The position numbers and the translations under genes were made by a program. Positions 1 through 64,000 of a DNA stretch of 64,000 nt are shown here, in pieces. The notes under the pieces are model-generated. The model had not been told where the DNA came from. It did not search any database and saw only the letters and a program-made list of their open reading frames with translations. The stretch comes from a virus. The stretch is from positions 124,001 through 188,000 of the IMG/VR virus record IMGVR_UViG_3300034358_000008. One strand, 5' to 3'. How positions within the stretch are numbered: position 1 is the stretch's first letter; the number at the start of each line of letters is the position of its first letter.

Positions 1-54
1 AAGCCATGGCAAATGTGGTACACCAAGCTAAACAACATAAAAGAGGATACACCC

Positions 55-255
55 ATGCCCTTCCTCAAATACACCATACAGGTGTTTGGAGATGGCGTGG
101 ATCTAGTGCCTCAACCGCGTGCGATCGTAGGACAGTTACGTCAACTAGCCCTTAACAAGAAGTGGTCACCCGTTACCACTGAAGGCAAGTTGTACCATGA
201 CATTCAAGCCTACGGCTCAAAAGAACTTAAAGAATCATATGCTACGCTGAGATAA
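55..255 (+). CDS. Small hypothetical protein
   Basis: Unrecognised protein of 66 aa beginning MPFLKYTIQVFGDG. An in-frame ATG at 13 would add 14 residues, but ATG 55 has a clear ribosome binding site (AGAGGA, 7 nt upstream) and the codons before it look untranslated. No membrane segment or known motif is visible. It lies just before the SSB-like gene on the same strand and may share its transcript. The real upstream context is cut off by the window edge. Confidence 0.6.
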   Translation: MPFLKYTIQVFGDGVDLVPQPRAIVGQLRQLALNKKWSPVTTEGKLYHDIQAYGSKELKESYATLR

Positions 256-326
256 TACTCCAGCAGCATATCTTACGTACCACACACTCTCGAGAAGTGT
301 AATTTAATCCAATTGGAGTTATACCC

Positions 327-1100
327 ATGTCGCAACAGCAAAACTTCCCAGCACCAATCCTGAACATCTTCTCTGTAATGTCCAACTGGATGTTCGCAGA
401 TCCTGTAGAAGGTTCTCAGAAGCGCCCTAACCTGCGCTTTGGTGTTTACGGTAACGTTCCACGGGTTACTGTTAAAACCAACGTTCAAGGTGATATGAAC
501 AATGGCAAGATCGATTTCAACATGGACCTTGGTACTTTCGCAGTAGCTATGGCTTACCTGCGCAAGCTGACTGAAGGTGTGCCAGATACTCCAAACGAAC
601 TCAAACTGATCTATCAAGATGACTTCGTTGCTGGTAAGAAGTTGGATCGAGTAATGACTCTGTCCACTCTGGTAATCGGTAAAGCTACTGATGGTCGTAT
701 CTACATCGCTGTGCTGAGTTCCCAACAGTCGCGTCCACGCATTCGCTTCTTCTTCGGTCCTACCAAATACCATGCTATTCAAAATGGTGATGGTTCCATG
801 CTGGGTGCTGATGCAATGTCCGTAGCTTACGCTAACGGTTTCGCTCGTACTGTTGAACCACTGATCTACAACCTGCTGACCGGTGCAAACTTCGACCCTA
901 ATGCTAAGAACGTTGCTAACCCAGCCAACATGAATGGTGGTGCTGGCCCTGGTGGTAAGCCGGGTGGTGGCGGCTTCAACGGCGGTGGTCAAGGTGGCGG
1001 TCAACAACAGCAACGCCCTCGTCCACAAGGCGGCGGTAATACCGGTACAACTGCTAACTTCGACTCCTTTGATGCCGAGCTTCCAAGCTTCGACTTCTAA
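327..1100 (+). CDS. Single-stranded DNA-binding-like protein with Gly/Gln tail and acidic C-terminal tip
   Basis: 257 aa in three parts: a compact N-terminal domain (about 1-190), a low-complexity Gly/Gln/Pro linker (about 195-240, runs of GGG and QQQQ) and an acidic aromatic tip (NFDSFDAELPSFDF). This folded domain, flexible linker and acidic tip is the plan of bacterial and phage SSB proteins, whose tip recruits replication partners. The N-terminal domain is not an OB fold I can recognise by eye, so the function is inferred from architecture only. The start has a GGAGTT ribosome site. The next three genes are large conserved proteins; two of them also end in Gln/Gly-rich tails. Confidence 0.5.
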   Translation: MSQQQNFPAPILNIFSVMSNWMFADPVEGSQKRPNLRFGVYGNVPRVTVKTNVQGDMNNGKIDFNMDLGTFAVAMAYLRKLTEGVPDTPNELKLIYQDDFVAGKKLDRVMTLSTLVIGKATDGRIYIAVLSSQQSRPRIRFFFGPTKYHAIQNGDGSMLGADAMSVAYANGFARTVEPLIYNLLTGANFDPNAKNVANPANMNGGAGPGGKPGGGGFNGGGQGGGQQQQRPRPQGGGNTGTTANFDSFDAELPSFDF

Positions 1101-1112
1101 GTCCCTTCTTTA

Positions 1113-1152
1113 ACATACGGCGATCTTGAGTTTAACTCAGGGTTGCCATATG
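1113..1152 (+). terminator. Long stem-loop with CATA/TATG flanks
   Basis: A perfect TGAGTT/AACTCA inner stem (about 1127-1139) is extended by GGC/GCC and wobble pairs, and flanked outside by CATA and TATG. There is no U-run on the plus side, so termination is uncertain. It resembles the flanks of the clear terminators elsewhere in the window. Confidence 0.4.
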
Positions 1153-1182
1153 CCCTCCCGCTCGGTTCAGAGCCAATAGAAA

Positions 1183-1202
1183 TTATTTCAGATTTATATC
1201 AT
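1183..1202 (+). promoter_or_regulatory. Conserved upstream element, copy 1 (TTATTTnAGATnTATATCAT)
   Basis: This 20-nt stretch matches 6524-6543 at 18 of 20 positions. Both copies end about 26-29 nt before an ATG that opens a large operon (1232 and 6570). Equal placement before two operons suggests a promoter or activator site. It differs from the TATATTAC early element, so it could serve the non-virion polymerase; that assignment is inference. Confidence 0.5.
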
Positions 1203-1231
1203 ACAGGCGTAGTACATATTAGAGGTTCTCT

Positions 1232-2818
1232 ATGAAATTCGCTGTAACCAATGTGCAGGGCAATGGGTTTACTCAGGTAAGTGTTACACATGGCGATATT
1301 GAATTGCTATGGAGTGCACGTGCGTACAGTAAGGTTAAACTTCAAGATCCTAATCGGGTCTTCCGGGAGTTGAATGGCTATCTAGAAAACGTTGATGCAC
1401 CTACGCAAGATCGGTTGTTCCACAGCTATGAAGAAATCCACAAGCTGTTCAAGATGGGCTTCGATCCTTCGATGCTCGTTAGCAGTTTGATTCACCACAT
1501 CGGTGAGATCTATAAACAGATCCCAATGAACCGTCTGCGACGTTGGTTGTTGACTATCGGTAACTTGCACATCCCTGCTGATATCCAGGATACCATCACG
1601 GAAGACTCCCGCTATAACAAGCGTGAGCAAACTTATCTGAAGTCCGACTACATCAACATCGCAACTGTAGCCCTAGCTCTCCAAGCTATGATTCCAGTAT
1701 GGGGTGAGTACATTGATCAGTGTACCGATCAAGAGTTGTATAAAGAGAACAACGTAATCGGGTTGGTCTCTGAAACAGAACTGGCCAACTGGCCAATGGG
1801 TGAAGTGGATATGTTGGGGGAAGAGATCCCAACTGTATTCGATAAGCTCGGTGGTTATGTGAAGTATTGCGTTGACGATGAACCATTGTCGTTGGCTCGT
1901 GCTTGGGCAGGTCTGAGTTCCACAGACATTCGTGTGCTACTGCAATCTAAAGTGTTGGTACGTCGTCTGACTATCATTCCACTGAACGATCCAACCAGCC
2001 ACTCGATCGTAGCAAACATCTTCCGTTACGTGATGACTAACCTCACACCAGCAGAACGAAGCACAGCTGATCGTGTAGCGAAGAAACTCCCTGAAGGTGG
2101 CGGTGGCGGTGGTGATGACGAAGATAAAACATCGTTCATTGAATCACACAAAACCAAAGGTCGTATCAGTCCAGGTGACATCGAGGCTTACAACATCGAT
2201 GCAATGGATTATGAATTGCTAGCTGAAGAAGTAGATCCAACGATCTGCAAAACTAAACTGGCCCAGTGTATCAGTTGTATTCAAAGTGTCGGTAACGTAG
2301 AGATCCGTCCACACCAGATCCTGCTAGCACAGTGGGTAATGGCTAAAGCGTTTCCTGCACGAGCTTTCTACCATATCTCCAAACTCCCAGTGAACTACCT
2401 GTTGGCTACATCTCAGGCACTCCTGTGGCATTGGGGTTTCAACGATGCAGCTATCTTGATGCAGGTAGAACCGTTGCGTCATGGGGATCATAACTCCACG
2501 ACTCAACTCAACCAGACTCGTCAGGGTTCTCGTATCGCAAATCGGTTCCGTCCACAACTGGATGAACTGTATCCGCACATGAAACTTCAGAAGACTCCGC
2601 AAAATGGTAATGAGACTCCTAAGCCAGAAAACATGGCTGGTCTCGCGATCAACAACTGTAACCATTCTATCCGTGGCTCAAACTGGGTTTACCATGGACC
2701 AGATAAGTTGTTCAAAGAAGCTAATCAAGTAACCCATAACAAGGTTCTGATCCTTCCGCAGACCATCAAGCACACGATCACTGAAGTTGTGATTCACCTG
2801 GCTCAGATCAATCAGTAA
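1232..2818 (+). CDS. Large conserved phage protein, candidate phiKZ gp68-like RNA polymerase accessory subunit
   Basis: 528 aa, mostly helical by appearance, with an acidic Gly-rich linker (GGGGGGDDEDK) near residue 290 separating two domains. I recognise no catalytic motif. In phiKZ the non-virion RNA polymerase has a fifth subunit, gp68, of about this size, encoded a few genes upstream of the beta and beta' genes (gp71-73, gp74). This gene sits in the matching place, with two large genes between it and the polymerase genes. The assignment rests on length and gene order, not on sequence comparison. Start has an AGAGG ribosome site; the next gene follows after 10 nt. Confidence 0.4.
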   Translation: MKFAVTNVQGNGFTQVSVTHGDIELLWSARAYSKVKLQDPNRVFRELNGYLENVDAPTQDRLFHSYEEIHKLFKMGFDPSMLVSSLIHHIGEIYKQIPMNRLRRWLLTIGNLHIPADIQDTITEDSRYNKREQTYLKSDYINIATVALALQAMIPVWGEYIDQCTDQELYKENNVIGLVSETELANWPMGEVDMLGEEIPTVFDKLGGYVKYCVDDEPLSLARAWAGLSSTDIRVLLQSKVLVRRLTIIPLNDPTSHSIVANIFRYVMTNLTPAERSTADRVAKKLPEGGGGGGDDEDKTSFIESHKTKGRISPGDIEAYNIDAMDYELLAEEVDPTICKTKLAQCISCIQSVGNVEIRPHQILLAQWVMAKAFPARAFYHISKLPVNYLLATSQALLWHWGFNDAAILMQVEPLRHGDHNSTTQLNQTRQGSRIANRFRPQLDELYPHMKLQKTPQNGNETPKPENMAGLAINNCNHSIRGSNWVYHGPDKLFKEANQVTHNKVLILPQTIKHTITEVVIHLAQINQ

Positions 2819-2828
2819 GAGGTTACAC

Positions 2829-4517
2829 ATGCAGCATTTCAACACTGGCGCTACCGTAGGTAACTCTCCAGGCAACACTAAGATTCGTTTTGGTGAGAAT
2901 GGTTTCATTGCAGTTCAGACTGGTACCTATCAGGCTCAATATCTTCGGCCATTTAACCCGAACACTAACGAGAACGTTGTACGTCAACTTCGTGAAGCTA
3001 CTAACGAAGGTCTTAACCTCGGTGTCAGTGCAGTACAAGAGATTGCGGCAAACGTAATCACCCCAGCATCGATGGTTGAAGGCGAGGTAATGATTCCTGA
3101 AGGTTTCACTTCTCGTCGTTTCCGCATTATGTGTCGTGTCTTCGAAGAGCATCCGTTCTTCAAAGGTGCAACTACCCAACGGATCTTCTATGGTTATTCG
3201 GATCACTGCGATGCAACTTTGCAAAGCGGTCTCATGGACCCACGCATGCGGGTTTACTTCAACTCCGAAACCATCGTAGCTGAATCGATCATCAACACGC
3301 CTAACGGTCCTCAGACTCAAGCTAAGATCATCGGCTCTAACCAGATCATCTCTCCGGTGAACATGGTTGGTGGTGACAATGGAATGTTCGCGAAGCCTTC
3401 CAGCTTCCTGATCCGTCCTGAAGATAACTTCAACAAAATGCAAACTCGTGCTGTTGCAGAGAACCTGCAAAAGACTGGTTTGATCGATGTCAAGATCGAT
3501 GCTGAATACGATCACCGCACTATGGTTGGTGAAGGTGGCTCGTTCAAGTATTCGATGCGTAAGGATACTTCTCCAGTTCGTTATCTGTCGAGTTCGTTGA
3601 GTGCATATCAGCATGCTCGTAAAGAGTACAACTCGTCGACTCATGACACTGATGACATCCTGTTCAATCGCGGTACTGATTCTTCGGAAGTATTGTTTGG
3701 TGAAGCTGCGGCAATGTGTCGTAACAGTTCCATCACTAACAACACCTTCCTGCAAGTTCTGCGTGACCACACCGGTTACATGGAAAAGGGTTTTGTATTG
3801 TGGGGTGAGCTGTGTGGCTTGTTCCCAGAACTGATGCAGACCAACGTTGCTCGTTTCGCAATGGATGATGGTCGTAGCATCAAGCAAGTTTCCCATGCTG
3901 GTCAATCCCAGAACTGGAACGGCGCTGACTATACTTCTATCGGTGCATCGCTGTTGGCTCAAACCATTCCATCGATTATGATGGATACGTTCTTGCGTCA
4001 AGTATCGTTCGCTGTAACGAATGGTAATGGTCCGAATGAATATCTGTTCGAGATCCATGGTCAAGCATCTGCCAGTATCATCCGTGGGATTGACATGCGT
4101 CCATATCTGCTGGAGATGGAACGTCGAGTTAAGGTTGACGTACTGCACAACATCACCCGTGGTAACCAACTGCCATTCCGTATCTCTATGATCTCGGACT
4201 TGGCTGGTGAATCGATCATTGACATCTCGATTGGTAACGAAGCAGTAGAACGTTTCGTAGCACCGACCTTTGCTGATAGTCTGTTCTCCCCAGTTATCAC
4301 ACGTAACCATCAGCTATCTAGTAACATCGCTAACGATATTACTTGGTTGGTTAAGAAGGTTATCGATGGTGATAACGATGTTAGTAACTTCAATCAGTTT
4401 AACGCTCAACAGCAAGGCTATCAAGGGTACCAACATCCAGTAGCACAAGCTGCACAATTCAATCCTCAAATCTTTACCGGAGTGAGCAACAATGTCGCCG
4501 ATCTTGGTCTCCTATAA
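2829..4517 (+). CDS. Large conserved phage protein with Gln-rich tail ending ADLGLL
   Basis: 562 aa without recognisable enzymatic motifs. The body is a mixed alpha/beta protein; the last 60 residues are Gln/Asn/Gly rich and end in NNVADLGLL. The following protein ends in GGLGLI, so the two may share a C-terminal docking tip. The last 26 nt overlap the next gene, indicating translational coupling. By gene order it would sit at the place of phiKZ gp69, which I recall being linked to protein import into the phage nucleus; I cannot test that from the sequence, so treat it as a pointer only. Confidence 0.4.
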   Translation: MQHFNTGATVGNSPGNTKIRFGENGFIAVQTGTYQAQYLRPFNPNTNENVVRQLREATNEGLNLGVSAVQEIAANVITPASMVEGEVMIPEGFTSRRFRIMCRVFEEHPFFKGATTQRIFYGYSDHCDATLQSGLMDPRMRVYFNSETIVAESIINTPNGPQTQAKIIGSNQIISPVNMVGGDNGMFAKPSSFLIRPEDNFNKMQTRAVAENLQKTGLIDVKIDAEYDHRTMVGEGGSFKYSMRKDTSPVRYLSSSLSAYQHARKEYNSSTHDTDDILFNRGTDSSEVLFGEAAAMCRNSSITNNTFLQVLRDHTGYMEKGFVLWGELCGLFPELMQTNVARFAMDDGRSIKQVSHAGQSQNWNGADYTSIGASLLAQTIPSIMMDTFLRQVSFAVTNGNGPNEYLFEIHGQASASIIRGIDMRPYLLEMERRVKVDVLHNITRGNQLPFRISMISDLAGESIIDISIGNEAVERFVAPTFADSLFSPVITRNHQLSSNIANDITWLVKKVIDGDNDVSNFNQFNAQQQGYQGYQHPVAQAAQFNPQIFTGVSNNVADLGLL

Positions 4518-5841
4518 CAAATCTCTGATCGCATTCTCTCTCGTCACTGACGATGAAGATATGGTTAGTCAGAAACAACCAACCGGTACGCTGTCGCCAA
4601 TGAAGGTTGATGGTCGCCGGCTGGTATTGCCAACCAAAGCATGGCAACGCAAAGGCTATGGTGAAGACTATCAGCCGTATCACCCAGGTTGTGAAGTAAT
4701 GTCTCGTGAAGGTACTTCACCAGTCATTCAGATGATGCAACGTCAGGCTAAAGCTAGTATCGCTCACGCGGTAGTTAGCATGGGTCAAGGCTTGCTGCAA
4801 GTGGCTGTTGATAAAGACACTCACAAAGACCTGCCGCTCGAATGCACCGAGTTCCTGAAGAAGCTGTCCAATGCGGATAAGACTACTAAAGAACTATTCG
4901 AGAAGCTGATCTCTGCTGCCGTTAAGAAGAATCGTCTGTTGACGGTATATCTGAAGAATGGTGGTCAGTACGATGGTAAGAAAGTAAACCGTTCGTGTAT
5001 CATCCGTTTTCCGATCGTTGAAGATCTGAAAGCCGAATCCAAAGACAACGTTGTCTTGGGTGTTACTGTTCCGAAGAAACAACGCCCTACCTTGATCGCA
5101 CTGTTCGATCTGATCGTACCTAACGGCGAGAACCCAGAGGAATACTCCTTCGGTACTACTGCACGTGTGGCACCATACTTCATCAGTCTGCTGACAGCTT
5201 TCCACAAGATCGCTTCGGTACTGAATGAACTGATCGAAGCCTATGCGGTTAAGCTGCATATTCCAGTTAAGCCATTCGAGCTGTACGACCTGAGCATCGT
5301 TGACGACATCATCAAGCATTACGATGATATCCCACCGTACTCTGGTAACGAAGGTAAGACTGACGCTCAGCCAGAAGAAGCAAGTGAAACTGTGAGTGTG
5401 GTTAAGAAAGCTGCGGTTGCTAAAGCCCAAGCCGAGAAACCACGTGAAGCAGTTCCACAGTTGGTACGTGGTAGCGCTCAGGTACTGACATCCGCAGTGC
5501 CTGCAACGGTAGAACACGTTGGTAAGAAAGCCGCTTCCATGGCTGACTTCATGAATGCTACCCAACCTCAGGCAACTGGTGGTTTCCAACAGCATCAACA
5601 ACCACAATTGAACACTGGCTTCGTACCAGTAACGTTCAATCAACAGCAACCACAGTACGCACCACAATCGTTTAATGGTAATTTCAACGGCGGTGGTAAC
5701 AGCTTCGCTCCTGCTCCTGTAGCAGCACCAGCGTGGATGGGTGGTGGTCAACCAGCTGTGAATCAAGGTTCAGCAAACCCTTTCATGGCAGCAACAATGA
5801 CTGGGCACACCGGTAACAACGGTGGTCTTGGACTAATCTAA
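4492..5841 (+). CDS. Conserved phage protein with long Gln/Asn/Gly-rich C-terminal tail
   Basis: 449 aa. Residues 1-270 look folded; residues 290-340 are Ala/Lys/Glu rich; about 355-449 are low-complexity Q/N/G/P sequence ending GHTGNNGGLGLI. The chosen ATG overlaps the preceding gene by 26 nt but has a GGAG ribosome site; the alternative ATG at 4561 has none that is obvious. The disordered, Gln-rich tail is like those of ssDNA- or condensate-associated proteins. It is followed directly by a strong terminator, so it closes the operon that starts at 1232. Function unknown. Confidence 0.5.
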   Translation: MSPILVSYNKSLIAFSLVTDDEDMVSQKQPTGTLSPMKVDGRRLVLPTKAWQRKGYGEDYQPYHPGCEVMSREGTSPVIQMMQRQAKASIAHAVVSMGQGLLQVAVDKDTHKDLPLECTEFLKKLSNADKTTKELFEKLISAAVKKNRLLTVYLKNGGQYDGKKVNRSCIIRFPIVEDLKAESKDNVVLGVTVPKKQRPTLIALFDLIVPNGENPEEYSFGTTARVAPYFISLLTAFHKIASVLNELIEAYAVKLHIPVKPFELYDLSIVDDIIKHYDDIPPYSGNEGKTDAQPEEASETVSVVKKAAVAKAQAEKPREAVPQLVRGSAQVLTSAVPATVEHVGKKAASMADFMNATQPQATGGFQQHQQPQLNTGFVPVTFNQQQPQYAPQSFNGNFNGGGNSFAPAPVAAPAWMGGGQPAVNQGSANPFMAATMTGHTGNNGGLGLI

Positions 5842-5856
5842 GAGACGGCATAAACT

Positions 5857-5890
5857 GGGGTCTTCGGACCCCGGTGTATGTTTTATTTTT
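5857..5890 (+). terminator. Rho-independent terminator
   Basis: Perfect stem GGGGTC-TTCG-GACCCC (5857-5872) with a UUCG tetraloop, followed by TGTATG and a T-rich run at 5881-5890. It is preceded by GGCATAA. It ends the operon of the three large proteins. Confidence 0.85.
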
Positions 5891-5904
5891 TCAAGGGGTA
5901 CCCG

Positions 5905-6159
5905 ATGTCACATCCGAACAATCTAAGTGATGAGTATCCATGTCAGGGTGATACTTGGGCTATTAGTCCGAGTGTATATAACTTCACTGTTGTATTGGTA
6001 ACCCCTAATGGAAAGATTCGTTATGTAGATAACATCCACTTAGGTAACCGACGTGTAAAAGAAACCGACCTTGATGGATTCAAAGCGTTTAATCTAGGTA
6101 AACCATTTATGGGTACCTATGAATTCATTGAACAGTTTGGCGTTACCGTTTCAGAGTAA
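5905..6159 (+). CDS. Small hypothetical protein
   Basis: 84 aa (MSHPNNLSDEYPC...). The upstream ATG at 5878 lies inside the terminator tail; ATG 5905 has an AAGGGG ribosome site, so it is preferred. Beta-rich in appearance, with no membrane segment. Its 3' end overlaps by 17 nt the 3' end of the convergent gene on the other strand. Not recognised. Confidence 0.5.
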   Translation: MSHPNNLSDEYPCQGDTWAISPSVYNFTVVLVTPNGKIRYVDNIHLGNRRVKETDLDGFKAFNLGKPFMGTYEFIEQFGVTVSE

Positions 6160-6505
6160 TGAAGTATTGTTGTAGTTCCGCGATTGCTTCTGGATGCGGT
6201 TCTATATACGACGTTGGCTGCGCTCGGTTTAGCGGATCACGTAACTCACGACCAAACTGATTGGGGTTAGTCATTCCATTAACCCTTGTGAACAACCAGT
6301 GTGTTTCTAGGGTGTGACCTTTGGACAGCAAGAAGCCTGAGAAGTCACCCTCGAACTGATATAGCTCTGCTGGGGTCAGTACATGGCGAACTGCATATAA
6401 CGTCCTGAGCTGGTTCATGTGCATTTCTAGGATATGCCTGAACTCTGGGTTGTAGAACATATTCGCCCCAGGTGATTCCATAAGTAGTTTAATTGTAAAA
6501 GCCAT
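6143..6505 (-). CDS. Putative baseplate wedge-like protein (T4 gp53-like pattern)
   Basis: 120 aa on the minus strand with a good GGAG site before its ATG. Residues about 45-90 (LTPAELYQFEGDFSG... HWLFTRVNGMTNPNQF... LRDPL) follow the pattern of T4 gp53-type baseplate wedge proteins, in which a chain position is followed by a W-containing segment, an N-G-x-x-(D/N)-P stretch and a terminal proline motif. This is a motif resemblance, not a proven homology. It is a lone minus-strand gene between plus-strand operons, divergent from the polymerase operon and convergent with the 84-aa gene. Alternative: unrelated hypothetical protein. Confidence 0.45.
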   Translation of the reverse strand: MAFTIKLLMESPGANMFYNPEFRHILEMHMNQLRTLYAVRHVLTPAELYQFEGDFSGFLLSKGHTLETHWLFTRVNGMTNPNQFGRELRDPLNRAQPTSYIEPHPEAIAELQQYFITLKR

Positions 6506-6523
6506 TGGAAAACTCCATAGATT

Positions 6524-6543
6524 TTATTTGAGATCTATATCAT
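6524..6543 (+). promoter_or_regulatory. Conserved upstream element, copy 2
   Basis: Second copy of the 20-nt sequence seen at 1183-1202 (18 of 20 identical, core TATATCAT). It lies in the 64-nt gap between the divergent minus-strand gene and the plus-strand polymerase operon. The position fits a promoter for the 82-aa protein and the polymerase genes. Confidence 0.5.
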
Positions 6544-6569
6544 TGATGGGTCAAAGAAGGTGAACGTGT

Positions 6570-6818
6570 ATGGCGTGTCAGATCGCTGAGGCTTTAAGAG
6601 ATCCATTGGCGTACTATAGAAAGATGCCAAAATATACTGTGTACTCTTTATCTAGTATTCTTAGTGAAGAACTACCTGCGGGCAAACTATTATGTAACGA
6701 AGTTGGAAGTACAGTTGATTGGCATCGGTTCGTGTTAGCACATGATCCGGGGTCAGAGGCTTATGCCGTTTACAACTTAGCGATGTGTGAGTTTGAGGAA
6801 CGTAAATGTTTGAGATGA
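6570..6818 (+). CDS. Small hypothetical protein upstream of RNA polymerase beta
   Basis: 82 aa with several Cys residues but no clear zinc pattern. It has a GAAGGTG ribosome site. Its 3' end overlaps the start of the beta-subunit gene by 13 nt, so translation of the polymerase subunit is probably coupled to it. Not recognised. Confidence 0.55.
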   Translation: MACQIAEALRDPLAYYRKMPKYTVYSLSSILSEELPAGKLLCNEVGSTVDWHRFVLAHDPGSEAYAVYNLAMCEFEERKCLR

Positions 6819-9133
6819 AACGGATAGCCCGTGAAGTAAAGTACCAATATGCCGGTAACGCGATTATCGACCCATGGTTTGGTACTACCTCCGCAGCACG
6901 GGGCGCAATGTTGTTGGGTCAGATTACACAGGCTCCGATAATCAAAGGTGCAGAACCACGCTGGTTCCAAACAGGTGGTGAACTGCGTTTCGGCGAACAC
7001 AGTTTTGACATGAGGATTCCAGAAGACTGTCAGATCCTTTCGGTAATGCGGAAGTATCCAACTGGTCATGGTGCTGACTCTATCAAGCATAACCCGGAGA
7101 CAACGATCTTCTATGAGCACTACTACGACGAATACAAAACCGTCGGTGTACTGCGCGTACCGGAGTTCATGACTTTCCACCAGACATTCGGCTTTAAGCT
7201 GGAACGTAATAAAGAAGTGTGGGAAAACATTCACCCAGGTGCAATGATCCCTAAAGATACCATTCTGTCTCAGTCTGCTGGTTTGAGTAAAGATGGTCAC
7301 ATGTGTGCGGGTTTGAACGTGCAAGCGTGTTTCCTTTCTCATTATGCCACCATTGAAGATGGATTCTTGATCTCTGATGAGATTCTTGAAGAGTTCGCTC
7401 CTCGTGCTTATGGTACTGCGATTGCAAGTTGTGGTCGTAAGAGCTTCCTGCTGAACGCTTATGGGAACAAACCATTCCCAGACATCGGTGAGAAGATTCG
7501 TCCTGATGGCGTTGTATTTGCAATGCGTGATCTGGATGACGATCTGTCTCCAGCTGAGATGACTCCACGAGCACTACGTGAAATCGATCGTACCTTCGAC
7601 AAGGTAGTAATTGGTGAACCGGGTGCAACTGTTAAAGACATCAAGATCTATCGCGATGAACGTCAGAACCCAAGCTATACTCCATCGGGGATGGAGAAGC
7701 AACTGATGAAGTATTACGATGCCCTGTGCACGTATTACCGTGATGTCCTGAAGTTCTATCATTCGTTGAAAGCTAAACGTAAAGACCGCCTACGGATCAC
7801 TGACGAATTCAACCAACTGGTAGTAGAAGCAATGATCTATCTGCCACAAGCAGAAGGTCAACGTAAACTGACTCGTATGTATCGTCTTGATCCTCTGGAC
7901 GAGTGGCGTGTAGAAATCACTTATGAATCCCTGAAAGAACCAGGTGGTGCTTACAAGATCACTGACTTCCACGGTGGTAAAGGTGTTGTCTGTAAGACGC
8001 TCCCACGAGCACAGATGCCACGAGATGAGTTTGGTAATATCGCAGACGTAGTCATCTTCGGTGGTTCGACAATGCGTCGATCTAACTATGGTCGTATCTA
8101 CGAACATGGTTTTGGTGCTACTGTTCGAGACTTGGCTCAACGCATCCGTGTTGAAGCTGGCTTTGAACGTCATGGCACACTCACCAAACAAGAACTGCGT
8201 AGCAATCCTAAAGCTAACGATCAAGCATTCATCGACTATGCATTCAACGAGTTCCAAGAACTCTGGTGGATCATTGCTCCGACGATGCATGACATCATGA
8301 AAGACCACCCTAATCGCAAAGAGTATATCCACGAGGTGATGGAGCAAGGCTTCAGTTATATCTTCACCCCGATCGATGATCCAACTCACTTGCCAACAGC
8401 AATGGACACAGTGATTAATAGTCGGTTCCGTCCGAACCATACTCCAGTCACACTCATGGGTCCTAACGGTAAGGAGATCACAACCAAAGATAAAGTTCTG
8501 ATCGGTCCGCTATACATGATGTTGCTTGAGAAGATTGGTGATGACTGGTCGGCTGTAGCATCTGTTAAGGTTCAACAATTCGGTCTGCCATCGAAGCTGA
8601 ATAACAATGATCGATCCAGTACTCCTGGTCGTGAATCAGCTATTCGTTCGTTCGGTGAATCTGAGACTCGTTCTTATAACTGTACTGTAGGTCCTGAAGC
8701 TACTATGGAACTGTTGGATCAAACCAACAACCCATTGGCTCACACGAATGTGATTAACAGTATCCTGACTGCGGAGTGCCCAACTAACATTGATCGCGCT
8801 GTAGACCGTGCGAAGGTTCCATTTGGTAATAGTCGTCCAGTAGCTCTGTTGGATCACATGCTCGAGATGCGTGGCATCGAATTCGTGTATGAACCAAGTC
8901 CAGGTTACAATGAGTACATGGCTTCCAATCCAGTTATCGATAAGGCACCAACGCCGTATGTTGGACCTAAGGTTAAGCATGAAGTAAAACGAGCAGCAAC
9001 ACGTTTGGCAAACTATAACAGTAGCTTCGAATCAATCGGAGACACTGGCTTGACGGAACGTATTACCGAAGCATTAGGTCTTCCGAGTAGTATGAGTCTG
9101 GAAGATGCTTTGGGTGTAGGGGAATATGCATGA
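6806..9133 (+). CDS. RNA polymerase beta subunit, C-terminal half (non-virion polymerase, phiKZ gp71-73 type)
   Basis: 775 aa matching the C-terminal half of bacterial RpoB. Residues about 170-193 (NVQACFLSHYATIEDGFL) align with the RpoB segment NALVAFMPWNGYNFEDSIL. Residues 387-405 (DFHGGKGVVCKTLP...MP) correspond to the GRHGNKGVI...P active-site segment, and about 615-630 (RESAIRSFGESE) to the GGQRFGEME switch region. The N-terminal half of beta is missing and must be encoded elsewhere, as in phiKZ-type phages where each large subunit is split. The stop overlaps the beta' gene start (ATGA), so the two are made together. Assignment to the non-virion enzyme rests on gene order. Confidence 0.9.
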   Translation: MFEMKRIAREVKYQYAGNAIIDPWFGTTSAARGAMLLGQITQAPIIKGAEPRWFQTGGELRFGEHSFDMRIPEDCQILSVMRKYPTGHGADSIKHNPETTIFYEHYYDEYKTVGVLRVPEFMTFHQTFGFKLERNKEVWENIHPGAMIPKDTILSQSAGLSKDGHMCAGLNVQACFLSHYATIEDGFLISDEILEEFAPRAYGTAIASCGRKSFLLNAYGNKPFPDIGEKIRPDGVVFAMRDLDDDLSPAEMTPRALREIDRTFDKVVIGEPGATVKDIKIYRDERQNPSYTPSGMEKQLMKYYDALCTYYRDVLKFYHSLKAKRKDRLRITDEFNQLVVEAMIYLPQAEGQRKLTRMYRLDPLDEWRVEITYESLKEPGGAYKITDFHGGKGVVCKTLPRAQMPRDEFGNIADVVIFGGSTMRRSNYGRIYEHGFGATVRDLAQRIRVEAGFERHGTLTKQELRSNPKANDQAFIDYAFNEFQELWWIIAPTMHDIMKDHPNRKEYIHEVMEQGFSYIFTPIDDPTHLPTAMDTVINSRFRPNHTPVTLMGPNGKEITTKDKVLIGPLYMMLLEKIGDDWSAVASVKVQQFGLPSKLNNNDRSSTPGRESAIRSFGESETRSYNCTVGPEATMELLDQTNNPLAHTNVINSILTAECPTNIDRAVDRAKVPFGNSRPVALLDHMLEMRGIEFVYEPSPGYNEYMASNPVIDKAPTPYVGPKVKHEVKRAATRLANYNSSFESIGDTGLTERITEALGLPSSMSLEDALGVGEYA

Positions 9134-11109
9134 GAAAGCTGAATGAGTATAGCGCGCAACAGATCGCGGCGATGTCGTATGATGATCTGTTTGCACTTCC
9201 AGCAGAATGGCACAAGGTAAAGTTCGCTGATGGTGATGTAATCACCAAAGACCGAATCACTAAACTGACAGCCATGCTCTGGGCACCTTTCAAAGCATAT
9301 CCCGAGGTACCAATCTTGAAGGAACACCACCTTCAAGAACAACGCGTTACAGCGAAGTCTCTGGTGAAGATGCTGAATAAGATTATCTGGCACATCCATG
9401 CCAAGAATCCGACTCCAGTAGATCCAGAACACTTAGCCCGATTGGCTATTGAAGCTAAGAACGTGTTCTACAATCAATCCGCCCTGAAGCTTCCTGAATA
9501 CTTCGCAACGCTCAGCATGTTTGAGATTAACGAAGTATGGCAGCACCCTAAGATCCGCGAGGCCAATACAGACATTGAGCCTACTACGCATGGTATCGAA
9601 GGGATCTCGTATAAGAAACTCAAAGATGCTTTCATGGACCCCGATCTGTTTATCGGTAACTCGATCATCGAGGGTCTTAAGTCTGGTACTCAGAAGATCG
9701 AACAGCTTTATCAAGCATTCGGTCCTCGGGGTTTCCCAACAGACATCAACTCTGACATCTTCCCAGAACCTGTGTTGCAAGGCTACATTGAAGGTATCTG
9801 GGGTTTGTACGAGAACATGGTTGAATCCCGTTCTGGTACTAAGGCTCTGCTGTATAACAAAGAACTGCTCCGGGTAACCGAGTACTTCAACCGTAAGTCT
9901 CAACTGATCGCTCAGTATGTACGGAACTTGCATCGTGGTGATTGTGGTGCCGATTACGTTACCTTCCCGGTAATGAAAGGTTATCTCCGTTCCATGAATG
10001 GTAAGTTCTATCTGAACGAAGAGACTGGACTGATGGATGTACTGACAGGTGAAGAAACTCATCTGATCGGTAAGCGTATCAAGATGCGATCCGTAATGGG
10101 TTGCATGCATAAAGATCCACAAGGTGTGTGCTCGACTTGTTATGGTCTGCTGGCGGATAACATCCCTCATGGTACCAACATCGGTCAAGTAGCCGCAGTA
10201 TCGATGGGTGACAAAATCACCTCGTCTGTATTGTCGACTAAGCACACTGATGCAACTTCTGCGGTAGAGCAATATAAGCTAGGTGGCATTGAAGCCAATT
10301 ACCTGCGTGAAGGTACTCAATCAGAAACGTTGTATCTGAAACGAGAACTGGATGGTAAAGGCTACAAGCTAATGATCTCTCGTGCAGAAGCGGCTAACCT
10401 CGCTGACGTACTGATGATCGAAAACCTACATGGCTATCCTCCGACGTCTGCGTCTGAGATGACTCGTTGTGGTTTGGTACGGAATGTAGGTGGTGAGGAC
10501 GTAGGTGACGTTCTGACGGTATCGCTGTATAACCGTAAGGCTAGTTTGTCGCTTGACATGTTGAAGCACATCAAGCAAGTACGCTGGACTCCCGATGATC
10601 GTGGTAACATTATCATCGACATGGAAGGGTTTGATTTCAATCTACCTTTCCTGACTCTGCCGTATAAGCACGTTAACATGTACGAAGTGATGAAGCGTAT
10701 CCAATCGTTCCTCCACTCGGGTTCTGACACTGAAGGTTCGAAGCTTAGTTCTGACAAGGTAGGTTTTACTAGCAAGACTTATCTAAAGAACTACTCTTCC
10801 GTGATCGAAGGTGTGGTGGCTCTAGCACAGCTGGTTAACGAAAAGATCAATCTGCCAATGGTGCACTGCGAAGTACTCGCGTATGCTATGACAGTAAAAT
10901 CGATCCAGCAGAAAGACTTCAACCTGCCTAAGCCAGGGATTAGCGGTCAGTTTGAGAAGTATAACAAGCTGATGCAATCTCGTGACTTGGCCGGTACGAT
11001 GGCTTTCGAGAAACAACATGAACCATTTGCCAACCCTGCAAGCTTCCTGTATACACAACGTAACGATCACCCTTATGTGAACGCGGTGATGGGAGGAAAG
11101 CTTAACTAA
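9130..11109 (+). CDS. RNA polymerase beta' subunit, C-terminal half (non-virion polymerase, phiKZ gp74 type)
   Basis: 659 aa matching the C-terminal half of RpoC. C272 (RGDCGADY), C325, C334 and C337 (...MGCMHKDPQGVCSTCYG) reproduce the second zinc site of beta'. The following IGQVAAVSMGDKITSSVLSTKHT matches VGxxAAQSIGEPGTQLTMRTFH. Residues about 228-260 (ENMVESRSGTKALL) look like the bridge-helix/trigger-loop region. The catalytic NADFDGD motif is absent, as expected for this half. It overlaps the beta gene by 4 nt. It ends the operon; a terminator follows. Confidence 0.9.
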   Translation: MRKLNEYSAQQIAAMSYDDLFALPAEWHKVKFADGDVITKDRITKLTAMLWAPFKAYPEVPILKEHHLQEQRVTAKSLVKMLNKIIWHIHAKNPTPVDPEHLARLAIEAKNVFYNQSALKLPEYFATLSMFEINEVWQHPKIREANTDIEPTTHGIEGISYKKLKDAFMDPDLFIGNSIIEGLKSGTQKIEQLYQAFGPRGFPTDINSDIFPEPVLQGYIEGIWGLYENMVESRSGTKALLYNKELLRVTEYFNRKSQLIAQYVRNLHRGDCGADYVTFPVMKGYLRSMNGKFYLNEETGLMDVLTGEETHLIGKRIKMRSVMGCMHKDPQGVCSTCYGLLADNIPHGTNIGQVAAVSMGDKITSSVLSTKHTDATSAVEQYKLGGIEANYLREGTQSETLYLKRELDGKGYKLMISRAEAANLADVLMIENLHGYPPTSASEMTRCGLVRNVGGEDVGDVLTVSLYNRKASLSLDMLKHIKQVRWTPDDRGNIIIDMEGFDFNLPFLTLPYKHVNMYEVMKRIQSFLHSGSDTEGSKLSSDKVGFTSKTYLKNYSSVIEGVVALAQLVNEKINLPMVHCEVLAYAMTVKSIQQKDFNLPKPGISGQFEKYNKLMQSRDLAGTMAFEKQHEPFANPASFLYTQRNDHPYVNAVMGGKLN

Positions 11110-11127
11110 GACGGAGGTCGGGGCATT

Positions 11128-11170
11128 CGAGAGGGGCTACGGCCTCTCTCGTCTACCTTGTTAATTTTTT
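11128..11170 (+). terminator. Terminator after the polymerase genes
   Basis: Stem GAGAGG/CCTCTC around GGCTACGG (about 11128-11151) followed by a T-run at 11163-11170. The T-run touches the start codon of the next gene. Confidence 0.7.
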
Positions 11171-12712
11171 ATGCAACCCCTATTAAAAGCTGAACGTTAT
11201 ACACACGGAGTTCGCCTATCGGGATTCACACGAGAAACATTTGAGAAGATGGCTGGGTTTCTGGAAGGTCTGTGCCTGAAAGAACCAAAGAAACTTCCGG
11301 GTGGCCGGATGATCATGGAGTTGAAGAAGAAGTATTACGGTGTTTTTGAAGACTTCAAAGAGGTCTATCTCCATCGTAACTCCTTCGAAGACCTTGTGAA
11401 CTATCTAGCCAATCGGAACATCCCAAGAGAAGCTATCGAAGTTACTGAAGTTCCTATTCCAGTAGCTGCCGGTGCTTCCTATGAAATGTACGAGAAATAC
11501 GTACTGCGGGATTATCAAGAGCTTATTGTTGAAGACATCTTGAGGCTAGGGTATCACTCAGCTCGCGTAGATCTACAAACAGGTAAGGGTAAGACCCTAA
11601 GTGCCTTGGCTGCTTTAGCCAAACGTGGTGGTCGTGCTGTAGTAATGGTTCCGCCTAAGTACTTCGGTATTTGGATTGAGGCATTGACGAACACCTATAA
11701 AGGCTACGAGAATCCAAGCAGTAAGTGGATGACCGTAAGTGGTTCCGCCGAACTCCAAAAACTCATTGACAGAGGAATCGAAAATGACCTGGAGGGTGTT
11801 GACGTTATCGTCATCTCCAACGTCACGTACCGCTCGTACATTGACAACTTCGAAAAGTATGGCCATGAAATTGTTGCTCTGGGTTATAACGCTCCGCCTC
11901 CAAGGTTCCATGAGGCAATCCGAGTGGGTATGCAGATCAATGACGAGATCCAAGAAGATCCGGGGCTTGTGTATCGCATCGATATGTATAGCAACGTTAA
12001 TCTTCAAATCTATCTGTCTGCTACTCCTTTTACAGGTAATGCCTACGTAACGAAAATGATCGAGAAGATGTTGCCGCCGAATACCATGGTGCGTTTGCCA
12101 AGTATCGATGTCTACATTAACTGTTTAGGTTTGATTTACTCTGAACCTAAGATCAAACCCAAAGACTATCTAACACCGTTCAAGAACACGTATAACCATG
12201 CGCGTTATGAAACGGTTATGATGAAAGACAAAACGCGGTTGCACAATTACCTTAAGATGGTGGGTAAGATTACATCAGCGTTGTTTGTCAAAGACCGACA
12301 ACCGGGTCAGAAGATGCTTCTGTTGTGTGCTACCGTTGCGTTCATTGAGACCGTAACCAAGTACCTAGTGGAGCTTTACCCTGATCTGGAAATCAATGGT
12401 CACGTCTCTGGATGTCCATACGAACGTTTGCTTAAGAACGATATTACGGTCTCGACGATTAAGTCATCGGGTACAGGTGTCGACATTCCTAACCTACGTG
12501 AAGTTGGTTTGCTCCAAGCTACTGACTCAAAGAAAGATAACATTCAGATCTTAGGTCGTCTACGTAAATTGCGTGACTTCCCTGACCTGACGCCAAGGCT
12601 TACGTTCTTGGCATGTGAGGCAATCCCTCAGCACTGTAAATACGCAAAGAACAAGAAAGAGCACTTCGCTGGTCGAACGCTTAACTTCAAGATGATGCGT
12701 ATAGCCATGTAA
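11171..12712 (+). CDS. SF2 DNA/RNA helicase (phiKZ gp75-like position)
   Basis: 513 aa superfamily 2 helicase. Visible motifs: LRDYQ before the core, Walker A QTGKGKT (about 136-142), motif II NDEIQ (DEAH-like, about 257), motif III LSATPF, and motif VI QILGRLRKLRD near residue 460. It has an N-terminal extension of about 110 residues before the core. It resembles phage UvsW-type or DEAD-type helicases; the substrate is unknown. The ATG directly follows the upstream terminator T-run and has no ribosome site, so the messenger may be leaderless or start differently; ATG 11249 is a weaker alternative. Confidence 0.85.
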   Translation: MQPLLKAERYTHGVRLSGFTRETFEKMAGFLEGLCLKEPKKLPGGRMIMELKKKYYGVFEDFKEVYLHRNSFEDLVNYLANRNIPREAIEVTEVPIPVAAGASYEMYEKYVLRDYQELIVEDILRLGYHSARVDLQTGKGKTLSALAALAKRGGRAVVMVPPKYFGIWIEALTNTYKGYENPSSKWMTVSGSAELQKLIDRGIENDLEGVDVIVISNVTYRSYIDNFEKYGHEIVALGYNAPPPRFHEAIRVGMQINDEIQEDPGLVYRIDMYSNVNLQIYLSATPFTGNAYVTKMIEKMLPPNTMVRLPSIDVYINCLGLIYSEPKIKPKDYLTPFKNTYNHARYETVMMKDKTRLHNYLKMVGKITSALFVKDRQPGQKMLLLCATVAFIETVTKYLVELYPDLEINGHVSGCPYERLLKNDITVSTIKSSGTGVDIPNLREVGLLQATDSKKDNIQILGRLRKLRDFPDLTPRLTFLACEAIPQHCKYAKNKKEHFAGRTLNFKMMRIAM

Positions 12713-12718
12713 ACCAGT

Positions 12719-12739
12719 CCCTCCTTCGGGAGGGGCTTT
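12719..12739 (+). terminator. Terminator after helicase
   Basis: Perfect CCCTCC-TTCG-GGAGGG stem at 12719-12734 followed by GCTTTATT. Confidence 0.75.
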
Positions 12740-12757
12740 ATTCCGTCTCGAGGTCAC

Positions 12758-12961
12758 ATGAGTACATTTCAATTCTGTTGGGGGATCGGTATCTTCCTTT
12801 TGGCGATGATAACCTACAGCTATATCTTTATTAAAGCTTATAAGAAAGCTAAGGGTTATACCTACTACCGTATCTTCCTTGGTCTTTTGCTGTTGGCCAT
12901 TGATCTAGCGTTTATCGGTTGTATGGTGATCATGTATAAAGTGTACGTGGGGTTAGTTTGA
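12758..12961 (+). CDS. Small membrane protein 1 of 6
   Basis: 67 aa with two hydrophobic helices (about 5-27 and 42-63) separated by a short basic loop (KAYKKAKGY). GAGGT ribosome site. First of six consecutive tiny membrane-protein genes. Likely inserts in the host inner membrane. Not recognised. Confidence 0.65.
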   Translation: MSTFQFCWGIGIFLLAMITYSYIFIKAYKKAKGYTYYRIFLGLLLLAIDLAFIGCMVIMYKVYVGLV

Positions 12962-13185
12962 TGGAACTGTTTATAGTACTAAAACTATTCACTATCGTCT
13001 ACGCCTGTGGGTCGGTCATACAGGCCCTGTCGTTCCATCTGGCGATGTTTAAGCCTAGGGACCACCGTTATGCCAAGTACATGCTTGATAGCTTTGTAAT
13101 GTTCTGTCTGAGCCTTGGTGCGTGGTTTGCAGTAAATCTAATAGAAGCTACTTATCTTGAAATGCTTGCGAGGAATGCAGTATGA
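12961..13185 (+). CDS. Small membrane protein 2 of 6
   Basis: 74 aa starting MELFIVLKLF, with two hydrophobic helices (about 3-28 and 45-63). The ATG overlaps the preceding stop (TGATG), so I prefer it to the TTG three bases earlier. Translationally coupled to its neighbours. Confidence 0.6.
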   Translation: MELFIVLKLFTIVYACGSVIQALSFHLAMFKPRDHRYAKYMLDSFVMFCLSLGAWFAVNLIEATYLEMLARNAV

Positions 13186-13406
13186 GTATAGATCTCAATA
13201 TCAAAGTTATCTACGGGTTGATCCCAGTGGTGTGTATTCTGTTAGCCTCCATGGTCTACATGTCGGTGAAGATGAACTCTGGTGTGGCTGATGTCACGGC
13301 AGCTCAATGGAATTGCTTCCGGTATACAACTTGGACTACGGTCGGTACATGTGTATTGTTAGTGATAGCATCGGTTACACTACTAATACGTCAGCAACTG
13401 CAATAG
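13182..13406 (+). CDS. Small membrane protein 3 of 6
   Basis: 74 aa with two hydrophobic helices (about 8-28 and 47-67) joined by a loop of about 18 residues. Starts inside the stop of the previous gene (ATGA overlap). Last gene before an early promoter element. Confidence 0.6.
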   Translation: MSIDLNIKVIYGLIPVVCILLASMVYMSVKMNSGVADVTAAQWNCFRYTTWTTVGTCVLLVIASVTLLIRQQLQ

Positions 13407-13420
13407 AACCCTTTTAAAGG

Positions 13421-13428
13421 GTATATTA
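13421..13428 (+). promoter_or_regulatory. Early promoter element TATATTAC
   Basis: TATATTAC preceded by AAAGGG and followed by GTGAA about 5 nt downstream. It is one of four such sites sharing TATATTACnnnnGTGA. TATATTAC is the early promoter element described for phiKZ, used by the virion RNA polymerase. It would drive the last three small membrane genes. Confidence 0.7.
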
Positions 13429-13453
13429 CGTGGGTGAACTAGAGGAGGTGCAT

Positions 13454-13630
13454 ATGTACGCAATCGTTCTACTTCACACGCTAGTACTGTTGTTGTCAAT
13501 ATGGATGGTATTTATTGGACTTAAGTGTTCAACTCCAGCGCGGGTGGTTTCAATGATACTACTCAGTATCGCACTAATCGCGTTGGATGGATATTCATTC
13601 ATGATGTTCCTAGATACACTTGGAGGTTAG
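13454..13630 (+). CDS. Small membrane protein 4 of 6
   Basis: 58 aa, two hydrophobic helices. Near-perfect ribosome site GAGGAGG 4 nt before ATG 13454; the longer in-frame GTG form at 13430 would include the ribosome site and is rejected. The C-terminal pattern (LLSIALIALDGYSFMMFLDTL) resembles that of the next protein, so the two are probably paralogues. Confidence 0.65.
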   Translation: MYAIVLLHTLVLLLSIWMVFIGLKCSTPARVVSMILLSIALIALDGYSFMMFLDTLGG

Positions 13631-13632
13631 GC

Positions 13633-13782
13633 ATGGCTATTTTAGTTTTGTTCTATGCCGTGGTAGCAGTGTTGTCGCTGGGTATGATGGTCATGGGACG
13701 TTGGTTGACTGTGGCTGGCGTACTGCTATTCCTTCTTGATGGTTGGGCCTTCTGGGAGTTTCTGGAGGTCCTAAAGAGGTGA
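13633..13782 (+). CDS. Small membrane protein 5 of 6
   Basis: 49 aa (MAILVLFYAVVAV...), almost wholly hydrophobic, two helices. The GGAGG site lies in the end of the previous gene. A longer in-frame ORF from 13525 is a shadow. Its end, LLFLLDGWAFWEFLEVL, matches the spacing of LDG-aromatic-x-F-x-x-FL in the preceding protein. Confidence 0.65.
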   Translation: MAILVLFYAVVAVLSLGMMVMGRWLTVAGVLLFLLDGWAFWEFLEVLKR

Positions 13783-13785
13783 TGT

Positions 13786-13998
13786 ATGGAATATCTGCTG
13801 ATGGTCGTTGCACTGGTCTACGGTTTCCTGTTCTTTAAAGCTTTAGGGAGATTGATGATCTGTAACTTTAATATCACGTTGTTTCTAAGTGAGAGCACCT
13901 ATGCCTGGATGGGATTCTTTTTCCTCTTCAATCTGGTTGCACTTATCTTCGCTGGCGGCGGCATGGTTATTAAAGCAATGGTTGATGCAACACTCTGA
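13786..13998 (+). CDS. Small membrane protein 6 of 6
   Basis: 70 aa with two hydrophobic helices (about 3-22 and 41-64). GAGGTG ribosome site; spacing of 3 nt from the preceding stop. Ends the cluster, directly before a strong terminator. Confidence 0.65.
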   Translation: MEYLLMVVALVYGFLFFKALGRLMICNFNITLFLSESTYAWMGFFFLFNLVALIFAGGGMVIKAMVDATL

Positions 13999-14008
13999 TA
14001 CGGCATAA

Positions 14009-14050
14009 GCCCCCTCCGATTGGAGGGGGCAATATGTTCTTTTTTTTTTT
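14009..14050 (+). terminator. Strong bidirectional terminator
   Basis: GCCCCCTCC/GGAGGGGGC stem (14009-14030) with CGGCATAA before, AATATG after, and an 11-base T-run (14040-14050). It separates the plus-strand membrane cluster from the convergent minus-strand gene. Confidence 0.9.
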
Positions 14051-14053
14051 GCG

Positions 14054-14434
14054 TTATCCCAACCCTTTAAGGAGTTGGTTTGCACTGATCCCTTCTTGAA
14101 CCGATTTAGATTCAGCTATGGTTACCATGAACCGAGCGTCATCGAAAGGTAGTTCGAAGAACTCATTGATGCTGAGTCCGTTAACTAGATGGATACGGTA
14201 GTTAATAAACTTACGTTGCCATGTTCGTCTAGGGCCACCTTCAATGATGTTTTCCTTAGGATGCAATCGCACTAAGTCTAAGGGGTCATTGGTTTGGTGC
14301 GTGCAGATACCGCGATCTTGTTGATACGCTTTGCGGGTGACCATCTGTGTAACTACGGGGCGCATCGGTCCCTGAGTCATATAGAGATCTTCCAGTTTGG
14401 AGTTCTCTATTTCCTGCAAACCGAATGACAGCAT
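14054..14434 (-). CDS. Hypothetical protein, possibly a frameshift extension of the upstream baseplate-like gene
   Basis: 126 aa from ATG 14434, which has only a weak ribosome site. The same frame stays open upstream to 14557, with protein-like sequence (VEAKDPKSSRLGIDLSDPDG) but no ATG, GTG or TTG start. That extension overlaps the end of the minus-strand 530-aa gene in its -1 frame, where a run of six T (14536-14541) lies. So it is either a separate gene starting at 14434 or the C-terminal part of a frameshift product. No known motif. Confidence 0.55.
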   Translation of the reverse strand: MLSFGLQEIENSKLEDLYMTQGPMRPVVTQMVTRKAYQQDRGICTHQTNDPLDLVRLHPKENIIEGGPRRTWQRKFINYRIHLVNGLSINEFFELPFDDARFMVTIAESKSVQEGISANQLLKGLG

Positions 14435-14499
14435 CGTGACGTGTCCATCCGGGTCGGATAGGTCAATTCCTAACCGACTGGATTTAGGGTCTTTAGCTT

Positions 14500-16092
14500 C
14501 TACCCCTGGTGAGACACTTTCCGGGCCGCTAACGTAAAAAACGTTGAGAGCATGTCAATCGGTACCAAGTGCGGCAACCGTTCGTTGAATGCAATCCCTT
14601 GTGGGGACTTACACGTCGAGCACTGGTGCGATGGGATAGCGATTACACCAATGATAGATTCGTTAGCGTACGCGTTAACACGTTCAACGAATTTGTCGAA
14701 GTACTCATGTTCCGAAATAGTCGAGGAAATGAATTCCATGATAACTTCAGGATCGTCCGTAAAGAGCTGGTCTTCAAAGTCTACGGCTTCTTCATCTTTC
14801 AGGTAGATTGCAGACACCCAGTGTGCGTACTGAGTCGCTTTGGTAGCCGATTGCAGACGACGGATGTACTCGAACCGCTGATTACCGTCTGGGGACTCGT
14901 TAAAGGCTCCCTGAGACATTTCGATGAGAGTATCGTACCAAAGCTTAGCTGCGATACGACGTTCAGCTACGGACGGTGGAGACAGTTTGATACCAACGTC
15001 ATTCAGCCAGACAACCTTAGCGTTACCGATACTGAATGCCTTACGGTATTCAACGAAAGCATCTTCTGGTTGTGCGTCCAAACGCTTAGCGATGAACTTA
15101 CGTTGTTCGATGGTGTATACCGAGTCATCGTAGTTAACGATGTTCGACATGTTCATCTTAAACTCAGTTACGCCAGAGCAGTTACGTGGATCAGCGATAC
15201 ATGGTACCGAGTAGTTGAAACCATCAGGGTACATTACCGATGCCAGTGCGTGATGCAGAATGCACTCGTCAAAGATACTGATCTCAGACTCAAGGTCCGA
15301 TGGAGTTTTGTACTGACGGTTAGAGCTAGTAACACAACTCATAGCCAAATCAGTTACAGCATCCAGCATACGGAAGCTTGCGTGAGAGAATGCCAAACCT
15401 TTGGTGTCGTTACCGAGTTGTACACGGATAGACTGGAGTTCAGTTTGCATTGCTACTACTTCACCCAGCGAAGGACGACGCAGCCGGACCCAAATACCAG
15501 AGTGTGGCAAGAAGGTTTCGTATGTACCACCCATACCCGAACGATAGCTCAGGTAAGCCAGTGCGGCTTCTTTGGATTGACGCTTAGATTTGTCGTAAGT
15601 CTGTGCAGGACGACCCGGACGAACCAGCTTGGTATGGTTTGGTACAGAAGCACCGTCACGCCAGAAAGAACCTTCACGACTGAGAGCACCAGTAGGAGCT
15701 TCATCAAGAGAGATGTTCTGCAAACCAGAGATCAATGCTGCCAGCCACTTAACGTCGGTGCTAGTATTGGTGAGTTCACCATTACGCATTGCTTCTAGCA
15801 GTTCGTTGTTACGTTCGAGAACTTCGTTAAGCGTATTGAAGTTTTCACGTACGTAAGAGATGATTGGCAGTTCACCTTTAATAGGTTCGCCAGCAGCTTT
15901 ACGTTCGTGTTGGAAGTTTTGCTCAGTCTGTAGTGGAGTCCACAGTTTTTCTGGCTCAGGTTCTGGCAGGTCCAGATTAGGTGGCATACCAACAGACTCA
16001 GGAGATGCTACAAACTCATTGGTATAGTCATCTTCTGTATCGAACCGATCAGGTACTTGTACTTCAGATTCGATGTTTTCGTTATCGCCCAT
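14500..16092 (-). CDS. Putative baseplate hub/assembly protein (T4 gp26-like)
   Basis: 530 aa. Acidic disordered N-terminus (1-60). The central part has LPHSGIWVRLRRPSLGEVVAMQ (about 195-216), like the P-S-x-G...RPLT segment of T4 gp26-type baseplate proteins. The C-terminus has a single CxxC (CSTC, about 493) followed by VPIDMLSTFF, like their C-terminal zinc knuckle and FF ending. I therefore suggest a tail/baseplate assembly role; this is pattern-based. It follows the 231-aa gene on the minus strand and may produce a -1 frameshift product at its 3' end. Confidence 0.5.
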   Translation of the reverse strand: MGDNENIESEVQVPDRFDTEDDYTNEFVASPESVGMPPNLDLPEPEPEKLWTPLQTEQNFQHERKAAGEPIKGELPIISYVRENFNTLNEVLERNNELLEAMRNGELTNTSTDVKWLAALISGLQNISLDEAPTGALSREGSFWRDGASVPNHTKLVRPGRPAQTYDKSKRQSKEAALAYLSYRSGMGGTYETFLPHSGIWVRLRRPSLGEVVAMQTELQSIRVQLGNDTKGLAFSHASFRMLDAVTDLAMSCVTSSNRQYKTPSDLESEISIFDECILHHALASVMYPDGFNYSVPCIADPRNCSGVTEFKMNMSNIVNYDDSVYTIEQRKFIAKRLDAQPEDAFVEYRKAFSIGNAKVVWLNDVGIKLSPPSVAERRIAAKLWYDTLIEMSQGAFNESPDGNQRFEYIRRLQSATKATQYAHWVSAIYLKDEEAVDFEDQLFTDDPEVIMEFISSTISEHEYFDKFVERVNAYANESIIGVIAIPSHQCSTCKSPQGIAFNERLPHLVPIDMLSTFFTLAARKVSHQG

Positions 16093-16094
16093 GT

Positions 16095-16787
16095 TTAAGC
16101 CTCAATATTCAATTCGGTGATACCAACAGCTTCCAGTTCTTCCATCAGGACTAGGATCAGCGGTTGGACAGCTTGTTCGATGTGACCTTGGATCTTGGTA
16201 TAGTCCATAGTCAGTTTGCTGATGAGTTCGATGTCAGCTGGGGTAGGCTTACCTTTCTTACCGGTAGCTTTCTCGCCCAGAGCTTTGACAGCAACCATCA
16301 AATGCGTGATGTCATTGGAGAGCGTATCGAAACGCTTTTCGAACCCTTCGGGATCAGTCAGTTTAAGTTTGTAGTCTTGAATATTAACGCCGACCGGCAG
16401 AACAAACAGGCTGGTCTGACTAATTGAATTGAGTGCAGCTTCTTGCATTTGATGAACGATGCTCCAACCATCTTGAGCGAGTAGCTCATTGGCAGCTTCA
16501 GCAGATTGTTCGATCACTTTGTTCATGTCTACGTTTGGAGTTTCTTGTTGCATGGTGGATTCCTTGTTAAAGATCTTGTCGAGCGCAGCAGAGAGTCTTG
16601 CTTCGTCTTCGGGAGTAGGTGGTGGTCGACCGGCGAACTCATGTGCATTAGCGATGGTAGAGAGATCACGACCTTCTACTTGGGCGACATGTTTCAATGC
16701 AGTCACAAGACCAGCTTTTTCTTCTTCGGTCCAAACATGGGGTGGGTGACCAGTCGGAGCTTGGAAATGACAGAGGCTAAGGTCCAT
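16095..16787 (-). CDS. Hypothetical tail/virion assembly protein with possible internal start
   Basis: 231 aa from ATG 16787 (AAGGA site); an ATG at 16829 is in frame but has no site. Residues 1-78 are a separate segment rich in charged residues; an internal ATG at 16553 has its own AAGGA site 6 nt upstream and would make a 153-aa helical protein (MQQETPNVDMNKV...). Both forms may be made. The protein precedes the baseplate-like gene with 2 nt between them. Not recognised; a chaperone-like role is only inferred from the neighbour. Confidence 0.55.
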   Translation of the reverse strand: MDLSLCHFQAPTGHPPHVWTEEEKAGLVTALKHVAQVEGRDLSTIANAHEFAGRPPPTPEDEARLSAALDKIFNKESTMQQETPNVDMNKVIEQSAEAANELLAQDGWSIVHQMQEAALNSISQTSLFVLPVGVNIQDYKLKLTDPEGFEKRFDTLSNDITHLMVAVKALGEKATGKKGKPTPADIELISKLTMDYTKIQGHIEQAVQPLILVLMEELEAVGITELNIEA

Positions 16788-16909
16788 TGGATTTTCCTTA
16801 CGGCACGGTTGATAACATAGATAATACACCTTCGGTAATCTTTGTTCCTTATTAAAGAGTACGGTGCTACCTAACGGTATGTTAAACCTATCTACCTAAA
16901 GGTACTTAA

Positions 16910-17761
16910 ATGAAACTCGAAATCCAAGATGCCCTCTCGAGCTTGATTCCACCAGAGCAGATGCAGATCATTTCTGACGTCGTCGATACTCTATTGGAGA
17001 AAGACTATGGCTTGGCACTCGATGAGCTGAACCAAGTTTTGATGATGGCTGACGATATGGCCGACTCAAGCATGTTGGTTGCTCGGGTACAAGACATCCT
17101 GACGTACGCTATGAACTATTGCCTTAACGACTATGGTATCACACTCGGTGAAGATGCTTCGTTGAAACTTCGGCATGACATTTATAAGACGCTCATTTAC
17201 ATCCCGCACTACATCATCCCTGACGATCTAGCCCACATCTTTAATAGCGATTACGATAACCAAGAAACTATCGCTCAGATCGTACCTTACTTCACGGACC
17301 ATCCTGCTGATGTTGCGCTGGAACATATTGAAGAAGTTAGTGATAACATCATCGGTTACCTTCGTGAATCTATTAATGCTCGACTGAAGACTCAAGGTGA
17401 GTACGTCGGTGGTCGTGTAGATGCTGATCGAGTTAAGGTCATTAACCGTCTGCTGCACACTAATGAACCGGGTAAGTTCAGTATGATGGTAGAGCTGGCT
17501 AACGCTGGTGTACGGGTAGGTCGTCCTTATGAAGAACTAATCAATCTGAGCTTCGAACAACTCGAAGGTCGGAACCCAGTTGAAGCTGCTGCACAGATGG
17601 TAGGACTTGCATTCTTTAGTGACTTGCCTATCGGTGGTATCTGGCGACAAATCGATACTTCTCTGGATGACTACACTGATAACCCGATGGAAAGACGAAT
17701 CATGCTCGATGAGATCGGCACCATCAAACGTAACGTTGGTAACTTAGATGAAGCTACGTGA
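16910..17761 (+). CDS. Conserved hypothetical protein upstream of the second beta' gene
   Basis: 283 aa, acidic and largely helical, with no motif I recognise. It overlaps the following polymerase gene by 14 nt, so the two products are probably made in step. A 122-nt divergent gap separates it from the minus-strand baseplate set and should hold promoters for both. It may be a virion protein given its neighbours. Confidence 0.55.
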   Translation: MKLEIQDALSSLIPPEQMQIISDVVDTLLEKDYGLALDELNQVLMMADDMADSSMLVARVQDILTYAMNYCLNDYGITLGEDASLKLRHDIYKTLIYIPHYIIPDDLAHIFNSDYDNQETIAQIVPYFTDHPADVALEHIEEVSDNIIGYLRESINARLKTQGEYVGGRVDADRVKVINRLLHTNEPGKFSMMVELANAGVRVGRPYEELINLSFEQLEGRNPVEAAAQMVGLAFFSDLPIGGIWRQIDTSLDDYTDNPMERRIMLDEIGTIKRNVGNLDEAT

Positions 17762-19085
17762 TTATTTCCTTGAGGCTTTAACAGCCGGGATGGGTCGTAA
17801 GCGGATCTGGATGAACAGTTTGGTTAGCGTTGTTTATAACAACGAAGACGTAGCTGACTTCATGTACAAACCTCATTTAAAAGATGGGAAGATGTACTTC
17901 TACAAACCAGACAGCAACGAACCTGTTTACATTGACGATTACGTTGATGGTATTGCACCAATCCACTTCCGTGATGAGTTCATTCTCCAACCGGGTGAGA
18001 TCCTTAACTATAAAGGAACTGAGCCACTTCGTACTTGTTACGGTAACGTATTCTTTAACCATCTCTGTTTGGTTGAACCCTTTGCTGATCTGATTCCTTT
18101 CGCTGCTGGTACTATCGTGCCTTCCAAGTTTGAAGACTTTATCTTGGAGAACATGATTGATGACCGGGAAGATGGCGATGAGTCTGAAATGGCTACAGGT
18201 GGTAAGCTTTACGTTTGGCAGTATCTTAAGTTCTGTGACCACTGTCTGGCAATCCCAGGCTATGCTGACGGACTGGTAACTTCCACTACCCGTAAGTCTT
18301 TGATCTCCAACCCTAAGTGGCCAGCTATCCGTGCTGCTTGGATTGAGAAGAACAAACATCGACTGAATGATCCAGCTGCTGTAGCAGAGCTGTCAGTTAT
18401 TGCTACCAAGTGTGACGATGAACATTTGGATGGTGATGAATCTCAAGTCTTCTATAAAGCTAAGAAGAAGCTCGAAGGTGCACGTCGTAAAGTACACTAC
18501 ATGTTCGGTGGTGAATCTCCTTTCTCTGATGGTACGACTGTTGAGTTTATCTCGAAGTCTCTTGAAGAAGGTATTGATACTGACCACATGTCGGTAATGA
18601 ACAACTCCCTACGATTCGGTTCTTATAACCGTGGAGCACAGACTGCTCTGGGTGGTGAGTCTACTAAGACGATTTATCGAATGGTAGGTACTGCACGAAT
18701 CATCGAACATGACTGCAAGACATGGTTGGGTGTTCCGACTATGATCTCCGACTACAACTACGAAGACCTTTATGGTTACTCGTATATCGAAGACGGTGAA
18801 TCCATTTTGATCACTAAAGAGAATGCTCCAGGCCTACGTGGTCAACGCATTGCTATTCGTGGTCCGATGGTGTGTAAGGCTGGTCGTGATATCGAGAAAG
18901 GTACGATCGGTAAAGGTAAGAACATCTGTGCTGTGTGTGCGGGTACTGCATTGGCAGAGAACCCTAACGGTATTCCAGCTGCTACTGCTGGTGTAGGTGG
19001 TCGATTCCTGATGGTGTTCATGTCGAAGATGCACAGCTCGACACTCCGTACGGTTAAGTGGGATATGCACGCCCGCATTACCTAA
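17748..19085 (+). CDS. RNA polymerase beta' subunit, C-terminal segment (virion polymerase, phiKZ gp80 type)
   Basis: 445 aa. C323 (IEHDC), C376 (PMVC), C394 and C397 (NICAVC) reproduce the second zinc site of beta', and SYNRGAQTALGGESTKTI (about 292-309) fits the trigger-loop region. It ends near KMHSSTLRTV, equivalent to the MRTFHxGG segment, so the far C-terminus of beta' is missing or encoded elsewhere. Clearly different from the gene at 9130, so the genome encodes two polymerases. Gene order, next to virion genes, suggests the injected virion enzyme that reads early promoters. Confidence 0.85.
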   Translation: MKLRDYFLEALTAGMGRKRIWMNSLVSVVYNNEDVADFMYKPHLKDGKMYFYKPDSNEPVYIDDYVDGIAPIHFRDEFILQPGEILNYKGTEPLRTCYGNVFFNHLCLVEPFADLIPFAAGTIVPSKFEDFILENMIDDREDGDESEMATGGKLYVWQYLKFCDHCLAIPGYADGLVTSTTRKSLISNPKWPAIRAAWIEKNKHRLNDPAAVAELSVIATKCDDEHLDGDESQVFYKAKKKLEGARRKVHYMFGGESPFSDGTTVEFISKSLEEGIDTDHMSVMNNSLRFGSYNRGAQTALGGESTKTIYRMVGTARIIEHDCKTWLGVPTMISDYNYEDLYGYSYIEDGESILITKENAPGLRGQRIAIRGPMVCKAGRDIEKGTIGKGKNICAVCAGTALAENPNGIPAATAGVGGRFLMVFMSKMHSSTLRTVKWDMHARIT

Positions 19086-19098
19086 CATCTTATGAAAC

Positions 19099-19118
19099 GG
19101 GGATTGCTTGCAGTCCCC
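19099..19118 (+). terminator. Hairpin after second beta' gene
   Basis: GGGGA/TCCCC stem with an inner TGC/GCA pairing at 19099-19118. No T-run follows, so it may be a partial terminator or processing site. Confidence 0.45.
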
Positions 19119-19144
19119 CACAATTCCAAACAAGGTTAATCACA

Positions 19145-20515
19145 ATGGCTAAGAACAAATTCTCTAACTTCGCTCAGCTGGCTTCTGTTACAACCCCAAC
19201 TAAAGCTGCCGATCTGGAAACTCCAGTCACTCCAACAGAAACCATTCAACAAATCGACAGCGTAACTACTGATGGCGATGCTATCATTGTAAATACCGTT
19301 GATACCCAAGGCGAAGACCTCGGTGATGTTAGTGTACCTGCTACCGAAGCACGTGGTGCCACCGTTCCAATCGTTCAAGTCGATGAGCTGGGTTATCTCG
19401 CTACTACTCCAAGTGAAGAACTGTCTCCTTTCGAAGAGTCGGTAGAAGACGAACGTGCACACGAAGACTCCGCTCCGGGTCTTAATGACGAAACTGAAGA
19501 AGAGCCAGACGGCACAGCTATTACGGATGAGAGTACCCTCACTCCATTTGTACCGCCACCTCTTACTCTGAATGATCGTGATGTTCAGACTTGGACTACC
19601 GATGAACTGGAAGCTTACATCACTGGTAACGTAACCGAAGATGTTTACTTCTCCACCGTTAAGTCGGCAATCAATGAGCATCGCATTCGTGTAGACCGCT
19701 TGTCCAACGCATGGACCATCGAAGAGTGCAAGGCCTTTCTGGAATCGGGTATTGTACCTGCCAAAACGTCCAAAGGTGCTTGGGTCAAAGACGAAACTCG
19801 TAAGCATCGTCGCGAGCATGAATGGTCTACTCAAGAACTGGAAAGCTGGGCACTGGGCGAGATCCAGCCTGAGGGTGTAACTCTGCCTGCTGGTCTGGCA
19901 TTGGAACTCAAGGATCGCCTTGCTCTGAACGTACCGTCCCAAGACGTACAGGCTATTCTGACTAACTACAAACATCGTACTGGTCAAGTAAATAAGCCAA
20001 CTGCAAATCCAGCTCCTACAGCTGTAGCTGCATTCGTAACTGAATCCCAAAAGGCTTCGGTTGCAAAACAAATTACCTATGAAGGTCTGACCGAAATGAA
20101 TCAATCTTACATCGAAAGTTCGCTGGCTGCTTTTGCTGCTGCAATGAAACCGGGTAAAGCTGTCTCTCCTGCCTTTGGTGGTGAAGCTCAGAAACTCCTG
20201 ATGCAAATCATCAACTATGCTATCCGTCTGGAAGACCCAGCTGCTAGCCGTAGTGCAATGAATCTGCTGCTCGACTACTTCCGTGCTAACCGTAGTCATG
20301 GTCAGTTGTTCGAAGACACCTACGCATTCCGCTTCATCGAAGACATGCGTGCTACCGCTAAAGAACAAGAGTCTCATGCTGCTCTGTTGACCCTGTTCCT
20401 CGTATACGCTGACCCACTGACTGAGCTGCGTGCACAAACTGATACTGGTTCCCTGATCAAAGGTGTACCTACTCAGTACCAATCGCGTCTGTTTGAATTC
20501 TTCAGCAAGTTGTAA
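19145..20515 (+). CDS. Virion-type protein with three W-repeat motifs
   Basis: 456 aa from ATG 19145 (AAGG site); the longer in-frame ORF from 19058 crosses the upstream hairpin and is rejected. Residues 1-140 are acidic and disordered. Then come three spaced copies of W-(T/S)-x-(D/E/Q)-E-L/C-x-A/S at W150, W190 and W227, which look like small helix-extended-helix modules used in some proteins for nucleic-acid or protein contact. The C-terminal 130 residues are helical. A structural role is inferred from position. Confidence 0.5.
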   Translation: MAKNKFSNFAQLASVTTPTKAADLETPVTPTETIQQIDSVTTDGDAIIVNTVDTQGEDLGDVSVPATEARGATVPIVQVDELGYLATTPSEELSPFEESVEDERAHEDSAPGLNDETEEEPDGTAITDESTLTPFVPPPLTLNDRDVQTWTTDELEAYITGNVTEDVYFSTVKSAINEHRIRVDRLSNAWTIEECKAFLESGIVPAKTSKGAWVKDETRKHRREHEWSTQELESWALGEIQPEGVTLPAGLALELKDRLALNVPSQDVQAILTNYKHRTGQVNKPTANPAPTAVAAFVTESQKASVAKQITYEGLTEMNQSYIESSLAAFAAAMKPGKAVSPAFGGEAQKLLMQIINYAIRLEDPAASRSAMNLLLDYFRANRSHGQLFEDTYAFRFIEDMRATAKEQESHAALLTLFLVYADPLTELRAQTDTGSLIKGVPTQYQSRLFEFFSKL

Positions 20516-20529
20516 TACCCGTCATAAGA

Positions 20530-20550
20530 CCCCGGCCTAACGGCTGGGGC
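20530..20550 (+). terminator. Bidirectional terminator
   Basis: CCCCGGCC-TAAC-GGCTGGGG stem between convergent genes, with CATAA before it and TTATGC after it. Confidence 0.8.
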
Positions 20551-20559
20551 TTTATGCTG

Positions 20560-21258
20560 TTATACACGGTCTGCAATGTTCGTACTAGGATAAGCTCGAC
20601 CATTACCCCACATAATGCGGATACATCCATCGCCACCTTTACCTGATAGGCGGTTACCACTGGAACGTAGTTGGGCACCACCACCACCACCGTAGTTAGC
20701 ACCAACGATCGTGCTACTTGTAACACGTACGCCTAATGGAGAACACCCTCCGCCTAGGATACCACTACCGGAGCCACCGAATGTACCTGAGTCGCCACCT
20801 TTCACATCCCCGGACGAACCGCCACCTGAAGCACCGTTAGCACTGTTACTACCGCCTACGACACTATCAATAGTTGTAGACTCTGCGGCCTGCACACCAG
20901 CAATGACGCCAAACGCACTTGAGGCATAATCGGTTTGGTATGTACCAGCTGTACCCATTGGTAGAGATTGTGCAACACCACCACTCCCTATCACTAATGT
21001 ATATTTATCACCTGGAGTTACCGGAATATCATTCTTCCAACGTACACATCCGCCCCTACCGGCATCTGCCGCCGCAGCGGATTGAACTCGACCCCGCAAA
21101 CCAGCTGAGATAACGGCTACACTAATAGAGGTAACACCGACGGGAACAGTCCATTCGATTGTACCGGGAGTACTGAGTACATCTTGGCCACCTTTAACCA
21201 TTGGATCTGGTGGACCACTACTGGTGAAGCCAGCCCATGCTAGATACTGTTCAATCAT
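20560..21258 (-). CDS. Glycine-rich tail-fibre tip/adhesin
   Basis: 232 aa. N-terminal TVPVGVTSISVAVISAG (about 36-52) and repeated GG-rich turns (residues 90-210, including NYGGGGGAQL) end in CIRIMWGNGRAYPSTNIADRV. The closing pattern (xRIxWGxGRxxPSTN) is typical of Gly-rich tail-fibre tips of T-even-like and other myophages that bind the host surface. Such proteins use polyglycine helices with variable loops for receptor recognition. It directly follows another tail-fibre-like gene on the minus strand (stop and start adjacent). Likely late and host-range determining. Confidence 0.75.
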   Translation of the reverse strand: MIEQYLAWAGFTSSGPPDPMVKGGQDVLSTPGTIEWTVPVGVTSISVAVISAGLRGRVQSAAAADAGRGGCVRWKNDIPVTPGDKYTLVIGSGGVAQSLPMGTAGTYQTDYASSAFGVIAGVQAAESTTIDSVVGGSNSANGASGGGSSGDVKGGDSGTFGGSGSGILGGGCSPLGVRVTSSTIVGANYGGGGGAQLRSSGNRLSGKGGDGCIRIMWGNGRAYPSTNIADRV

Positions 21259-21924
21259 TTAAACCTCCTCAATAATCGGTCGCCATCCAGCGTAGTTAGC
21301 TGTAGTGTTATTGGGCACATACCAACCAGCAGTCAGCTGGTGCGCTTTATCTTGGTCGTTATAGCACCGTACCATGTGATGTGTTGCAGGTGTGTAGCTA
21401 TCCTGAACCCAAGACATTGTACCATTGCCATTCGATACAGCTGTATAGGTAGTCTCAAGCCCTAGGTCGACATCGAGATAAGCGGCTAATCTAGGATACG
21501 CCATGACGTAAGGGTGGTCTTTAGACACGCCATTATAGATCGGATAAACCAGATCGTTAAAGGAACCACCAGTAGAGATCGTGTACTGCGATGTGACAGG
21601 TGGGATATAACCTGTAGGAAGCCTCACCGTGTGAGCTTTACCATTGATCATGAACTGTTGATTACCGAAAACCAAACCTAGCGCATTCAATGCTTCCCAT
21701 GTCATCCCATGACGGAGAACTTTCTTAGCCAGGTAAACGGTCTTACCCAAATATGTATACTTAAGCCAGTTTACCGAAGCGTTGGTAACTGTACCTGTAG
21801 ACCCCATACCTACCAGAGTCGTAAGTGCTGCGGCTGTAATGAAATCTGCCCCAGCTACTTCTCCTAGGAAAACCGTACCTGGCTTCTTAGGCGGCAGGCT
21901 CAGCATGAATTCTAACATAGTCAA
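21259..21924 (-). CDS. Tail-fibre or virion surface protein
   Basis: 221 aa, beta-rich. Contains YLGKTVYLAKKVLRHGMTW (about 57-75) and ends GWRPIIEEV, patterns I associate with proteins next to tail-fibre tips that decorate or join fibres. Coupled to the Gly-rich adhesin downstream. Reasonable alternative: a putative chaperone or hypothetical virion protein. Confidence 0.5.
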   Translation of the reverse strand: MTMLEFMLSLPPKKPGTVFLGEVAGADFITAAALTTLVGMGSTGTVTNASVNWLKYTYLGKTVYLAKKVLRHGMTWEALNALGLVFGNQQFMINGKAHTVRLPTGYIPPVTSQYTISTGGSFNDLVYPIYNGVSKDHPYVMAYPRLAAYLDVDLGLETTYTAVSNGNGTMSWVQDSYTPATHHMVRCYNDQDKAHQLTAGWYVPNNTTANYAGWRPIIEEV

Positions 21925-21965
21925 TACCTATTGATGTTTAATAACTATAAGATTAGCGACATAAA

Positions 21966-21983
21966 GCTACCCCGAAGGGTAGC
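21966..21983 (-). terminator. Terminator
   Basis: Perfect GCTACCC-CGAA-GGGTAGC stem with CATAA-like and TTATGCC flanks, downstream of the ADP-ribosyltransferase-like gene on the minus strand. Confidence 0.7.
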
Positions 21984-21986
21984 CTA

Positions 21987-22511
21987 TTATGCCTTAACGA
22001 TTGTAAAGCGTGCATCGTAGGGAGGTAATACAATGACCTCTTTCTCCGATTTAGCTTCTTTACGTCTTGCAGTTGCAATCAACAGGTTGAGTTCGTCTGT
22101 AATCCAAATGTAAGCGTCTGGTGTGTTGTGTAGCTGCACTACAGTTGATCCATAAGCCTCAGCCATGGATTGATCAGTTGTGAAGCTTAGAGGGCGTTCC
22201 AGAGCGTATTCATAAGACTCACCGATGTGGTGTGGTTTTACTTTAGCTCCCAACCAATCGCGTTTCATCAGCCCCATCGTGTCTTGGTAAGCAGACGTAG
22301 GATAGAATCCACGGAATAGATTAGTTCCCTCAGGTAGTGGCTTAATAGCTTTAAGCTGTTCAGCGATGTCCTTCAACTCAGTGTACATATGCATGTCCGG
22401 TAGTTCAACCCATCGGACCAGTAACTTGATTGCATCAGGCATAGCCATGTAAGCGACTGTTACCTTATCATCCAGTTTCTTTACATCGAACGTCTTTGCT
22501 TCTTCGTTCAT
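21987..22511 (-). CDS. Putative mono-ADP-ribosyltransferase (R-S-E type)
   Basis: 174 aa with the signature of arginine-type ADP-ribosyltransferases: R67 in LFRGF, the S-x-T/S strand at S109-T112 (PLSFTTD), and an E-x-E turn at E156-E158 (EKEVIVLP). These are the NAD-binding Arg, the STS-like motif and the catalytic Glu pair of toxins and of T4 Alt/ModA. Length fits a single catalytic domain. It would transfer ADP-ribose from NAD to a host protein. It starts inside the stop of the small domain gene (ATGA), so they share a transcript with the DNA polymerase fragment. Target and activity untested. Confidence 0.65.
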   Translation of the reverse strand: MNEEAKTFDVKKLDDKVTVAYMAMPDAIKLLVRWVELPDMHMYTELKDIAEQLKAIKPLPEGTNLFRGFYPTSAYQDTMGLMKRDWLGAKVKPHHIGESYEYALERPLSFTTDQSMAEAYGSTVVQLHNTPDAYIWITDELNLLIATARRKEAKSEKEVIVLPPYDARFTIVKA

Positions 22512-22801
22512 TGGTAACTCTCATTCAACAATTCACATAAAGCTCGTGCTTGGGAGATATCGGTATTAGCGAAACAATCGCTTAACCACAGATCATTAGC
22601 TTGAGCGCCTACAGCTAGTTCTCGCATGAGTTCAGGGTTTGCCTTAGCCCATACTCGCCAAAGATCTTTATAAGCTTCCCAGAGGTCTATGGACGTATCT
22701 AAAGGAGGTTTACCTTTGCCGTCACGCCAGTTACTACCACCTGGATTGTAACCTTTAACATCGCACTGATAATGACACTCAATAGTCCGCCCATCCGGCA
22801 T
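22508..22801 (-). CDS. Small conserved protein lacking a normal start; probable -1 frameshift extension of the polymerase B gene
   Basis: 97 aa from ATG 22801 (MPDGRTIE...). The frame stays open to 22891, encoding a plausible N-terminus (KVTYRWKRRGGYECSS). That longer form resembles, from memory, a widespread small hypothetical family starting MKVSYxW and sharing WRxGKGKPP and QARALxxxLNE. No ATG, GTG or TTG exists in that extension. The extension is exactly the -1 frame of the upstream polymerase gene at a CCCAAAG heptamer, giving 124 extra residues on a frameshift. It overlaps the ADP-ribosyltransferase start by 4 nt. Confidence 0.6.
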   Translation of the reverse strand: MPDGRTIECHYQCDVKGYNPGGSNWRDGKGKPPLDTSIDLWEAYKDLWRVWAKANPELMRELAVGAQANDLWLSDCFANTDISQARALCELLNESYQ

Positions 22802-22836
22802 ATAAGCAAAGAGTGCACTGTAACGTTTATCGCCAA

Positions 22837-22859
22837 CGGAGGAACATTCGTATCCTCCG
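22837..22859 (-). other. Hairpin downstream of the slippery site, containing a GGAGG site and tiny ORF
   Basis: CGGAGGA/TCCTCCG 7-bp stem with a 9-nt loop. On the minus strand the left arm is a perfect GGAGG followed after 6 nt by ATG, encoding only MFLRWR before a stop. It may stimulate frameshifting or serve reinitiation. Confidence 0.4.
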
Positions 22860-22878
22860 CGACGCTTCCACCGGTATG

Positions 22879-24984
22879 TTACTTTGGGACTTCAGTTTCT
22901 TTGCTGGCCAGATAGGCTGCGAGGATTACATCCAAGCGTGGTGCCTTGAGGATCTTCTGACCAATCTCCAACACGTTAACTCTGCAACCCGTAAGGTTAA
23001 CACCCAGCTCACGTTTATGGTAATCACTAATGCCTTGGATGGCAGCAGTTTCCATAACCGTTGTTTCACGAGCAATGTTCAGAATCTGACTAACGTTAGG
23101 ATAAGTCGATACAATGTCCAAGTCAGCTACGTGTGTCCAGATCAAGCTCCGATAGTCGGGGAAGTCTTTAACACACTTAACGCCATTAGGACCCGCCATA
23201 TAGGAAGGCAGTGTAACGATCCATCCATCGTGACCTACCACGTATTGATCTAAGTCATGAACCATCTGGTCAGAACTAGATCCAATTACGCATGGTTCTG
23301 GTCGAGCCAAATACCAGAAGTGCATATCGTCAACGAGGCGCTTAGGGTTCGAGTTAAAGTTCTTAAAGTCCGAAGACTTAGAGAACAATGTAATCGATGC
23401 ACCCAAGTCACTGATCTTCTCATCAAGTTGTTCCAGTCGGATACTGTCGATGATGTTGTAGATGCCGTAACGAACCTTGTGGTTCTTCTGCATCTCGATG
23501 TGCCATTCGATCCCGAAGAGATGGTCAGTTTCTGCAAACTTCAACTTACCAAAGTTCAGCTTAAAGCTAACCTTGTAACCAGCGAATACGTTTACACCCC
23601 ACTCGAGTTTATCAACCGATTTCCATACAGGCTCACGGTGTTCTACTTGGTAGGAGTGCTCTTCGAATTCGTAGATAGCCGATACGGTATCATCATCATC
23701 GAAGTCTGGTACGGAATCATCATCCGCGTCTTCGTCCAGTTCTTCCTCATCTTCGTCTTCAACCGCAATAGTCTCGGTTACGGTTTCAGTGGTAACGACG
23801 TCTTCGGATGGATTAGATACACTCCAGTAAGGGTGACTACCCGAACGGTCAGCCATAGACTTGTCGGCATTCTTTAGGAATGCTTTCAGATCGTCTTCTG
23901 TCTTGATCTCAGATTCTTCATCAACGCTCAGTTCTTTACGAAGGATTGCATCCAATGCATAACTGGATTCTTTACCTTTAGCCAGACGAGTTACACGATA
24001 CGTCGACATCGAGTCAATGCACTGGAAGCTAGCTGGAGCTGTAATCCAATGCCATTGGTCTTCTGGACCTTTAGACTTAGTCACACCAGAAGCGGTAGTG
24101 TTCATCGCTTGGTCTTGACGATAGTGGAAGTAACGGAACTGCTTAGGTACAGAAGGATCACTGAATACTTCAGCTGGATCAATCCCATAACGCTCCAACG
24201 TAGCCAAGATTTTGGACATGTCGAAGTCGATGTTCCAGAAAGCAAAGAAGTCAGGCTTCCACTCATGCAAACGTTTCATGCACTGAATAACGATATCGGC
24301 AGGAGACTCAACTACTTCGATTTGGATATTCAGGTTACGTGCTTTACGTAAAGTCACCAACTCAGGAATACGTTCGAGTTCATCAAACGTCTCTTGTACT
24401 GGATCTTTCAGGTCTTCTACCCAATGCTTGAGATAAGCAAGGTAAACATTAGACTTGTGTGTAACAGACATACAGATGATCTGACCATCGTTCTCAGATT
24501 CATAAACGTTGGTTTCAATGTCACCGCCTGCTACGGTGTTACGAGAGATCAATCCCGGATAGGTCGTACGGTAGTCGTTCTTCAAGCAACATACAGAACT
24601 AACGTCAGAGCCATAAAGAAATGGACTGCGACTAAGCTGTCGCATTCTAGGATTAGGTCCCATGCTGTAATCTTTCAATGCTTTCGCTACAGCGTATGGC
24701 ATCTTAGACTGAGTCGTCTTGAACTTACGTAACTGACTCAGTGGCATGTAGTCTTTCTTTTCTTTGTACGGTCTTAACCGTTCTTCTTTGTATACGGCTG
24801 GATCGATATAAAAAGAACGTTCGTAGTTAGGAATCATTTTGATTCGACTAATCCTACGCTTATCCTTAAGGTGAACTACTTCCTTAACGACGTGCATGTC
24901 GTTACGACCACCTTTCTCGTTTACAAAGGTAATGTGTTTGGCTTCAATGCCTACCACATCTTCCTTACTGAATTCTTCGCTCAT
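22879..24984 (-). CDS. Family B DNA polymerase, N-terminal/exonuclease half ending after motif A
   Basis: 701 aa. Exo I is D155-I-E157 (GGDIETN), Exo II is N251-IDF-D255 (FWNIDFD), and Exo III is Y509-NII-D513. An acidic linker lies at about 405-433. Motif A of the polymerase site is D623-IVSTYP (LDIVSTYPN). The protein stops about 70 residues later, so motifs B and C (KxxxNSxYG, DTDS) are absent; the second half must be a separate gene outside the window, as seen in split phage polymerases. Ends at a CCCAAAG site that may extend it. Provides proofreading for phage replication. Confidence 0.85.
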   Translation of the reverse strand: MSEEFSKEDVVGIEAKHITFVNEKGGRNDMHVVKEVVHLKDKRRISRIKMIPNYERSFYIDPAVYKEERLRPYKEKKDYMPLSQLRKFKTTQSKMPYAVAKALKDYSMGPNPRMRQLSRSPFLYGSDVSSVCCLKNDYRTTYPGLISRNTVAGGDIETNVYESENDGQIICMSVTHKSNVYLAYLKHWVEDLKDPVQETFDELERIPELVTLRKARNLNIQIEVVESPADIVIQCMKRLHEWKPDFFAFWNIDFDMSKILATLERYGIDPAEVFSDPSVPKQFRYFHYRQDQAMNTTASGVTKSKGPEDQWHWITAPASFQCIDSMSTYRVTRLAKGKESSYALDAILRKELSVDEESEIKTEDDLKAFLKNADKSMADRSGSHPYWSVSNPSEDVVTTETVTETIAVEDEDEEELDEDADDDSVPDFDDDDTVSAIYEFEEHSYQVEHREPVWKSVDKLEWGVNVFAGYKVSFKLNFGKLKFAETDHLFGIEWHIEMQKNHKVRYGIYNIIDSIRLEQLDEKISDLGASITLFSKSSDFKNFNSNPKRLVDDMHFWYLARPEPCVIGSSSDQMVHDLDQYVVGHDGWIVTLPSYMAGPNGVKCVKDFPDYRSLIWTHVADLDIVSTYPNVSQILNIARETTVMETAAIQGISDYHKRELGVNLTGCRVNVLEIGQKILKAPRLDVILAAYLASKETEVPK
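22882..22888 (-). promoter_or_regulatory. Candidate -1 ribosomal frameshift site CCCAAAG
   Basis: On the minus strand, codons CCA AAG immediately before the polymerase stop form C_CCA_AAG, the canonical X_XXY_YYZ slippery layout (compare lambda GGGAAAG). A -1 slip enters a 124-codon frame that otherwise lacks a start. Confidence 0.55.
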
Positions 24985-25034
24985 TGCAGTGCCCCAATGT
25001 GTGTATAGCTGTATAACTTAATACGGTCGAGTTT

Positions 25035-25127
25035 ATTCATCCTGAGAGATGAATGATAAGAGCAATAAGGCTATTAGCTAACGCTAATATTAATTAAAAA
25101 TAAAAAGCCCCCCCTCCGATGCTCTTA
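25035..25127 (+). other. Structured intergenic segment with nested stems
   Basis: The 217-nt gap between the divergent polymerase and virion operons holds a perfect ATTCATC/GATGAAT hairpin (25035-25054), an 8-bp outer stem TAAGAGCA/TGCTCTTA (25057-25064 with 25120-25127), and inside it a 7-bp TATTAGC/GCTAATA hairpin (25072-25089). The interior is AT-rich. It could be a noncoding RNA, an origin-type element or a regulatory leader. Confidence 0.4.
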
Positions 25128-25201
25128 GTCTAGTCTACATTAGATAAGACTTCTCAAGTATTTCTTAACACAATCTTTATGATTACAATTGAGGATCTCC
25201 C

Positions 25202-26470
25202 ATGTACAATGAAATTATCTCATTAGAGATGCTAGCCATTGGAGCAAAGACACCACTCGTTAAGTTAGTAGAGTCGTACGTGAAAGATGTTCGTTCACTC
25301 TGGACTACCTATCCTAATAACCAACCCACTACTCTGTATGACGACCTGGGTAAGATCAGCTCTAAGTTCATTAAAGATGTTAAACGTACAGTTGGTGCTA
25401 ACATTACCATTGACATGTACAATATCGATGGACCATCAGCAGGAGTCATGTCTGCAATCTGGTTCAATGGACACTCCGGTTCAAGGTATTACAGTGACCC
25501 AGCCTTAAAGATCGTCTCCGATGATAGCGTATCATTACATCAGGTACTTGAACTAGACCTGAAGAACGTAACGGTCAGAGGTACATTGGCAGATGCTCTT
25601 TCGTTTAAACTGTTCTTTACCGACTACATCTTCTTCAATACCAAATTCCTTACGGATAATGAATTTGTTGCAACACTACTGCATGAATTCGGACACATCT
25701 TCAACACGTTCATGACCCTAGGGGATTACGTTTGGTTGAACTACTATCTGACCGATGGCATAGAGATTCTAATGGGTAAGCGTCCTAACAAATTAAAGTT
25801 AGAGATCTTTAACCAACGATGGATTGATGAGAACGTCCCCGAAGATCTTCGAGAAGCGTTCACTAACGATAGAAACGAAGACAATGCTAAACGCGTTATC
25901 TTCAGTGCTCTTAAGAAAGCCCCACGTCATCACCTTACTAATAACCCTATCATGGCTGTACGTCGTGAAGAGCAGCTTGCTGATATGTTCGCTACTCGCC
26001 TAGGTTATGGTAAGTACATGGTGGATGCTAACTATAAGTACGATCGTCAATACGGTGATCCGCAACTGGTTGGTCGTCGTTGGTATGCAGAAACTGCTAA
26101 AGTTCTGGTAAGTCTGGTACTGTTACCCGTAGCGGCTATCGGGATGATTATGTACGACCCATTGATTCACGATGGACTCGTTGCACGTTATGATGACCCG
26201 ATGACTCGTAACGTCAGAATACGACGTGACCTTGTTGCCCAACTCAAAAATCCTGGACCACTTAACCGTGATGCAATCGTTGCCGATATCGATGCAATTG
26301 ATGCCATCATTAAAGAGTATTCCACAAACGCTTCTGTCATTGACAGCTTCGTAAACTTCTTCAGACCCGACATTCGTAAGCAACGACAGAATACTAAGGT
26401 TGAAGATGATTTAGAATCACTCATGCAAAACGACCTGTTCCTACAGGCTCACAAACTCAGTAAACTCTAA
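25202..26470 (+). CDS. HExxH zinc metalloprotease-like virion protein
   Basis: 422 aa. H161-EFG-H165 (LLHEFGHIFN) is a zincin motif, and EEQLADMFATRLGYG (256-270) supplies the glutamate/AD pattern of M48-type and related metallopeptidases. A hydrophobic helix lies at about 294-315. Residues 7-9 form SLE, which fits the S/A/G-x-E cut site of phiKZ-type prohead protease, so the protein may be packaged and trimmed. It opens a run of virion genes (GAGG ribosome site). Role could be in injection, host-wall entry or host-protein cleavage; not determined. Confidence 0.6.
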   Translation: MYNEIISLEMLAIGAKTPLVKLVESYVKDVRSLWTTYPNNQPTTLYDDLGKISSKFIKDVKRTVGANITIDMYNIDGPSAGVMSAIWFNGHSGSRYYSDPALKIVSDDSVSLHQVLELDLKNVTVRGTLADALSFKLFFTDYIFFNTKFLTDNEFVATLLHEFGHIFNTFMTLGDYVWLNYYLTDGIEILMGKRPNKLKLEIFNQRWIDENVPEDLREAFTNDRNEDNAKRVIFSALKKAPRHHLTNNPIMAVRREEQLADMFATRLGYGKYMVDANYKYDRQYGDPQLVGRRWYAETAKVLVSLVLLPVAAIGMIMYDPLIHDGLVARYDDPMTRNVRIRRDLVAQLKNPGPLNRDAIVADIDAIDAIIKEYSTNASVIDSFVNFFRPDIRKQRQNTKVEDDLESLMQNDLFLQAHKLSKL

Positions 26471-26481
26471 GGTACCTTACC

Positions 26482-26922
26482 ATGCGTATTGGTTATGAAA
26501 TTTCGAAATACCTCAAAGAAGTCCGCACTCCAGAAGGCAGTGATCGTGTACTTCGGGCTATGATGGTTGCTAACGCCCTTGGCTACCACTTCCCTATTGA
26601 TCCTGCGAAGTCTGCTATTGACAACGCTGCCGACTTTGCTGACGAAGCGCGTAAGGTAGTGGGCCAGATCAATGAGAACCTTTCTCTGGATTCTAAGCTT
26701 GCTCTGGAACTGTTCAAGCAAGTCATTGCAATCCGTCATGAACTGATTGTTGGGGGCTGTGACATCTCGATCATGGAAGCTGCCATGCGCTCCCATACCG
26801 CTGATCAACATCAGACTGGCGCTGAGACTGTAGCTGCTACATCCCTGCTCACTAACCTTGAGTTCATGCGTGCACAGAATGGTATTCGTTCCGTTCTGCA
26901 ATCGCTCGGCACCGAAGGCTAA
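26482..26922 (+). CDS. Hypothetical helical protein
   Basis: 146 aa, almost all helical, with no motif I recognise. GTACC(T)TACC precedes the ATG without a strong ribosome site; translation may couple to the protease gene 11 nt upstream. Placed between the protease-like and inner-head-type genes, so a virion role is plausible. Confidence 0.5.
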   Translation: MRIGYEISKYLKEVRTPEGSDRVLRAMMVANALGYHFPIDPAKSAIDNAADFADEARKVVGQINENLSLDSKLALELFKQVIAIRHELIVGGCDISIMEAAMRSHTADQHQTGAETVAATSLLTNLEFMRAQNGIRSVLQSLGTEG

Positions 26923-26933
26923 GGGAGTAGGCT

Positions 26934-27236
26934 ATGGATACCAGTGATGACACAATCCGACATCCTCGTATTACTAAAGCCACCGCTAAAGCTCTTATCG
27001 CCATGGAGAAGATCATCATTGATACTGATATGTCAGTGGTGATCTGTATGGTCAGACTTACTAATGGTCAACGATTGGTTGCGGATGCAATCGTCGCTAA
27101 CTATAAAACGTTTGATCCTGAACGCGGAACACAAATCGCACGAGCCAAGATTATCGATGAGATCATCAGGCTTGAAATGTATGACCTTCGAAAGAAGCTA
27201 CATGAGCAAAAAACTAAAGGAGGTCGGCAATGCTGA
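26934..27236 (+). CDS. Phage gp49/gp66-like small protein
   Basis: 100 aa. The pattern ITKATAKALIAMEK ... VCxVRLTNGQRLVAD ... NYKTFDPERGTQIA ... IIDEIIRLEMYDLR matches, by eye, the Phage_gp49_66 family (N4 gp49/Sf6 gp66), small proteins with a conserved F-D-x-E-x-G-x-x-I-A core. Function of the family is unknown. Its stop overlaps the next start by 7 nt. Family assignment is from memory of the pattern. Confidence 0.55.
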   Translation: MDTSDDTIRHPRITKATAKALIAMEKIIIDTDMSVVICMVRLTNGQRLVADAIVANYKTFDPERGTQIARAKIIDEIIRLEMYDLRKKLHEQKTKGGRQC

Positions 27237-28477
27237 CTGAAACAGAAATTCTGGACGAACAAGTCCAAACTCTTGACGAAGCATTGGATAAGCTGGAAGA
27301 ACATTCTGCTGAACCCATCACTCCGAATGAGCTAGGTGACGTTGACGCCGGTCATGCATTGTCCGTTACCGTTGAATGCCTTAAAGCTACTCGTGATCTT
27401 TACCACACCATCTCCCAAGAAGGTGTATCTGCTGCTGACGTTCAAGCTCTACGCAGTATTCGTGATCGGATGTCGCCGTATATGACCCTGACTCCAAAGG
27501 TTGCTTTGGAAGCTTATGAAGGGATGTTTACGCCTAATCGTAGTATGATTAACCAAGTCATTTCGCAAGAAGCTACTCTGGCTGAAATCGGTACTACGCT
27601 TAAGGAATGGTTCTTCAAGTTCTTGGACTTCGTGATCAAGATCGTTGACTGGTGTCGTGTTGTATGGAACTCGGAAGAAGCAGTACGCATTCGACTGAAG
27701 GCTCTAGACTCTAACCTGCAAAGCATGTACAACGCATTCGATGATTGCTTGGTACGTAACAAGTTGGCAGGTGTGGACATGTTGCCACAACTGACTGCTA
27801 TCGCTAAGGTAGTGTTGACCGATCCTAAATTGACTCGTTCTGAAGCTATGTTGATTGCATTTGGCCTGAAAGGTCATGACTCGGTTATTGTCCATGGTGA
27901 CAAAGACATCGACTACACCTTTAACTTGCTTATGAAAGATGTGGCTTCTCTGAAGACCCACGTTGAACAGAACAAGCCAATGGCAGTTGGTATTGACTTC
28001 GCTACTGATCTCCATGTAACTGCTGAAGCAATGGAAGAACTGTTGGTTGCTACCGACGAAGTAGATTTCTTCTTTGATCATCTCGGCACTGAGTTCTGGA
28101 TGCATCCGAAGCGTTTGGTGGGTCGTCCTATCTATGCTCCATCGCACAACATCCTTCAAGTACAACGTCTGGCTAAAGAGTTCCGTACTATCAAACGTAA
28201 CGTGAACTTTGATAACCTCAAAGAAGTAGACATCTTGGTACAGACCGTAGAGAATATCTCGGGTTGTGTTCAAGGGTTGGAACGAGTGATTGCCTTTAAG
28301 CAAAAGCTGTACGGTGATTACTATAAGGCCTCCGCTACAATGGCTAACTTCTATATCCGTGGTCGTGATGTCCTGATTGACCAGATCGCTAAGAATGGTG
28401 ATGAAGACATTAACCGTGTGGTATTGACCAAGCTTAATAAAGTTTGGGATGAGATCCTCAAGAAGATGGGTATGTAA
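27230..28477 (+). CDS. Inner-head/ejection-type protein with prohead cleavage site
   Basis: 415 aa. Acidic N-terminal region, then VALE at residues 91-94, which fits the S/A/G-x-E site cut by phiKZ-type prohead protease (gp175). Downstream is an amphipathic hydrophobic segment (LKEWFFKFLDFVIKIVDW, about 119-136) and a long helical C-terminal domain. The same order of parts recurs in five proteins between 36.5 and 45.2 kb. In phiKZ such proteins form the inner body and are injected. Assignment by architecture. Confidence 0.55.
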   Translation: MLTETEILDEQVQTLDEALDKLEEHSAEPITPNELGDVDAGHALSVTVECLKATRDLYHTISQEGVSAADVQALRSIRDRMSPYMTLTPKVALEAYEGMFTPNRSMINQVISQEATLAEIGTTLKEWFFKFLDFVIKIVDWCRVVWNSEEAVRIRLKALDSNLQSMYNAFDDCLVRNKLAGVDMLPQLTAIAKVVLTDPKLTRSEAMLIAFGLKGHDSVIVHGDKDIDYTFNLLMKDVASLKTHVEQNKPMAVGIDFATDLHVTAEAMEELLVATDEVDFFFDHLGTEFWMHPKRLVGRPIYAPSHNILQVQRLAKEFRTIKRNVNFDNLKEVDILVQTVENISGCVQGLERVIAFKQKLYGDYYKASATMANFYIRGRDVLIDQIAKNGDEDINRVVLTKLNKVWDEILKKMGM

Positions 28478-28486
28478 CAGCATAAA

Positions 28487-28508
28487 GCCCCTGCGGTTAA
28501 GCAGGGGC
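28487..28508 (+). terminator. Bidirectional terminator between convergent genes
   Basis: Perfect GCCCCTGC/GCAGGGGC stem, loop GGTTAA, with CATAA before and AATATG after. Confidence 0.8.
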
Positions 28509-28519
28509 AATATGTCGTC

Positions 28520-31444
28520 TTAGACGGGATCAAGCGTGTGACGGTACCAGTTAAACACAACGTCATCTTCAACGGTGAGTTCTTGGTTAGGCAGTACTGT
28601 CAGTTTCTTACGAATGGCCAAACGTACAGCATCATCTTCAACAGTCAAGATGGTGAAGTTGTTAGTACCACCCAGACCAGCCGCTTCGATAGCCATTACG
28701 TCATCACCCGAAGTTTCCTTCAGCTTAGAGATAATGTCAGACATGCTGATTGTGCTACGTTGCAGATACTCGTTAACGACACGCTTAGCGTTCGCAATGA
28801 GGCTAGGACGAATCGTAGGGTTGGTGTAGCCAGGCTTGCTGAGATAGAAGCTCATGCTAAACGCTTGATCTACAGGAATGGTTACCTGCTGACCTTCACG
28901 GATACTTGCTACGGTGTCACCATAGGTCGTGGTTGGGTAAAGGAACAACTCGGCCTCACTCAACAGACGTGCATCCAAAGCAGCGATGTCGTTCTGAATC
29001 CACGTTACGATTTCCATAGGGATCTCTTGTGCGTAAGCAGCGGCATCCCGTTCGTTAGCGTAGTAGAACAAACCATCAACCATGAACAGCGTGGTCTCGT
29101 ACAACAGCTTACGTGGCTCCAACAGAATCGGATTACCATCCGCATCGATGATCGGGTCACCAGCACGATGATCCATTACTGGATTACCTTGTTCATCCAA
29201 CACAGGGTCACCCACTTTGTGGAGTACCTTGTAGTCGAGCGTTCCATCTGGCTTGACTGTGATAATAACGTTACCGTTAGCATCCGTCTCGTAGATCGTA
29301 GTGGTGTAATAAGCTGGCACGTTATGGTCGTACTTCTTATAGCTCTCAGAACTCAACACAGGGCGACTACGACGCCACAACCGACTAAGGTCGTAACCGA
29401 GTGTAGTCTTCAACCGTTCACGAGTAACGGTCATGAACTGATCTGGCAACAAATGTACCTGAACCATTTCATCAAGGTCGTTAGGTTGATAGCCTGGAGT
29501 AATGGAGTTAACCACGCAGATCGTAATATCCAGATTCGTGAGCAATGGAGCGAAGTAGTTATTCTGCACTTCACTAAACATACTCATGTTGGTAGTACGA
29601 AGTTCACCAGCACTGTTAAGGTCGAAGTTAGACTCGATCTCGAATTCAAAGATTCGTTCAGCGTCTTGAATACCAACCTGTTTACCGTTTACCGATGCCC
29701 AACGTTTCTCACCCTCTGGTTGATAACCGATTTGTACCAACACTTGGTTATCTTCCAACTTACGGAACTGTTCACCCGATTCCAACTTGATACGAATACC
29801 GTAACCTTTAGGAGTGCGATAGATGTCGTACTCTTTGATTGCTACTTGAAGGTTAGCCGTATCGTTCTCACCCACAAACAGTTTCTGAGTGACAGTCGGT
29901 TTGTCCAAGTAGTAAGGGCGCATGTCGAAGTTGTTATTCGTAGCATCCAGCACGTTGTGGAATGGCGAATACACGTAACGAGAGTTGTTCATCTCACGAG
30001 CACGTTGTTCAGCTGACATTCCATCCAATCGATCGATAGCATCATCGGACAATGGAGTCACTTTACCTTGATTAAAGGCGTAAAGCATGGAAGGCAACAG
30101 AGTTTGTCGCAGACCGTTGTCAGATACATGCTGAGAGCCCGAGATACTGTCCATGTTGAACGTAATCTGTGACATGGCTACACCTGCCCCAGAAACAACA
30201 TCGAGGGCTTCTGGGGTACCTAGACGCCGTGAGGCGAGGTATTCCAAATTGGTGATGTTATCGACGTTAGTTACCAATGCATAACCACGACGATCCAACT
30301 GAGCGGAAAGCTGTACGTTAGTAATCGGAGTTTGCATCGGACCCAAGGTGTTGTTGATAACTTGTTCCCGCAGTGTTTCGAAAGCCATTGCGTTAGCACC
30401 ACCTGTTACACGTTGACGCGCCAAAGGCTGACAAGTCGTGAGGGTTTCCAGTGGAGCAGAAAACGTTTTGTCATCATCAATCGAGTTGAACTTAATAGTG
30501 AACTCGTTATCTTGGATCGTACCCATATCACGATCCAATTCCCCCAGTGTAGTATAGATGTCGATCCGAATAGAACCTTCAGCCATACCAGTAGTTACAT
30601 AAACCGTGGGGATACTTACTTTCAGGATGTTGTTCACAACCTTGAACACTACGGTTAGATCCATAGGGTCGTAAGTCAGAGCAGAGTGAGTCGTAGTGAT
30701 CTCATCCCATGACTCTTCGTTATCACGAGAGATATAAGCACGAGCGTAGTAGAACTGGTTATCGAATGTGTAATCCGTTTGGAACAGATCCTCAGGGTTA
30801 AGCACATCCGAATAGCTACGTACTTGGAACTGATAGACGGGGATAGTCATTGCCATCAAACGACGACGTTGGTTATCCACCTTCGATATCATCATGTCCC
30901 ATTCAACGATGTTAGTGGTCAACGCTTGAATTGGGGATTCTTTATCCAATACGTATTCTACTGTAACACCACCGTGACGCATTACTGTCATCTGGATCGG
31001 GTACTGCATTGTGAATGGTAGACCAGCTGCTCCGAATTGAGTCAGTCGTGGGATAACCAAACGTTTGAGTCCCTGATCCCCAAATGGTACAGCCTTAGCT
31101 ATGATCTCATCGTAGTCCAAGAACAACATCCATGGAGTGCTCGCTGGAATAGCAAAGCGACCCAAGTAGTCATCATCAGACATGTGGAGATACAGTTCAT
31201 CTTGAGTGAGTGCTTGACGTGCATACAAACGACGCATCAAGGCTTCGATCTCACTGATGTTAGCAGCAGTTTCGATACTACCGCATTCCATCAGGTACAC
31301 GAACGGGAGAGTACCATCCGGTACATCGTAAGTCGGGTTAGCTGGATCTGGGTTTAGCTGTGAATCCAATTCGTCTAGCATCAACGATTGAATCAAACTC
31401 GGGTTACGTAGAACCTCGTAAAGGTTATCTTTAAAACTGCTCAT
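28520..31444 (-). CDS. Large virion structural protein
   Basis: 974 aa, the longest product in the window. Mixed alpha/beta without transmembrane segments; contains a section of repeated short beta motifs with D-x-x-G-N (about 770-820, e.g. VLDEQGNPVMD and PIIDADGNPIL) that looks like a beta-solenoid or adhesin-like repeat. On the minus strand within virion genes and followed upstream by a second structural gene. Probably a tail, baseplate or fibre component; no family named. Confidence 0.5.
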   Translation of the reverse strand: MSSFKDNLYEVLRNPSLIQSLMLDELDSQLNPDPANPTYDVPDGTLPFVYLMECGSIETAANISEIEALMRRLYARQALTQDELYLHMSDDDYLGRFAIPASTPWMLFLDYDEIIAKAVPFGDQGLKRLVIPRLTQFGAAGLPFTMQYPIQMTVMRHGGVTVEYVLDKESPIQALTTNIVEWDMMISKVDNQRRRLMAMTIPVYQFQVRSYSDVLNPEDLFQTDYTFDNQFYYARAYISRDNEESWDEITTTHSALTYDPMDLTVVFKVVNNILKVSIPTVYVTTGMAEGSIRIDIYTTLGELDRDMGTIQDNEFTIKFNSIDDDKTFSAPLETLTTCQPLARQRVTGGANAMAFETLREQVINNTLGPMQTPITNVQLSAQLDRRGYALVTNVDNITNLEYLASRRLGTPEALDVVSGAGVAMSQITFNMDSISGSQHVSDNGLRQTLLPSMLYAFNQGKVTPLSDDAIDRLDGMSAEQRAREMNNSRYVYSPFHNVLDATNNNFDMRPYYLDKPTVTQKLFVGENDTANLQVAIKEYDIYRTPKGYGIRIKLESGEQFRKLEDNQVLVQIGYQPEGEKRWASVNGKQVGIQDAERIFEFEIESNFDLNSAGELRTTNMSMFSEVQNNYFAPLLTNLDITICVVNSITPGYQPNDLDEMVQVHLLPDQFMTVTRERLKTTLGYDLSRLWRRSRPVLSSESYKKYDHNVPAYYTTTIYETDANGNVIITVKPDGTLDYKVLHKVGDPVLDEQGNPVMDHRAGDPIIDADGNPILLEPRKLLYETTLFMVDGLFYYANERDAAAYAQEIPMEIVTWIQNDIAALDARLLSEAELFLYPTTTYGDTVASIREGQQVTIPVDQAFSMSFYLSKPGYTNPTIRPSLIANAKRVVNEYLQRSTISMSDIISKLKETSGDDVMAIEAAGLGGTNNFTILTVEDDAVRLAIRKKLTVLPNQELTVEDDVVFNWYRHTLDPV

Positions 31445-31453
31445 TGAAGTTCC

Positions 31454-32503
31454 TTATTGCTGATCTTGGTAATTTAGTTTGAGGTTACCACCAAAGCGTG
31501 CTTCGTATTCACTACGTAGTACATGCCATTCCAGTTCGTTGTGAGCTTCCACATTGATGTATGGATAAGCTTCAAAGTTGAACCAGTCTTTCTCGTTAGG
31601 CTTCAATTTAACTGTGGCCTGACCACGAGCTTCATCGCGCATCGCTGGGTTGAATTCCTGAACCAATTCATTAAACTCATAAATGAGGATATAGTCGTAA
31701 ATTGTCAACCCCATGCACCGCCAACTAAAGTTCAGTTGATCACTCACAGTTTGGTAAGGAGATTCAGCACCGTCACCTGTAAAGTTAAGGCCTTGACCAG
31801 TAGGGGCGTTCATAGCAAGACAGGCTCCAGGAGCCGCCACACGTTGAACGTACGTTTTGGTGGAATCCATCACCAAGCGATAGATACGGATGTTAGCATC
31901 GTACTCATTAAGCATTACCAACTCAGGATAGGGCATAATCCGGCCTTCCCGGTTAAGGCCCATGTAGATTTCCATCATTGCCATCATCCATGTTATAGGA
32001 TCTCCGTCAATGTTACGGGTTGTCATCTGTAGGTCATAAGTACCATATTGGTACGGAACGTCGTCTACATATGCCATCACATCACGATACACACCCGGAG
32101 TCGTAGTACTCAGGTTCAGCGTGAAGTCTTCCCAACCGGTAAGACTAATTAGGTTGTTGGACAACAAAGGCATGAACGGGTTGAGTGGGTCCACTCCTGG
32201 GCACCAGTCAGTACCTTTCTCTTTGTGTTGTTCTGGATCTAGATATGCTCGGACTCGGCGTTCGATACTCCATGGGTTTGGGTTTAGCAACATTTGCAAC
32301 CGTCGATCGACCATGCAGTTTGATTCAGACAAATTTAGATACGGACGTGTAAAGAATGTGTAACCGTGGTTCTCTGTGTTTAGAGGTACGGCGTTGTTAC
32401 GGCCAGTAATATTCAACCCGCGAAAGGTATCATGTACAGCTTGATCCCGCGGAGACAAACCCGTGTTCTTAATAATCTGATTGATGAAATCACTTAAAGC
32501 CAT
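31454..32503 (-). CDS. Virion structural protein
   Basis: 349 aa, transcribed with the 974-aa gene (9 nt apart), divergent from the plus-strand virion operon at 32541. Contains many aromatic and Met residues (MMAMMEIYMGL) and no recognised motif. A tail or baseplate component is inferred from its partner. Start has a modest AAGAAAATG context. Confidence 0.5.
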   Translation of the reverse strand: MALSDFINQIIKNTGLSPRDQAVHDTFRGLNITGRNNAVPLNTENHGYTFFTRPYLNLSESNCMVDRRLQMLLNPNPWSIERRVRAYLDPEQHKEKGTDWCPGVDPLNPFMPLLSNNLISLTGWEDFTLNLSTTTPGVYRDVMAYVDDVPYQYGTYDLQMTTRNIDGDPITWMMAMMEIYMGLNREGRIMPYPELVMLNEYDANIRIYRLVMDSTKTYVQRVAAPGACLAMNAPTGQGLNFTGDGAESPYQTVSDQLNFSWRCMGLTIYDYILIYEFNELVQEFNPAMRDEARGQATVKLKPNEKDWFNFEAYPYINVEAHNELEWHVLRSEYEARFGGNLKLNYQDQQ

Positions 32504-32540
32504 TTTCTTAATCTCTTAGTCAATTAAAGGAAGAGAGAGT

Positions 32541-33740
32541 ATGCCATTACCAATTGTTAACTCCGCAATTCGTGGAGACGCTGGTGCTATCGGTCGCGAC
32601 CTGATGGCGACAGTACTGACTGCTGCGAAATCGATGAGTAGCATTAGCTCGCTCGCTGATATTACTAAGCCGCTGCGAGTAGAACCCATCACCATTATCG
32701 ATCAGACCATCGCTGATCAGCCATACATCTTAGACCTACTCAAATTGAGTGTTAGTCTCTATGCCGGTTATTACCTGCAAGCGGTTAACATGGTATTCGG
32801 TGTTGGTAAGATTGATACCCTGAAGGTATTTGATTCGCTTAACCCTGAGCGTAGTGGTGCCAGTGCACTGGGCTTTGAGAACTTCCGCACGGCGGTGTAC
32901 TCTCATGAAACCTATGCCAATGGCCTACCGGCTCTGGAAGCGTTTTCTCGTCCAGTACGTGAAGGTTTGATTGCTGAATATTCGGAAGAGAAGTATAAAG
33001 CTGCTCTGGAAGCATTCGGCGGTAAGAACGACGACGCGTCTGATCAGACCGGCGATAAGAGTCCAATTCACAGTATGTCCTCTGGGGATTCTCAGAAAGT
33101 TTATGAGGCTGAAAACCTCGCTGTAGGCAAGCTGGTCAACGTTGAAGTTAAGTCTGGTAACGAGAAAGCTAAGCTGCCGGTTCTGATTAAACTCATTCCT
33201 GCAATCGTGCCTTCCGATACAATCACTCATATCTTTACTGCTGGTGGACGTGATACTTGGGCTCACCGCCTGTTCCTGGTGAAGTCTGGTCAGATTAAAT
33301 TCTGGCGCGACTTCGTAATGGGTCAGGATATGATCGATGCACACATGACTGCATTGATGTCCGATAAGTCGGGTGTTTACAAGACTATCCTTGATCGTCG
33401 TCGTAACAACGTAGCACAAGCTATCCAGTCTGGCCGCTTGAGTCTGGCGGATGCTTCGAACATCGCAGTTATCTCCGGTAGCACCATGAAGAAATCGGCG
33501 AACACTCTCTACGCTAAGATCGATGATGTTAACGTACGTAAGAAGTTCTTCGATAACTCCTACCTGCTGATGATGATGGTAGTTGACGAACGTTGGAACC
33601 GTGTAACCATCTATCACCGTGGTGTTGATCTGGCTTCTAGCTGGAGAATCGACGACATCAAGATCGCTGAGAAATCGAAAGGTCAGGACATCACTGAGAT
33701 CTTCAAAATGTTCAGCAAACAAATGCACACTAACATCTAA
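32541..33740 (+). CDS. Virion-operon protein, function unknown
   Basis: 399 aa. Residues about 165-185 are a disordered linker rich in D/S/G between two folded parts. The ribosome site is GAAGAGAG. It starts a five-gene plus-strand run to 36507. No motif recognised. Confidence 0.5.
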   Translation: MPLPIVNSAIRGDAGAIGRDLMATVLTAAKSMSSISSLADITKPLRVEPITIIDQTIADQPYILDLLKLSVSLYAGYYLQAVNMVFGVGKIDTLKVFDSLNPERSGASALGFENFRTAVYSHETYANGLPALEAFSRPVREGLIAEYSEEKYKAALEAFGGKNDDASDQTGDKSPIHSMSSGDSQKVYEAENLAVGKLVNVEVKSGNEKAKLPVLIKLIPAIVPSDTITHIFTAGGRDTWAHRLFLVKSGQIKFWRDFVMGQDMIDAHMTALMSDKSGVYKTILDRRRNNVAQAIQSGRLSLADASNIAVISGSTMKKSANTLYAKIDDVNVRKKFFDNSYLLMMMVVDERWNRVTIYHRGVDLASSWRIDDIKIAEKSKGQDITEIFKMFSKQMHTNI

Positions 33741-33751
33741 AGGAACTCACG

Positions 33752-34645
33752 ATGAGCATTCTTTCTTTCATTGAATCGCTGCCCGCAGTAATGGAGCGGC
33801 GTCAAGTAATGACTGTCGTTGATCAGCTGAAGATGGAGTACGACGATACCGTTGCTCCTTTCATCGACGAAGTCCGTGAGGCCTTTGCTGGCGTACCGAT
33901 GAAGTCCATGCTGATGAAGCGGATGGATACTACCCATCGTCGTTACGTTAGCTTCCAAGGTAACTCCTTGGGTCTGATCCTCAACAACCTTTCGAACATC
34001 CGTAGTTCTTTTGACATCATCGAAAAAGATGTTAAGACTGCGTTCAGTGTTCAGTTCACCAATAACAACATGTCCTTCGAACGTGCAAACGTTTTGAAGT
34101 TCATTGAAGCTCTGGCCTTCTACATCCGGTATGCTCGTAAGTTCATGCTGTTTGCTATCGCTCAGGAATCTCTGGCTGTAGGTAAAGCTACCGCTCCTAA
34201 GTGGTCTGCTGCTGAATCGGAATGGGTTGACACCAACATGGATCAGTTCGCTGGTCTGTACGTCACCATGAGTCTGCCACCAGCTGAGTTCAAGTCCCGT
34301 ATCGCTAAAGCATCTAATGCCACTGTAGATCCGCAGACCTTCCAACTGGCTCAACAGTCTTTGGGTGCTCAGAAAACTGACCCACTGGAAATGGACGGTT
34401 TCTCTCCACGTCAAAACCCATTCATGATGATGGGCAAGTTCTTGGCTGAGATGCAAGTTAACCGTTACCACGAAGCTAAGGAAGAATTCTACGGTCTGCA
34501 ACTGCGACTGCAAGAACTCAAAGACCTTACTAATGGTGAGCCATCTAACCCAGTTATCCAGAAGCAGATCCAAGCTTACGAGAAACGTATTTCTGAATAT
34601 GAATACGAGATGCGTAAGACTGAAGAGAAAGCTGGCCTGCACTAA
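33752..34645 (+). CDS. Virion-operon protein, helical
   Basis: 297 aa, strongly helical, with a probable coiled coil in the last 50 residues (KQIQAYEKRISEYEYEMRKTEEK). AAGGAA ribosome site; 11 nt after the previous stop. Unrecognised. Confidence 0.55.
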   Translation: MSILSFIESLPAVMERRQVMTVVDQLKMEYDDTVAPFIDEVREAFAGVPMKSMLMKRMDTTHRRYVSFQGNSLGLILNNLSNIRSSFDIIEKDVKTAFSVQFTNNNMSFERANVLKFIEALAFYIRYARKFMLFAIAQESLAVGKATAPKWSAAESEWVDTNMDQFAGLYVTMSLPPAEFKSRIAKASNATVDPQTFQLAQQSLGAQKTDPLEMDGFSPRQNPFMMMGKFLAEMQVNRYHEAKEEFYGLQLRLQELKDLTNGEPSNPVIQKQIQAYEKRISEYEYEMRKTEEKAGLH

Positions 34646-34654
34646 GGAGGCACC

Positions 34655-35188
34655 ATGGCGACTAATGCTGTTAAACCCTTTGACGGTAATCGCGAATACT
34701 CCGGTGGGCAATCTAAGCCTGGCAAACGATTCGAGATGCGTCAAGGTGATCCACGGGTTCATGAACTGTTTGTAGAGTTCACCAACTTCCCTAAGATCGC
34801 TACCACTTGGAACTTCCAGAAGCGTGTAGTCGATCTGGCCCAAGAACTGTTCGCTGGTGATTACAGTTGGTTTATCCGTCAGGATTCCAATGCCATGCTT
34901 ACCGATCAGAACTACGCGTTCGTATTGGACACCATTCGCTTCATCGCAAGTGGTACACGTAAGTTCAGTATCCACACTTGGCCTGCTCTGGTTTCTTACA
35001 ATGTTCCTATTGTGACGGAATCGGTTGAAGGTCGTCGTGAGATCTACTTCATGATGGATAAGCTGGATGTCCCAACGGACTCGGCTAAGATCATTCAGAA
35101 GTGGTTGTCTCATAAAGGCGGTTTCGATGATCTGATGTATACCCTACATCTTCTGTTCGGTACTGTCCCTGAGCAAGTTAACCGCTAG
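34655..35188 (+). CDS. Virion-operon protein, function unknown
   Basis: 177 aa with an AAGGAGG ribosome site 9 nt after the previous gene. Mixed alpha/beta composition; no membrane segment or motif. Likely translated with its neighbours. Confidence 0.55.
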   Translation: MATNAVKPFDGNREYSGGQSKPGKRFEMRQGDPRVHELFVEFTNFPKIATTWNFQKRVVDLAQELFAGDYSWFIRQDSNAMLTDQNYAFVLDTIRFIASGTRKFSIHTWPALVSYNVPIVTESVEGRREIYFMMDKLDVPTDSAKIIQKWLSHKGGFDDLMYTLHLLFGTVPEQVNR

Positions 35189-35196
35189 GAGGGATT

Positions 35197-36507
35197 ATGG
35201 TTAATTCCATTAACCAGTCCCAACCTGATAATCTCGGCGGGGTAACACCCGCCGATTTTAACGTCTTGTCTAACGAGTACTTCGCTTCACTAGAATTTCA
35301 CAAGTTACAGTCGGATAAATTGATTGAGGAAATGGTTGCTTTAGAGCAACTCTTTATCGTTATTGAGCATGGTGAATCCCAGCTTATCGGTTATGCCCTC
35401 GAGAAATATAACCTGACTGAAGTGATCTCTACTGAAGACGCTGACCGTGCGGCTATGCAGGCTTGGGAACGAGTGAAAGTAAACATGCGTAGATTCCAGA
35501 GCGATCTGTTCGGCTATGCAAAAGTAATCCAGTCTGGGTCAGAACGTTTGGTTGAACGCCTTGAGATGTTGGCAGAGATGGCTAATAAGGCTAACTCTAA
35601 ACCTTTCAAGGAAGAAGTCGCCGTTAAGAAGAATGCTAAGTTCTCTATCAATGGTGGATTCCAACCTAAAGACATTCGTCCAGTATTGGAAGGTACTAAC
35701 AATCTCTTTGATTTCTATGACCGAGTTCTGTTACCGTTCTTGAAGCAAGCAGACAAGCTACTCAGTACAGTGCAGACCGATCAAACTTGGGCTGACGATG
35801 GCGACATGCGATTCGAGTTGTTCGAAGCCAGTAAATGGATGAAGAACTTCACCCCTCTGGAAGAACCAGATGATCGTTTCCGTGCATCAGCTTTCGTAGT
35901 TCGTGGTGTTACTGCCCAAGGCGAGAAAGCTTTGTACTACGCTGGCCCTAAACCAGATGATAGCGAACATGCTAAAGACTGGGGTTACTTCATCAACGTG
36001 GTTCGATCGTTACGCTTGCGGTATGTTAAAGTACCTGACGTAGTACCGGTCAATGGATCGGATAGTAATATCAAAGTAGATCCCCCTACGACTATCCGGC
36101 AACGGGTAAGTTATTTGTTGGGTATCGCTAAACGTATTGCTGCACGAAAAGGTTACGACCAGAAGATCTCTACTGAAATGCGTAAGCTTGAGCGATCAGC
36201 GGATAAGATCCGTAACGGTGCTCGAAACATGAAGCCTACGTTAAAAGATGGAGTGGGTGGTGATCTTGGTAATGATGACGACGATAACGAAGAACAAGGG
36301 TCTCAACCTAACACTTCCAAAATCGTACAAGACTTGACCACGATCATGAACTCCATGACTCGTCTAGTGAGTGACTACAATAACGCCGTTGCTGGACAAC
36401 TCAGACTGCTCGGAGCCATGGGCTTTATTGCGGATCTTGAGCTTAAGGCGTATGAAGCACCGATGGATAAACCTGAACCAGAAGTCCAAGCGAAACTCGA
36501 CCAATAG
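35197..36507 (+). CDS. Virion-operon protein related to the inner-head family
   Basis: 436 aa. Residues near 26-28 (ASLEF) offer an S-x-E cleavage site after a 28-residue leader, followed by a long helical domain (about 30-190) and an acidic segment (DLGNDDDDNEEQ, about 357). This order is like that of the cleaved inner-head proteins that follow, but the hydrophobic segment is less clear. Could be a member of that family. Terminator follows. Confidence 0.5.
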   Translation: MVNSINQSQPDNLGGVTPADFNVLSNEYFASLEFHKLQSDKLIEEMVALEQLFIVIEHGESQLIGYALEKYNLTEVISTEDADRAAMQAWERVKVNMRRFQSDLFGYAKVIQSGSERLVERLEMLAEMANKANSKPFKEEVAVKKNAKFSINGGFQPKDIRPVLEGTNNLFDFYDRVLLPFLKQADKLLSTVQTDQTWADDGDMRFELFEASKWMKNFTPLEEPDDRFRASAFVVRGVTAQGEKALYYAGPKPDDSEHAKDWGYFINVVRSLRLRYVKVPDVVPVNGSDSNIKVDPPTTIRQRVSYLLGIAKRIAARKGYDQKISTEMRKLERSADKIRNGARNMKPTLKDGVGGDLGNDDDDNEEQGSQPNTSKIVQDLTTIMNSMTRLVSDYNNAVAGQLRLLGAMGFIADLELKAYEAPMDKPEPEVQAKLDQ

Positions 36508-36512
36508 CCAAG

Positions 36513-36533
36513 TGGGAACCTACGTGGTTCCCA
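36513..36533 (+). terminator. Terminator
   Basis: Perfect TGGGAACC/GGTTCCCA stem, 5-nt loop, followed by TTATGC. Confidence 0.7.
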
Positions 36534-36572
36534 TTATGCTATGTTATTCTAATTCCCAAGAGAGTCTAGAAC

Positions 36573-38519
36573 ATGTCCCTTTTTCACCTGAATAAATTCG
36601 TCACCGGCAATGAAGATTTTGCCGATGCACATGAGCCATTGAATGATGGCGTTAAAGAAGTCCCTAATGCCCAGACCGTAGCCGCCAGTACCAAAACTGG
36701 GGACGTTGGTACAGACACCAATAGTCAGGGTCCAGCGAAAGTAATTCCAGAAAAGGAAGATACTGACGATGTCACAGAGAAGCAGTTCGATACCGTTAAA
36801 GAATCCGCAGAAGGCGGATCTGAATCCACCCCAGCTAAACCTGCCGGAGAAACGTCGGAATCGAAACCTACTCCTCCTCCAGCTAAGCCAGCTGAAAGTG
36901 CCGAAGGTAGCGAAACGGATTCCAGTGATGGGACAACTAAGCCACCGCCTTTCGTAAAGAAAGATGATGCTGAAGATTCCGAGGTTGAAGCTGATGAGCC
37001 AAAACTGGAACACGATACGGCTGAAGCGACTGATTCTGAAATCAAGAAAACAGAAGCTGCAACCAACTCGCTCGAAGACTATGCCAAATTCGCTGGTCGA
37101 TACGACATCATCGGTTACCCTCGCCGAGATCAAGACCGTCTTCGCAACACAATCGGTTTTATTAACCGTCGTGCTGGCAAGTCTGGTACTGTAACTAAGT
37201 TGAGTCTCGAGTGCATCAGTGAAGCTGTTACCACTGGTAAGGCACGTCTGGAAAACCTGCGTGCCCAAGCTAGTCTTCATGCTGCTCGTAAAGTATCGTC
37301 TGAGAACTACGGGGCTGTAGTTGATCACGCTGTCTGTGGTGAACCAACTGCTCACGGTAATCCGCCATTGGAACCGATTGTTGCAGAACAGCTTACTGAA
37401 GTCGAAACCGACGCAATGGATCTTCCTGAGATTGCTGAGATCGGTCGTATTCAAGAAGCGGTACAAACACTGCAAGGTGCCGGCGTAGCTATTGAACAAC
37501 ACTTAGCTATCCTGCGTTCTAATAAACGCGTCTCTAAACAGGCTGCTGCTGTACTGCAAGCTGGCCTGGAACACATCGACCATATTTGCGGTCTGAAGGT
37601 TCGTGCTACAGGTATGGAAGGTTATCTGACCACTCCACGTGCTGCTTGCGAAGAAGCCGATATTAACGAGAAGTCTCTGACTGACCGCGCTGGTGAGATC
37701 GGTGCTAAGATCATGCATTTTGTGCGTAAGCTGATTAGCATGGCCGAAGAAATTTGGAGTAAGTATCAGACAGGTGTAGAGGCTACACGTAAACGACTGG
37801 AAGCACTCGAAGCTAAAATCAAGGATGTAACGGATGAAGGCAGCGGGCAGAAAATCGTTCTGAACAATCCAAGCGAATTCATGTTCATTCGTGATGAGTT
37901 CGTAGGTCTCGAGACACCGGTCGAAACCCTACAGGCCTTTGAGTTGATTCACAGGTCTTATATTGAAGCAGATCGCGGGATCGTGTCGACTATGCTCGCA
38001 GATTGCCGTCACGCTGATGATGTACAAGATTTGGTGGGCCATATTGAAATGCGCCTTGATCGATTTAAACGTGCTCGAGAAGTCCAGAATCTCGTGGTTC
38101 CGGGTAACTACATCGTTCGCGCAGTCGGCCCTATCCTCAGTCTCGGTAAAGCCGAAGATGCTCCTGAGACTCCAAACTCGGTTGAATTCGACGCTGATCT
38201 TAGTATCATTAAGACTAACCTCCGTGGTATCCATAAATTCCTGGATAATCTTAACCATGGTGATACGATTAACTTGCTTAAGAAGAAGAGTAACGATACC
38301 GTTAAGGTAATTGTCGATACACGTAAACGTCTGGGTGGCGAGTTTGATGAGATTGAGTTCCAGAAATTCCAAACTCGAGTGATTGAAGTTTTGAATGAAG
38401 TGTTTGATCTTAAGGTCTACTTCAAGGCAATGGGTGTATTTGCAAAGATCGCTCAGGCTCAATTGAACGTGGCCGAAGCTGTGTTAGCGGCTCATACCAA
38501 AAGTAGCTCCAAAGAGTAA
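36573..38519 (+). CDS. Inner-head-type protein with long acidic propeptide
   Basis: 648 aa. Residues 1-165 are acidic Pro/Glu/Ser/Thr-rich; a helical part follows; a likely prohead-protease site is G-M-E349 (ATGMEGYL). After it come an amphipathic segment (GAKIMHFVRKLISMAEEI, about 377-394) and a long helical C-terminus. Same order as the following four genes. Expected to be packaged in the capsid and cut during maturation. Confidence 0.55.
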   Translation: MSLFHLNKFVTGNEDFADAHEPLNDGVKEVPNAQTVAASTKTGDVGTDTNSQGPAKVIPEKEDTDDVTEKQFDTVKESAEGGSESTPAKPAGETSESKPTPPPAKPAESAEGSETDSSDGTTKPPPFVKKDDAEDSEVEADEPKLEHDTAEATDSEIKKTEAATNSLEDYAKFAGRYDIIGYPRRDQDRLRNTIGFINRRAGKSGTVTKLSLECISEAVTTGKARLENLRAQASLHAARKVSSENYGAVVDHAVCGEPTAHGNPPLEPIVAEQLTEVETDAMDLPEIAEIGRIQEAVQTLQGAGVAIEQHLAILRSNKRVSKQAAAVLQAGLEHIDHICGLKVRATGMEGYLTTPRAACEEADINEKSLTDRAGEIGAKIMHFVRKLISMAEEIWSKYQTGVEATRKRLEALEAKIKDVTDEGSGQKIVLNNPSEFMFIRDEFVGLETPVETLQAFELIHRSYIEADRGIVSTMLADCRHADDVQDLVGHIEMRLDRFKRAREVQNLVVPGNYIVRAVGPILSLGKAEDAPETPNSVEFDADLSIIKTNLRGIHKFLDNLNHGDTINLLKKKSNDTVKVIVDTRKRLGGEFDEIEFQKFQTRVIEVLNEVFDLKVYFKAMGVFAKIAQAQLNVAEAVLAAHTKSSSKE

Positions 38520-38528
38520 TCTTTCGTC

Positions 38529-38546
38529 GGGGAGGTTCGCCTCCCC
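38529..38546 (+). terminator. Hairpin/terminator
   Basis: GGGGAGG-TTCG-CCTCCCC stem with TTCTTATT after. Confidence 0.7.
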
Positions 38547-38572
38547 TTCTTATTCAGTACAAGGTAAGTTAT

Positions 38573-39742
38573 ATGTCCGATGATACTCGCGAGAGTCACA
38601 CCCACCGCCCAGATGACGAAGCAGCTGATGACCATACAGCCGATGCTAACTTCATTCAGGATACAGTCCTAGAAGTAAATGAACTCATGGGCGTACGTAC
38701 CGCTCTTGAGCAATACCGGGACCAAGTAGCTGCTGCTGGCATTGACGGACTAGATCCAGTCGCCAAGCAGATCATGCGTGTTAACCTGCAACAACTCAAA
38801 CTTAGTCGTAATGCCATTGGTCTAGAATCTTTTGATCTGTCCAAAGACACCTTGTCAGTAGAAGACTTTGCTGAATCACTCAGTAATCTGGGTGAAAAGA
38901 TTATGGCCTTGATTAACCGTCTCATTGAGATGGCTAAACAGTTCGCTACGAAGATGATGGCAGGCCTTGAAACAGTTAAGACCCAAGCTGAAGAACTGAT
39001 GGACTCGATCCGCAATAAGAAGCGTGGTCCAGCCAAACGTGTTTCCCAAGAGTTCCATGAAGGTGATCAAACCATCACCATCGATAACCCAGGCATTCTG
39101 TTTGCTAATGGTAAGTTCTGCCTTGATGATTGTCGTGCAGAGCAAGAAGTGATCAAGTTCTTTATTCAGCAATGGCCTAAGTATGCCATCGAACAAATCA
39201 GCCGCGCTAAGAAAATGGTTGGTGAGTACGATGTTGAATCTGGTAACTCTGAGAACTTTGAATCCAACGCTGGGTTCATTGGTAACCACGAGTCCTTGGT
39301 TAAAGGTATTACTGAAGCAGTATTGCCGGGTAACAAAGAGATCGCCTTTAAATACGTTGCGCTTGGTCCTGAGTTGGTTGACTCCGAACATGCTACCAAA
39401 CCTCCTGCATCGCATACGTACGAGGTTCGTACCGAAGTTGAGATGACTGGTACGCTGCGTAAGAACGTTGCTACCATGAACGCTCTGGGTTCGATGTACA
39501 AGGAAGAAGCTGCTGTACTGCAAGAGATGTCTACGCTGGCCGAATCCCTTAACAAGCTGGAAGGTCGCCGTGGTGAAACCATCTTTAAAGGTGCACGTGA
39601 TGCTTTGGATGCTATCTCGAATATGATGATGGATCTGATCACCCGCCTCAAGCCTAACTACGATCCGATCGTCCGTCACTTGGCTCGTGTGGGTACAGCC
39701 CGTAACGCGGCAGTTCGTAAAGAATTCGACGCTGCGGTCTAA
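38573..39742 (+). CDS. Inner-head-type protein, processed
   Basis: 389 aa. An acidic N-terminus (1-30), a helical propeptide and G-L-E85 (AIGLESF) as the likely cleavage site, then GEKIMALINRLIEMAKQF (about 107-124) and a helical C-terminal domain. The propeptide half (LEQYRDQVAAAGIDGLDP) is closely like the next protein's (MESYRTIVRETGFNGIDS), so they are paralogues. Confidence 0.6.
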   Translation: MSDDTRESHTHRPDDEAADDHTADANFIQDTVLEVNELMGVRTALEQYRDQVAAAGIDGLDPVAKQIMRVNLQQLKLSRNAIGLESFDLSKDTLSVEDFAESLSNLGEKIMALINRLIEMAKQFATKMMAGLETVKTQAEELMDSIRNKKRGPAKRVSQEFHEGDQTITIDNPGILFANGKFCLDDCRAEQEVIKFFIQQWPKYAIEQISRAKKMVGEYDVESGNSENFESNAGFIGNHESLVKGITEAVLPGNKEIAFKYVALGPELVDSEHATKPPASHTYEVRTEVEMTGTLRKNVATMNALGSMYKEEAAVLQEMSTLAESLNKLEGRRGETIFKGARDALDAISNMMMDLITRLKPNYDPIVRHLARVGTARNAAVRKEFDAAV

Positions 39743-39772
39743 TCCTATAATCCCATCCTGAGGAATTTACAC

Positions 39773-41107
39773 ATGAGTTTGTTTAAAGATGCAATGGCTG
39801 AAGGTGGCGTAAGCGTGGAAGATTTCCAAGATGCCCCTCCAGCAGAACTGATGGTCGAAGAAACCATTGTTAGTCCAACCGATAATCCTTCGGTTAGTAT
39901 TCCTATTACTGCTCCAATCGATACCCCTATCGTTGAAGAACCAGTAGCTCCAATCGAAGACATCCCAGTTACTAACGCTGAAGTCATGATTGAGCAAACC
40001 GTTTGTGAGCACACCGCTCTGCAAGAGAAAGCAGACCAGTTGATCGCTATGCAGACAGCTATGGAATCGTATCGTACCATCGTCCGGGAAACTGGCTTCA
40101 ATGGTATCGATTCTACCGCAGCTAAAATGCTGCAAGTACAGCTGCGTGAAGCGGCTCGTGTTCTGGGTATCTCGTCTAAGATTGGTTCCATGGAATCCTT
40201 CTCTGCTAAGGGTCCTCGTGAACAACATGAACTGGCTACTGTATCGTTGGAAGACATCAAGTCTGCCAGTAAGCATGCCTTGCAGAAGTTCATGGAAATC
40301 GTTAACAAGATCATTGAGTTCATCAAACGTGCCGGCCAAAACTTTTTCGATGGTGTTAGCCAAGTAGAACGGGCTATTACTGAACTGGACGGTAAGCTGT
40401 CTAAGATCAAAGTTGCTGGTGGTGAAGGTACGTTCAAATGTAACGCTGGTATCCTTAAAACTGGTGATACCTTCGATCGTGAAGTATCTCCTGATATCCA
40501 TGGTCTGGCCCATTTCGCATCTTATGCTTATCCTGAAGCAATCGTTAAGTTCCTTGACGGTATGACCAAAGGCGTTCTTAAGTTTGATGCTGATGGTGCA
40601 GGTACCGCTGAGGTAGACGCCTTCTTTGAACAGTATTCCAAACCACTGCAATTCTTGTTCGACCAACAAGCAGATAAAGATGTACTGCCTGGTGGTTACA
40701 AAATGGACATCAGTGAACATGGTCTGGCAATCGGTATCAGTGTAGCTGAAGCACCGTCCGGTGAGGCAGAGGATCTTCCAGTACTACCTACCACTACCTT
40801 GCGTAAGTTGGTACGTGACATGAAAGCACTGCTCGTTCAACTGAAAGAGATTCGCCCAGAGTCTGAGAAGATTTCCCAGTCGGGTAAGAAACTGGTTGAA
40901 GCCGTTAAGCGTGCTATTGCTAAAGGTGGTGAAGGTAACGAAGCTGCCTACAATGAACTGGCTTTGAAAGTTGGTAAGATGGTACAAGAGTCTGCACCTC
41001 GTTCGGGTGAGATCATCGACTACGTTATCAAGTATGCCAAAGCACACTGCGTTGCAATTGGTCAACAGATCAAGGTTATTGAGTCTGGCTCCAAAGCTGA
41101 AGCATAA
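39773..41107 (+). CDS. Inner-head-type protein, processed
   Basis: 444 aa. Acidic propeptide (1-80) then a helical part and S-M-E141 (IGSMESF) as cleavage site, followed by FMEIVNKIIEFIKRAGQNF (about 175-193) and a helical C-terminus. Paralogue of the 38573 protein. AGGAATT ribosome site. Confidence 0.6.
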   Translation: MSLFKDAMAEGGVSVEDFQDAPPAELMVEETIVSPTDNPSVSIPITAPIDTPIVEEPVAPIEDIPVTNAEVMIEQTVCEHTALQEKADQLIAMQTAMESYRTIVRETGFNGIDSTAAKMLQVQLREAARVLGISSKIGSMESFSAKGPREQHELATVSLEDIKSASKHALQKFMEIVNKIIEFIKRAGQNFFDGVSQVERAITELDGKLSKIKVAGGEGTFKCNAGILKTGDTFDREVSPDIHGLAHFASYAYPEAIVKFLDGMTKGVLKFDADGAGTAEVDAFFEQYSKPLQFLFDQQADKDVLPGGYKMDISEHGLAIGISVAEAPSGEAEDLPVLPTTTLRKLVRDMKALLVQLKEIRPESEKISQSGKKLVEAVKRAIAKGGEGNEAAYNELALKVGKMVQESAPRSGEIIDYVIKYAKAHCVAIGQQIKVIESGSKAEA

Positions 41108-41112
41108 TCTCG

Positions 41113-41140
41113 ACGGGGCACTTCGGTGCTCCGTTTTATT
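41113..41140 (+). terminator. Terminator
   Basis: ACGGGGCAC-TTCG-GTGCTCCGT stem (one G-T) followed by TTTTATTT. Confidence 0.8.
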
Positions 41141-41151
41141 TAGGTGTCGCT

Positions 41152-42261
41152 ATGACCGAAGACATTGAATACCAAGAACATCCAACTGAGGGGGTTCAGG
41201 CTAACCCTAAGGTACTGAGTGATCTACTGGAAGCTGATGATTTACTTGCTGCTGAGATCCTTACCTTAATCGGGTCTGTTGAACACTACCGTAATGATCG
41301 CCATCGTTCCACGAAGCAGTTCACCTTGGGCTTAGAAGCCGAAGAAGAACATGGGATGTTTATGCGCTTGCTCGATAGCCTTATTACATTCCTGATCCGT
41401 ATGGTTAAAGACGTAACTGATGGCAGCATGGGCTTGAGCATTAACTTAGCCAAGATCATCAACCGTGCAGAACAGATCAACACTACGTCCCGTGCTAACC
41501 GACGTACCAACAAAGATGGTAAGTTCAAAATAGAGACCCGTGTCTCGAACTTGTCTATCAACTACAAAACGATCAATGATCCACAACGGATTCTGATGTA
41601 TCTGAAATCTGAGGATCAAATCGTCCGTAAGTATTTCCGTTACCAAGATGAAGAACTGCTTAAGATCGTTCCTGCGATTATGTCCCTTCGTCCAACCGAT
41701 GATCGTGCAGTTGAAGTATTGGCGAGTCTGTTGAGTAACGTAAGTCCATTGGGCTTTGCTAAGGTTAACGGCTTTAGTGATCGTGGTTCTCGTTTAGTGG
41801 GCCCACACATGTTGGGTAACCAACAGCTGATCGTACTGGATAAGAATCCAACGGGTGAATTCCATGAACAACTGATCGGTCAAGAGTTCCTATTGCAACC
41901 TTCGGATGCTGAGCCTAAAATTCCTCCTGCATATATCGAGTTCGATGTATTTGCGAAGACCATTGAGCAAAGCATTCTTCGTCAGGTAATTGCAACGGCA
42001 ACTGACTTATCCAGTAAGACCGGCGTAATCTCTCGTGCCCGTAGAGCTAGTCGTATCGGTGAGCTGGTTAAGTATCTGGAGAGAATCCGTAAGGACGTAG
42101 CTTCTGGTGCTTATCAAGGTGCTGACTTGCAAGCTGCTACTAATTTCATTCTACTGTTGGAAGCTTTCGACAACTGGTTGGTTAACCCATACCTCAGTCT
42201 GTTGTCATTGATGGTACGCAATATGTCTGCCGTCTTGAACGTTTGCGAAGCCAACAACTAA
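41152..42261 (+). CDS. Inner-head-type protein, short propeptide
   Basis: 369 aa. G-L-E62 (TLGLEAEEE) is the likely prohead cleavage site, followed by LLDSLITFLIRMVKDVTDG (about 72-90) and a helical C-terminal domain. Shortest propeptide of the set. Confidence 0.55.
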   Translation: MTEDIEYQEHPTEGVQANPKVLSDLLEADDLLAAEILTLIGSVEHYRNDRHRSTKQFTLGLEAEEEHGMFMRLLDSLITFLIRMVKDVTDGSMGLSINLAKIINRAEQINTTSRANRRTNKDGKFKIETRVSNLSINYKTINDPQRILMYLKSEDQIVRKYFRYQDEELLKIVPAIMSLRPTDDRAVEVLASLLSNVSPLGFAKVNGFSDRGSRLVGPHMLGNQQLIVLDKNPTGEFHEQLIGQEFLLQPSDAEPKIPPAYIEFDVFAKTIEQSILRQVIATATDLSSKTGVISRARRASRIGELVKYLERIRKDVASGAYQGADLQAATNFILLLEAFDNWLVNPYLSLLSLMVRNMSAVLNVCEANN

Positions 42262-42302
42262 CCACATTGCTGACTTATTATCTGATAGTATAAATTCGTC
42301 CC

Positions 42303-42334
42303 GTGGTTAGGTGGAGGACGAACTTCCTAACCAC
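42303..42334 (+). repeat. Inverted repeat before the giant-propeptide gene
   Basis: GTGGTTAGG/CCTAACCAC 9-bp inverted repeat with a 13-nt loop; CTAACCACATT also occurs just upstream at 42258. No T-run follows. Possibly a processing site. Confidence 0.5.
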
Positions 42335-42362
42335 ATTAAGCAATACTACAAAGGTAAACAAC

Positions 42363-45188
42363 ATGTTGAAAGTGACTTCCCAAAATCTTTTCTCTGTGTC
42401 TCTTGAAGACCATACGGAAGAGACCGCTAAGGAACTTGATGAACAAGGAGCGATCTCCACAGCCGATGCTGAGGAAGTAGTTGCTCCAATCACTCCTGAT
42501 GCGGATACAGCCGAGGCAGGTGATGATATTGGCCAAGCCACTCCGAAAGAAGAAATCGGAGCAGATGACAAAGCCGACATCACCCAAACCGTAACCGAAG
42601 ATGAGGTACCGCTCGATGGTGCTCCAGACGTAACTGCTACCACTGATGATAGTGGGCAGACTGCTGAGATGACCGAGCTGTTCCAAGAAGGCGAACAAGC
42701 CGCTGCTACTAAGGACGAAATCGTTCAAGAAGCTACAGCGGAAGTAACCGGCGGTGACGCTGGTGATGCAACAGATGTAAACGGTAATCCTGTTACCCCC
42801 GAACAAGCTTCGGTCAATGCTGAAGAAGATGCGACTGAAGACGAGATCGACGACGAGGTAGAAGAAGAAGCTGCCGCTAAAGATATCCATCAAGAAGCTG
42901 CTGAAGTTGATGAGAACTCCGATGAAGAACTCGGTGAAGCTATCAATGACAACACTGACGAAGCTGGTGAAGCAGGGGCAGAAGGCGAAGGTGGTGATCT
43001 AGGCGGTGACGCCGGTGGTGATCTGGGTGATGGTGGCGACGCAGCCGCTGGTACAGACGACTTGGGAGATCTAGGTGACGATACGGCTGACGATGATACG
43101 CCTTTGGAAGGCGCTGCTGACTTGGGTGATAGTACCGATACTACTACTGACGAGTCTACTACCGATGATGTGGATGCTACTGGTGCATCAACTGGTGATA
43201 CTGATAACGTTGATGGGACTGATGGTCTGGGCGATGCTGAGTCTACTACGGAAGACCCTTTGGTCGATACGGCATCCGAAACTGGCGACGTCGCAACTGA
43301 CGGGACTACTGAAACCGCACTCGACGAAACCGGTGGTGATACTTCTGATGTTACCGAAGAAGTCGAACAACAGAATGAAGCTGCTGACGTAACCGCTGAA
43401 GCTGCTAGCTCTGACGTAGATGAAACGGCCTTCATTGCTGACGAGACTCCAGAGCAAGAAGGTAACGTTCCTGAAACAGCTGATACTACTGTTGCTGATG
43501 ATACCAACGACGGTAGTGAAATTGTTGCTGAGGCAGAAGCTCCAGCTACTTCGGGTGATGACGTTTCGACTGCTACTTCTACCACTGAGGAAGAAGACAC
43601 TGAACTCGACGACGATACTCCACTGGAAGGTGCAGAAGACCTTGGTGTTGATGCTGAAACAGATCTGACTCCAGCTGGTCAAGACAATGGTGAAGAAGAC
43701 GCTACTGCGGCTACCGTAGAAGAGTCCACCACTGATCAAACTGCTGAAGACCTGCAAGACGGGTTGGATGACGTATCTGCTGCAACTGCTGAGGTAGAAG
43801 AAGATGCCGGTGAACCTGTTGACACAACTACTGAAGAGACTGCTGATACCACTGGCGATGAAGTCACTGAAGAAACTGATGCTGTGGACGTTGAAGGTGG
43901 AGAAGTCGAAGCAACTGAAGAAGAAGCTGACTTTGATGCTGGTGAAGTTGACATCAAGGACGTAGACACTAGCACTACTGACGAAGACGTAGAAGAGGCT
44001 ATGGCCAACGCTGCTGAAGTTGGTGAGTGGGGTGATGCGGACGAGAAAGAAGCTGATATCGGTGACAAGACTATCGAAGAACTTCAGAAAGAGAAAGAAT
44101 CTCTGGAAGTGTTCCGAGTGCTGTTGGAAGACGGTATTGCTAACGAGAAATACGATCCGGGTCTGTTGGCTTATATGAACGGTACTATGGAACCACTTCG
44201 TAAGAAGCTGGCTGCATTGGACGCTCACTTCGAAGACAAGATTTCGGGTAAGGTATCGCTTGAGATGTATGGTCCTAAGGATATGGATCTGGCTTATCGT
44301 GCAACTCTGGAATCTTTCCAAGGCATGGTATCCCGCATCACTACCGTTACTACTGGCATTGCTCACAAGATCGAGAAATGGTGGTCACGTGGTTTGGTTG
44401 ACAAAGTTGTAGCTCGTGCCGACGCACTGGATAAACAGATCGACCTGTGCCTGACGCAACTGAAAGATGCTGATTACTCTACCAAAGACATCACTGGTGT
44501 TCGTGGTTACTTGTCTACTAGTGAAACCAATCTGGTTAAAGCTGTGGGTGAAGACCTTAAGCTGACCACTGATATTTCCATCAAGGGTATCAAGGCTTCT
44601 GAAGGTTTGCAGGGTACAGTCGTAAAAGCTTTGAACGACATCATCTCGGCTGGTAATGAGAAAGAAATCGATCGTGCTTTGGATGGTCTGGCTGATTTGA
44701 AAGGTACTAAGGAATCTTTCCCAAGTGCTGCATTCACTACTGGCTTGCTGGGTGGTTGGAAACTAGAGATCCGTGAGGCCTCTGGCACTGATCGTACAGA
44801 CCGAATTGAAGCACTGGGTCATACCGGTATTCCCGTAGGCGTTAAGTCTGGTAAAGCTGGTGACGGCTCCACCTACAAACTGTCTAAGGGTGATATCGCT
44901 AACCTGTTGAAGTTCGCTAAGACCTACGTTGGCGTTGCTCGTAAGTTGGCTAATACCACCGGTGATCGTGCTGTAGAGATCTCTACCAAAGTTCGTACTA
45001 CTCGTAACCGTGCTCTACCTGTAACGGCTGATACTCGTGTACGTGGCGATGAACATGGTGTTGATGCTGCGGCTACCACAATGAAGTTGTTGGCCCAAGC
45101 TCACTTGGATCTGTACAAGTTCATCACTAAGCATTGCGTTGAAGTTGCTGACGCATGCTGCATGGTTGCTAAGAAAGCAATCAAGTAA
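42363..45188 (+). CDS. Inner-head-type protein with giant acidic propeptide
   Basis: 941 aa from ATG 42363 (AAGG site); the ORF beginning 42303 reads through the inverted repeat and is not used. Residues 1 to about 560 are extremely acidic, with D, E, T, G and A only in long runs; DDTPLEGAxDLG occurs twice. S-L-E634 (KVSLEMYGP) fits the prohead site and would leave a 307-aa helical C-terminal product. So about two thirds of the protein may be removed or stay as a scaffold-like tail. The hydrophobic segment SRITTVTTGIAHKIEKWW follows the site. Confidence 0.6.
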   Translation: MLKVTSQNLFSVSLEDHTEETAKELDEQGAISTADAEEVVAPITPDADTAEAGDDIGQATPKEEIGADDKADITQTVTEDEVPLDGAPDVTATTDDSGQTAEMTELFQEGEQAAATKDEIVQEATAEVTGGDAGDATDVNGNPVTPEQASVNAEEDATEDEIDDEVEEEAAAKDIHQEAAEVDENSDEELGEAINDNTDEAGEAGAEGEGGDLGGDAGGDLGDGGDAAAGTDDLGDLGDDTADDDTPLEGAADLGDSTDTTTDESTTDDVDATGASTGDTDNVDGTDGLGDAESTTEDPLVDTASETGDVATDGTTETALDETGGDTSDVTEEVEQQNEAADVTAEAASSDVDETAFIADETPEQEGNVPETADTTVADDTNDGSEIVAEAEAPATSGDDVSTATSTTEEEDTELDDDTPLEGAEDLGVDAETDLTPAGQDNGEEDATAATVEESTTDQTAEDLQDGLDDVSAATAEVEEDAGEPVDTTTEETADTTGDEVTEETDAVDVEGGEVEATEEEADFDAGEVDIKDVDTSTTDEDVEEAMANAAEVGEWGDADEKEADIGDKTIEELQKEKESLEVFRVLLEDGIANEKYDPGLLAYMNGTMEPLRKKLAALDAHFEDKISGKVSLEMYGPKDMDLAYRATLESFQGMVSRITTVTTGIAHKIEKWWSRGLVDKVVARADALDKQIDLCLTQLKDADYSTKDITGVRGYLSTSETNLVKAVGEDLKLTTDISIKGIKASEGLQGTVVKALNDIISAGNEKEIDRALDGLADLKGTKESFPSAAFTTGLLGGWKLEIREASGTDRTDRIEALGHTGIPVGVKSGKAGDGSTYKLSKGDIANLLKFAKTYVGVARKLANTTGDRAVEISTKVRTTRNRALPVTADTRVRGDEHGVDAAATTMKLLAQAHLDLYKFITKHCVEVADACCMVAKKAIK

Positions 45189-45196
45189 ACATAAGT

Positions 45197-45216
45197 CCCC
45201 TACCTTCGGGTAGGGG
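45197..45216 (+). terminator. Terminator
   Basis: Perfect CCCCTACC-TTCG-GGTAGGGG stem with CATAA before and TTTATGCC after. Confidence 0.85.
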
Positions 45217-45258
45217 TTTATGCCGGATCTTATGATCTTTTTAATTGAGGGCTACACC

Positions 45259-46923
45259 ATGGCCTCCGCCGTTATTGTTCTACCAGACGTATACGAAACC
45301 ATCATGCGTTCCGTATCTGTAAGTGCTGTGAGTCAGATTGCGACCTTCATGGGTCTGCCTCCTGAGACTAACGTATATTTCCCCGGACGTACTGAAACCG
45401 TTCCAATGAACGACGGTATGTTTGGTAACTGTTGTGAAACAGCCAACGCTGTACACTTTGATCCAGAGACTCGGATTGAAGTAACCTACGAAGAAATGAC
45501 TGAAGAGAACTTCACATTATCGACATCGGTTAAAACTCAAGAGAACTACCCGATCTTTATTGATGAGACTCGTGGAATTGTAGTTCGACCAGTACGACGT
45601 TTTATTGACTTCCGTATTGATATCCGTTATCAAGCCCCTAACGTTGTAATTGCACAACGCTGGTTAGATGACATGCGTATCCGGTTGTCCCAAGGTGTAG
45701 GTGATTTGACCTTTGCTCTAGAGTACCACTACAACATCCCTCATCCGATGATGGCTCTGTTCAAAGGACTCTACGACACCATGGAGAAATCTGCATGGCC
45801 AAGCGGTAAGGAGTTCAAAGACTGGTTGAATGAACGGTTTATCCAACCAACCACTGATATGGTGACCTACACGGGCACACACCCTCAGCTGTCGGTCTAT
45901 GAGCGTCAAGTGGATGTCGTGGGTCACTTCGACTTTATCAACACCCCAGAGACACCACAGCCCGTTTCAGATAAGGCGGGTGCATACGAAGTTAACTTCA
46001 GTTACATCTGTCGTTATGATCGCCCTACACATCTGTACATCGAATATCCGATGGTTGTGCATCAATGTCCTATCCCTAAGTTGTTCCGTCCTGAAGCTCC
46101 GCTGTATCTAAACTATCAACAGGTAGATCGGAAGACGACTAACCTGAGGGGTTCGTTAGAACATGCGTTCATTCTAGCACAACGTCGAGGCTTGCCTTAT
46201 ATCCAGTATCCCGATGTAGATGAATGGGTAGCTCCTGATGAGTTCCCTGAACATCTTACATTCTTTACTGGTTTGATTGCATTGGATTGCGATGACCTCA
46301 AATACGTCATGGACTTTAAGTCCTTGGGTAGGTTTACCTTTAGCCCACACGTCTTAGAGTTCTTTGAGTCTGTCGGTTCAAAGGCATTTGTTGAAGGCGG
46401 GTTGTTCAACATCAGACTGTATCGTAATGGCGAACGTCATCGTGTACCGTTGGTAATGGAACCTGGAACACTCAAGCTTAAGACCGAGCGTGACCTTGAT
46501 CCACATTACTACTACCATGTTCAGATCTCTGTGAATGGTGATTGGTTGACTGTTCCTAATTACTACTGGCAAGGGATGCGTCGTTACCCTACCGTACTGT
46601 GGCAACTAGCTCGAATGTTCTATACCTGCTTTGGTCGTGAACCTATCGAGAAGATGAAACTGTTAGGTGTGGGTCGAACCCGTAGTGTCGATACTGACTG
46701 GCCCGGTGAAGGTACCACCAATTGGACTAAAGACGTTCCGGCTTACCGTACTGGTATTGTCAAGATGTCCGACATCCACTGTGCTCAGATTCAACGCGGT
46801 GATACCAACCCCGATGAGACAGGTCCTAACGGTCCAGGCGGTGGGATGATCGGTCGTGATAACTGGGGTCCAACCAACGTGCTTTACGCCGGCATCATTG
46901 CCGATCGTAAACCGCAACAATAG
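45259..46923 (+). CDS. Virion structural protein
   Basis: 554 aa from ATG 45259 (GAGGG site); the earlier in-frame ATG at 45220 overlaps the terminator tail and is rejected. Mixed alpha/beta; a Gly/Pro-rich loop near the C-terminus (NGPGGGMIG). First of four coupled virion genes up to 50321. Likely baseplate or tail component by position; no family recognised. Confidence 0.5.
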   Translation: MASAVIVLPDVYETIMRSVSVSAVSQIATFMGLPPETNVYFPGRTETVPMNDGMFGNCCETANAVHFDPETRIEVTYEEMTEENFTLSTSVKTQENYPIFIDETRGIVVRPVRRFIDFRIDIRYQAPNVVIAQRWLDDMRIRLSQGVGDLTFALEYHYNIPHPMMALFKGLYDTMEKSAWPSGKEFKDWLNERFIQPTTDMVTYTGTHPQLSVYERQVDVVGHFDFINTPETPQPVSDKAGAYEVNFSYICRYDRPTHLYIEYPMVVHQCPIPKLFRPEAPLYLNYQQVDRKTTNLRGSLEHAFILAQRRGLPYIQYPDVDEWVAPDEFPEHLTFFTGLIALDCDDLKYVMDFKSLGRFTFSPHVLEFFESVGSKAFVEGGLFNIRLYRNGERHRVPLVMEPGTLKLKTERDLDPHYYYHVQISVNGDWLTVPNYYWQGMRRYPTVLWQLARMFYTCFGREPIEKMKLLGVGRTRSVDTDWPGEGTTNWTKDVPAYRTGIVKMSDIHCAQIQRGDTNPDETGPNGPGGGMIGRDNWGPTNVLYAGIIADRKPQQ

Positions 46924-46934
46924 AGGACAGCTAA

Positions 46935-48347
46935 ATGCCTTTGTATGAAGAAGAAGAGAGTCTAGACGTCCCCGAATCAGTTAACCCGGTTCAAGTCAAA
47001 GCTTACCCTGATGCTTATCGGGGTATTGCTATTGATACCAAGTACATGCCTAAGTCGAGCATGCTTGCGTGGATCAACGGTTCTAACTGGCGAGTGACTT
47101 ACTACTCTCAAATCCTAGACGCTACACAAGAACCAACGGCGTTGGCATTAGATCGACAGCCACCGTATCAACAGTATCAACGAATCGTTGGGGTTGACAT
47201 CAAGGTTAACCAACCTCTAGACATCACCCAAGATGAACGTATCCGTACATTTAGCGTTACCGGTAGTGGCCACACTTATCCTGCATTGACTCCTAACGTC
47301 GGTGACATGATGATCGGTAACATTGGTGATGGACGAGCAGGTATCTTCACGCTCACTAGCGCACGCCGTGAAACTTACATGCGTGATTCGACATACGCTG
47401 TTGAATGGAAGATGGTTGGGTTTGTATCACAGCAACAACTCGATAACCTCGAAGCTAAGACACAGATCACTTACTACTGGTCGGCTGATAAACTGGGTTG
47501 TGGTTGTAACCCGTTTGTTACTGAAGCTGAACAAGCGATGGCACAAGAGTTCGCAAAACTGCGTACTGAAATCATCCGTCGTTATTTGGCAGACTTCTTC
47601 TCCACACAGTTCTTTACGTTCTTGGTCCCAGATCAACTTAATACTACCTATGATCACTTTGTGACTAAGATGTTACTGAGTATTCTGGATATGAGTCGAG
47701 ACTGGAACTTGCGAAGAGCAAGAATCCTGAACGTGATGTCTGAACGAGTAATGTCTGAACCGACTGTATGGGATATGATCGTCCAGCAGAACCCAGCTAT
47801 TGGGTGCGGGTCTACAGAACGTGCTCATCTCGTGATGACCATGATCTCCCGTTGGAAACCTGAACTCCAAGCAATTGGTTATTCTGGCATTCCACGTATG
47901 GTGTATCCAATCGATGCCCCTACGAACGTAGACGCTGCTTACGATGGTTCTAACCGTTGTCGCCCAGAAGGTATTCCATACCAAGCGGGTAAACCGCGCC
48001 GTCCACCAAAGGGACCTTATCAGTCTCAAGCACAACGGAACGAGAAATGGTTCCAACGTGTACCCCCTGAAGAACAACTCGATCTCAATCGGGCTTGGAG
48101 TTTCCCTCCAGATATTAAGCCTATCGTAATCGACGACTATTACGTTTTCTCTGAAGCCTTCTATTACGAAGACGCTAAGCTTCAAAGTAAACTGGAACTA
48201 TTGATCTGGCAAATGATCAAGGGTGAACCAATCAACAAAGAACAATTGTTGGCTGTCACTAAGTGTTGCCTCTCTTGGGATAACCTTGAGCGGTTCTACT
48301 ACCACCCCGCTCTGATTCTTTTGCTAGGCTACGCATTGAGGAACTAA
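46935..48347 (+). CDS. Virion structural protein
   Basis: 470 aa. Ribosome site AGAGGA. Contains a Cys pair (CGCNPF) at about 191 and a Pro-rich segment near residue 350 (GKPRRPPKGPY). One-base gap to the next gene, so co-translated. Unassigned. Confidence 0.5.
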   Translation: MPLYEEEESLDVPESVNPVQVKAYPDAYRGIAIDTKYMPKSSMLAWINGSNWRVTYYSQILDATQEPTALALDRQPPYQQYQRIVGVDIKVNQPLDITQDERIRTFSVTGSGHTYPALTPNVGDMMIGNIGDGRAGIFTLTSARRETYMRDSTYAVEWKMVGFVSQQQLDNLEAKTQITYYWSADKLGCGCNPFVTEAEQAMAQEFAKLRTEIIRRYLADFFSTQFFTFLVPDQLNTTYDHFVTKMLLSILDMSRDWNLRRARILNVMSERVMSEPTVWDMIVQQNPAIGCGSTERAHLVMTMISRWKPELQAIGYSGIPRMVYPIDAPTNVDAAYDGSNRCRPEGIPYQAGKPRRPPKGPYQSQAQRNEKWFQRVPPEEQLDLNRAWSFPPDIKPIVIDDYYVFSEAFYYEDAKLQSKLELLIWQMIKGEPINKEQLLAVTKCCLSWDNLERFYYHPALILLLGYALRN

Positions 48348-48348
48348 C

Positions 48349-48942
48349 ATGTCCGCCGAGCATTTCAAACTGTGTAAACGTTATACCCCTGCATGGCGTT
48401 TATTTAACCTTCGATTTAAATGCATGGCGAGTTGTTTGACCGAGGTAACTACCGAGTACCTAGCCAGTGGCAATGCTATCATGAACGTCACTGGTAACAA
48501 ACAAGTCGATACTTTGGCAATGGGGCGGATGGAGTATAAGAACTTCACCGCTGCGGCGCTAGCCATGTTGATATCCGAAGGTCACTCATTCGCTATCACG
48601 AACCTGAACGACTGTATCCAGATGTATGCTGATATTCAGGATCACTTGAACGATATGTTGCAGGCTGCTAAACAAGCGTTTCACTTAAGCGATCTGCCAC
48701 CGGTGGAAGACCTCCGTTCATTCGAATCTCTGGCTCTAGAAGTTTATCGAGTAGCTAAAAAGCTAGAGCCTAGAGCCGAAGTACGATCCAGTATCTTTGA
48801 CTCTTTCGTTGAGATGTCCCGTAGACGTAACTTGATGGCTACCAACAAATACGTTACTTCGTTGGATGCTCGTGAAAATGAACTGCGTCCGTATGTGTCC
48901 ATCGTGGATGACATTGAACGCTACATGGCGGAGCTTTACTAA
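48349..48942 (+). CDS. Virion structural protein
   Basis: 197 aa, helical. Starts 1 nt after the preceding stop and its stop overlaps the next ATG, consistent with coupling in a four-gene unit. No motif recognised. Confidence 0.5.
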   Translation: MSAEHFKLCKRYTPAWRLFNLRFKCMASCLTEVTTEYLASGNAIMNVTGNKQVDTLAMGRMEYKNFTAAALAMLISEGHSFAITNLNDCIQMYADIQDHLNDMLQAAKQAFHLSDLPPVEDLRSFESLALEVYRVAKKLEPRAEVRSSIFDSFVEMSRRRNLMATNKYVTSLDARENELRPYVSIVDDIERYMAELY

Positions 48943-50321
48943 TGTCTTATGATTCAACGTTACTTAACAAAGCCGCTGAACGTGTGGTCAATGATGGCGA
49001 AGGTTACTACAACACCCGCATGAGTATTAACATTCGTGCTGGCGGTAAGTGGATTAAGCCTAACCGTTTTGACCACCAACATATCGCGCGAGATTACAGT
49101 ACTGGTCCTCTAGGGGATATTCGTCAGATTGAGGTATTGATGTTGTTGGGTGATTACACCTACGATATCTTGCCTTATCGTGATAACCTCATGGTGGACA
49201 TAAATGAAACCCCGCTTGTTATGGGTACTAGTGCCCGTAACTGGGAACGCTTTGCCGGTACTAAACGGTTTAAAGCTGTGTTGGACCTACAAGGGCAAGA
49301 CAACACAACCCTAACCAACAAGCAAGCCCCAATGACCAGCCGTGAGCAGATGAACCAAGTCGGTATGAAGTCAGTCGTATTCACTTTGGTAGATGAGTTG
49401 TGTTATAAACTCATGATGCTGACTGTGGGTGTTACGCTACGTCAAATGACAACACTCGATATGCTTACATGGATTCACAAGCATTACTTCGATCAGGTCT
49501 TTGATGGTTCGAACAAACGTATCGAAACCTTAAACATATGGAAGCAAGACTTTAACCCTGAGATACAACACCAGATTGCTTTCCCTGATGGGATGCTATT
49601 GAAAGACGTAACCAAGTTCCTACAGAACGACGAAGCGGGTATCTACCCAACCGGGTGTGGTCGTTATATCCAGAATGGTCAATTCTACGTTTATCCCCTG
49701 TTTGATACAACTCGATACCAGAAGCATTCCAAAGTCCTCAACATTATCAACATGCCTAACGAACGATTCAAAGGTACTGAGAAAACATTCCTTGATACCA
49801 CACGATCCCTAACGATTATTTGTACGGGTGGTAACACGAGTGAAGACTCATCCACCAGTAAGAATATTCAAGACGGCAATGGTTTTCGTTTTGGTGATGC
49901 CAAGAAGCTTTTGCAGATGGGTACTATCAAAGACAACCGAATGCTGATTGACCGAGCTACTAACCTTTTCGAGGTGGCTACTGAAGCACTCGCTGAAGGT
50001 ATCAACAACGTACGCTGGGCAGCTGATCGCTTTACTGGTAACCCATTGAAGCAGTACACGCAGATGGCTCAGAAACGTGGACAGAAGCTGGACGTGGAAT
50101 GGTTCCGCTCTAACCCCGACCTCTTAGAACCCGGCATGCCTGTTAAGTACCAGACTTTGGATGGTAATACAGTTAAGACCTACTACGGTACGCTATTGGG
50201 TGTGAACGATAACCGCATCCCAACTGATGGCGGTAACAACACATCCAAATATGACGGTATCGCTAACCTGAGTTTGTTCTTGGTTCGTGCTACTGAAAAT
50301 GAACGTGTAACGATTGCATGA
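48942..50321 (+). CDS. Virion structural protein
   Basis: 459 aa, last of the four coupled virion genes; ends just before the early-type gene block. Contains a folded N-terminal region and a Thr/Ser-rich loop (GGNTSEDSSTSK, near residue 290). Function not identified. Confidence 0.5.
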   Translation: MSYDSTLLNKAAERVVNDGEGYYNTRMSINIRAGGKWIKPNRFDHQHIARDYSTGPLGDIRQIEVLMLLGDYTYDILPYRDNLMVDINETPLVMGTSARNWERFAGTKRFKAVLDLQGQDNTTLTNKQAPMTSREQMNQVGMKSVVFTLVDELCYKLMMLTVGVTLRQMTTLDMLTWIHKHYFDQVFDGSNKRIETLNIWKQDFNPEIQHQIAFPDGMLLKDVTKFLQNDEAGIYPTGCGRYIQNGQFYVYPLFDTTRYQKHSKVLNIINMPNERFKGTEKTFLDTTRSLTIICTGGNTSEDSSTSKNIQDGNGFRFGDAKKLLQMGTIKDNRMLIDRATNLFEVATEALAEGINNVRWAADRFTGNPLKQYTQMAQKRGQKLDVEWFRSNPDLLEPGMPVKYQTLDGNTVKTYYGTLLGVNDNRIPTDGGNNTSKYDGIANLSLFLVRATENERVTIA

Positions 50322-50334
50322 CGTGGAGACCGCG

Positions 50335-50736
50335 ATGAACATTTTGATACACATTGATTCGTCGTGGTCATACCACTTTTTCGAATTCAACAAACCTGCG
50401 ATTAGTACCCTAGATTTCTTTGAGTTCATAGACACGTTCTATAGCTCAGCAATGCTCTACCTGCAAACCCATGTTAACCATCGTTTCGGTTTACGTGCAC
50501 CTGAGTACAATGACGGCATAAATGGCTCCATGCAAATTTGCAATAAGTACCCAGAGTTAGCAGAAAAGATCTCTCAGGCCTTCAGAGATTTGCATCACCG
50601 ACATAGACCATCATTGGGTGCCCTGCAAGGCCCTATAACGAAGATACAGACGATTTGCGATGACACGGGTATACTGACTGCCATTGTAGTCACCATTGAT
50701 ATTAGAAGCAGTTTAACGCCTATATTACACTTGTGA
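50335..50736 (+). CDS. Hypothetical protein with an early promoter in its 3' end
   Basis: 133 aa from ATG 50335 (GGAGA site); an earlier in-frame ATG at 50314 overlaps the preceding gene. Rich in aromatics (WSYHFFEFN) with no motif recognised. A TATATTAC early element lies within its final codons, so it belongs to the preceding transcript and the next genes to an early one. Confidence 0.55.
   Translation: MNILIHIDSSWSYHFFEFNKPAISTLDFFEFIDTFYSSAMLYLQTHVNHRFGLRAPEYNDGINGSMQICNKYPELAEKISQAFRDLHHRHRPSLGALQGPITKIQTICDDTGILTAIVVTIDIRSSLTPILHL
50721..50728 (+). promoter_or_regulatory. Early promoter element TATATTAC
   Basis: TATATTAC followed by ACTTGTGAAC, matching the shared pattern TATATTACnnnnGTGA. 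Lies inside the end of the 133-aa gene, 29 nt before the next ATG. Confidence 0.75.
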
Positions 50737-50756
50737 ACTTACAGGAGTAATGACCT

Positions 50757-50924
50757 ATGGATAAGGCTACAATTGCGTACGAGAAAGCTCATCAAAAAGC
50801 GATCGAGCATCATTGGAAAGAAAATGTCATGAATGACCGCACGGTCAGACTGATAACCCCAGTGCGTGTAGCTGTAACGTTTGTTGTAACGCTGTTAATA
50901 ACTTTCTACTTTAATGGTTTATGA
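50757..50924 (+). CDS. Small early membrane protein
   Basis: 55 aa from ATG 50757 with an AGGAG site. Charged N-terminal 30 residues, then one hydrophobic helix near the C-terminus (VAVTFVVTLLITFYF). Directly behind an early promoter. Not recognised. Confidence 0.6.
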   Translation: MDKATIAYEKAHQKAIEHHWKENVMNDRTVRLITPVRVAVTFVVTLLITFYFNGL

Positions 50925-50934
50925 GGTAAGCATC

Positions 50935-51108
50935 ATGTTCGGCAATTTCTACGATGAAAAGAAATCCAAAGAAGCTAACGCAGAAGAATTCGCGAAGGCA
51001 CATCACAACAAAGAAGTAACCCAGCACTACGTCATTGCAGTGGCGTTGTTCACTGGTCTGTGTGCAGCAATCGTTGCCGGTAAGAAGGTGTACGACGAAG
51101 TAAGATAA
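50935..51108 (+). CDS. Small early membrane protein
   Basis: 57 aa. Charged N-terminal half (FYDEKKSKEANAEEF) and one hydrophobic helix at about 33-49. GAGG site. The ORF start at 50914 is upstream and not preferred. Confidence 0.55.
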   Translation: MFGNFYDEKKSKEANAEEFAKAHHNKEVTQHYVIAVALFTGLCAAIVAGKKVYDEVR

Positions 51109-51122
51109 GGATGCCCAATTAG

Positions 51123-52373
51123 ATGAGTGAATATCAAACGACTCGTCCCAATGGTAGCCAATTCGTTGCATACGTGCTAACGCATACACAAAGTGGCAAA
51201 GTGTACGTCGGTAGCACATCAAACCTTCAGAGACGGATCTGGGAGCATCAGGGTAAATTAAAACGTGGTACTCACCATAATAGCGAGCTTCAGAAACTTT
51301 ACGATGCTAGTAATGAGATAGAATTTAATTCTTTCCCAGCACTGGATAACGTAACAGTCCTGGAACTGGAAAGAGATATTATCTCAGAATACGCCGTTAT
51401 GGGTAATGTGCTTAACGTTATTAGTGATCCTGTTAATCCATCAGTTACTAATCCTCCTTTGATTCAGTATCGCGATTCTATAGCTAAACGTGTCAGCATC
51501 GACGGTATTGAATATACGAGTATAAAACAGGCTGCGAAGACACTGAGTTACAGTAAACAGAAAATACAATATTGGTTAAAGAGTGTGAGCACTGCCCACG
51601 AGAATGTTTTCTACGTGGGATCGCCAAAAGAAATCTCTGTTACTGGACGGGTAAACCTATCTGAATTGGCTCGAGCCAATGGGTTATCTGTATCGACTGT
51701 TACAGCACGGAAAAGAACGGGTGTATCGGCAGATGAGTTATTTCTACCGGTCGTCGATTCAACCGTGAAAAAGCTTTCTGACTATCTTGGTTTGAACTAT
51801 TCAAAAATTTGGTATCAACTAAATACAAAGGGACTGTCACCCAATGAAATAATACAGAAGTATTTAAGTGAGTCAAATATGACCAAAGAAAATGTCCAAT
51901 TCGTAATAGGTACCGATATCTTCAAACAGGATGGCGACCTTTACATAATCACGGTTAACTGTGTTGGTGTAATGGGGGCCGGATTAGCCAAATCTTTCAA
52001 AGAAGCCCATCCCGACCTATATGAACGCTATCGTCATGATTGTCGGATGAAGATTATTACAATCGGTAATCCTGTAATCTACACAGCTGATAACGGCAAG
52101 CACTACATGATGTTCCCTACTAAGGATCGCTGGCAAGATCCATCACTACCTGAATACATTTCCTCTGGCTTACAGTGGATGGTGGACTCGGTTGGTGAAG
52201 AAGGTGATATCGACCCGGCGTGGAAAATAGTAATCCCTCCTTTAGGGTGCGCTAACGGCGGGCTTAGTTTCGCAGACGTAAAAGAAAACATAAAACTCTT
52301 TGCTGGGCACATGCCTAATGAAGTTGTAGTGGTCTATCCTCCGTGGATGGAAACCACGAATGCATGGGATTAA
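51123..52373 (+). CDS. GIY-YIG homing-endonuclease module fused to a DarG-like macrodomain
   Basis: 416 aa. Residues about 14-100 are a GIY-YIG nuclease (AYV...Y28VG, R37/R38, E81-LER, N97); 120-155 and 175-250 hold helix-turn DNA-binding repeats (SIKQAAKTLSYSKQKI, NLSELARANGLSVSTV, KLSDYLGLNYSKIW) as in homing endonucleases. Residues 253-416 are a macrodomain: VNCVGVMGAGLAKSF (278-292), MMFPTKDRW with K334, and IPPLGCANGGLSF, the DarG pattern for removing ADP-ribose from DNA or protein. M253 could start the macrodomain alone, but the frame is continuous. Likely an endonuclease inserted in front of a macrodomain gene. Confidence 0.8.
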   Translation: MSEYQTTRPNGSQFVAYVLTHTQSGKVYVGSTSNLQRRIWEHQGKLKRGTHHNSELQKLYDASNEIEFNSFPALDNVTVLELERDIISEYAVMGNVLNVISDPVNPSVTNPPLIQYRDSIAKRVSIDGIEYTSIKQAAKTLSYSKQKIQYWLKSVSTAHENVFYVGSPKEISVTGRVNLSELARANGLSVSTVTARKRTGVSADELFLPVVDSTVKKLSDYLGLNYSKIWYQLNTKGLSPNEIIQKYLSESNMTKENVQFVIGTDIFKQDGDLYIITVNCVGVMGAGLAKSFKEAHPDLYERYRHDCRMKIITIGNPVIYTADNGKHYMMFPTKDRWQDPSLPEYISSGLQWMVDSVGEEGDIDPAWKIVIPPLGCANGGLSFADVKENIKLFAGHMPNEVVVVYPPWMETTNAWD

Positions 52374-52380
52374 CATAACG

Positions 52381-52400
52381 CCCCCGGCTAACGCTGGGGG
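52381..52400 (+). terminator. Terminator
   Basis: CCCCCGGC-TAAC-GCTGGGGG stem with CATAA before and TTTATGCC after; seals the macrodomain gene. Confidence 0.85.
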
Positions 52401-52425
52401 TTTATGCCGTTACGAGGAGACAGTT

Positions 52426-52839
52426 GTGCGAATAAGCATTGGTGAACAAAGCAGTATCATGCAGATGTGGAATGAACTGAGTGAAGTACTCGGGTTCAAT
52501 GAGTTCGTTGATCCTACCGCTCATGCAGTCTCTAAGACTGTTAAAGATTTTCAAGAGATCGATGATGAGCTTAAACGTCGTCGTGAGCCGGTAAAGGAAG
52601 AGCGACCTTCGTGGTATTACCAAGCAGCTACTCGACCTTATCCGAAGGGGTATCGTTACCCGCAAGGTATGGGGATTGCTCGTGCAATCAAAGAAGAACG
52701 TATCGGTACACCGTTGGAACGCTTTGAGTGTTTCTACGAAGCTGAGACTGATGTGATACAAGAAGCAGTCAAAGAGAATCTGGGTGCACCGGGGTATATG
52801 TCGTACCGCGATGCTTGTAACACAGGCAGTTGGTATTAG
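52426..52839 (+). CDS. Early hypothetical protein (GTG start)
   Basis: 137 aa. GTG start at 52426 with strong GAGGAGA site; an ATG at 52360 in the same frame lies in the preceding gene and crosses the terminator. Tyr/Pro-rich middle (RPYPKGYRYPQG). Not recognised. Confidence 0.6.
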   Translation: MRISIGEQSSIMQMWNELSEVLGFNEFVDPTAHAVSKTVKDFQEIDDELKRRREPVKEERPSWYYQAATRPYPKGYRYPQGMGIARAIKEERIGTPLERFECFYEAETDVIQEAVKENLGAPGYMSYRDACNTGSWY

Positions 52840-52854
52840 AAGCCAACTGAAGGC

Positions 52855-52862
52855 TATATTAC
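52855..52862 (+). promoter_or_regulatory. Early promoter element TATATTAC
   Basis: AAGGCTATATTAC followed after 4 nt by GTGAAT; 33 nt before the next ATG. Expected to drive the small-gene block from 52896. Confidence 0.8.
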
Positions 52863-52895
52863 TACTGTGAATTAACTTAACTGAAGGAATCTACC

Positions 52896-53222
52896 ATGTC
52901 TCAAAAAGTGAAACAAAAGCACGTCTATCAGATCTGCGAAGGCGAACTGGTATCTGCTGAAATCCTGTGGCCTGATCGGGAAGAAACCAAAGGTAAGTTC
53001 GTAGCTACCGGCATCATGGTTTTCCCAAACGGTGATCTGGGCGGTGAAGTTCGTACTTCCCTGATCGTCTCAGGCAGCAAAGAAGAAGGCCAGGTCGAAA
53101 CATTGAACTCGATCTATAAGTTCGTGGATCGCCCTGCCGACAAAGAGCAAACTGACAATGGCCTGTGGGGTGCAGTACGTCCCATGATGAGCCAAGAAGA
53201 GAAAGGTGAACAACATGCGTGA
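52896..53222 (+). CDS. Early hypothetical protein
   Basis: 108 aa. AAGGAA site. Beta-rich look with Gly-Asp turn (NGDLGGEVRTSL), ending in a hydrophilic tail (SQEEKGEQHA). Its end overlaps the next small gene, whose start is out of frame. Confidence 0.6.
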   Translation: MSQKVKQKHVYQICEGELVSAEILWPDREETKGKFVATGIMVFPNGDLGGEVRTSLIVSGSKEEGQVETLNSIYKFVDRPADKEQTDNGLWGAVRPMMSQEEKGEQHA

Positions 53223-53310
53223 TCTGGTTAAAGGCTTGGTCGGTATCGTGGTTGTGGTGATTGCAGTACGGATTATCTACGAAGTGGTAGATGACGCCGT
53301 TAACGCATGA
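53215..53310 (+). CDS. Very small early membrane peptide
   Basis: 31 aa (MRDLVKGLVG...), one hydrophobic helix (LVGIVVVVIAVRII) with charged ends. AAAGGTGA site; overlaps the preceding gene by 8 nt and the next by 4 nt (ATGA). Too short for many gene finders. Confidence 0.55.
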   Translation: MRDLVKGLVGIVVVVIAVRIIYEVVDDAVNA

Positions 53311-53654
53311 GCTTCGGTCGTGTAGTGAAAGGCATGGCTATTGGCTGTGCCGCATCAGTGGCGATGGTCGCTTCCATCGCTTTATTAGTCTCTGCCCGCC
53401 TAGGTGATGTCAGAGAACTGCAAACGTATCACTGTAACCGCACACGCGAGGCTGTGAGACGAATGCATCTTAGTCTGATGCAAGGAGATAACTATCGCCG
53501 GCTCTTTCCTCAGGAGCGAGCTGACGAGATTAGATCCATGGCTTCCCTCGTAGTACATGCAATGGTCGTTCAGGTAGATCCGCTATACCAGCAGGATGCT
53601 ATCGACTTCGCTTTAAACAACCTAACCCAAATCTGTTCTGAGGAATTAACATGA
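53307..53654 (+). CDS. Early single-span membrane protein
   Basis: 115 aa with an N-terminal hydrophobic helix (about 8-28) and a soluble helical C-terminal part. Coupled to the preceding peptide (ATGA). Possible signal anchor; no motif. Confidence 0.55.
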   Translation: MSFGRVVKGMAIGCAASVAMVASIALLVSARLGDVRELQTYHCNRTREAVRRMHLSLMQGDNYRRLFPQERADEIRSMASLVVHAMVVQVDPLYQQDAIDFALNNLTQICSEELT

Positions 53655-53797
53655 AATACGTAATTGGTTCTGTTGCTGTTCTGGCTGCTATCGGTACCGC
53701 AGCTTATTTCTACATGCAAGACCAAGATGGGCAGAAGGCTGAAGCTCGCAATGCTGAACGTGCGGCAGCGGCTGAAGAAACTGCTGAAGCAATCTAA
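53651..53797 (+). CDS. Small early membrane peptide with Ala/Glu tail
   Basis: 48 aa, hydrophobic helix at about 5-21, then an acidic Ala-rich tail (AERAAAAEETAEAI). GAGGAA site; overlaps the preceding stop by 4 nt. Confidence 0.6.
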   Translation: MKYVIGSVAVLAAIGTAAYFYMQDQDGQKAEARNAERAAAAEETAEAI

Positions 53798-53830
53798 CTG
53801 TAACCTCAACCTTCTCTCAAGGAGAATCAA

Positions 53831-54106
53831 ATGATCGGCGCTATCTTCAAATATACACTCGCTGCTGTAGCAGGTGCTGTAATCTTCGCTACCTGTATGC
53901 ATGTGGCTGATGAAGAAGCATTGAACCATATCCGAGATATGATCGATGCGCATGCAGCACTGTCTCGTGCAAAAGGTCTGGATGGTGAAGAATTGAAGAC
54001 CGAGATGGTGAACTTCATTCACTCTCATCGCCAAGCGTGGGATAAAACCTACATCATGGCTGAAACTGGTCGTTCTGCTCAACTGCTTTACGGTCACTGG
54101 GTGTAA
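53831..54106 (+). CDS. Early single-span membrane protein
   Basis: 91 aa with an N-terminal membrane helix (about 3-22) and a soluble tail of about 70 residues. AAGGAG site. Confidence 0.6.
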   Translation: MIGAIFKYTLAAVAGAVIFATCMHVADEEALNHIRDMIDAHAALSRAKGLDGEELKTEMVNFIHSHRQAWDKTYIMAETGRSAQLLYGHWV

Positions 54107-54114
54107 TGCCCAAC

Positions 54115-54145
54115 GGGGGTTCTTCGGAGCCCTCATTTATTTTTA
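54115..54145 (+). terminator. Terminator
   Basis: GGGGGTTC-TTCG-GAGCCCTC stem followed by ATTTATTTTT. Confidence 0.75.
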
Positions 54146-54208
54146 ATAACGTTTTACTTTATTTAAGCTAACCGCTGCACTTAAAAATAACTAATAGGAA
54201 ATTAAGCA

Positions 54209-54451
54209 ATGGCACGTGCTCCACTTCATGAAATCCTCACTCGTAACTTCTGGCATACTGATCACATCATCGATGACAATGAAGTTTGCATCCACGATCC
54301 CTTCAATAATGGGAACCGTGCGTTCTATCTGTTGGATACTAATGGTGTCCACGACGATCTCTCCACCGTAAGCCTTACACAAGGGCTTGCTGAAGCGCTG
54401 GAGCTTCCCTCCAACGTTTCTCTGAACGATGTACTGGCATACTGCCAATAA
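54209..54451 (+). CDS. Early hypothetical protein
   Basis: 80 aa. ATAGGAA site. No recognisable motif; ends in LPSNVSLNDVLAY, similar in feel to the C-terminal LPSSMSLEDALG of the polymerase beta gene but too short to judge homology. Confidence 0.55.
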   Translation: MARAPLHEILTRNFWHTDHIIDDNEVCIHDPFNNGNRAFYLLDTNGVHDDLSTVSLTQGLAEALELPSNVSLNDVLAYCQ

Positions 54452-54498
54452 CTCACCAAGGGGCTCTACGGGGCCCTAATCAAGGAGTTGTTATTTCC

Positions 54499-54657
54499 AT
54501 GAAGAATTATGAGTTGTTGTCGTTCTTCGTAGGCTCTGGATGTTTCATCGGGACCCTCTCTGGAATCATCTTTGGCCCAAGTCAATGGCAAGCTATCGGT
54601 ACTGTTATCGCAGCTGCTGTATTGACTTACGCATTCCCGCGTATCTTTAACAAATAA
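54499..54657 (+). CDS. Small early membrane protein
   Basis: 52 aa with two hydrophobic helices (about 7-25 and 33-46). AAGGAG site, 12 nt upstream of the ATG. Confidence 0.6.
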   Translation: MKNYELLSFFVGSGCFIGTLSGIIFGPSQWQAIGTVIAAAVLTYAFPRIFNK

Positions 54658-54682
54658 ATTCATTAATTGAAGGAATCTAAAA

Positions 54683-54838
54683 ATGAAAGCAACTCTTCTG
54701 TTGGTCGGTCTGGTACTCGGTGGTCTGTTCATCAATGAAAAGATGACTCCTGTACAGGCTGAAGAAAACAAAACTGAAATCGTTTACGGTACCCGTATCG
54801 GCCCTACCGGTGACATCCAACTCGTAACTTCCCGCTGA
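54683..54838 (+). CDS. Small secreted or anchored protein with signal-peptide-like N-terminus
   Basis: 51 aa. MKATLLLVGLVLGGLF followed by MTPVQAEEN fits a cleavable signal peptide (small residues at -3, -1 before AEE), leaving about 27 hydrophilic residues. AAGGAA site. A periplasmic micro-protein is possible; a membrane anchor is the alternative. Confidence 0.55.
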   Translation: MKATLLLVGLVLGGLFINEKMTPVQAEENKTEIVYGTRIGPTGDIQLVTSR

Positions 54839-54845
54839 GGTCTGT

Positions 54846-55331
54846 ATGGCTAACAAAACTACCACCATTCATGTCATCCATGAAATCGAAGGTGGTTCGC
54901 TGGTACGCGCTTTCACCGCTGAAGAAGATGCAAAGAATTACTTTGTGCATGAATGTGCAGCAGGTAATTTGGAAGAGCGTTACTACAAGATCTCTCCTCT
55001 CCCGTTGGAAGACATGGGTAAGTCCATGGTTGTTCCACCGGTGGTAATTAAACCTACCCCTAGTCCACAGTTGAAAGCATTTATCGCAGATAATGCTCGT
55101 GACCATGCAACCGAGTGGGTAGACCGCACCTATGAATTGGATGCCGGTAGTCGTCAGGTTGCGATCATCCTCGTAGCTGATAAGATTGAAGAGATCGTAA
55201 ATGATCCAGCTAGTGGTGAATACGGTTTCCGTAGAGCGATGCTGTATCTTGAAGATTGCAAGTTCGACCACAGTAAGTTGGTCCACACTCCACGCGAAAT
55301 CGGGCAGGTGAACTTCGTTGGACGTCCATGA
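54846..55331 (+). CDS. Early hypothetical protein
   Basis: 161 aa. Two halves joined by a Pro-rich linker (PPVVIKPTPSPQ, about 63-75). The TTG-start gene overlaps its end. Not recognised. Confidence 0.55.
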   Translation: MANKTTTIHVIHEIEGGSLVRAFTAEEDAKNYFVHECAAGNLEERYYKISPLPLEDMGKSMVVPPVVIKPTPSPQLKAFIADNARDHATEWVDRTYELDAGSRQVAIILVADKIEEIVNDPASGEYGFRRAMLYLEDCKFDHSKLVHTPREIGQVNFVGRP

Positions 55332-55608
55332 ACTTCTGGGTCTTCCGGTTATCCCGATTTGGATTCTATTGATCGGGAGCCTACTCTCCAACTTCGGAGA
55401 GGCTTTCGTAAAGTGTTTCCAATCGCGGAACATTGCACAAGGTCGTGAGGTAGCTGCTGGATTTACATCCTGTGCGGTTACCCTCACCTTTGCTGCAAAC
55501 TTATCCTTTCTAGTATTAGCGGGCTTACCAGCATTGTTAACAGCAATGGTCGGTGGTTCACTAGGTACCGTAATTTCAATTCGTTTCCATAAGAGACTTT
55601 TCAAATGA
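55318..55608 (+). CDS. Early membrane protein (TTG start)
   Basis: 96 aa from TTG 55318 with an AGGTGA site; no better start exists before the first helix. Two hydrophobic helices at about 9-25 and 55-80. Its end overlaps the next ATG. Confidence 0.5.
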   Translation: MDVHELLGLPVIPIWILLIGSLLSNFGEAFVKCFQSRNIAQGREVAAGFTSCAVTLTFAANLSFLVLAGLPALLTAMVGGSLGTVISIRFHKRLFK

Positions 55609-56945
55609 GCATCAAACACGTCGTCTCCAACCACCCGCACTTCGAATATGCTGTTCGCACTGCTCGTACCTTTCTCGCTTCTGTAGACATGTCCCAGAAC
55701 ATCGGTAAACCATTGGAAGATGTTTTGGTACGTGAGTTGTTGGCTGTCATCGATTCGTCCCCTGTAACAATGCATGCCATCAATATGCAACGTTATCTGG
55801 AAGGCGAGTTTGATTATAAAGGTCAGATTGCCAAACGTGGTACTGAAGGTGTAATCCGACATCTGTTGGATATCGTTGCAGGCCGAAACGTGGTAGCTGC
55901 ACCACATCATGGCATGGGACAATTGAACAATATGTATCAAATATTCAACAGCCCGATGCCTAGCGCAATAACCTTGTTTAACGCGGCTGCCCATCTGATC
56001 ACACGCACCGCCACCGCCGCTGGCATTATGCTTACGCCTGGGCAAGTAGCGCAATACGCCAACCATATTCGTGGTACCGGCGCTACAACTGATGAAGAGT
56101 TCAGTGCCGCTTTCGATAACATCATGCGTCATGAACGCCCACATCCCTTCCTGAACCCAATGATTGAGATGGTTGAATTCAATCGTGTGCGTCAGGAAGT
56201 CAGCCGGCTGCTGGAGATCGCGAGTGCGTACCGCATGCCATTCCAGATCGATACCTACGCTTCTGAGATTACGTACATACATGGACCTAACTTGAGTGAG
56301 CGTGATATCTCACCCATTCTCGATTCCATCTTGTTGCGTGAGTTGCAAGGTCGAGGTGTGTTTGTAATTGATCAGCATCCCACACTGACCGGTGAAGAGT
56401 CCATTGTTGCCAAAAGCCTGCGAGCTAGCTTGGCTAGACAGGGTGAATCCTGGACTATGAAGGATATCGACAAAGCAGCTATTGCCCTCTATCAAGAGGT
56501 TAAAGAAGCTGGGGTAACGTTGACTACTGAGATGGTGTCTGACTACATCGCTCATCAAATTGTGAGCAGTGCTGCCATGAAAGCAAGATCCATCACCACC
56601 GCTTTGAAAGAAGCAGGTGTGGAGAAGTCTACGCGTAATATCGGTGACACCGAAATCTACGTAAAATCCGATTTGAAGATCGCAGCTGAAGAAATGCTTG
56701 ACCCGTGCAACGGTAAAAGTGCTGTACAGTTGGAACAAGCCATCGGTTATCGGATGGATGATCACTATCGCTTTAACCGTAACGACTGGCAATATGTAAT
56801 GGCACGCGAGTATGGCGTGTCCCCTACAGGCAATGTCTTTATGGGTGCATGGGTTATCCGTGAATACCTTACGGGTGAATACATCGACCACGACCGTAAT
56901 CGTCATGACCTCGCTGAGCGTCATGCAATCAAACTGGAGAGTTAA
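55605..56945 (+). CDS. Large early hypothetical protein
   Basis: 446 aa, mostly helical, the largest early-region product besides the GIY-YIG protein. Contains recurring segments resembling each other (VLVRELLAVIDSS near 45, ILLRELQGRGVFVIDQ near 240), hinting at an internal duplication. Function unknown. Confidence 0.55.
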   Translation: MSIKHVVSNHPHFEYAVRTARTFLASVDMSQNIGKPLEDVLVRELLAVIDSSPVTMHAINMQRYLEGEFDYKGQIAKRGTEGVIRHLLDIVAGRNVVAAPHHGMGQLNNMYQIFNSPMPSAITLFNAAAHLITRTATAAGIMLTPGQVAQYANHIRGTGATTDEEFSAAFDNIMRHERPHPFLNPMIEMVEFNRVRQEVSRLLEIASAYRMPFQIDTYASEITYIHGPNLSERDISPILDSILLRELQGRGVFVIDQHPTLTGEESIVAKSLRASLARQGESWTMKDIDKAAIALYQEVKEAGVTLTTEMVSDYIAHQIVSSAAMKARSITTALKEAGVEKSTRNIGDTEIYVKSDLKIAAEEMLDPCNGKSAVQLEQAIGYRMDDHYRFNRNDWQYVMAREYGVSPTGNVFMGAWVIREYLTGEYIDHDRNRHDLAERHAIKLES

Positions 56946-56949
56946 ACAA

Positions 56950-57414
56950 ATGTTTCAAATCATCGACAAGACCGGGATGGCTTTGATCGTGGCTATGGTT
57001 CGAGAAATCGACCGTCGTGAGAAAAAGAATCTGCCCTATGGCGACCACATCCGTGCCCTCATGATTTATCTTGAAGGTGCGGTACCAGGCATTGCTCAAC
57101 GGATTCGTGAAGACATCCTCTGGGAACGTTTCCAGATGCGTTACAACGAACCTAACCGTGATCGCCGTCGCCACTATGGGATGGCTTGTCGCGATCTCTT
57201 CGAGCAGCGCATTTTACATGTGCTGTTTGAATTCGGTTATACCGAGTATCAGGAAAACGATTTCGTCATTGAAGTTAAATTCGGGGCAGATAAGAAGTAC
57301 CACGTAATGGTGATCCGCCCTGACCGGACAATGTTGACCTCTGAAGTGTTCAAGTTTCCATGGGACGCTTTCGCTGGTATCGACAATTACGACTCACTCT
57401 TTGAACGCATGTAA
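56950..57414 (+). CDS. Early hypothetical protein
   Basis: 154 aa from ATG 56950; the long in-frame ORF from 56812 overlaps the previous gene and is not used. Basic middle (NRDRRRHYGMACRDL). Unrecognised. Confidence 0.55.
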   Translation: MFQIIDKTGMALIVAMVREIDRREKKNLPYGDHIRALMIYLEGAVPGIAQRIREDILWERFQMRYNEPNRDRRRHYGMACRDLFEQRILHVLFEFGYTEYQENDFVIEVKFGADKKYHVMVIRPDRTMLTSEVFKFPWDAFAGIDNYDSLFERM

Positions 57415-57424
57415 GGAATACAAA

Positions 57425-57748
57425 ATGATATCTCAAGCCGAGAAGCTGAAAACTGCTATCGCTACTGGCAACAATGAAAAACGTGATGACGGCTTCGGTA
57501 AAGAGTACTACGCTCTTTACGTCGGCCACATGCCTGACGCTATCCTGGAATTCATTTCAGGTAAGATCGATTTGATGTACCCTGACTTGCGGAAGAACTC
57601 CTGGATTAGTATTCCGGGCGTAGCCTTTCGTCTGCTGGACTACAAGCAATCGATTTACGTAGCCAAGGGCGCGTTTCTGTACATCCACAAGGCAAGCTTC
57701 AAACGCCATCTGAAGAAAGCCATCTGCCGTAACCGTAACCCACTGTAA
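57425..57748 (+). CDS. Early hypothetical protein
   Basis: 107 aa from ATG 57425 (AAGGAA site). Lys/Arg-rich C-terminus (KRHLKKAICRNRN). Ends just before an early promoter. Confidence 0.55.
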   Translation: MISQAEKLKTAIATGNNEKRDDGFGKEYYALYVGHMPDAILEFISGKIDLMYPDLRKNSWISIPGVAFRLLDYKQSIYVAKGAFLYIHKASFKRHLKKAICRNRNPL

Positions 57749-57766
57749 TAGAAACCGCTTAAAGGC

Positions 57767-57774
57767 TATATTAC
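57767..57774 (+). promoter_or_regulatory. Early promoter element TATATTAC
   Basis: AAAGGCTATATTAC followed by AAAGGTGAT, the fourth site of this type; 57 nt before the next start codon. Confidence 0.8.
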
Positions 57775-57830
57775 AAAGGTGATATTCAAATGGGTATCAC
57801 CTATTCAAACATACCTAAAGGAGTTTTACC

Positions 57831-58169
57831 GTGTTCGAACTTAACCTGAAAAACCTGATGATCGCCACTGGTGTTGCTGTAGCTGTGACGGCTACTGTCG
57901 CTGGTGTGGTTATGTGGTGTACCAATAGCAAGTGGGATGAGAAGCATGCCGAGAAGGCATACGACTCCATGCTCGACGCTTACCATGCAGCTGTAGCTGA
58001 ATGTCCAGGTGACCACAACAAAGCTAGCTTCGCCTTCGAGCTGGCCGCAAGTGAAATCCGTAAGACCTTCGCCGAGGCTAACTCCAAGTTTGAAGATGAA
58101 CTGAAAGAGTTCCTCGAGCGTTATGACGAACAAGTCAAGCGTTTGAAGAAAGATATCCGCAAGGCCTAA
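57831..58169 (+). CDS. Early membrane-anchored coiled-coil protein (GTG start)
   Basis: 112 aa from GTG 57831 with AAAGGAG site. One membrane helix (about 9-29), then a charged helical C-terminus (residues 75-112) with coiled-coil-like heptads. First gene after the early promoter. Confidence 0.6.
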   Translation: MFELNLKNLMIATGVAVAVTATVAGVVMWCTNSKWDEKHAEKAYDSMLDAYHAAVAECPGDHNKASFAFELAASEIRKTFAEANSKFEDELKEFLERYDEQVKRLKKDIRKA

Positions 58170-58177
58170 ACCGAGAG

Positions 58178-58215
58178 CCCACTTCCGAAAGGAGGTGGGT
58201 TTCTATCTTTTCTTT
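58178..58215 (+). terminator. Terminator
   Basis: CCCACTTCC-GAAA-GGAGGTGGG stem followed by TTTCTATCTTTTCTTTTT. Confidence 0.85.
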
Positions 58216-58231
58216 TTAAAGGAGTTTGAAG

Positions 58232-58522
58232 ATGTCCATCGCTAAACTGGAAGACTGGTATACCTCGAGTATGCAGAACGGTGGAGGTATTGATTTGCCT
58301 GCGCATGAAAAACTGATCGAGTTGTTGGACGATCATACCCTGGCCTCTAAGTTCAAGGCTGACGATCGTCTCCCGAATATGATGAAAGATGTTATCGATA
58401 AGGATAACAACTACGCCACCGACTACGAACTGCGTTTGCCTTATAAGCATGCTCTGCGTCGTATCCTCACCATTTGCAAAGAGAACGGTCTGGAAGTCAA
58501 AGCCGATCTGTCTTTCCGTTAA
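58232..58522 (+). CDS. Early hypothetical protein
   Basis: 96 aa, ATG 58232 with AAAGGAG site; the TTG two codons earlier is not preferred. Helical, no motif. Confidence 0.6.
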   Translation: MSIAKLEDWYTSSMQNGGGIDLPAHEKLIELLDDHTLASKFKADDRLPNMMKDVIDKDNNYATDYELRLPYKHALRRILTICKENGLEVKADLSFR

Positions 58523-58531
58523 GGGGTCATC

Positions 58532-58966
58532 ATGGCAAAGTCTAAAGCTGAGAAACAGGCGGAGGCTCTCGAACGTAAGCGTAATCATTACGTAAGCCAC
58601 CACCTACCGAACTTTATCAATCGTTCTCCGATAGGTGCTCACTGGACGGGTGATCTGGATGACATGCTCACCTTCGTGCAAGATGTCGCTAATCTGCGTC
58701 GTTACGCCGAAGAAGCAAGTATGACTTTGACGGGTAGTCGTACGGCTTGGGAATCTAACAGTCAGTGGTCAGTCAAACAACTGTTCAACGATCTGGTGTT
58801 CGCTGGTACCATCCACCAATTCTGCTACGACTGTAATGAAACCCGTAATAAGGCGCAGCTACCTCGTGTACCTGTAGACCCTATTGATGTATGGGGTCTA
58901 ACATTCCAACGTGTTATGGTACTGGTCGAACATCCGAAAGTAAAAGAATTGCTCAACGCACTTTAA
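58532..58966 (+). CDS. Early hypothetical protein
   Basis: 144 aa with a basic N-terminus (KSKAEKQAEALERKRN) and a mixed C-terminal part. AAGGGG site. Not recognised. Confidence 0.6.
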   Translation: MAKSKAEKQAEALERKRNHYVSHHLPNFINRSPIGAHWTGDLDDMLTFVQDVANLRRYAEEASMTLTGSRTAWESNSQWSVKQLFNDLVFAGTIHQFCYDCNETRNKAQLPRVPVDPIDVWGLTFQRVMVLVEHPKVKELLNAL

Positions 58967-58978
58967 GGAATAGGTTTC

Positions 58979-59218
58979 ATGTCGGAGTATTCGATTGTAG
59001 TAACGGCTCAACACGATGCGGTTGATTACGATTTCTTTCGTAAGGCAGCGGACCGGAACAACTTCATGTTCCAGATCGAACGTAGTGATCCAGAGCAGAA
59101 ACGCCGCACTATGGTAATCACGCCATATCAGGCTACGACTGCGCTCAACCTGTTTGATATGGTCAATGAACTTGATCGTAACGTACCTCTCCTCGTAACT
59201 TACGTTGTTTGTGAATAA
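58979..59218 (+). CDS. Small early protein
   Basis: 79 aa; alternating beta and alpha segments suggest a compact alpha/beta fold. AAGGAA site. No motif. Confidence 0.55.
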   Translation: MSEYSIVVTAQHDAVDYDFFRKAADRNNFMFQIERSDPEQKRRTMVITPYQATTALNLFDMVNELDRNVPLLVTYVVCE

Positions 59219-59229
59219 AGGAATTTACC

Positions 59230-59643
59230 ATGCAAGCTAATTCGATCCTGTTCATCGATACCGTTAACGAACTGCTGGTTGCGATGGACAAAGCAGAACG
59301 CGTCATAAAGGGAATCATGGATTCCCCGGATTTAAGTAAGGTGGTTGCTGAGGTTTCCGACACTAATAATCGCGTTACTGTTCTGGAACCAGCTATCCTG
59401 AACCTGCGCATGAAACAAATCACTGGCATCTGTGCGAACATGGTGTTGATCGGTTACGTACAGGAGAAAGATCCGAAGCGTGAATTGGTTGACTCTGAAG
59501 GCAACAGTTGGTACGAACTGGCTAAAGCACCACAGTTGACTGTGAAAGCAGTTAAGGCTACTCGTGAAGCATTGGATTACCGTCGTATCGATATCCGAGA
59601 TGCTAAGACCATCGTTGAACTCGTACGGGATGGTCTGTTGTGA
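59230..59643 (+). CDS. Early hypothetical protein
   Basis: 137 aa, helical, AAGGAA site. Its stop overlaps the next GTG start. Confidence 0.55.
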   Translation: MQANSILFIDTVNELLVAMDKAERVIKGIMDSPDLSKVVAEVSDTNNRVTVLEPAILNLRMKQITGICANMVLIGYVQEKDPKRELVDSEGNSWYELAKAPQLTVKAVKATREALDYRRIDIRDAKTIVELVRDGLL

Positions 59644-59795
59644 TACCTATCCCACCCTTCATGTTACCTTGGCGTCGCAAGACGAAGGGTGAGTTGGCAC
59701 TGGAGAAGAAGCAGGCTATGGCTAATACAATCATGACTGCTCTCGCTAGACACCAACCCAAGAAGAAACGTAAGAAGCGTATTAAAGGAGTTTGA
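59640..59795 (+). CDS. Small basic protein (GTG start)
   Basis: 51 aa from GTG 59640 overlapping the preceding stop (GTGA). The C-terminus is a strong basic cluster (KKKRKKRIKG) suggestive of nucleic-acid contact. Its 3' end contains the AAAGGAG site of the next gene. A shorter ATG start seven codons in is possible. Confidence 0.45.
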   Translation: MIPIPPFMLPWRRKTKGELALEKKQAMANTIMTALARHQPKKKRKKRIKGV

Positions 59796-59797
59796 AT

Positions 59798-60331
59798 ATG
59801 CAATTCGAAAACTTGTCGAAACATTCAGCTCATTACCGTATTGCTAGTTTTACGGCAGACGGGAAAGAGTATTGGGCTGGCGGTAACGATTGGGTTGCCG
59901 ATCCAGAGAAATACGATGTCTCCATCATGGGACATAAACGTGCACTCGAATGGGTGGCCCGTCTCAACAAGCGTGGGATTGATGTTCACCTCGTTCCAGC
60001 GGACATCGGTCTTCAATTGATTAACTGGAAAGGCATTGGTTGGGTTTTCATCAGTGCCTTAACTGGCAGGCCTCATCAGGTTAAGTTCGTTAACTCGCGG
60101 GGTACTGGTTGGTTCATCAAAGACGTTGGAACAATTGAACAAACCCTCTGCATCAACTACAGCAAAGACTACCGCATGGACATCGTCATTCGTGGTGATC
60201 AGATCGGTGAAGTTACGGCGTGGGTTGAAGGTACGGTGATGAACAACTTCGGTAGCTTTACAATCCCAAGCGATTCGAATCTGATTTATCAGTTCGAGAT
60301 TGAGGTTGAACCTATTCCAGAGTTGTCGTAA
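59798..60331 (+). CDS. Early hypothetical protein
   Basis: 177 aa with AAAGGAG site; the in-frame TTG two codons upstream is not preferred. Beta-rich with several Trp. Followed by a terminator. Confidence 0.6.
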   Translation: MQFENLSKHSAHYRIASFTADGKEYWAGGNDWVADPEKYDVSIMGHKRALEWVARLNKRGIDVHLVPADIGLQLINWKGIGWVFISALTGRPHQVKFVNSRGTGWFIKDVGTIEQTLCINYSKDYRMDIVIRGDQIGEVTAWVEGTVMNNFGSFTIPSDSNLIYQFEIEVEPIPELS

Positions 60332-60335
60332 CAAT

Positions 60336-60360
60336 CCCTCCTTCGGGAGGGTTTTATTTT
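60336..60360 (+). terminator. Terminator
   Basis: CCCTCC-TTCG-GGAGGG stem with TTTTATTTT after. Confidence 0.85.
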
Positions 60361-60396
60361 CTGTTGGCTGTACTTTTATTTAACCAAGGAGTTGTT

Positions 60397-60699
60397 ATGA
60401 TCGCTAAGTTACTGGAAGTTCTCGATAGCGTTACACTGGTTTCACCTGTTACCATTCTGCGCCGTGAGTTGGTAACCGTGAACGAACGGGAAGTGTACGT
60501 GGTTTGCTACAACCACAATAACCATTCGTTCTACACTACCGGTCAATACTTCGTGAGTGAAGCTGCATCGAAGGCGTTCTTCGATCTGCACATTCACGTA
60601 GCTGATCTCACCAAAGAACTCGACCCAGCTCAAGCAGCTGAGTACGCTAAATTCAAACCTCTCGATTTACATGGGTTGACTAACCGTCTCCCTAGTTAA
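60397..60699 (+). CDS. Early hypothetical protein
   Basis: 100 aa from ATG 60397 (AAGGAG site). Mixed composition, no motif recognised. Confidence 0.6.
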   Translation: MIAKLLEVLDSVTLVSPVTILRRELVTVNEREVYVVCYNHNNHSFYTTGQYFVSEAASKAFFDLHIHVADLTKELDPAQAAEYAKFKPLDLHGLTNRLPS

Positions 60700-60711
60700 G
60701 GAGTTCAGACC

Positions 60712-61248
60712 GTGACTGACACTGTATTGAAAAATAATAACGTGATCCTCCAGATCATCGCCCAAGTAGCTGATCGCTCCGATGTAATGTCGATGCCTCA
60801 GTTACCGGCGATTCTCAAAGCCATGGCCGATCATGACGAGTGGGTCTACATCAAAGAAGACGAGGAACTGAACCAGCTGATCGCTGAAGCTGAAACTACT
60901 CGTCTCAACTACACCGCTGTCACTGACCTGCGTTGGGCTTACGAGAAAGTGCTGTTACGTTACGTGCACTTGCTCTGTAATCAACGTGGCCTGTTGTTAA
61001 TCTACCGTTGGGATGATCGTAATTCCCTGCTGTTCGGGATGACTATCGAACAAGGTCGTACCGGTCTTAAAGAAATCTACGCTTTGCGTACGGTGAAGAA
61101 CCGGGAAGAAATCCTGAAGTACGAGTACCACGAAGACCTGACCCGTAACGTGTTCGATGCAATCAAGGTCCGCATCCGACATGTTGATGCAGGTATATCG
61201 TGTTTCGGTTGGCCTGAAGCCCATTTCATCACTTTCCCCCAGGAGTAA
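60712..61248 (+). CDS. Early hypothetical protein (GTG start)
   Basis: 178 aa from GTG 60712 with AAGGAG site. Charged, helical first half. Unrecognised. Confidence 0.6.
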   Translation: MTDTVLKNNNVILQIIAQVADRSDVMSMPQLPAILKAMADHDEWVYIKEDEELNQLIAEAETTRLNYTAVTDLRWAYEKVLLRYVHLLCNQRGLLLIYRWDDRNSLLFGMTIEQGRTGLKEIYALRTVKNREEILKYEYHEDLTRNVFDAIKVRIRHVDAGISCFGWPEAHFITFPQE

Positions 61249-61252
61249 TACC

Positions 61253-61750
61253 ATGTCTTCCCTTTATAAAGAAGTTTTCACCGACCGCATTCTGGACGTA
61301 ACTGTCTGGCCTGCCGGTATCTTCCGTGATCTGCAACGTGAAACCAATCACGAAGCAACTCGTATCATCGACGCAGCCAAAGCTCGTGGCTTGCCGATCG
61401 CCGGTATCTTGATGTACAAGCGCGAGGACCTCAGCTTTGAATGGTCAGTCAACCTGGACATCGGTATCGAAACGGTTGCAATGTACCGTAAAGGTTTCCC
61501 GATCCCTTTGCTGGTGATTGATAAGAAGCTTCCATGGGCAGGCGCGGACAACCACGCTGAAATGTCGGAGTCCACCAAGCATCACATGACTCAGAACGGG
61601 CCAGGTGCGGTATTCCGCTTTGCAGCTGAAAGCGTGCTGGAGTCGTTGCGTGACATTACTGTACGTTGGCTCAAGACCGATCTGGTTTCTGCTCAGCAGC
61701 ATAATCATGCCTGGGCAGTTAACGCAATGGATCGGAGCGACGTTCAGTGA
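61253..61750 (+). CDS. Early hypothetical protein
   Basis: 165 aa from ATG 61253; the overlapping frame from 61157 is inside the preceding gene. GGAG site. Starts 5 nt after the previous stop. Confidence 0.55.
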   Translation: MSSLYKEVFTDRILDVTVWPAGIFRDLQRETNHEATRIIDAAKARGLPIAGILMYKREDLSFEWSVNLDIGIETVAMYRKGFPIPLLVIDKKLPWAGADNHAEMSESTKHHMTQNGPGAVFRFAAESVLESLRDITVRWLKTDLVSAQQHNHAWAVNAMDRSDVQ

Positions 61751-62037
61751 GTGGGAAGCCGTGGTCTTACCCTGAAAACACCGAGGTGAAACTTTTTATC
61801 TCTCAAGCAGATGACAGCCGTTCATTCGGTTCTCTGTTGAGCGATATCCGGGATCACTTCGGTTCTTCTTCGACACTGGCTGAATTCGATATTGAGTTCA
61901 CTCGTTGGACGCTTGAAGATCCATGTAGCTGCTGTCGGGATTCTGGCGTATACGGTAACTACTGGGAAATCACACGCCGTGATGAACCCTGCGAGTACAC
62001 CGTAAACCATCAGCTGTCAGATCTCTATCGGGAGTAA
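61747..62037 (+). CDS. Early hypothetical protein with Cys cluster (GTG start)
   Basis: 96 aa; GTG overlaps the preceding stop (GTGA). Contains CSCC at about residues 58-61, possibly metal-binding, but no full zinc motif. Confidence 0.55.
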   Translation: MSGKPWSYPENTEVKLFISQADDSRSFGSLLSDIRDHFGSSSTLAEFDIEFTRWTLEDPCSCCRDSGVYGNYWEITRRDEPCEYTVNHQLSDLYRE

Positions 62038-62038
62038 C

Positions 62039-62260
62039 ATGGAAATCACCATTGGGGTTGACACCCTTGTTTTAATCGCGGGCTGTATCCTATTCGTAAT
62101 GCTCATCTTGCAATTGATAGGCGCGGCATACATCCACAACGAGCTTCCTAAAGAAAATAAGCCGTTGGGCATTTACTGGGAACTGTTCCTCTGGATCAGT
62201 TTCGGCACTACGACTTTGGGTATCGCGATCTGCGCAGGGCTTCGTACGTATCTGGGCTAG
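62039..62260 (+). CDS. Small early membrane protein
   Basis: 73 aa with two hydrophobic helices (about 8-32 and 49-68). GGGAG site inside the preceding gene end. Confidence 0.6.
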   Translation: MEITIGVDTLVLIAGCILFVMLILQLIGAAYIHNELPKENKPLGIYWELFLWISFGTTTLGIAICAGLRTYLG

Positions 62261-62261
62261 C

Positions 62262-62351
62262 ATGGAAAAACTACCTGTAGGAACTGCAACGCTCTACTGG
62301 GGATTAGCCATCGGTATCATCGGTGGCTATATCTACATTCATTTAATTTAA
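62262..62351 (+). CDS. Very small membrane peptide
   Basis: 29 aa (MEKLPVGTATLYWGL...), one hydrophobic helix. Overlaps no other gene and fills the gap to the next ribosome site, but its own ribosome site is weak, so confidence is limited. Confidence 0.4.
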   Translation: MEKLPVGTATLYWGLAIGIIGGYIYIHLI

Positions 62352-62363
62352 AGGAGTTTTACA

Positions 62364-62762
62364 ATGTCTCATTTTGGTCTCACTGCTAACCCTAACGAAA
62401 ATCCAGTATCCGCTGGTAAAGTGCGTGAAGCCTGTACAGGTGCGCTTCGCGAACTCGGAGATCGGCTGAAGAATAAAATCGATCAGATCTTGATCACAGG
62501 TGACTTCGCAAAAGATCGCCGTTACTCCTTCCTTAAAGATGATGGAAAAATCAAGCTGACCTTCGATCTGAGTGAGCTGGCTAACGGTGATCGCACTGAG
62601 GCAGAACGTGATACTGGTGAAGGTTACTACCATGTCCCAGATCTGGTTAAAGAGTATCTGGAAGGCTATTACAATGCATTGGGTTGGGGTACTGACTACA
62701 GTCGTCACGTAGGTAACCAGTTCCACTTGACGGTAGGTCCAATCAAAAAGGATCTGGTATGA
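62364..62762 (+). CDS. Early hypothetical protein
   Basis: 132 aa, AAAGGAG site. Contains a segment rich in charged residues (DLSELANGDRTEAERD). Its stop overlaps the next ATG. Confidence 0.6.
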   Translation: MSHFGLTANPNENPVSAGKVREACTGALRELGDRLKNKIDQILITGDFAKDRRYSFLKDDGKIKLTFDLSELANGDRTEAERDTGEGYYHVPDLVKEYLEGYYNALGWGTDYSRHVGNQFHLTVGPIKKDLV

Positions 62763-63226
62763 TCAAGCGGTGGTGGAAACAGTTCATCTATAATCGCATG
62801 GCACGTATCATCGAGAAGGCTGCTGCTTCGGCAACATACGAGAAGTATCAGTATCTCTGCCCATCGATTGGCGTTAAGACATCAAATCCGTTAAAACGTA
62901 AGACTATCCGATTCGTCGAAGATAGCCTCCGTGGCTACCCTACGCTCTACAGCACGATTCGTCGAGCACTCAGAGAAGAAGGTTACGACCCCAAAGATCA
63001 CATGTGGTACGTGCATCTGGATTGGCCTGAACGCATGGTAATTCATCGTGCTTACTGGGCTAAGGTCGTAGCTGAACTCCGCAAGGGTAATCCAACGTGG
63101 GGTAAGTATTTCAACACGAAGGAAATCCAAGCCGATCCTCCACATCTGCGTGATCTGTTTGACCCATCCCAACCGGGTACAAAGTCTGATCAGATTCTGG
63201 ATCAATTACGTAAGGATGCAGCTTAA
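62759..63226 (+). CDS. Early hypothetical protein
   Basis: 155 aa; overlaps the preceding stop by 4 nt and its own stop overlaps the next start. Basic N-terminus. Not recognised. Confidence 0.55.
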   Translation: MIKRWWKQFIYNRMARIIEKAAASATYEKYQYLCPSIGVKTSNPLKRKTIRFVEDSLRGYPTLYSTIRRALREEGYDPKDHMWYVHLDWPERMVIHRAYWAKVVAELRKGNPTWGKYFNTKEIQADPPHLRDLFDPSQPGTKSDQILDQLRKDAA

Positions 63227-63438
63227 TGAAAATGTTCAGTGGTCCATTTGGTAATTACGCTGCTGGTAGCTACGGCGCCGTCTTGAATGCTCTCTGTGAG
63301 CAGGAAGGTCGGTCCTGTGGTACGGTGGGTAATTATGTCTTTGGTAGCAATGGCAATATCCTTGCTGGTCACGGAAGTGATAAAGTTGTAGCTACCTACG
63401 TCTGGGAAAATGACGAGATCAAATTCACCTGGATGTAA
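63226..63438 (+). CDS. Small early protein
   Basis: 70 aa, Gly/Tyr-rich (FGNYAAGSYG, GNYVFGSNGNILAGHG), with a possible tandem GxYxxGS pattern. Last gene before a structured noncoding stretch. Confidence 0.5.
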   Translation: MKMFSGPFGNYAAGSYGAVLNALCEQEGRSCGTVGNYVFGSNGNILAGHGSDKVVATYVWENDEIKFTWM

Positions 63439-63458
63439 AACGCGGCATAAAAGAAGAA

Positions 63459-63591
63459 GCCTAAGGGGGCACTACTCCCCTTAGGCGGACCATGTCTGAC
63501 GATTAGTGGTCGTCTTCTATGGGTTGATCCAATTACCCTCATTTCCAATTGATCCCCTCGTGGGATTAACCAGTCATTCCGGTAACGGAAT
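63459..63591 (+). ncRNA. Candidate structured noncoding RNA (four hairpins in a 212-nt gene-free stretch)
   Basis: Four perfect stems in succession: GCCTAAGGGG/CCCCTTAGGC (63459-63486), GACGA/TCGTC (63498-63514), ATCCC/GGGAT (63552-63566) and ATTCCG-GTAA-CGGAAT (63576-63591) with a GNRA loop. No ORF with a start and ribosome site covers it. It may be a regulatory RNA, a leader of the next gene or a set of terminators. Confidence 0.4.
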
Positions 63592-63650
63592 CAGAACGAT
63601 ACAAACATGTACAATCACTTTACATAACATTAGATCGGGAGTATTCTTTT

Positions 63651-63914
63651 ATGTCTTGCTTGGCTACTTTGGTTATTAACGCTCAGGAGAAAATGGCAGC
63701 GTCTTACAGCGTCATCGTTAAATCGATTGAGGAGGCTATGTTACAGGGCCGTGGTGAATTGATCCTCAATGCAACGTTGGACTACCAACTCGTTAGCGAA
63801 GAATCCATGCATATGCTGACAGCTAATGCCCTCGTGGATAATGGTTTCAAAGTTACCCGTGGTGGTAATAACACATTCATCGTTAGTGGTTGGGATAAAG
63901 TCAAAGTTCATTAA
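63651..63914 (+). CDS. Small early protein
   Basis: 87 aa, GGGAG site 9 nt upstream. No motif; the C-terminal half alternates beta strands with G-N turns (GGNNTFIVSG). Ends before a terminator. Confidence 0.6.
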   Translation: MSCLATLVINAQEKMAASYSVIVKSIEEAMLQGRGELILNATLDYQLVSEESMHMLTANALVDNGFKVTRGGNNTFIVSGWDKVKVH

Positions 63915-63923
63915 CGTCATAAA

Positions 63924-63966
63924 GCCCCAGCCGTTAGGCCGGGGCAATATGTTCTATTTTTTTTTG
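63924..63966 (+). terminator. Bidirectional terminator
   Basis: GCCCCAGCC/GGCCGGGGC stem (one mismatch) with CATAA before, AATATG after and a T-run at 63957-63965. Confidence 0.85.
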
Positions 63967-63967
63967 C

Positions 63968-64000
63968 TTAAGCCTTTTCAGCCTGTTTGAACATCTTCAT
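63968..64000 (-). CDS. Possible 3' end of a minus-strand gene (partial)
   Basis: Only the last ten codons and stop are in the window (reads MKMFKQAEKA then stop). It lies just past the terminator, convergent with the preceding gene. Too short to identify; the 5' part lies outside the window. Confidence 0.35.
   Translation of the reverse strand: MKMFKQAEKA

Follow-up and report, generated by a model that had tools for sequence, protein, structure and literature searches.

By sequence comparison, the open reading frame (ORF) at positions 25202-26470 (+) of the window, the 64,000-nucleotide stretch of viral DNA analyzed here (bases 124001-188000 of a 324,912-base virus record), is an orthologue of phiKZ gp84, 201phi2-1 gp145 and SPN3US gp45. 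It is a real feature and a further member of the known phiKZ gp84 family, which, by analogy with its studied members, is a conserved part of phiKZ-like phage heads. We give an even chance to the reading that its product is a head-packaged, M48-like zinc protease that would lose a propeptide, be ejected with the DNA, insert into a membrane and cleave a membrane-near substrate.

The ORF begins with ATG, is preceded by a ribosome-binding-like GAGG at 25191-25194 and encodes 422 amino acids; we describe the product as a phiKZ gp84-like head protein and M48-like zincin on the strength of the ORF call, PHROG 2767 and a 27-sequence alignment. From the N terminus, the protein carries a predicted propeptide (residues 1-9; 25202-25228, +) ending in SLE (residues 7-9; 25220-25228), then HEFGH (residues 161-165; 25682-25696, +), which by homology supplies two zinc ligands and the catalytic Glu. 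These are followed by EEQLADMFA (residues 256-264; 25967-25993, +), with E257 as predicted third zinc ligand and an invariant D261, and by a conserved hydrophobic segment (residues 299-317; 26096-26152, +) that may form a membrane hairpin. The match to the PHROG 2767 profile was full-length (residues 3-422; E 7e-88), and all 57 members of a 57-sequence alignment matched the same profile. When the 324,912-base record was searched for additional copies, a single match came back, and an Rfam scan of the window gave no match.

Of 50,697 phage records, 186 matched the protein at E <=0.01 and 230 at E <=10. The nearest named phage was Pseudomonas phage Viktualia (56% identity), one IMG/VR contig reached 84%, and the orthologues 201phi2-1 gp145, PhiPA3 086 and phiKZ PHIKZ084 were 52%, 43% and 33% identical, respectively. 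A scan of genome contigs with an alignment of Pseudomonas-phage members found no relative. An equivalent scan with an Erwinia-phage alignment turned up three contigs, which belong to metagenome-assembled genomes of bacteria (Thalassovita, Sulfuriferula and Rhodoferax), two of them 216-245 kb long, which may be binned jumbo-phage DNA and not host genes.

The gene sits in a conserved block consisting of a divergent DNA polymerase gene (-) upstream, the gp84-type gene, gp85 and gp86. In the window, these neighbors are a phiKZ gp82-like DNA polymerase that marks the block (22879-24984, -; PHROG 3011, E 5e-226), a phiKZ gp85-like vertex-binding protein (26482-26922, +; PF25615, E 4e-54) and a phiKZ gp86-like vertex-binding protein (27230-28477, +; PF25617, E 2e-116). 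Nearly all relatives have a gp85-type gene of about 145 codons next downstream, then gp86 or its positional counterpart. Departures were seen in BONAISHI, which is without the small gp85-type gene, in Yong XC31, where that gene is longer, and in phiKZ, which has its polymerase on the + strand and one more gene between polymerase and gp84. The location had earlier been called unusual for a zincin, lying beside phage virion genes. That reading is ruled out by the relatives viewed, in which the same block is occupied; since the block is conserved, to find a zincin next to virion genes is normal for the phiKZ-like group. Several other features of the region were recorded. The polymerase ORF encodes 701 amino acids, longer than the 576 positions of its PHROG profile, and includes a long, strongly acidic stretch with runs of D and E. 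A small Phage_gp49_66-family gene (26934-27236, +) lies between gp85 and gp86; a gene of similar size occupies this place in several Pseudomonas phages (gp147 in 201phi2-1, for instance) and is missing from it in phiKZ. A run of about six small ORFs (66-85 amino acids) at 12758-13998 (+), immediately downstream of a helicase-like ORF, encodes products that look hydrophobic and rich in membrane helices.

The protein bears a gluzincin motif, HExxH with a downstream Glu in an E-x-x-A-D context. Given the protein's own composition, 0.006 occurrences of HExxH would be expected over its 422 residues, which rules out chance as the source of the zinc motif. In the 27-sequence alignment (window protein included), whose members are as little as 14% identical to the window protein, E9, H161, E162, H165, E257 and D261 were invariant (27/27). 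Across a broader set of 106 relatives, H161, E162, H165, E257 and D261 were kept in every one and A260 was replaced by S in 17; this count is partly a product of selection because 80 loci (L047-L126) were collected by a scan able to draw on HExGH or ExxxD patterns, whereas the count of 27 is independent of that scan. In assembling the set of 106, 14 identical sequences were merged and two loci (L004, L005) were counted in two start variants. A frameshifted match (L103), a fragment (L125) and an N-terminally truncated call (L046) were dropped. Another fragment (L035) and four loci on the same contigs as others (L038, L039, L041, L042) never entered, and the three metagenome-bin contigs and a Bacillus phage AR9 protein, found later, are also outside it. 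A profile built from the full 27-sequence set proved too diverse to serve in pattern scans.

Profile and fold comparisons point to kinship with M48 gluzincins of the Ste24/ZMPSTE24 type. Searched against the PDB, the 57-member profile matched human ZMPSTE24 at E 4e-5, and by counting along the alignment HExGH falls on ZMPSTE24 residues 335-339 and E257 on its E415, which we take to be the zinc ligands of that enzyme. Pfam M48 (PF01435) matched 19 of the 57 alignment members at E <=0.1 (best 7e-5) and gave no match for the window protein; because it falls short of the curated family cut-off, we say that the protein would work like an M48 and do not file it as a Pfam M48 member. Queried alone against Pfam and NCBIfam, the window protein gave sub-threshold matches only (M43, E 0.37; M3, E 0.065), and a single-protein sequence search of the PDB found nothing at E <=10. 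The AlphaFold2 model had mean pLDDT 79 and pTM 0.79. With the structure aligner VIA, the first eight rows for the whole model were all M48 and the next row had Z 4.3; Ste24p scored Z 8.1 (rmsd 10.2 A over 188 residues) and BepA Z 6.9 (4.1 A over 138), where by the aligner's own guidance a Z under 8 may reflect merely a common arrangement. The domain alone gave Z 8.6 for both Ste24p and ZMPSTE24, with the next non-M48 row at 3.6. Rmsd values for the Ste24 types were high, about 8-11 A, and Foldseek by itself was weak (ZMPSTE24 at E 0.17 and 0.53). Given that guidance on Z, we regard the fold evidence as moderate and as drawing its force from its concordance with the sequence profile. The top matches among predicted viral structures included virion structural proteins of the phiKZ-like group and also the AR9 "zincin protease." In the annotation of Serratia phage Moabite, gp313 is an M48 protease, with HtpX as its HHpred match and phiKZ084 as a BLAST match.

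The zincin layout proposed in the earlier note is therefore confirmed as M48-type gluzincin by invariant residues (27/27) together with profile and structure matches. That the motif is instead an accident in an unrelated protein is scarcely credible. The window protein by itself is without a significant Pfam match, as such an accident would predict, but conservation of the motif and the profile and fold matches to M48 speak against it, and we rejected this explanation on the conservation of both the zinc site and the N-terminal [SAG]xE.

The second element is a putative processing site. By composition, [SAG]xE is expected 0.2 times among the 30 N-terminal residues; taken by itself, SLE therefore says little and needs support from relatives. 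Such support was found. E9 is one of 12 invariant columns in the 27-sequence alignment and coincides with E20 of ASE-20 in SPN3US; the putative site in phiKZ is SNE-10. Over the 106 non-identical sequences, this Glu is kept in 105 and [SAG]xE in 97, the exceptions being VFE, VQE (three), IQE, TME (two), ITE and GLQ. When sequences were clustered at 50% identity, column 9 held [SAG]xE in 57/62 clusters, and the next best column in 36/62. Across residues 1-8 of the AlphaFold2 model, pLDDT stays below 50.

For SPN3US gp45, the published study gives the entry "Head, unknown function" and a cut, proven by mass spectrometry, at ASE-20 (PMC10052503, Table 2). We equate gp45 with ACQ60_gp221 because gp47, described as the positional equivalent of phiKZ gp86 (PMC5694885), is two genes downstream in the record; in agreement, residues 18-20 of the ACQ60_gp221 ORF are ASE. 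The same study states that seven cleaved SPN3US head proteins have phiKZ and 201phi2-1 counterparts, that only gp47 and gp225 are without them, and that the phiKZ counterparts of the seven are all cleaved (PMC10052503). As only gp47 and gp225 lack counterparts, gp45 is among the seven, and its phiKZ homologue is covered as cleaved. With respect to propeptide length, that report gives 20 and 24 residues for gp45 and gp225 in its Results and the reverse in its Discussion; its Table 2 and the sequence support 20 residues for gp45.

The phage also encodes a candidate enzyme for this cut, a prohead protease 59% identical to phiKZ gp175 at record positions 254910-255740. A Pfam S77 search for the prohead protease gave no match, and its positive controls were unmatched too. 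A further likely site in the window, SQE-114 of the gp86 homologue, is the counterpart of SQE-113 in 201phi2-1 gp148, which is reported as processed (PMC5694885). Collectively, alignment of SLE with the proven ASE-20 cut of SPN3US gp45 upholds the earlier suggestion of an N-terminal prohead cleavage site, and the window protein is a putative substrate of a phiKZ-type prohead protease (S80).

Support for packaging in virions, also proposed earlier, comes through the orthologues: 201phi2-1 gp145 is identified in its record as a virion protein by mass spectrometry, PHIKZ084 is annotated as a structural head protein in the phiKZ record, and SPN3US gp45 is a head protein. Zinc site, cut and virion location are in this way drawn from sequence or from published data on orthologues.

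A protease packaged and itself processed during head assembly in relatives, and encoded by a gene conserved across the phiKZ-like group, might simply be a second head-maturation protease, one that processes other virion proteins within the prohead and has no role to play in the host. This role is in print as a suggestion for AMR59696.1, which its source describes as a zincin-like metallopeptidase, conserved in group 1 jumbo phages and uncharacterised (PMC7824862); the accession is that of SEGD1_047, the counterpart of the window gene in the same genomic position. We nonetheless consider this role rather unlikely. Fourteen SPN3US cleavage sites are attributed to gp245 (PMC10052503), a semi-tryptic search of phiKZ corroborated one motif, S/A/G-X-E (PMC10449902), and these reports, as far as available, describe no second cleavage specificity for SPN3US or phiKZ. 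Work inside a prohead would, moreover, need no conserved hydrophobic segment.

That segment was measured on the Kyte-Doolittle scale. The highest Kyte-Doolittle 19-mer mean within residues 270-330 is at least 1.6 in 100 of the 106 relatives (minimum 1.46, median 2.25), and a 19-mer of that value occurs elsewhere in the protein in 2 of them. Among 24 other + strand ORFs chosen from the window, 3 reach 1.6 and none reaches the 2.29 of this protein. In many relatives the hydrophobic stretch is perhaps long enough for a hairpin (linker of 56-95 residues). Model confidence is middling here (pLDDT blocks 56-77), and the segment could instead pack inside the protein. By the Kyte-Doolittle measure, a conserved segment of membrane grade thus follows just after the zinc site, which suggests that gp84-type proteins are membrane-anchored proteases. 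We found no description of a membrane segment in a gp84-type protein in the open-licence papers searched.

The genomic neighborhood lends itself to another interpretation, in which the protein is a structural head component, with a zinc-stabilized or inactive zincin fold, located at vertices with gp85 and gp86. Adjacent genes do encode vertex-binding head proteins in a conserved order, and this would fit a shell role and counts against an ejected protease. A structural fold does not require the catalytic Glu, yet E162 is kept in 27/27 sequences and in 106/106 (the latter partly motif-selected), and we regard a purely structural role as quite improbable.

We therefore return to the head-packaged, ejected protease as the best explanation; an invariant catalytic Glu and a hydrophobic segment of membrane grade count in its favor. 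According to this model, the phiKZ gp84/SPN3US gp45 orthologue would be a zinc protease that is packaged in the head, has a catalytic site of M48 (Ste24-like) type and uses its first nine residues as a short capsid-targeting propeptide. The prohead protease (gp175 homologue) would remove the propeptide after SLE-9 inside the prohead, and the mature protein (residues 10-422) would remain in the head, most likely leaving it with the DNA. The hydrophobic segment would then enter a membrane, either the inner one of the host or that of the early infection vesicle, and the protease would cleave a membrane-near substrate there. Activity, ejection, membrane insertion and the existence of such a substrate are what we infer from the combined evidence; ejection into the host, also part of the earlier note, is compatible with that evidence and is put forward as a proposal. 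The early infection vesicle is reported to be membrane-bound and to contain injected virion proteins (PMC12908238). A phiKZ injection study validated eight injected proteins, and gp84 is unnamed in its main text (PMC10449902). Our search for reports of activity, zinc binding or ejection found none for any gp84-family member.

A more specific and unlikely version of this model is that nucleus-forming jumbo phages have a Ste24-like virion membrane protease, armed or addressed in the head by loss of its propeptide and ejected with the DNA, that anchors in the inner membrane of the host. Its target would be a membrane protein, of host or phage origin, on which formation, opening or protection of the membrane-bound early infection vesicle depends. 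If true, the vesicle would possess, from the first minute of infection on, an enzyme capable of acting on membrane proteins.

Both halves of the initial idea, the zincin call and head cleavage, are in print for relatives in separate places. In the literature found, as far as its text was available, two published lines that meet here, a zincin prediction and proven head processing, were unjoined. Our analysis adds their union, a family-wide alignment of the cut site and the hydrophobic segment. The earlier reading proved mostly correct as to mechanism and mistaken as to rarity. The conserved segment turns both lines into the testable idea of a virion-delivered membrane protease, which bears on how phiKZ-like phages build the membrane-bound early infection vesicle, for which a review describes the channels as still to be identified (PMC12908238).

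Compared with known systems, the protein is closest to phiKZ gp84, 201phi2-1 gp145 and PhiPA3 gp086, orthologues annotated as virion proteins that are 33-52% identical over nearly their full length and lie in the same gene block; besides the phiKZ polymerase arrangement, only sequence divergence was seen. SPN3US gp45 and SEGD1_047 occupy the same locus in their phages. SPN3US gp45 has identical zinc-site residues, yet is 22% identical in the 27-sequence alignment and has a propeptide of 20 residues as opposed to 9 predicted for the window protein. The gp45 propeptide has been compared with the short capsid-targeting sequences of T4 (PMC5694885), to which the nine-residue predicted propeptide is close in length. 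Bacillus phage AR9 has up to three zincin-like ORFs (L146 at 2284-3561, and others at positions of about 93000 and 23500), one annotated as zincin protease and one above the Pfam M48 cut-off. AR9 gp051, the "zincin protease," shares HExxH, the Glu and AD and gives a weak profile match, but is without [SAG]xE near its N terminus, has an insert between HExxH and Glu and different gene neighbors and, by eye, shows no matching hydrophobic region after the Glu. Among cellular enzymes, the M48 peptidases Ste24p/ZMPSTE24, BepA and HtpX likewise combine HExxH with a downstream E..AD and are the best fold matches. In contrast to these peptidases, gp84-type proteins are virion proteins with a propeptide, and 85-97 residues separate their last His from the Glu. 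They have one hydrophobic region after that Glu, where Ste24 crosses the membrane several times.

Follow-up and report, generated by a model that had tools for sequence, protein, structure and literature searches.

A free-standing I-TevI-like endonuclease gene has probably inserted into the leader of a conserved macrodomain gene in a jumbo phage and become fused to it in frame, giving a single protein whose two halves would be active in homing and in ADP-ribosyl hydrolysis, respectively. In the mechanism proposed here, the GIY-YIG gene would have entered the 5' leader of a chimallivirus macrodomain gene of the gp167/PHIKZ104 family, replaced the ribosome site and start codon of that gene and ended in frame with it. 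The sole macrodomain of the phage would now be the C-terminal domain of the endonuclease, expressed under an early-type promoter and through a ribosome site that is lacking in an empty-site relative. The nuclease half would still cut alleles without the nuclease gene at or near the site and spread by homing, and the macrodomain half would hydrolyse ADP-ribosyl groups as a member of the DarG/TARG1 class, its most likely target being ADP-ribose that host enzymes attach to phage DNA, in the manner of DarT, or to some other macromolecule. The fusion is known from one genome, a metagenome assembly.

A GIY-YIG endonuclease and a macrodomain in one reading frame

The window, a stretch of 64,000 nucleotides from an IMG/VR virus record of 324,912 bases, belongs to a Pseudomonas-type, 201phi2-1-like (phiKZ-related) jumbo phage of the nucleus-forming group. 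Among annotated phages, 201phi2-1 and Viktualia are closest, with ~71% DNA identity over head genes, and the 201phi2-1 gene order gp162-163-164-165-166-167 is preserved. The unit under study and its surroundings comprise the following features.

50721..50735, + strand: early-type promoter motif TATATTACNNNNGTG (201phi2-1/phiKZ), upstream of the unit; the window has 4 matches where 0.02 would be expected
50935..51108, + strand: homologue of 201phi2-1 gp166, which in relatives immediately precedes the macrodomain gene (syntenic in L001, L002 and L006; start taken from the sequence)
51123..52373, + strand: endonuclease-macrodomain fusion ORF, 416 aa, with an ATG start and no internal stop
51168..51392, + strand: GIY-YIG catalytic domain, residues 16-90 (Pfam GIY-YIG, E 1.1e-8)
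51471..51584, + strand: I-TevI_DNA-bd/NUMOD1 DNA-binding module, residues 117-154 (I-TevI_DNA-bd, E 1.1e-6; NUMOD1, E 7e-4)
51630..51872, + strand: one or two more putative helix-turn-helix beads, residues ~170-199 and 213-250 (weak Pfam HTH, PDB and model helices)
51879..51881, + strand: internal ATG (M253), the sole nearby candidate for a separate macrodomain start (SD energy; in-frame start scan)
51894..52370, + strand: macrodomain, orthologue of 201phi2-1 gp167/PHIKZ104, residues 258-416 (identity, omega, pLDDT)
52122..52124, + strand: K334 codon, equivalent to the catalytic K80 of TaqDarG by alignment (PMC5179494) and invariant in 10/10 homologues
52380..52401, + strand: terminator-like hairpin after the ORF (-18.5 kcal/mol), with equivalents in L001, L002, L006 and L007

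The early-type motif is tabulated for 201phi2-1 and phiKZ (PMC7058600), and the next one after 50721 lies at 52855. The terminator-like hairpin 3' of the macrodomain gene is kept in L001, L002, L006 and L007 despite quite different stem sequences.

A first-pass annotation, made from the sequence alone, had described one continuous frame joining a GIY-YIG homing endonuclease with helix-turn DNA-binding repeats to a DarG-like macrodomain, and this description holds. The N-terminal 252 codons comprise the GIY-YIG domain and the I-TevI-type DNA-binding modules and the C-terminal 164 codons the macrodomain; the GIY-YIG, I-TevI_DNA-bd and Macro matches (the last over residues 277-388, E 9.3e-7) all exceed curated Pfam cut-offs. 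The GIY-YIG match together with a modular C-terminal DNA-binding region of the I-TevI type (I-TevI_DNA-bd, NUMOD1) bears out the homing-endonuclease identity. The repeats are matched by the same DNA-binding models, by weaker HTH matches (a PDB match to residues 169-199 has a weak E of 0.17) and by helix pairs that the structural model places, with low confidence, at 134-155, 179-198 and 213-250. The motifs VNCVGVMG, FPTK (K334), W337 and PPLGCANGG were found at the positions given for them, and M253, proposed as an internal start, is the only in-frame ATG, GTG or TTG among codons 230-270. AlphaFold modelled the macrodomain well (pLDDT ~90 over most of it) and the nuclease half poorly (mean pLDDT 61.6), so no conclusion is drawn on the joint architecture.

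In the nuclease half, Y17, Y28, R38, H42 and H51 align with I-TevI (1mk0) within the scored alignment, and E83 and N98, outside the scored PDB alignment, stand by eye at the places expected for the metal-binding Glu and the motif E Asn. This half has no close relative: the best is 40% identical over 94 residues, and when it was used by itself to scan IMG/VR there was no match. A second GIY-YIG endonuclease ORF is present in the same record outside the window (G000:C1:290322-290573, L005; a 271 aa open frame). It is apparently free-standing, and its catalytic part is 35% identical.

The macrodomain is a resident gene of phiKZ-like phages

Stand-alone macrodomains of ~158-164 residues are encoded by 201phi2-1 (gp167), Viktualia, phiKZ (PHIKZ104), PhiPA3, Psa21, RVTF4 and phiHQ, as well as by a set of IMG/VR contigs, and these homologues begin at or adjoining the point where the macrodomain of the window begins. 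Noxifer and Goslar, which are more distant, likewise have macrodomain genes without a nuclease extension, and the macrodomain proved to be stand-alone in every relative examined. The window macrodomain is 90% identical to that of L006, 79% to that of 201phi2-1 and 63% to that of phiKZ. It is under strong purifying selection, with an omega of 0.088 against L006, within the range of other pairs. No second macrodomain gene was found elsewhere in the 325-kb record, the fusion copy being the only one.

By synteny and sequence, gp167/PHIKZ104 and the window macrodomain are the same gene with the same catalytic motifs, and 201phi2-1 gp167, like the window unit, has an early-type promoter upstream and a terminator hairpin downstream. 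They differ in that the gp167/PHIKZ104 genes encode stand-alone proteins of 160-162 aa, with their own SD and leader hairpin and without an endonuclease, whereas in the window the family's own start is replaced by the endonuclease frame. These comparisons indicate that the macrodomain is an old, conserved phiKZ-like resident gene at its usual place and that only the fusion is new. The earlier interpretation needs amending on this point: by synteny and orthology the macrodomain is no cargo of the nuclease but the resident gp167/PHIKZ104 gene, with the nuclease gene as the newcomer in its leader.

Existing labels for this family are of little help: the macrodomain gene of RVTF4 (L022:2495-2971) is annotated as a 'cysteine-type peptidase', probably an annotation error, and the PHROG 335 label 'phosphatase' for macrodomain relatives is uninformative.

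The macrodomain is DarG-like

The DarG pattern proposed for the macrodomain is well supported at the active site. K334 and W337, equivalent to K80 and W83 of TaqDarG, are invariant in the 10 homologues aligned, none of which has lost the catalytic lysine. By sequence and by fold the best match is to a hydrolase family, DarG and then TARG1. The NCBIfam DarG model matches the macrodomain alone with an E of 2.2e-39, a resemblance well above chance, and the only significant PDB profile matches are DarG structures (M. tuberculosis, 1.3e-28; T. aquaticus, 7.3e-24; Thermosipho DarTG, 4.8e-20). In the fold ranking DarG is followed by TARG1 and then Poa1p, with the Streptomyces SCO6735 type lower. The window macrodomain shares with the DarG macrodomains of T. 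aquaticus and M. tuberculosis (5m3e, 5m3i) the fold (TM-score 0.83-0.85 by target length), the FPTK lysine and the tryptophan three residues on. Unlike them it has LGCANGG instead of LGxGNGG, the equivalent of G119 in this loop being alanine in the closest phage homologues, and it is without a C-terminal DarT-binding domain or an adjacent darT. The match to the DarG model NF048014 ends at position 152 of 338 and scores 135.7 bits against a cut-off of 250. DarG proper is rejected on these points (no C-terminal DarT-binding half, no neighbouring darT, a score below the NCBIfam cut-off), and the domain is best described from its sequence as DarG-like, not DarG.

Removal of ADP-ribose from DNA is our leading guess for its activity because of the DarG-best sequence and fold matches, because plasmid homologues of the macrodomain sit directly behind darT genes, and because the macrodomain of TaqDarG suffices by itself to rescue cells from DarT, which its K80A mutant fails to do (PMC5179494). 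An anti-DarT function is plausible. Knockdown of PhiKZ104 lowered ChmA accumulation without substantially changing plaque counts; the authors of that study suggest that the gene is beneficial where the host has other defence systems (PMC12571901). Among the known phage anti-DarT factors, AdfB of ICP1 is a 77-residue protein described as a DarT-binding mimic (PMC11481870), not a macrodomain.

The main competing view, less probable than DNA as the substrate but a substantial contender, is that ADP-ribosylated DNA is not the substrate of the macrodomain. It might instead act, like Poa1p, on ADP-ribose-1''-phosphate arising in RNA repair, on proteins that carry ADP-ribose, or on the soluble ADP-ribose signals used in host immunity. 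The fold is shared by TARG1 and Poa1p, which rank next to DarG, neither a DarT match nor a NADAR partner was found in the record, and degradation of soluble ADP-ribose derivatives or RNA repair has been proposed for jumbo-phage macrodomains (PMC7824862, PMC9503650). Against this view stand the PDB profile matches, significant for DarG structures alone, and the invariance of W337 in the alignment; the equivalent W83 of DarG is placed to stack on thymine, although the W83A mutant stayed largely active (PMC5179494).

Insertion of the endonuclease gene into the macrodomain leader

The uninterrupted macrodomain leader, that is the empty site, is found in L006, L007, 201phi2-1 and Viktualia; the endonuclease is thus polymorphic in presence, its relatives carrying an intact site. 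Comparison with L006 by blastn placed the junctions at window 51132/L006 5970 and window 51898/L006 6005.

51116..51132, + strand: retained 5' part of the macrodomain-gene leader (CAATTAGATGAGTGAAT), its ATG now the fusion start; the element is present at the same gene in 5 relatives
51133..51897, + strand: inserted segment, 765 nt relative to the empty-site phage L006, replacing 34 nt

The 34 nt lost relative to L006 held the Shine-Dalgarno GGAG of the macrodomain gene together with its start codon, ATG, and first codons. Half of the conserved leader hairpin is also gone, its 3' arm being replaced by the insert. The insert contains only endonuclease coding sequence. Its nuclease stretch (51133-51893) has a G+C content of 40%, compared with 46-47% in the surroundings, which falls in the lowest 1.1% of same-size stretches. 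A group I intron or an intein was rejected: Rfam gave no match at E up to 1 in 50300-53300, and the insert has no spare flanks.

Beside the insert, identity to L006 in a codon alignment is just 68-70% over the 90 nt with which the macrodomain begins. Further in, positions 51981-52130 (150 nt) are 98.7% identical to L006, above any 150-nt stretch of the compared flanks. This tract is suggestive of a recombination or co-conversion footprint, which is not relied on here because L006 and L007 are also close to each other there.

The leader itself appears to be a conserved element. It occurs at the macrodomain gene once per record on that strand in 201phi2-1, Viktualia, L006, PhiPA3 and Psa21, and is essentially unique per genome, G000 having one extra match on the other strand.

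L001:5967-6009, L006:5952-5997, L019:3930-3994, L021:2434-2494, L020:2435-2497 and others: examples of the leader element

Leaders of 13 stand-alone macrodomain genes were examined, and all have CAAT-(T/C)-(A/T)-(A/G)-ATGAG or a sequence close to it; behind it comes a hairpin whose end is near the Shine-Dalgarno (z-scores -1.35 to -5.7). The element has no Rfam match. Formal covariation is slight in the 201phi2-1-like subset (one pair changed on both sides), and a MAFFT alignment of the phiKZ-like subset yielded no consensus fold. We regard the CAAT..ATGAG element with its hairpin in phiKZ-like phages as a candidate regulatory leader RNA.

Probable translation from the captured start

The fusion ORF is preceded by its own Shine-Dalgarno-like site.

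51107..51111, + strand: AAGGA, Shine-Dalgarno-like site of the fusion ORF, missing from the empty-site relative L006

The duplex energy with the anti-SD is -6.0 kcal/mol for the fusion ATG against -1.7 for the same ATG in L006. The native SD of the macrodomain has an energy of -6.4 kcal/mol in L006 and -9.3 in 201phi2-1, and this site is lost in the window. Upstream of the macrodomain match, 252 codons are open in the window against at most 50 in phage homologues. An alternative hairpin is predicted around the fusion start codon (51105-51160, pairing GAUGAGU with ACUCGUC, start codon inside, z ~ -2.7); it recalls the translational hairpins of T4 endonuclease genes (PMC2988022), an unproven likeness.

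The macrodomain is most likely produced as a fusion, because the native SD and ATG are lost, the ribosome site of M253 is unremarkable and the fusion start has the better SD, and also because the 325-kb record contains no other macrodomain. We consider it unlikely that the unit functions as two proteins, with the long frame incidental and the macrodomain made mainly by internal initiation at M253, like the stand-alone homologues. M253 lies four residues before the ancestral start with little structure around it, is the sole in-frame start nearby and would give a macrodomain close in length to the stand-alone homologues; the native SD and ATG are, however, absent, the M253 SD energy of -5.0 kcal/mol is equalled or beaten by 32% of the 700 window ATGs tested, and the fusion start has the stronger SD. 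Of the first-pass proposal that M253 might also yield the macrodomain alone, the possible start stands, but the case for its use is weak because the native ribosome-binding site is lost. Both products, the fusion and a free macrodomain from M253, could coexist.

Relation to known homing endonucleases and fusions

Like I-TevI and the free-standing T4 Seg homing endonucleases, the window enzyme combines a GIY-YIG module with I-TevI-type DNA-binding beads and is located between conserved phage genes, with an empty site in relatives. The Seg genes of T4 are separate genes, whereas the endonuclease frame in the window continues into the neighbouring gene. Homing endonucleases next to conserved phage genes are ordinary, and in T4 those nuclease genes that have a promoter of their own are transcribed from middle or late promoters (PMC2988022); in contrast, the window endonuclease appears to be part of an early-type unit. 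Among chimeric proteins with a nuclease domain of homing-endonuclease origin, a close parallel is Odn of ICP1, in which a T5orf172/GIY-YIG-like nuclease is joined to a satellite RepA domain (PMC8263062). The Odn partner is a DNA-binding domain that redirects cleavage, whereas the partner here is a conserved enzyme domain.

No other fusion of this kind turned up in the searches of phages, plasmids, IMG/VR and GTDB. The full query matched 289 phage records, none with at least 80% of the query covered at one place, and the macrodomain alone matched 319; there was no further fusion in 84 plasmid records or among the loci retrieved, and a scan of GTDB genomes gave no relative. In the literature searched, no paper contained both 'GIY-YIG' and 'macrodomain'. 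The unusual step is that the start signals of a conserved gene have been captured, a selfish gene becoming the N-terminus of that gene's product.

A more ambitious reading, which we hold to be improbable, is a two-in-one element in which homing spreads a counter-defence enzyme to rival jumbo phages, the macrodomain allele being co-converted, and the DNA-binding nuclease half brings the hydrolase to phage DNA in the phage nucleus. Very improbable indeed is an assembly or sequencing artefact, in which a chimeric contig, or an error fusing the frames of a nuclease gene that really has a stop of its own, gave the fusion: it does come from a single IMG/VR contig, but the matches to L006 on the two sides agree in order and orientation, the insert removes the native start region and not merely a stop, and the upstream ribosome site has changed relative to the empty site in a way that looks like adaptation.

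Biological significance

The insertion and in-frame fusion of the endonuclease gene tie a selfish gene to a gene under purifying selection. This arrangement could protect the nuclease from loss, because a clean deletion would need the start site to be rebuilt. In addition, the DarG-type macrodomain kept across phiKZ-like phages is a testable candidate for countering DarT-type defence, and attention is also drawn to the conserved leader hairpin before the macrodomain gene. In nucleus-forming phages, the fusion would also serve as a natural experiment on the sorting of a nuclease, together with its passenger, into the phage nucleus.
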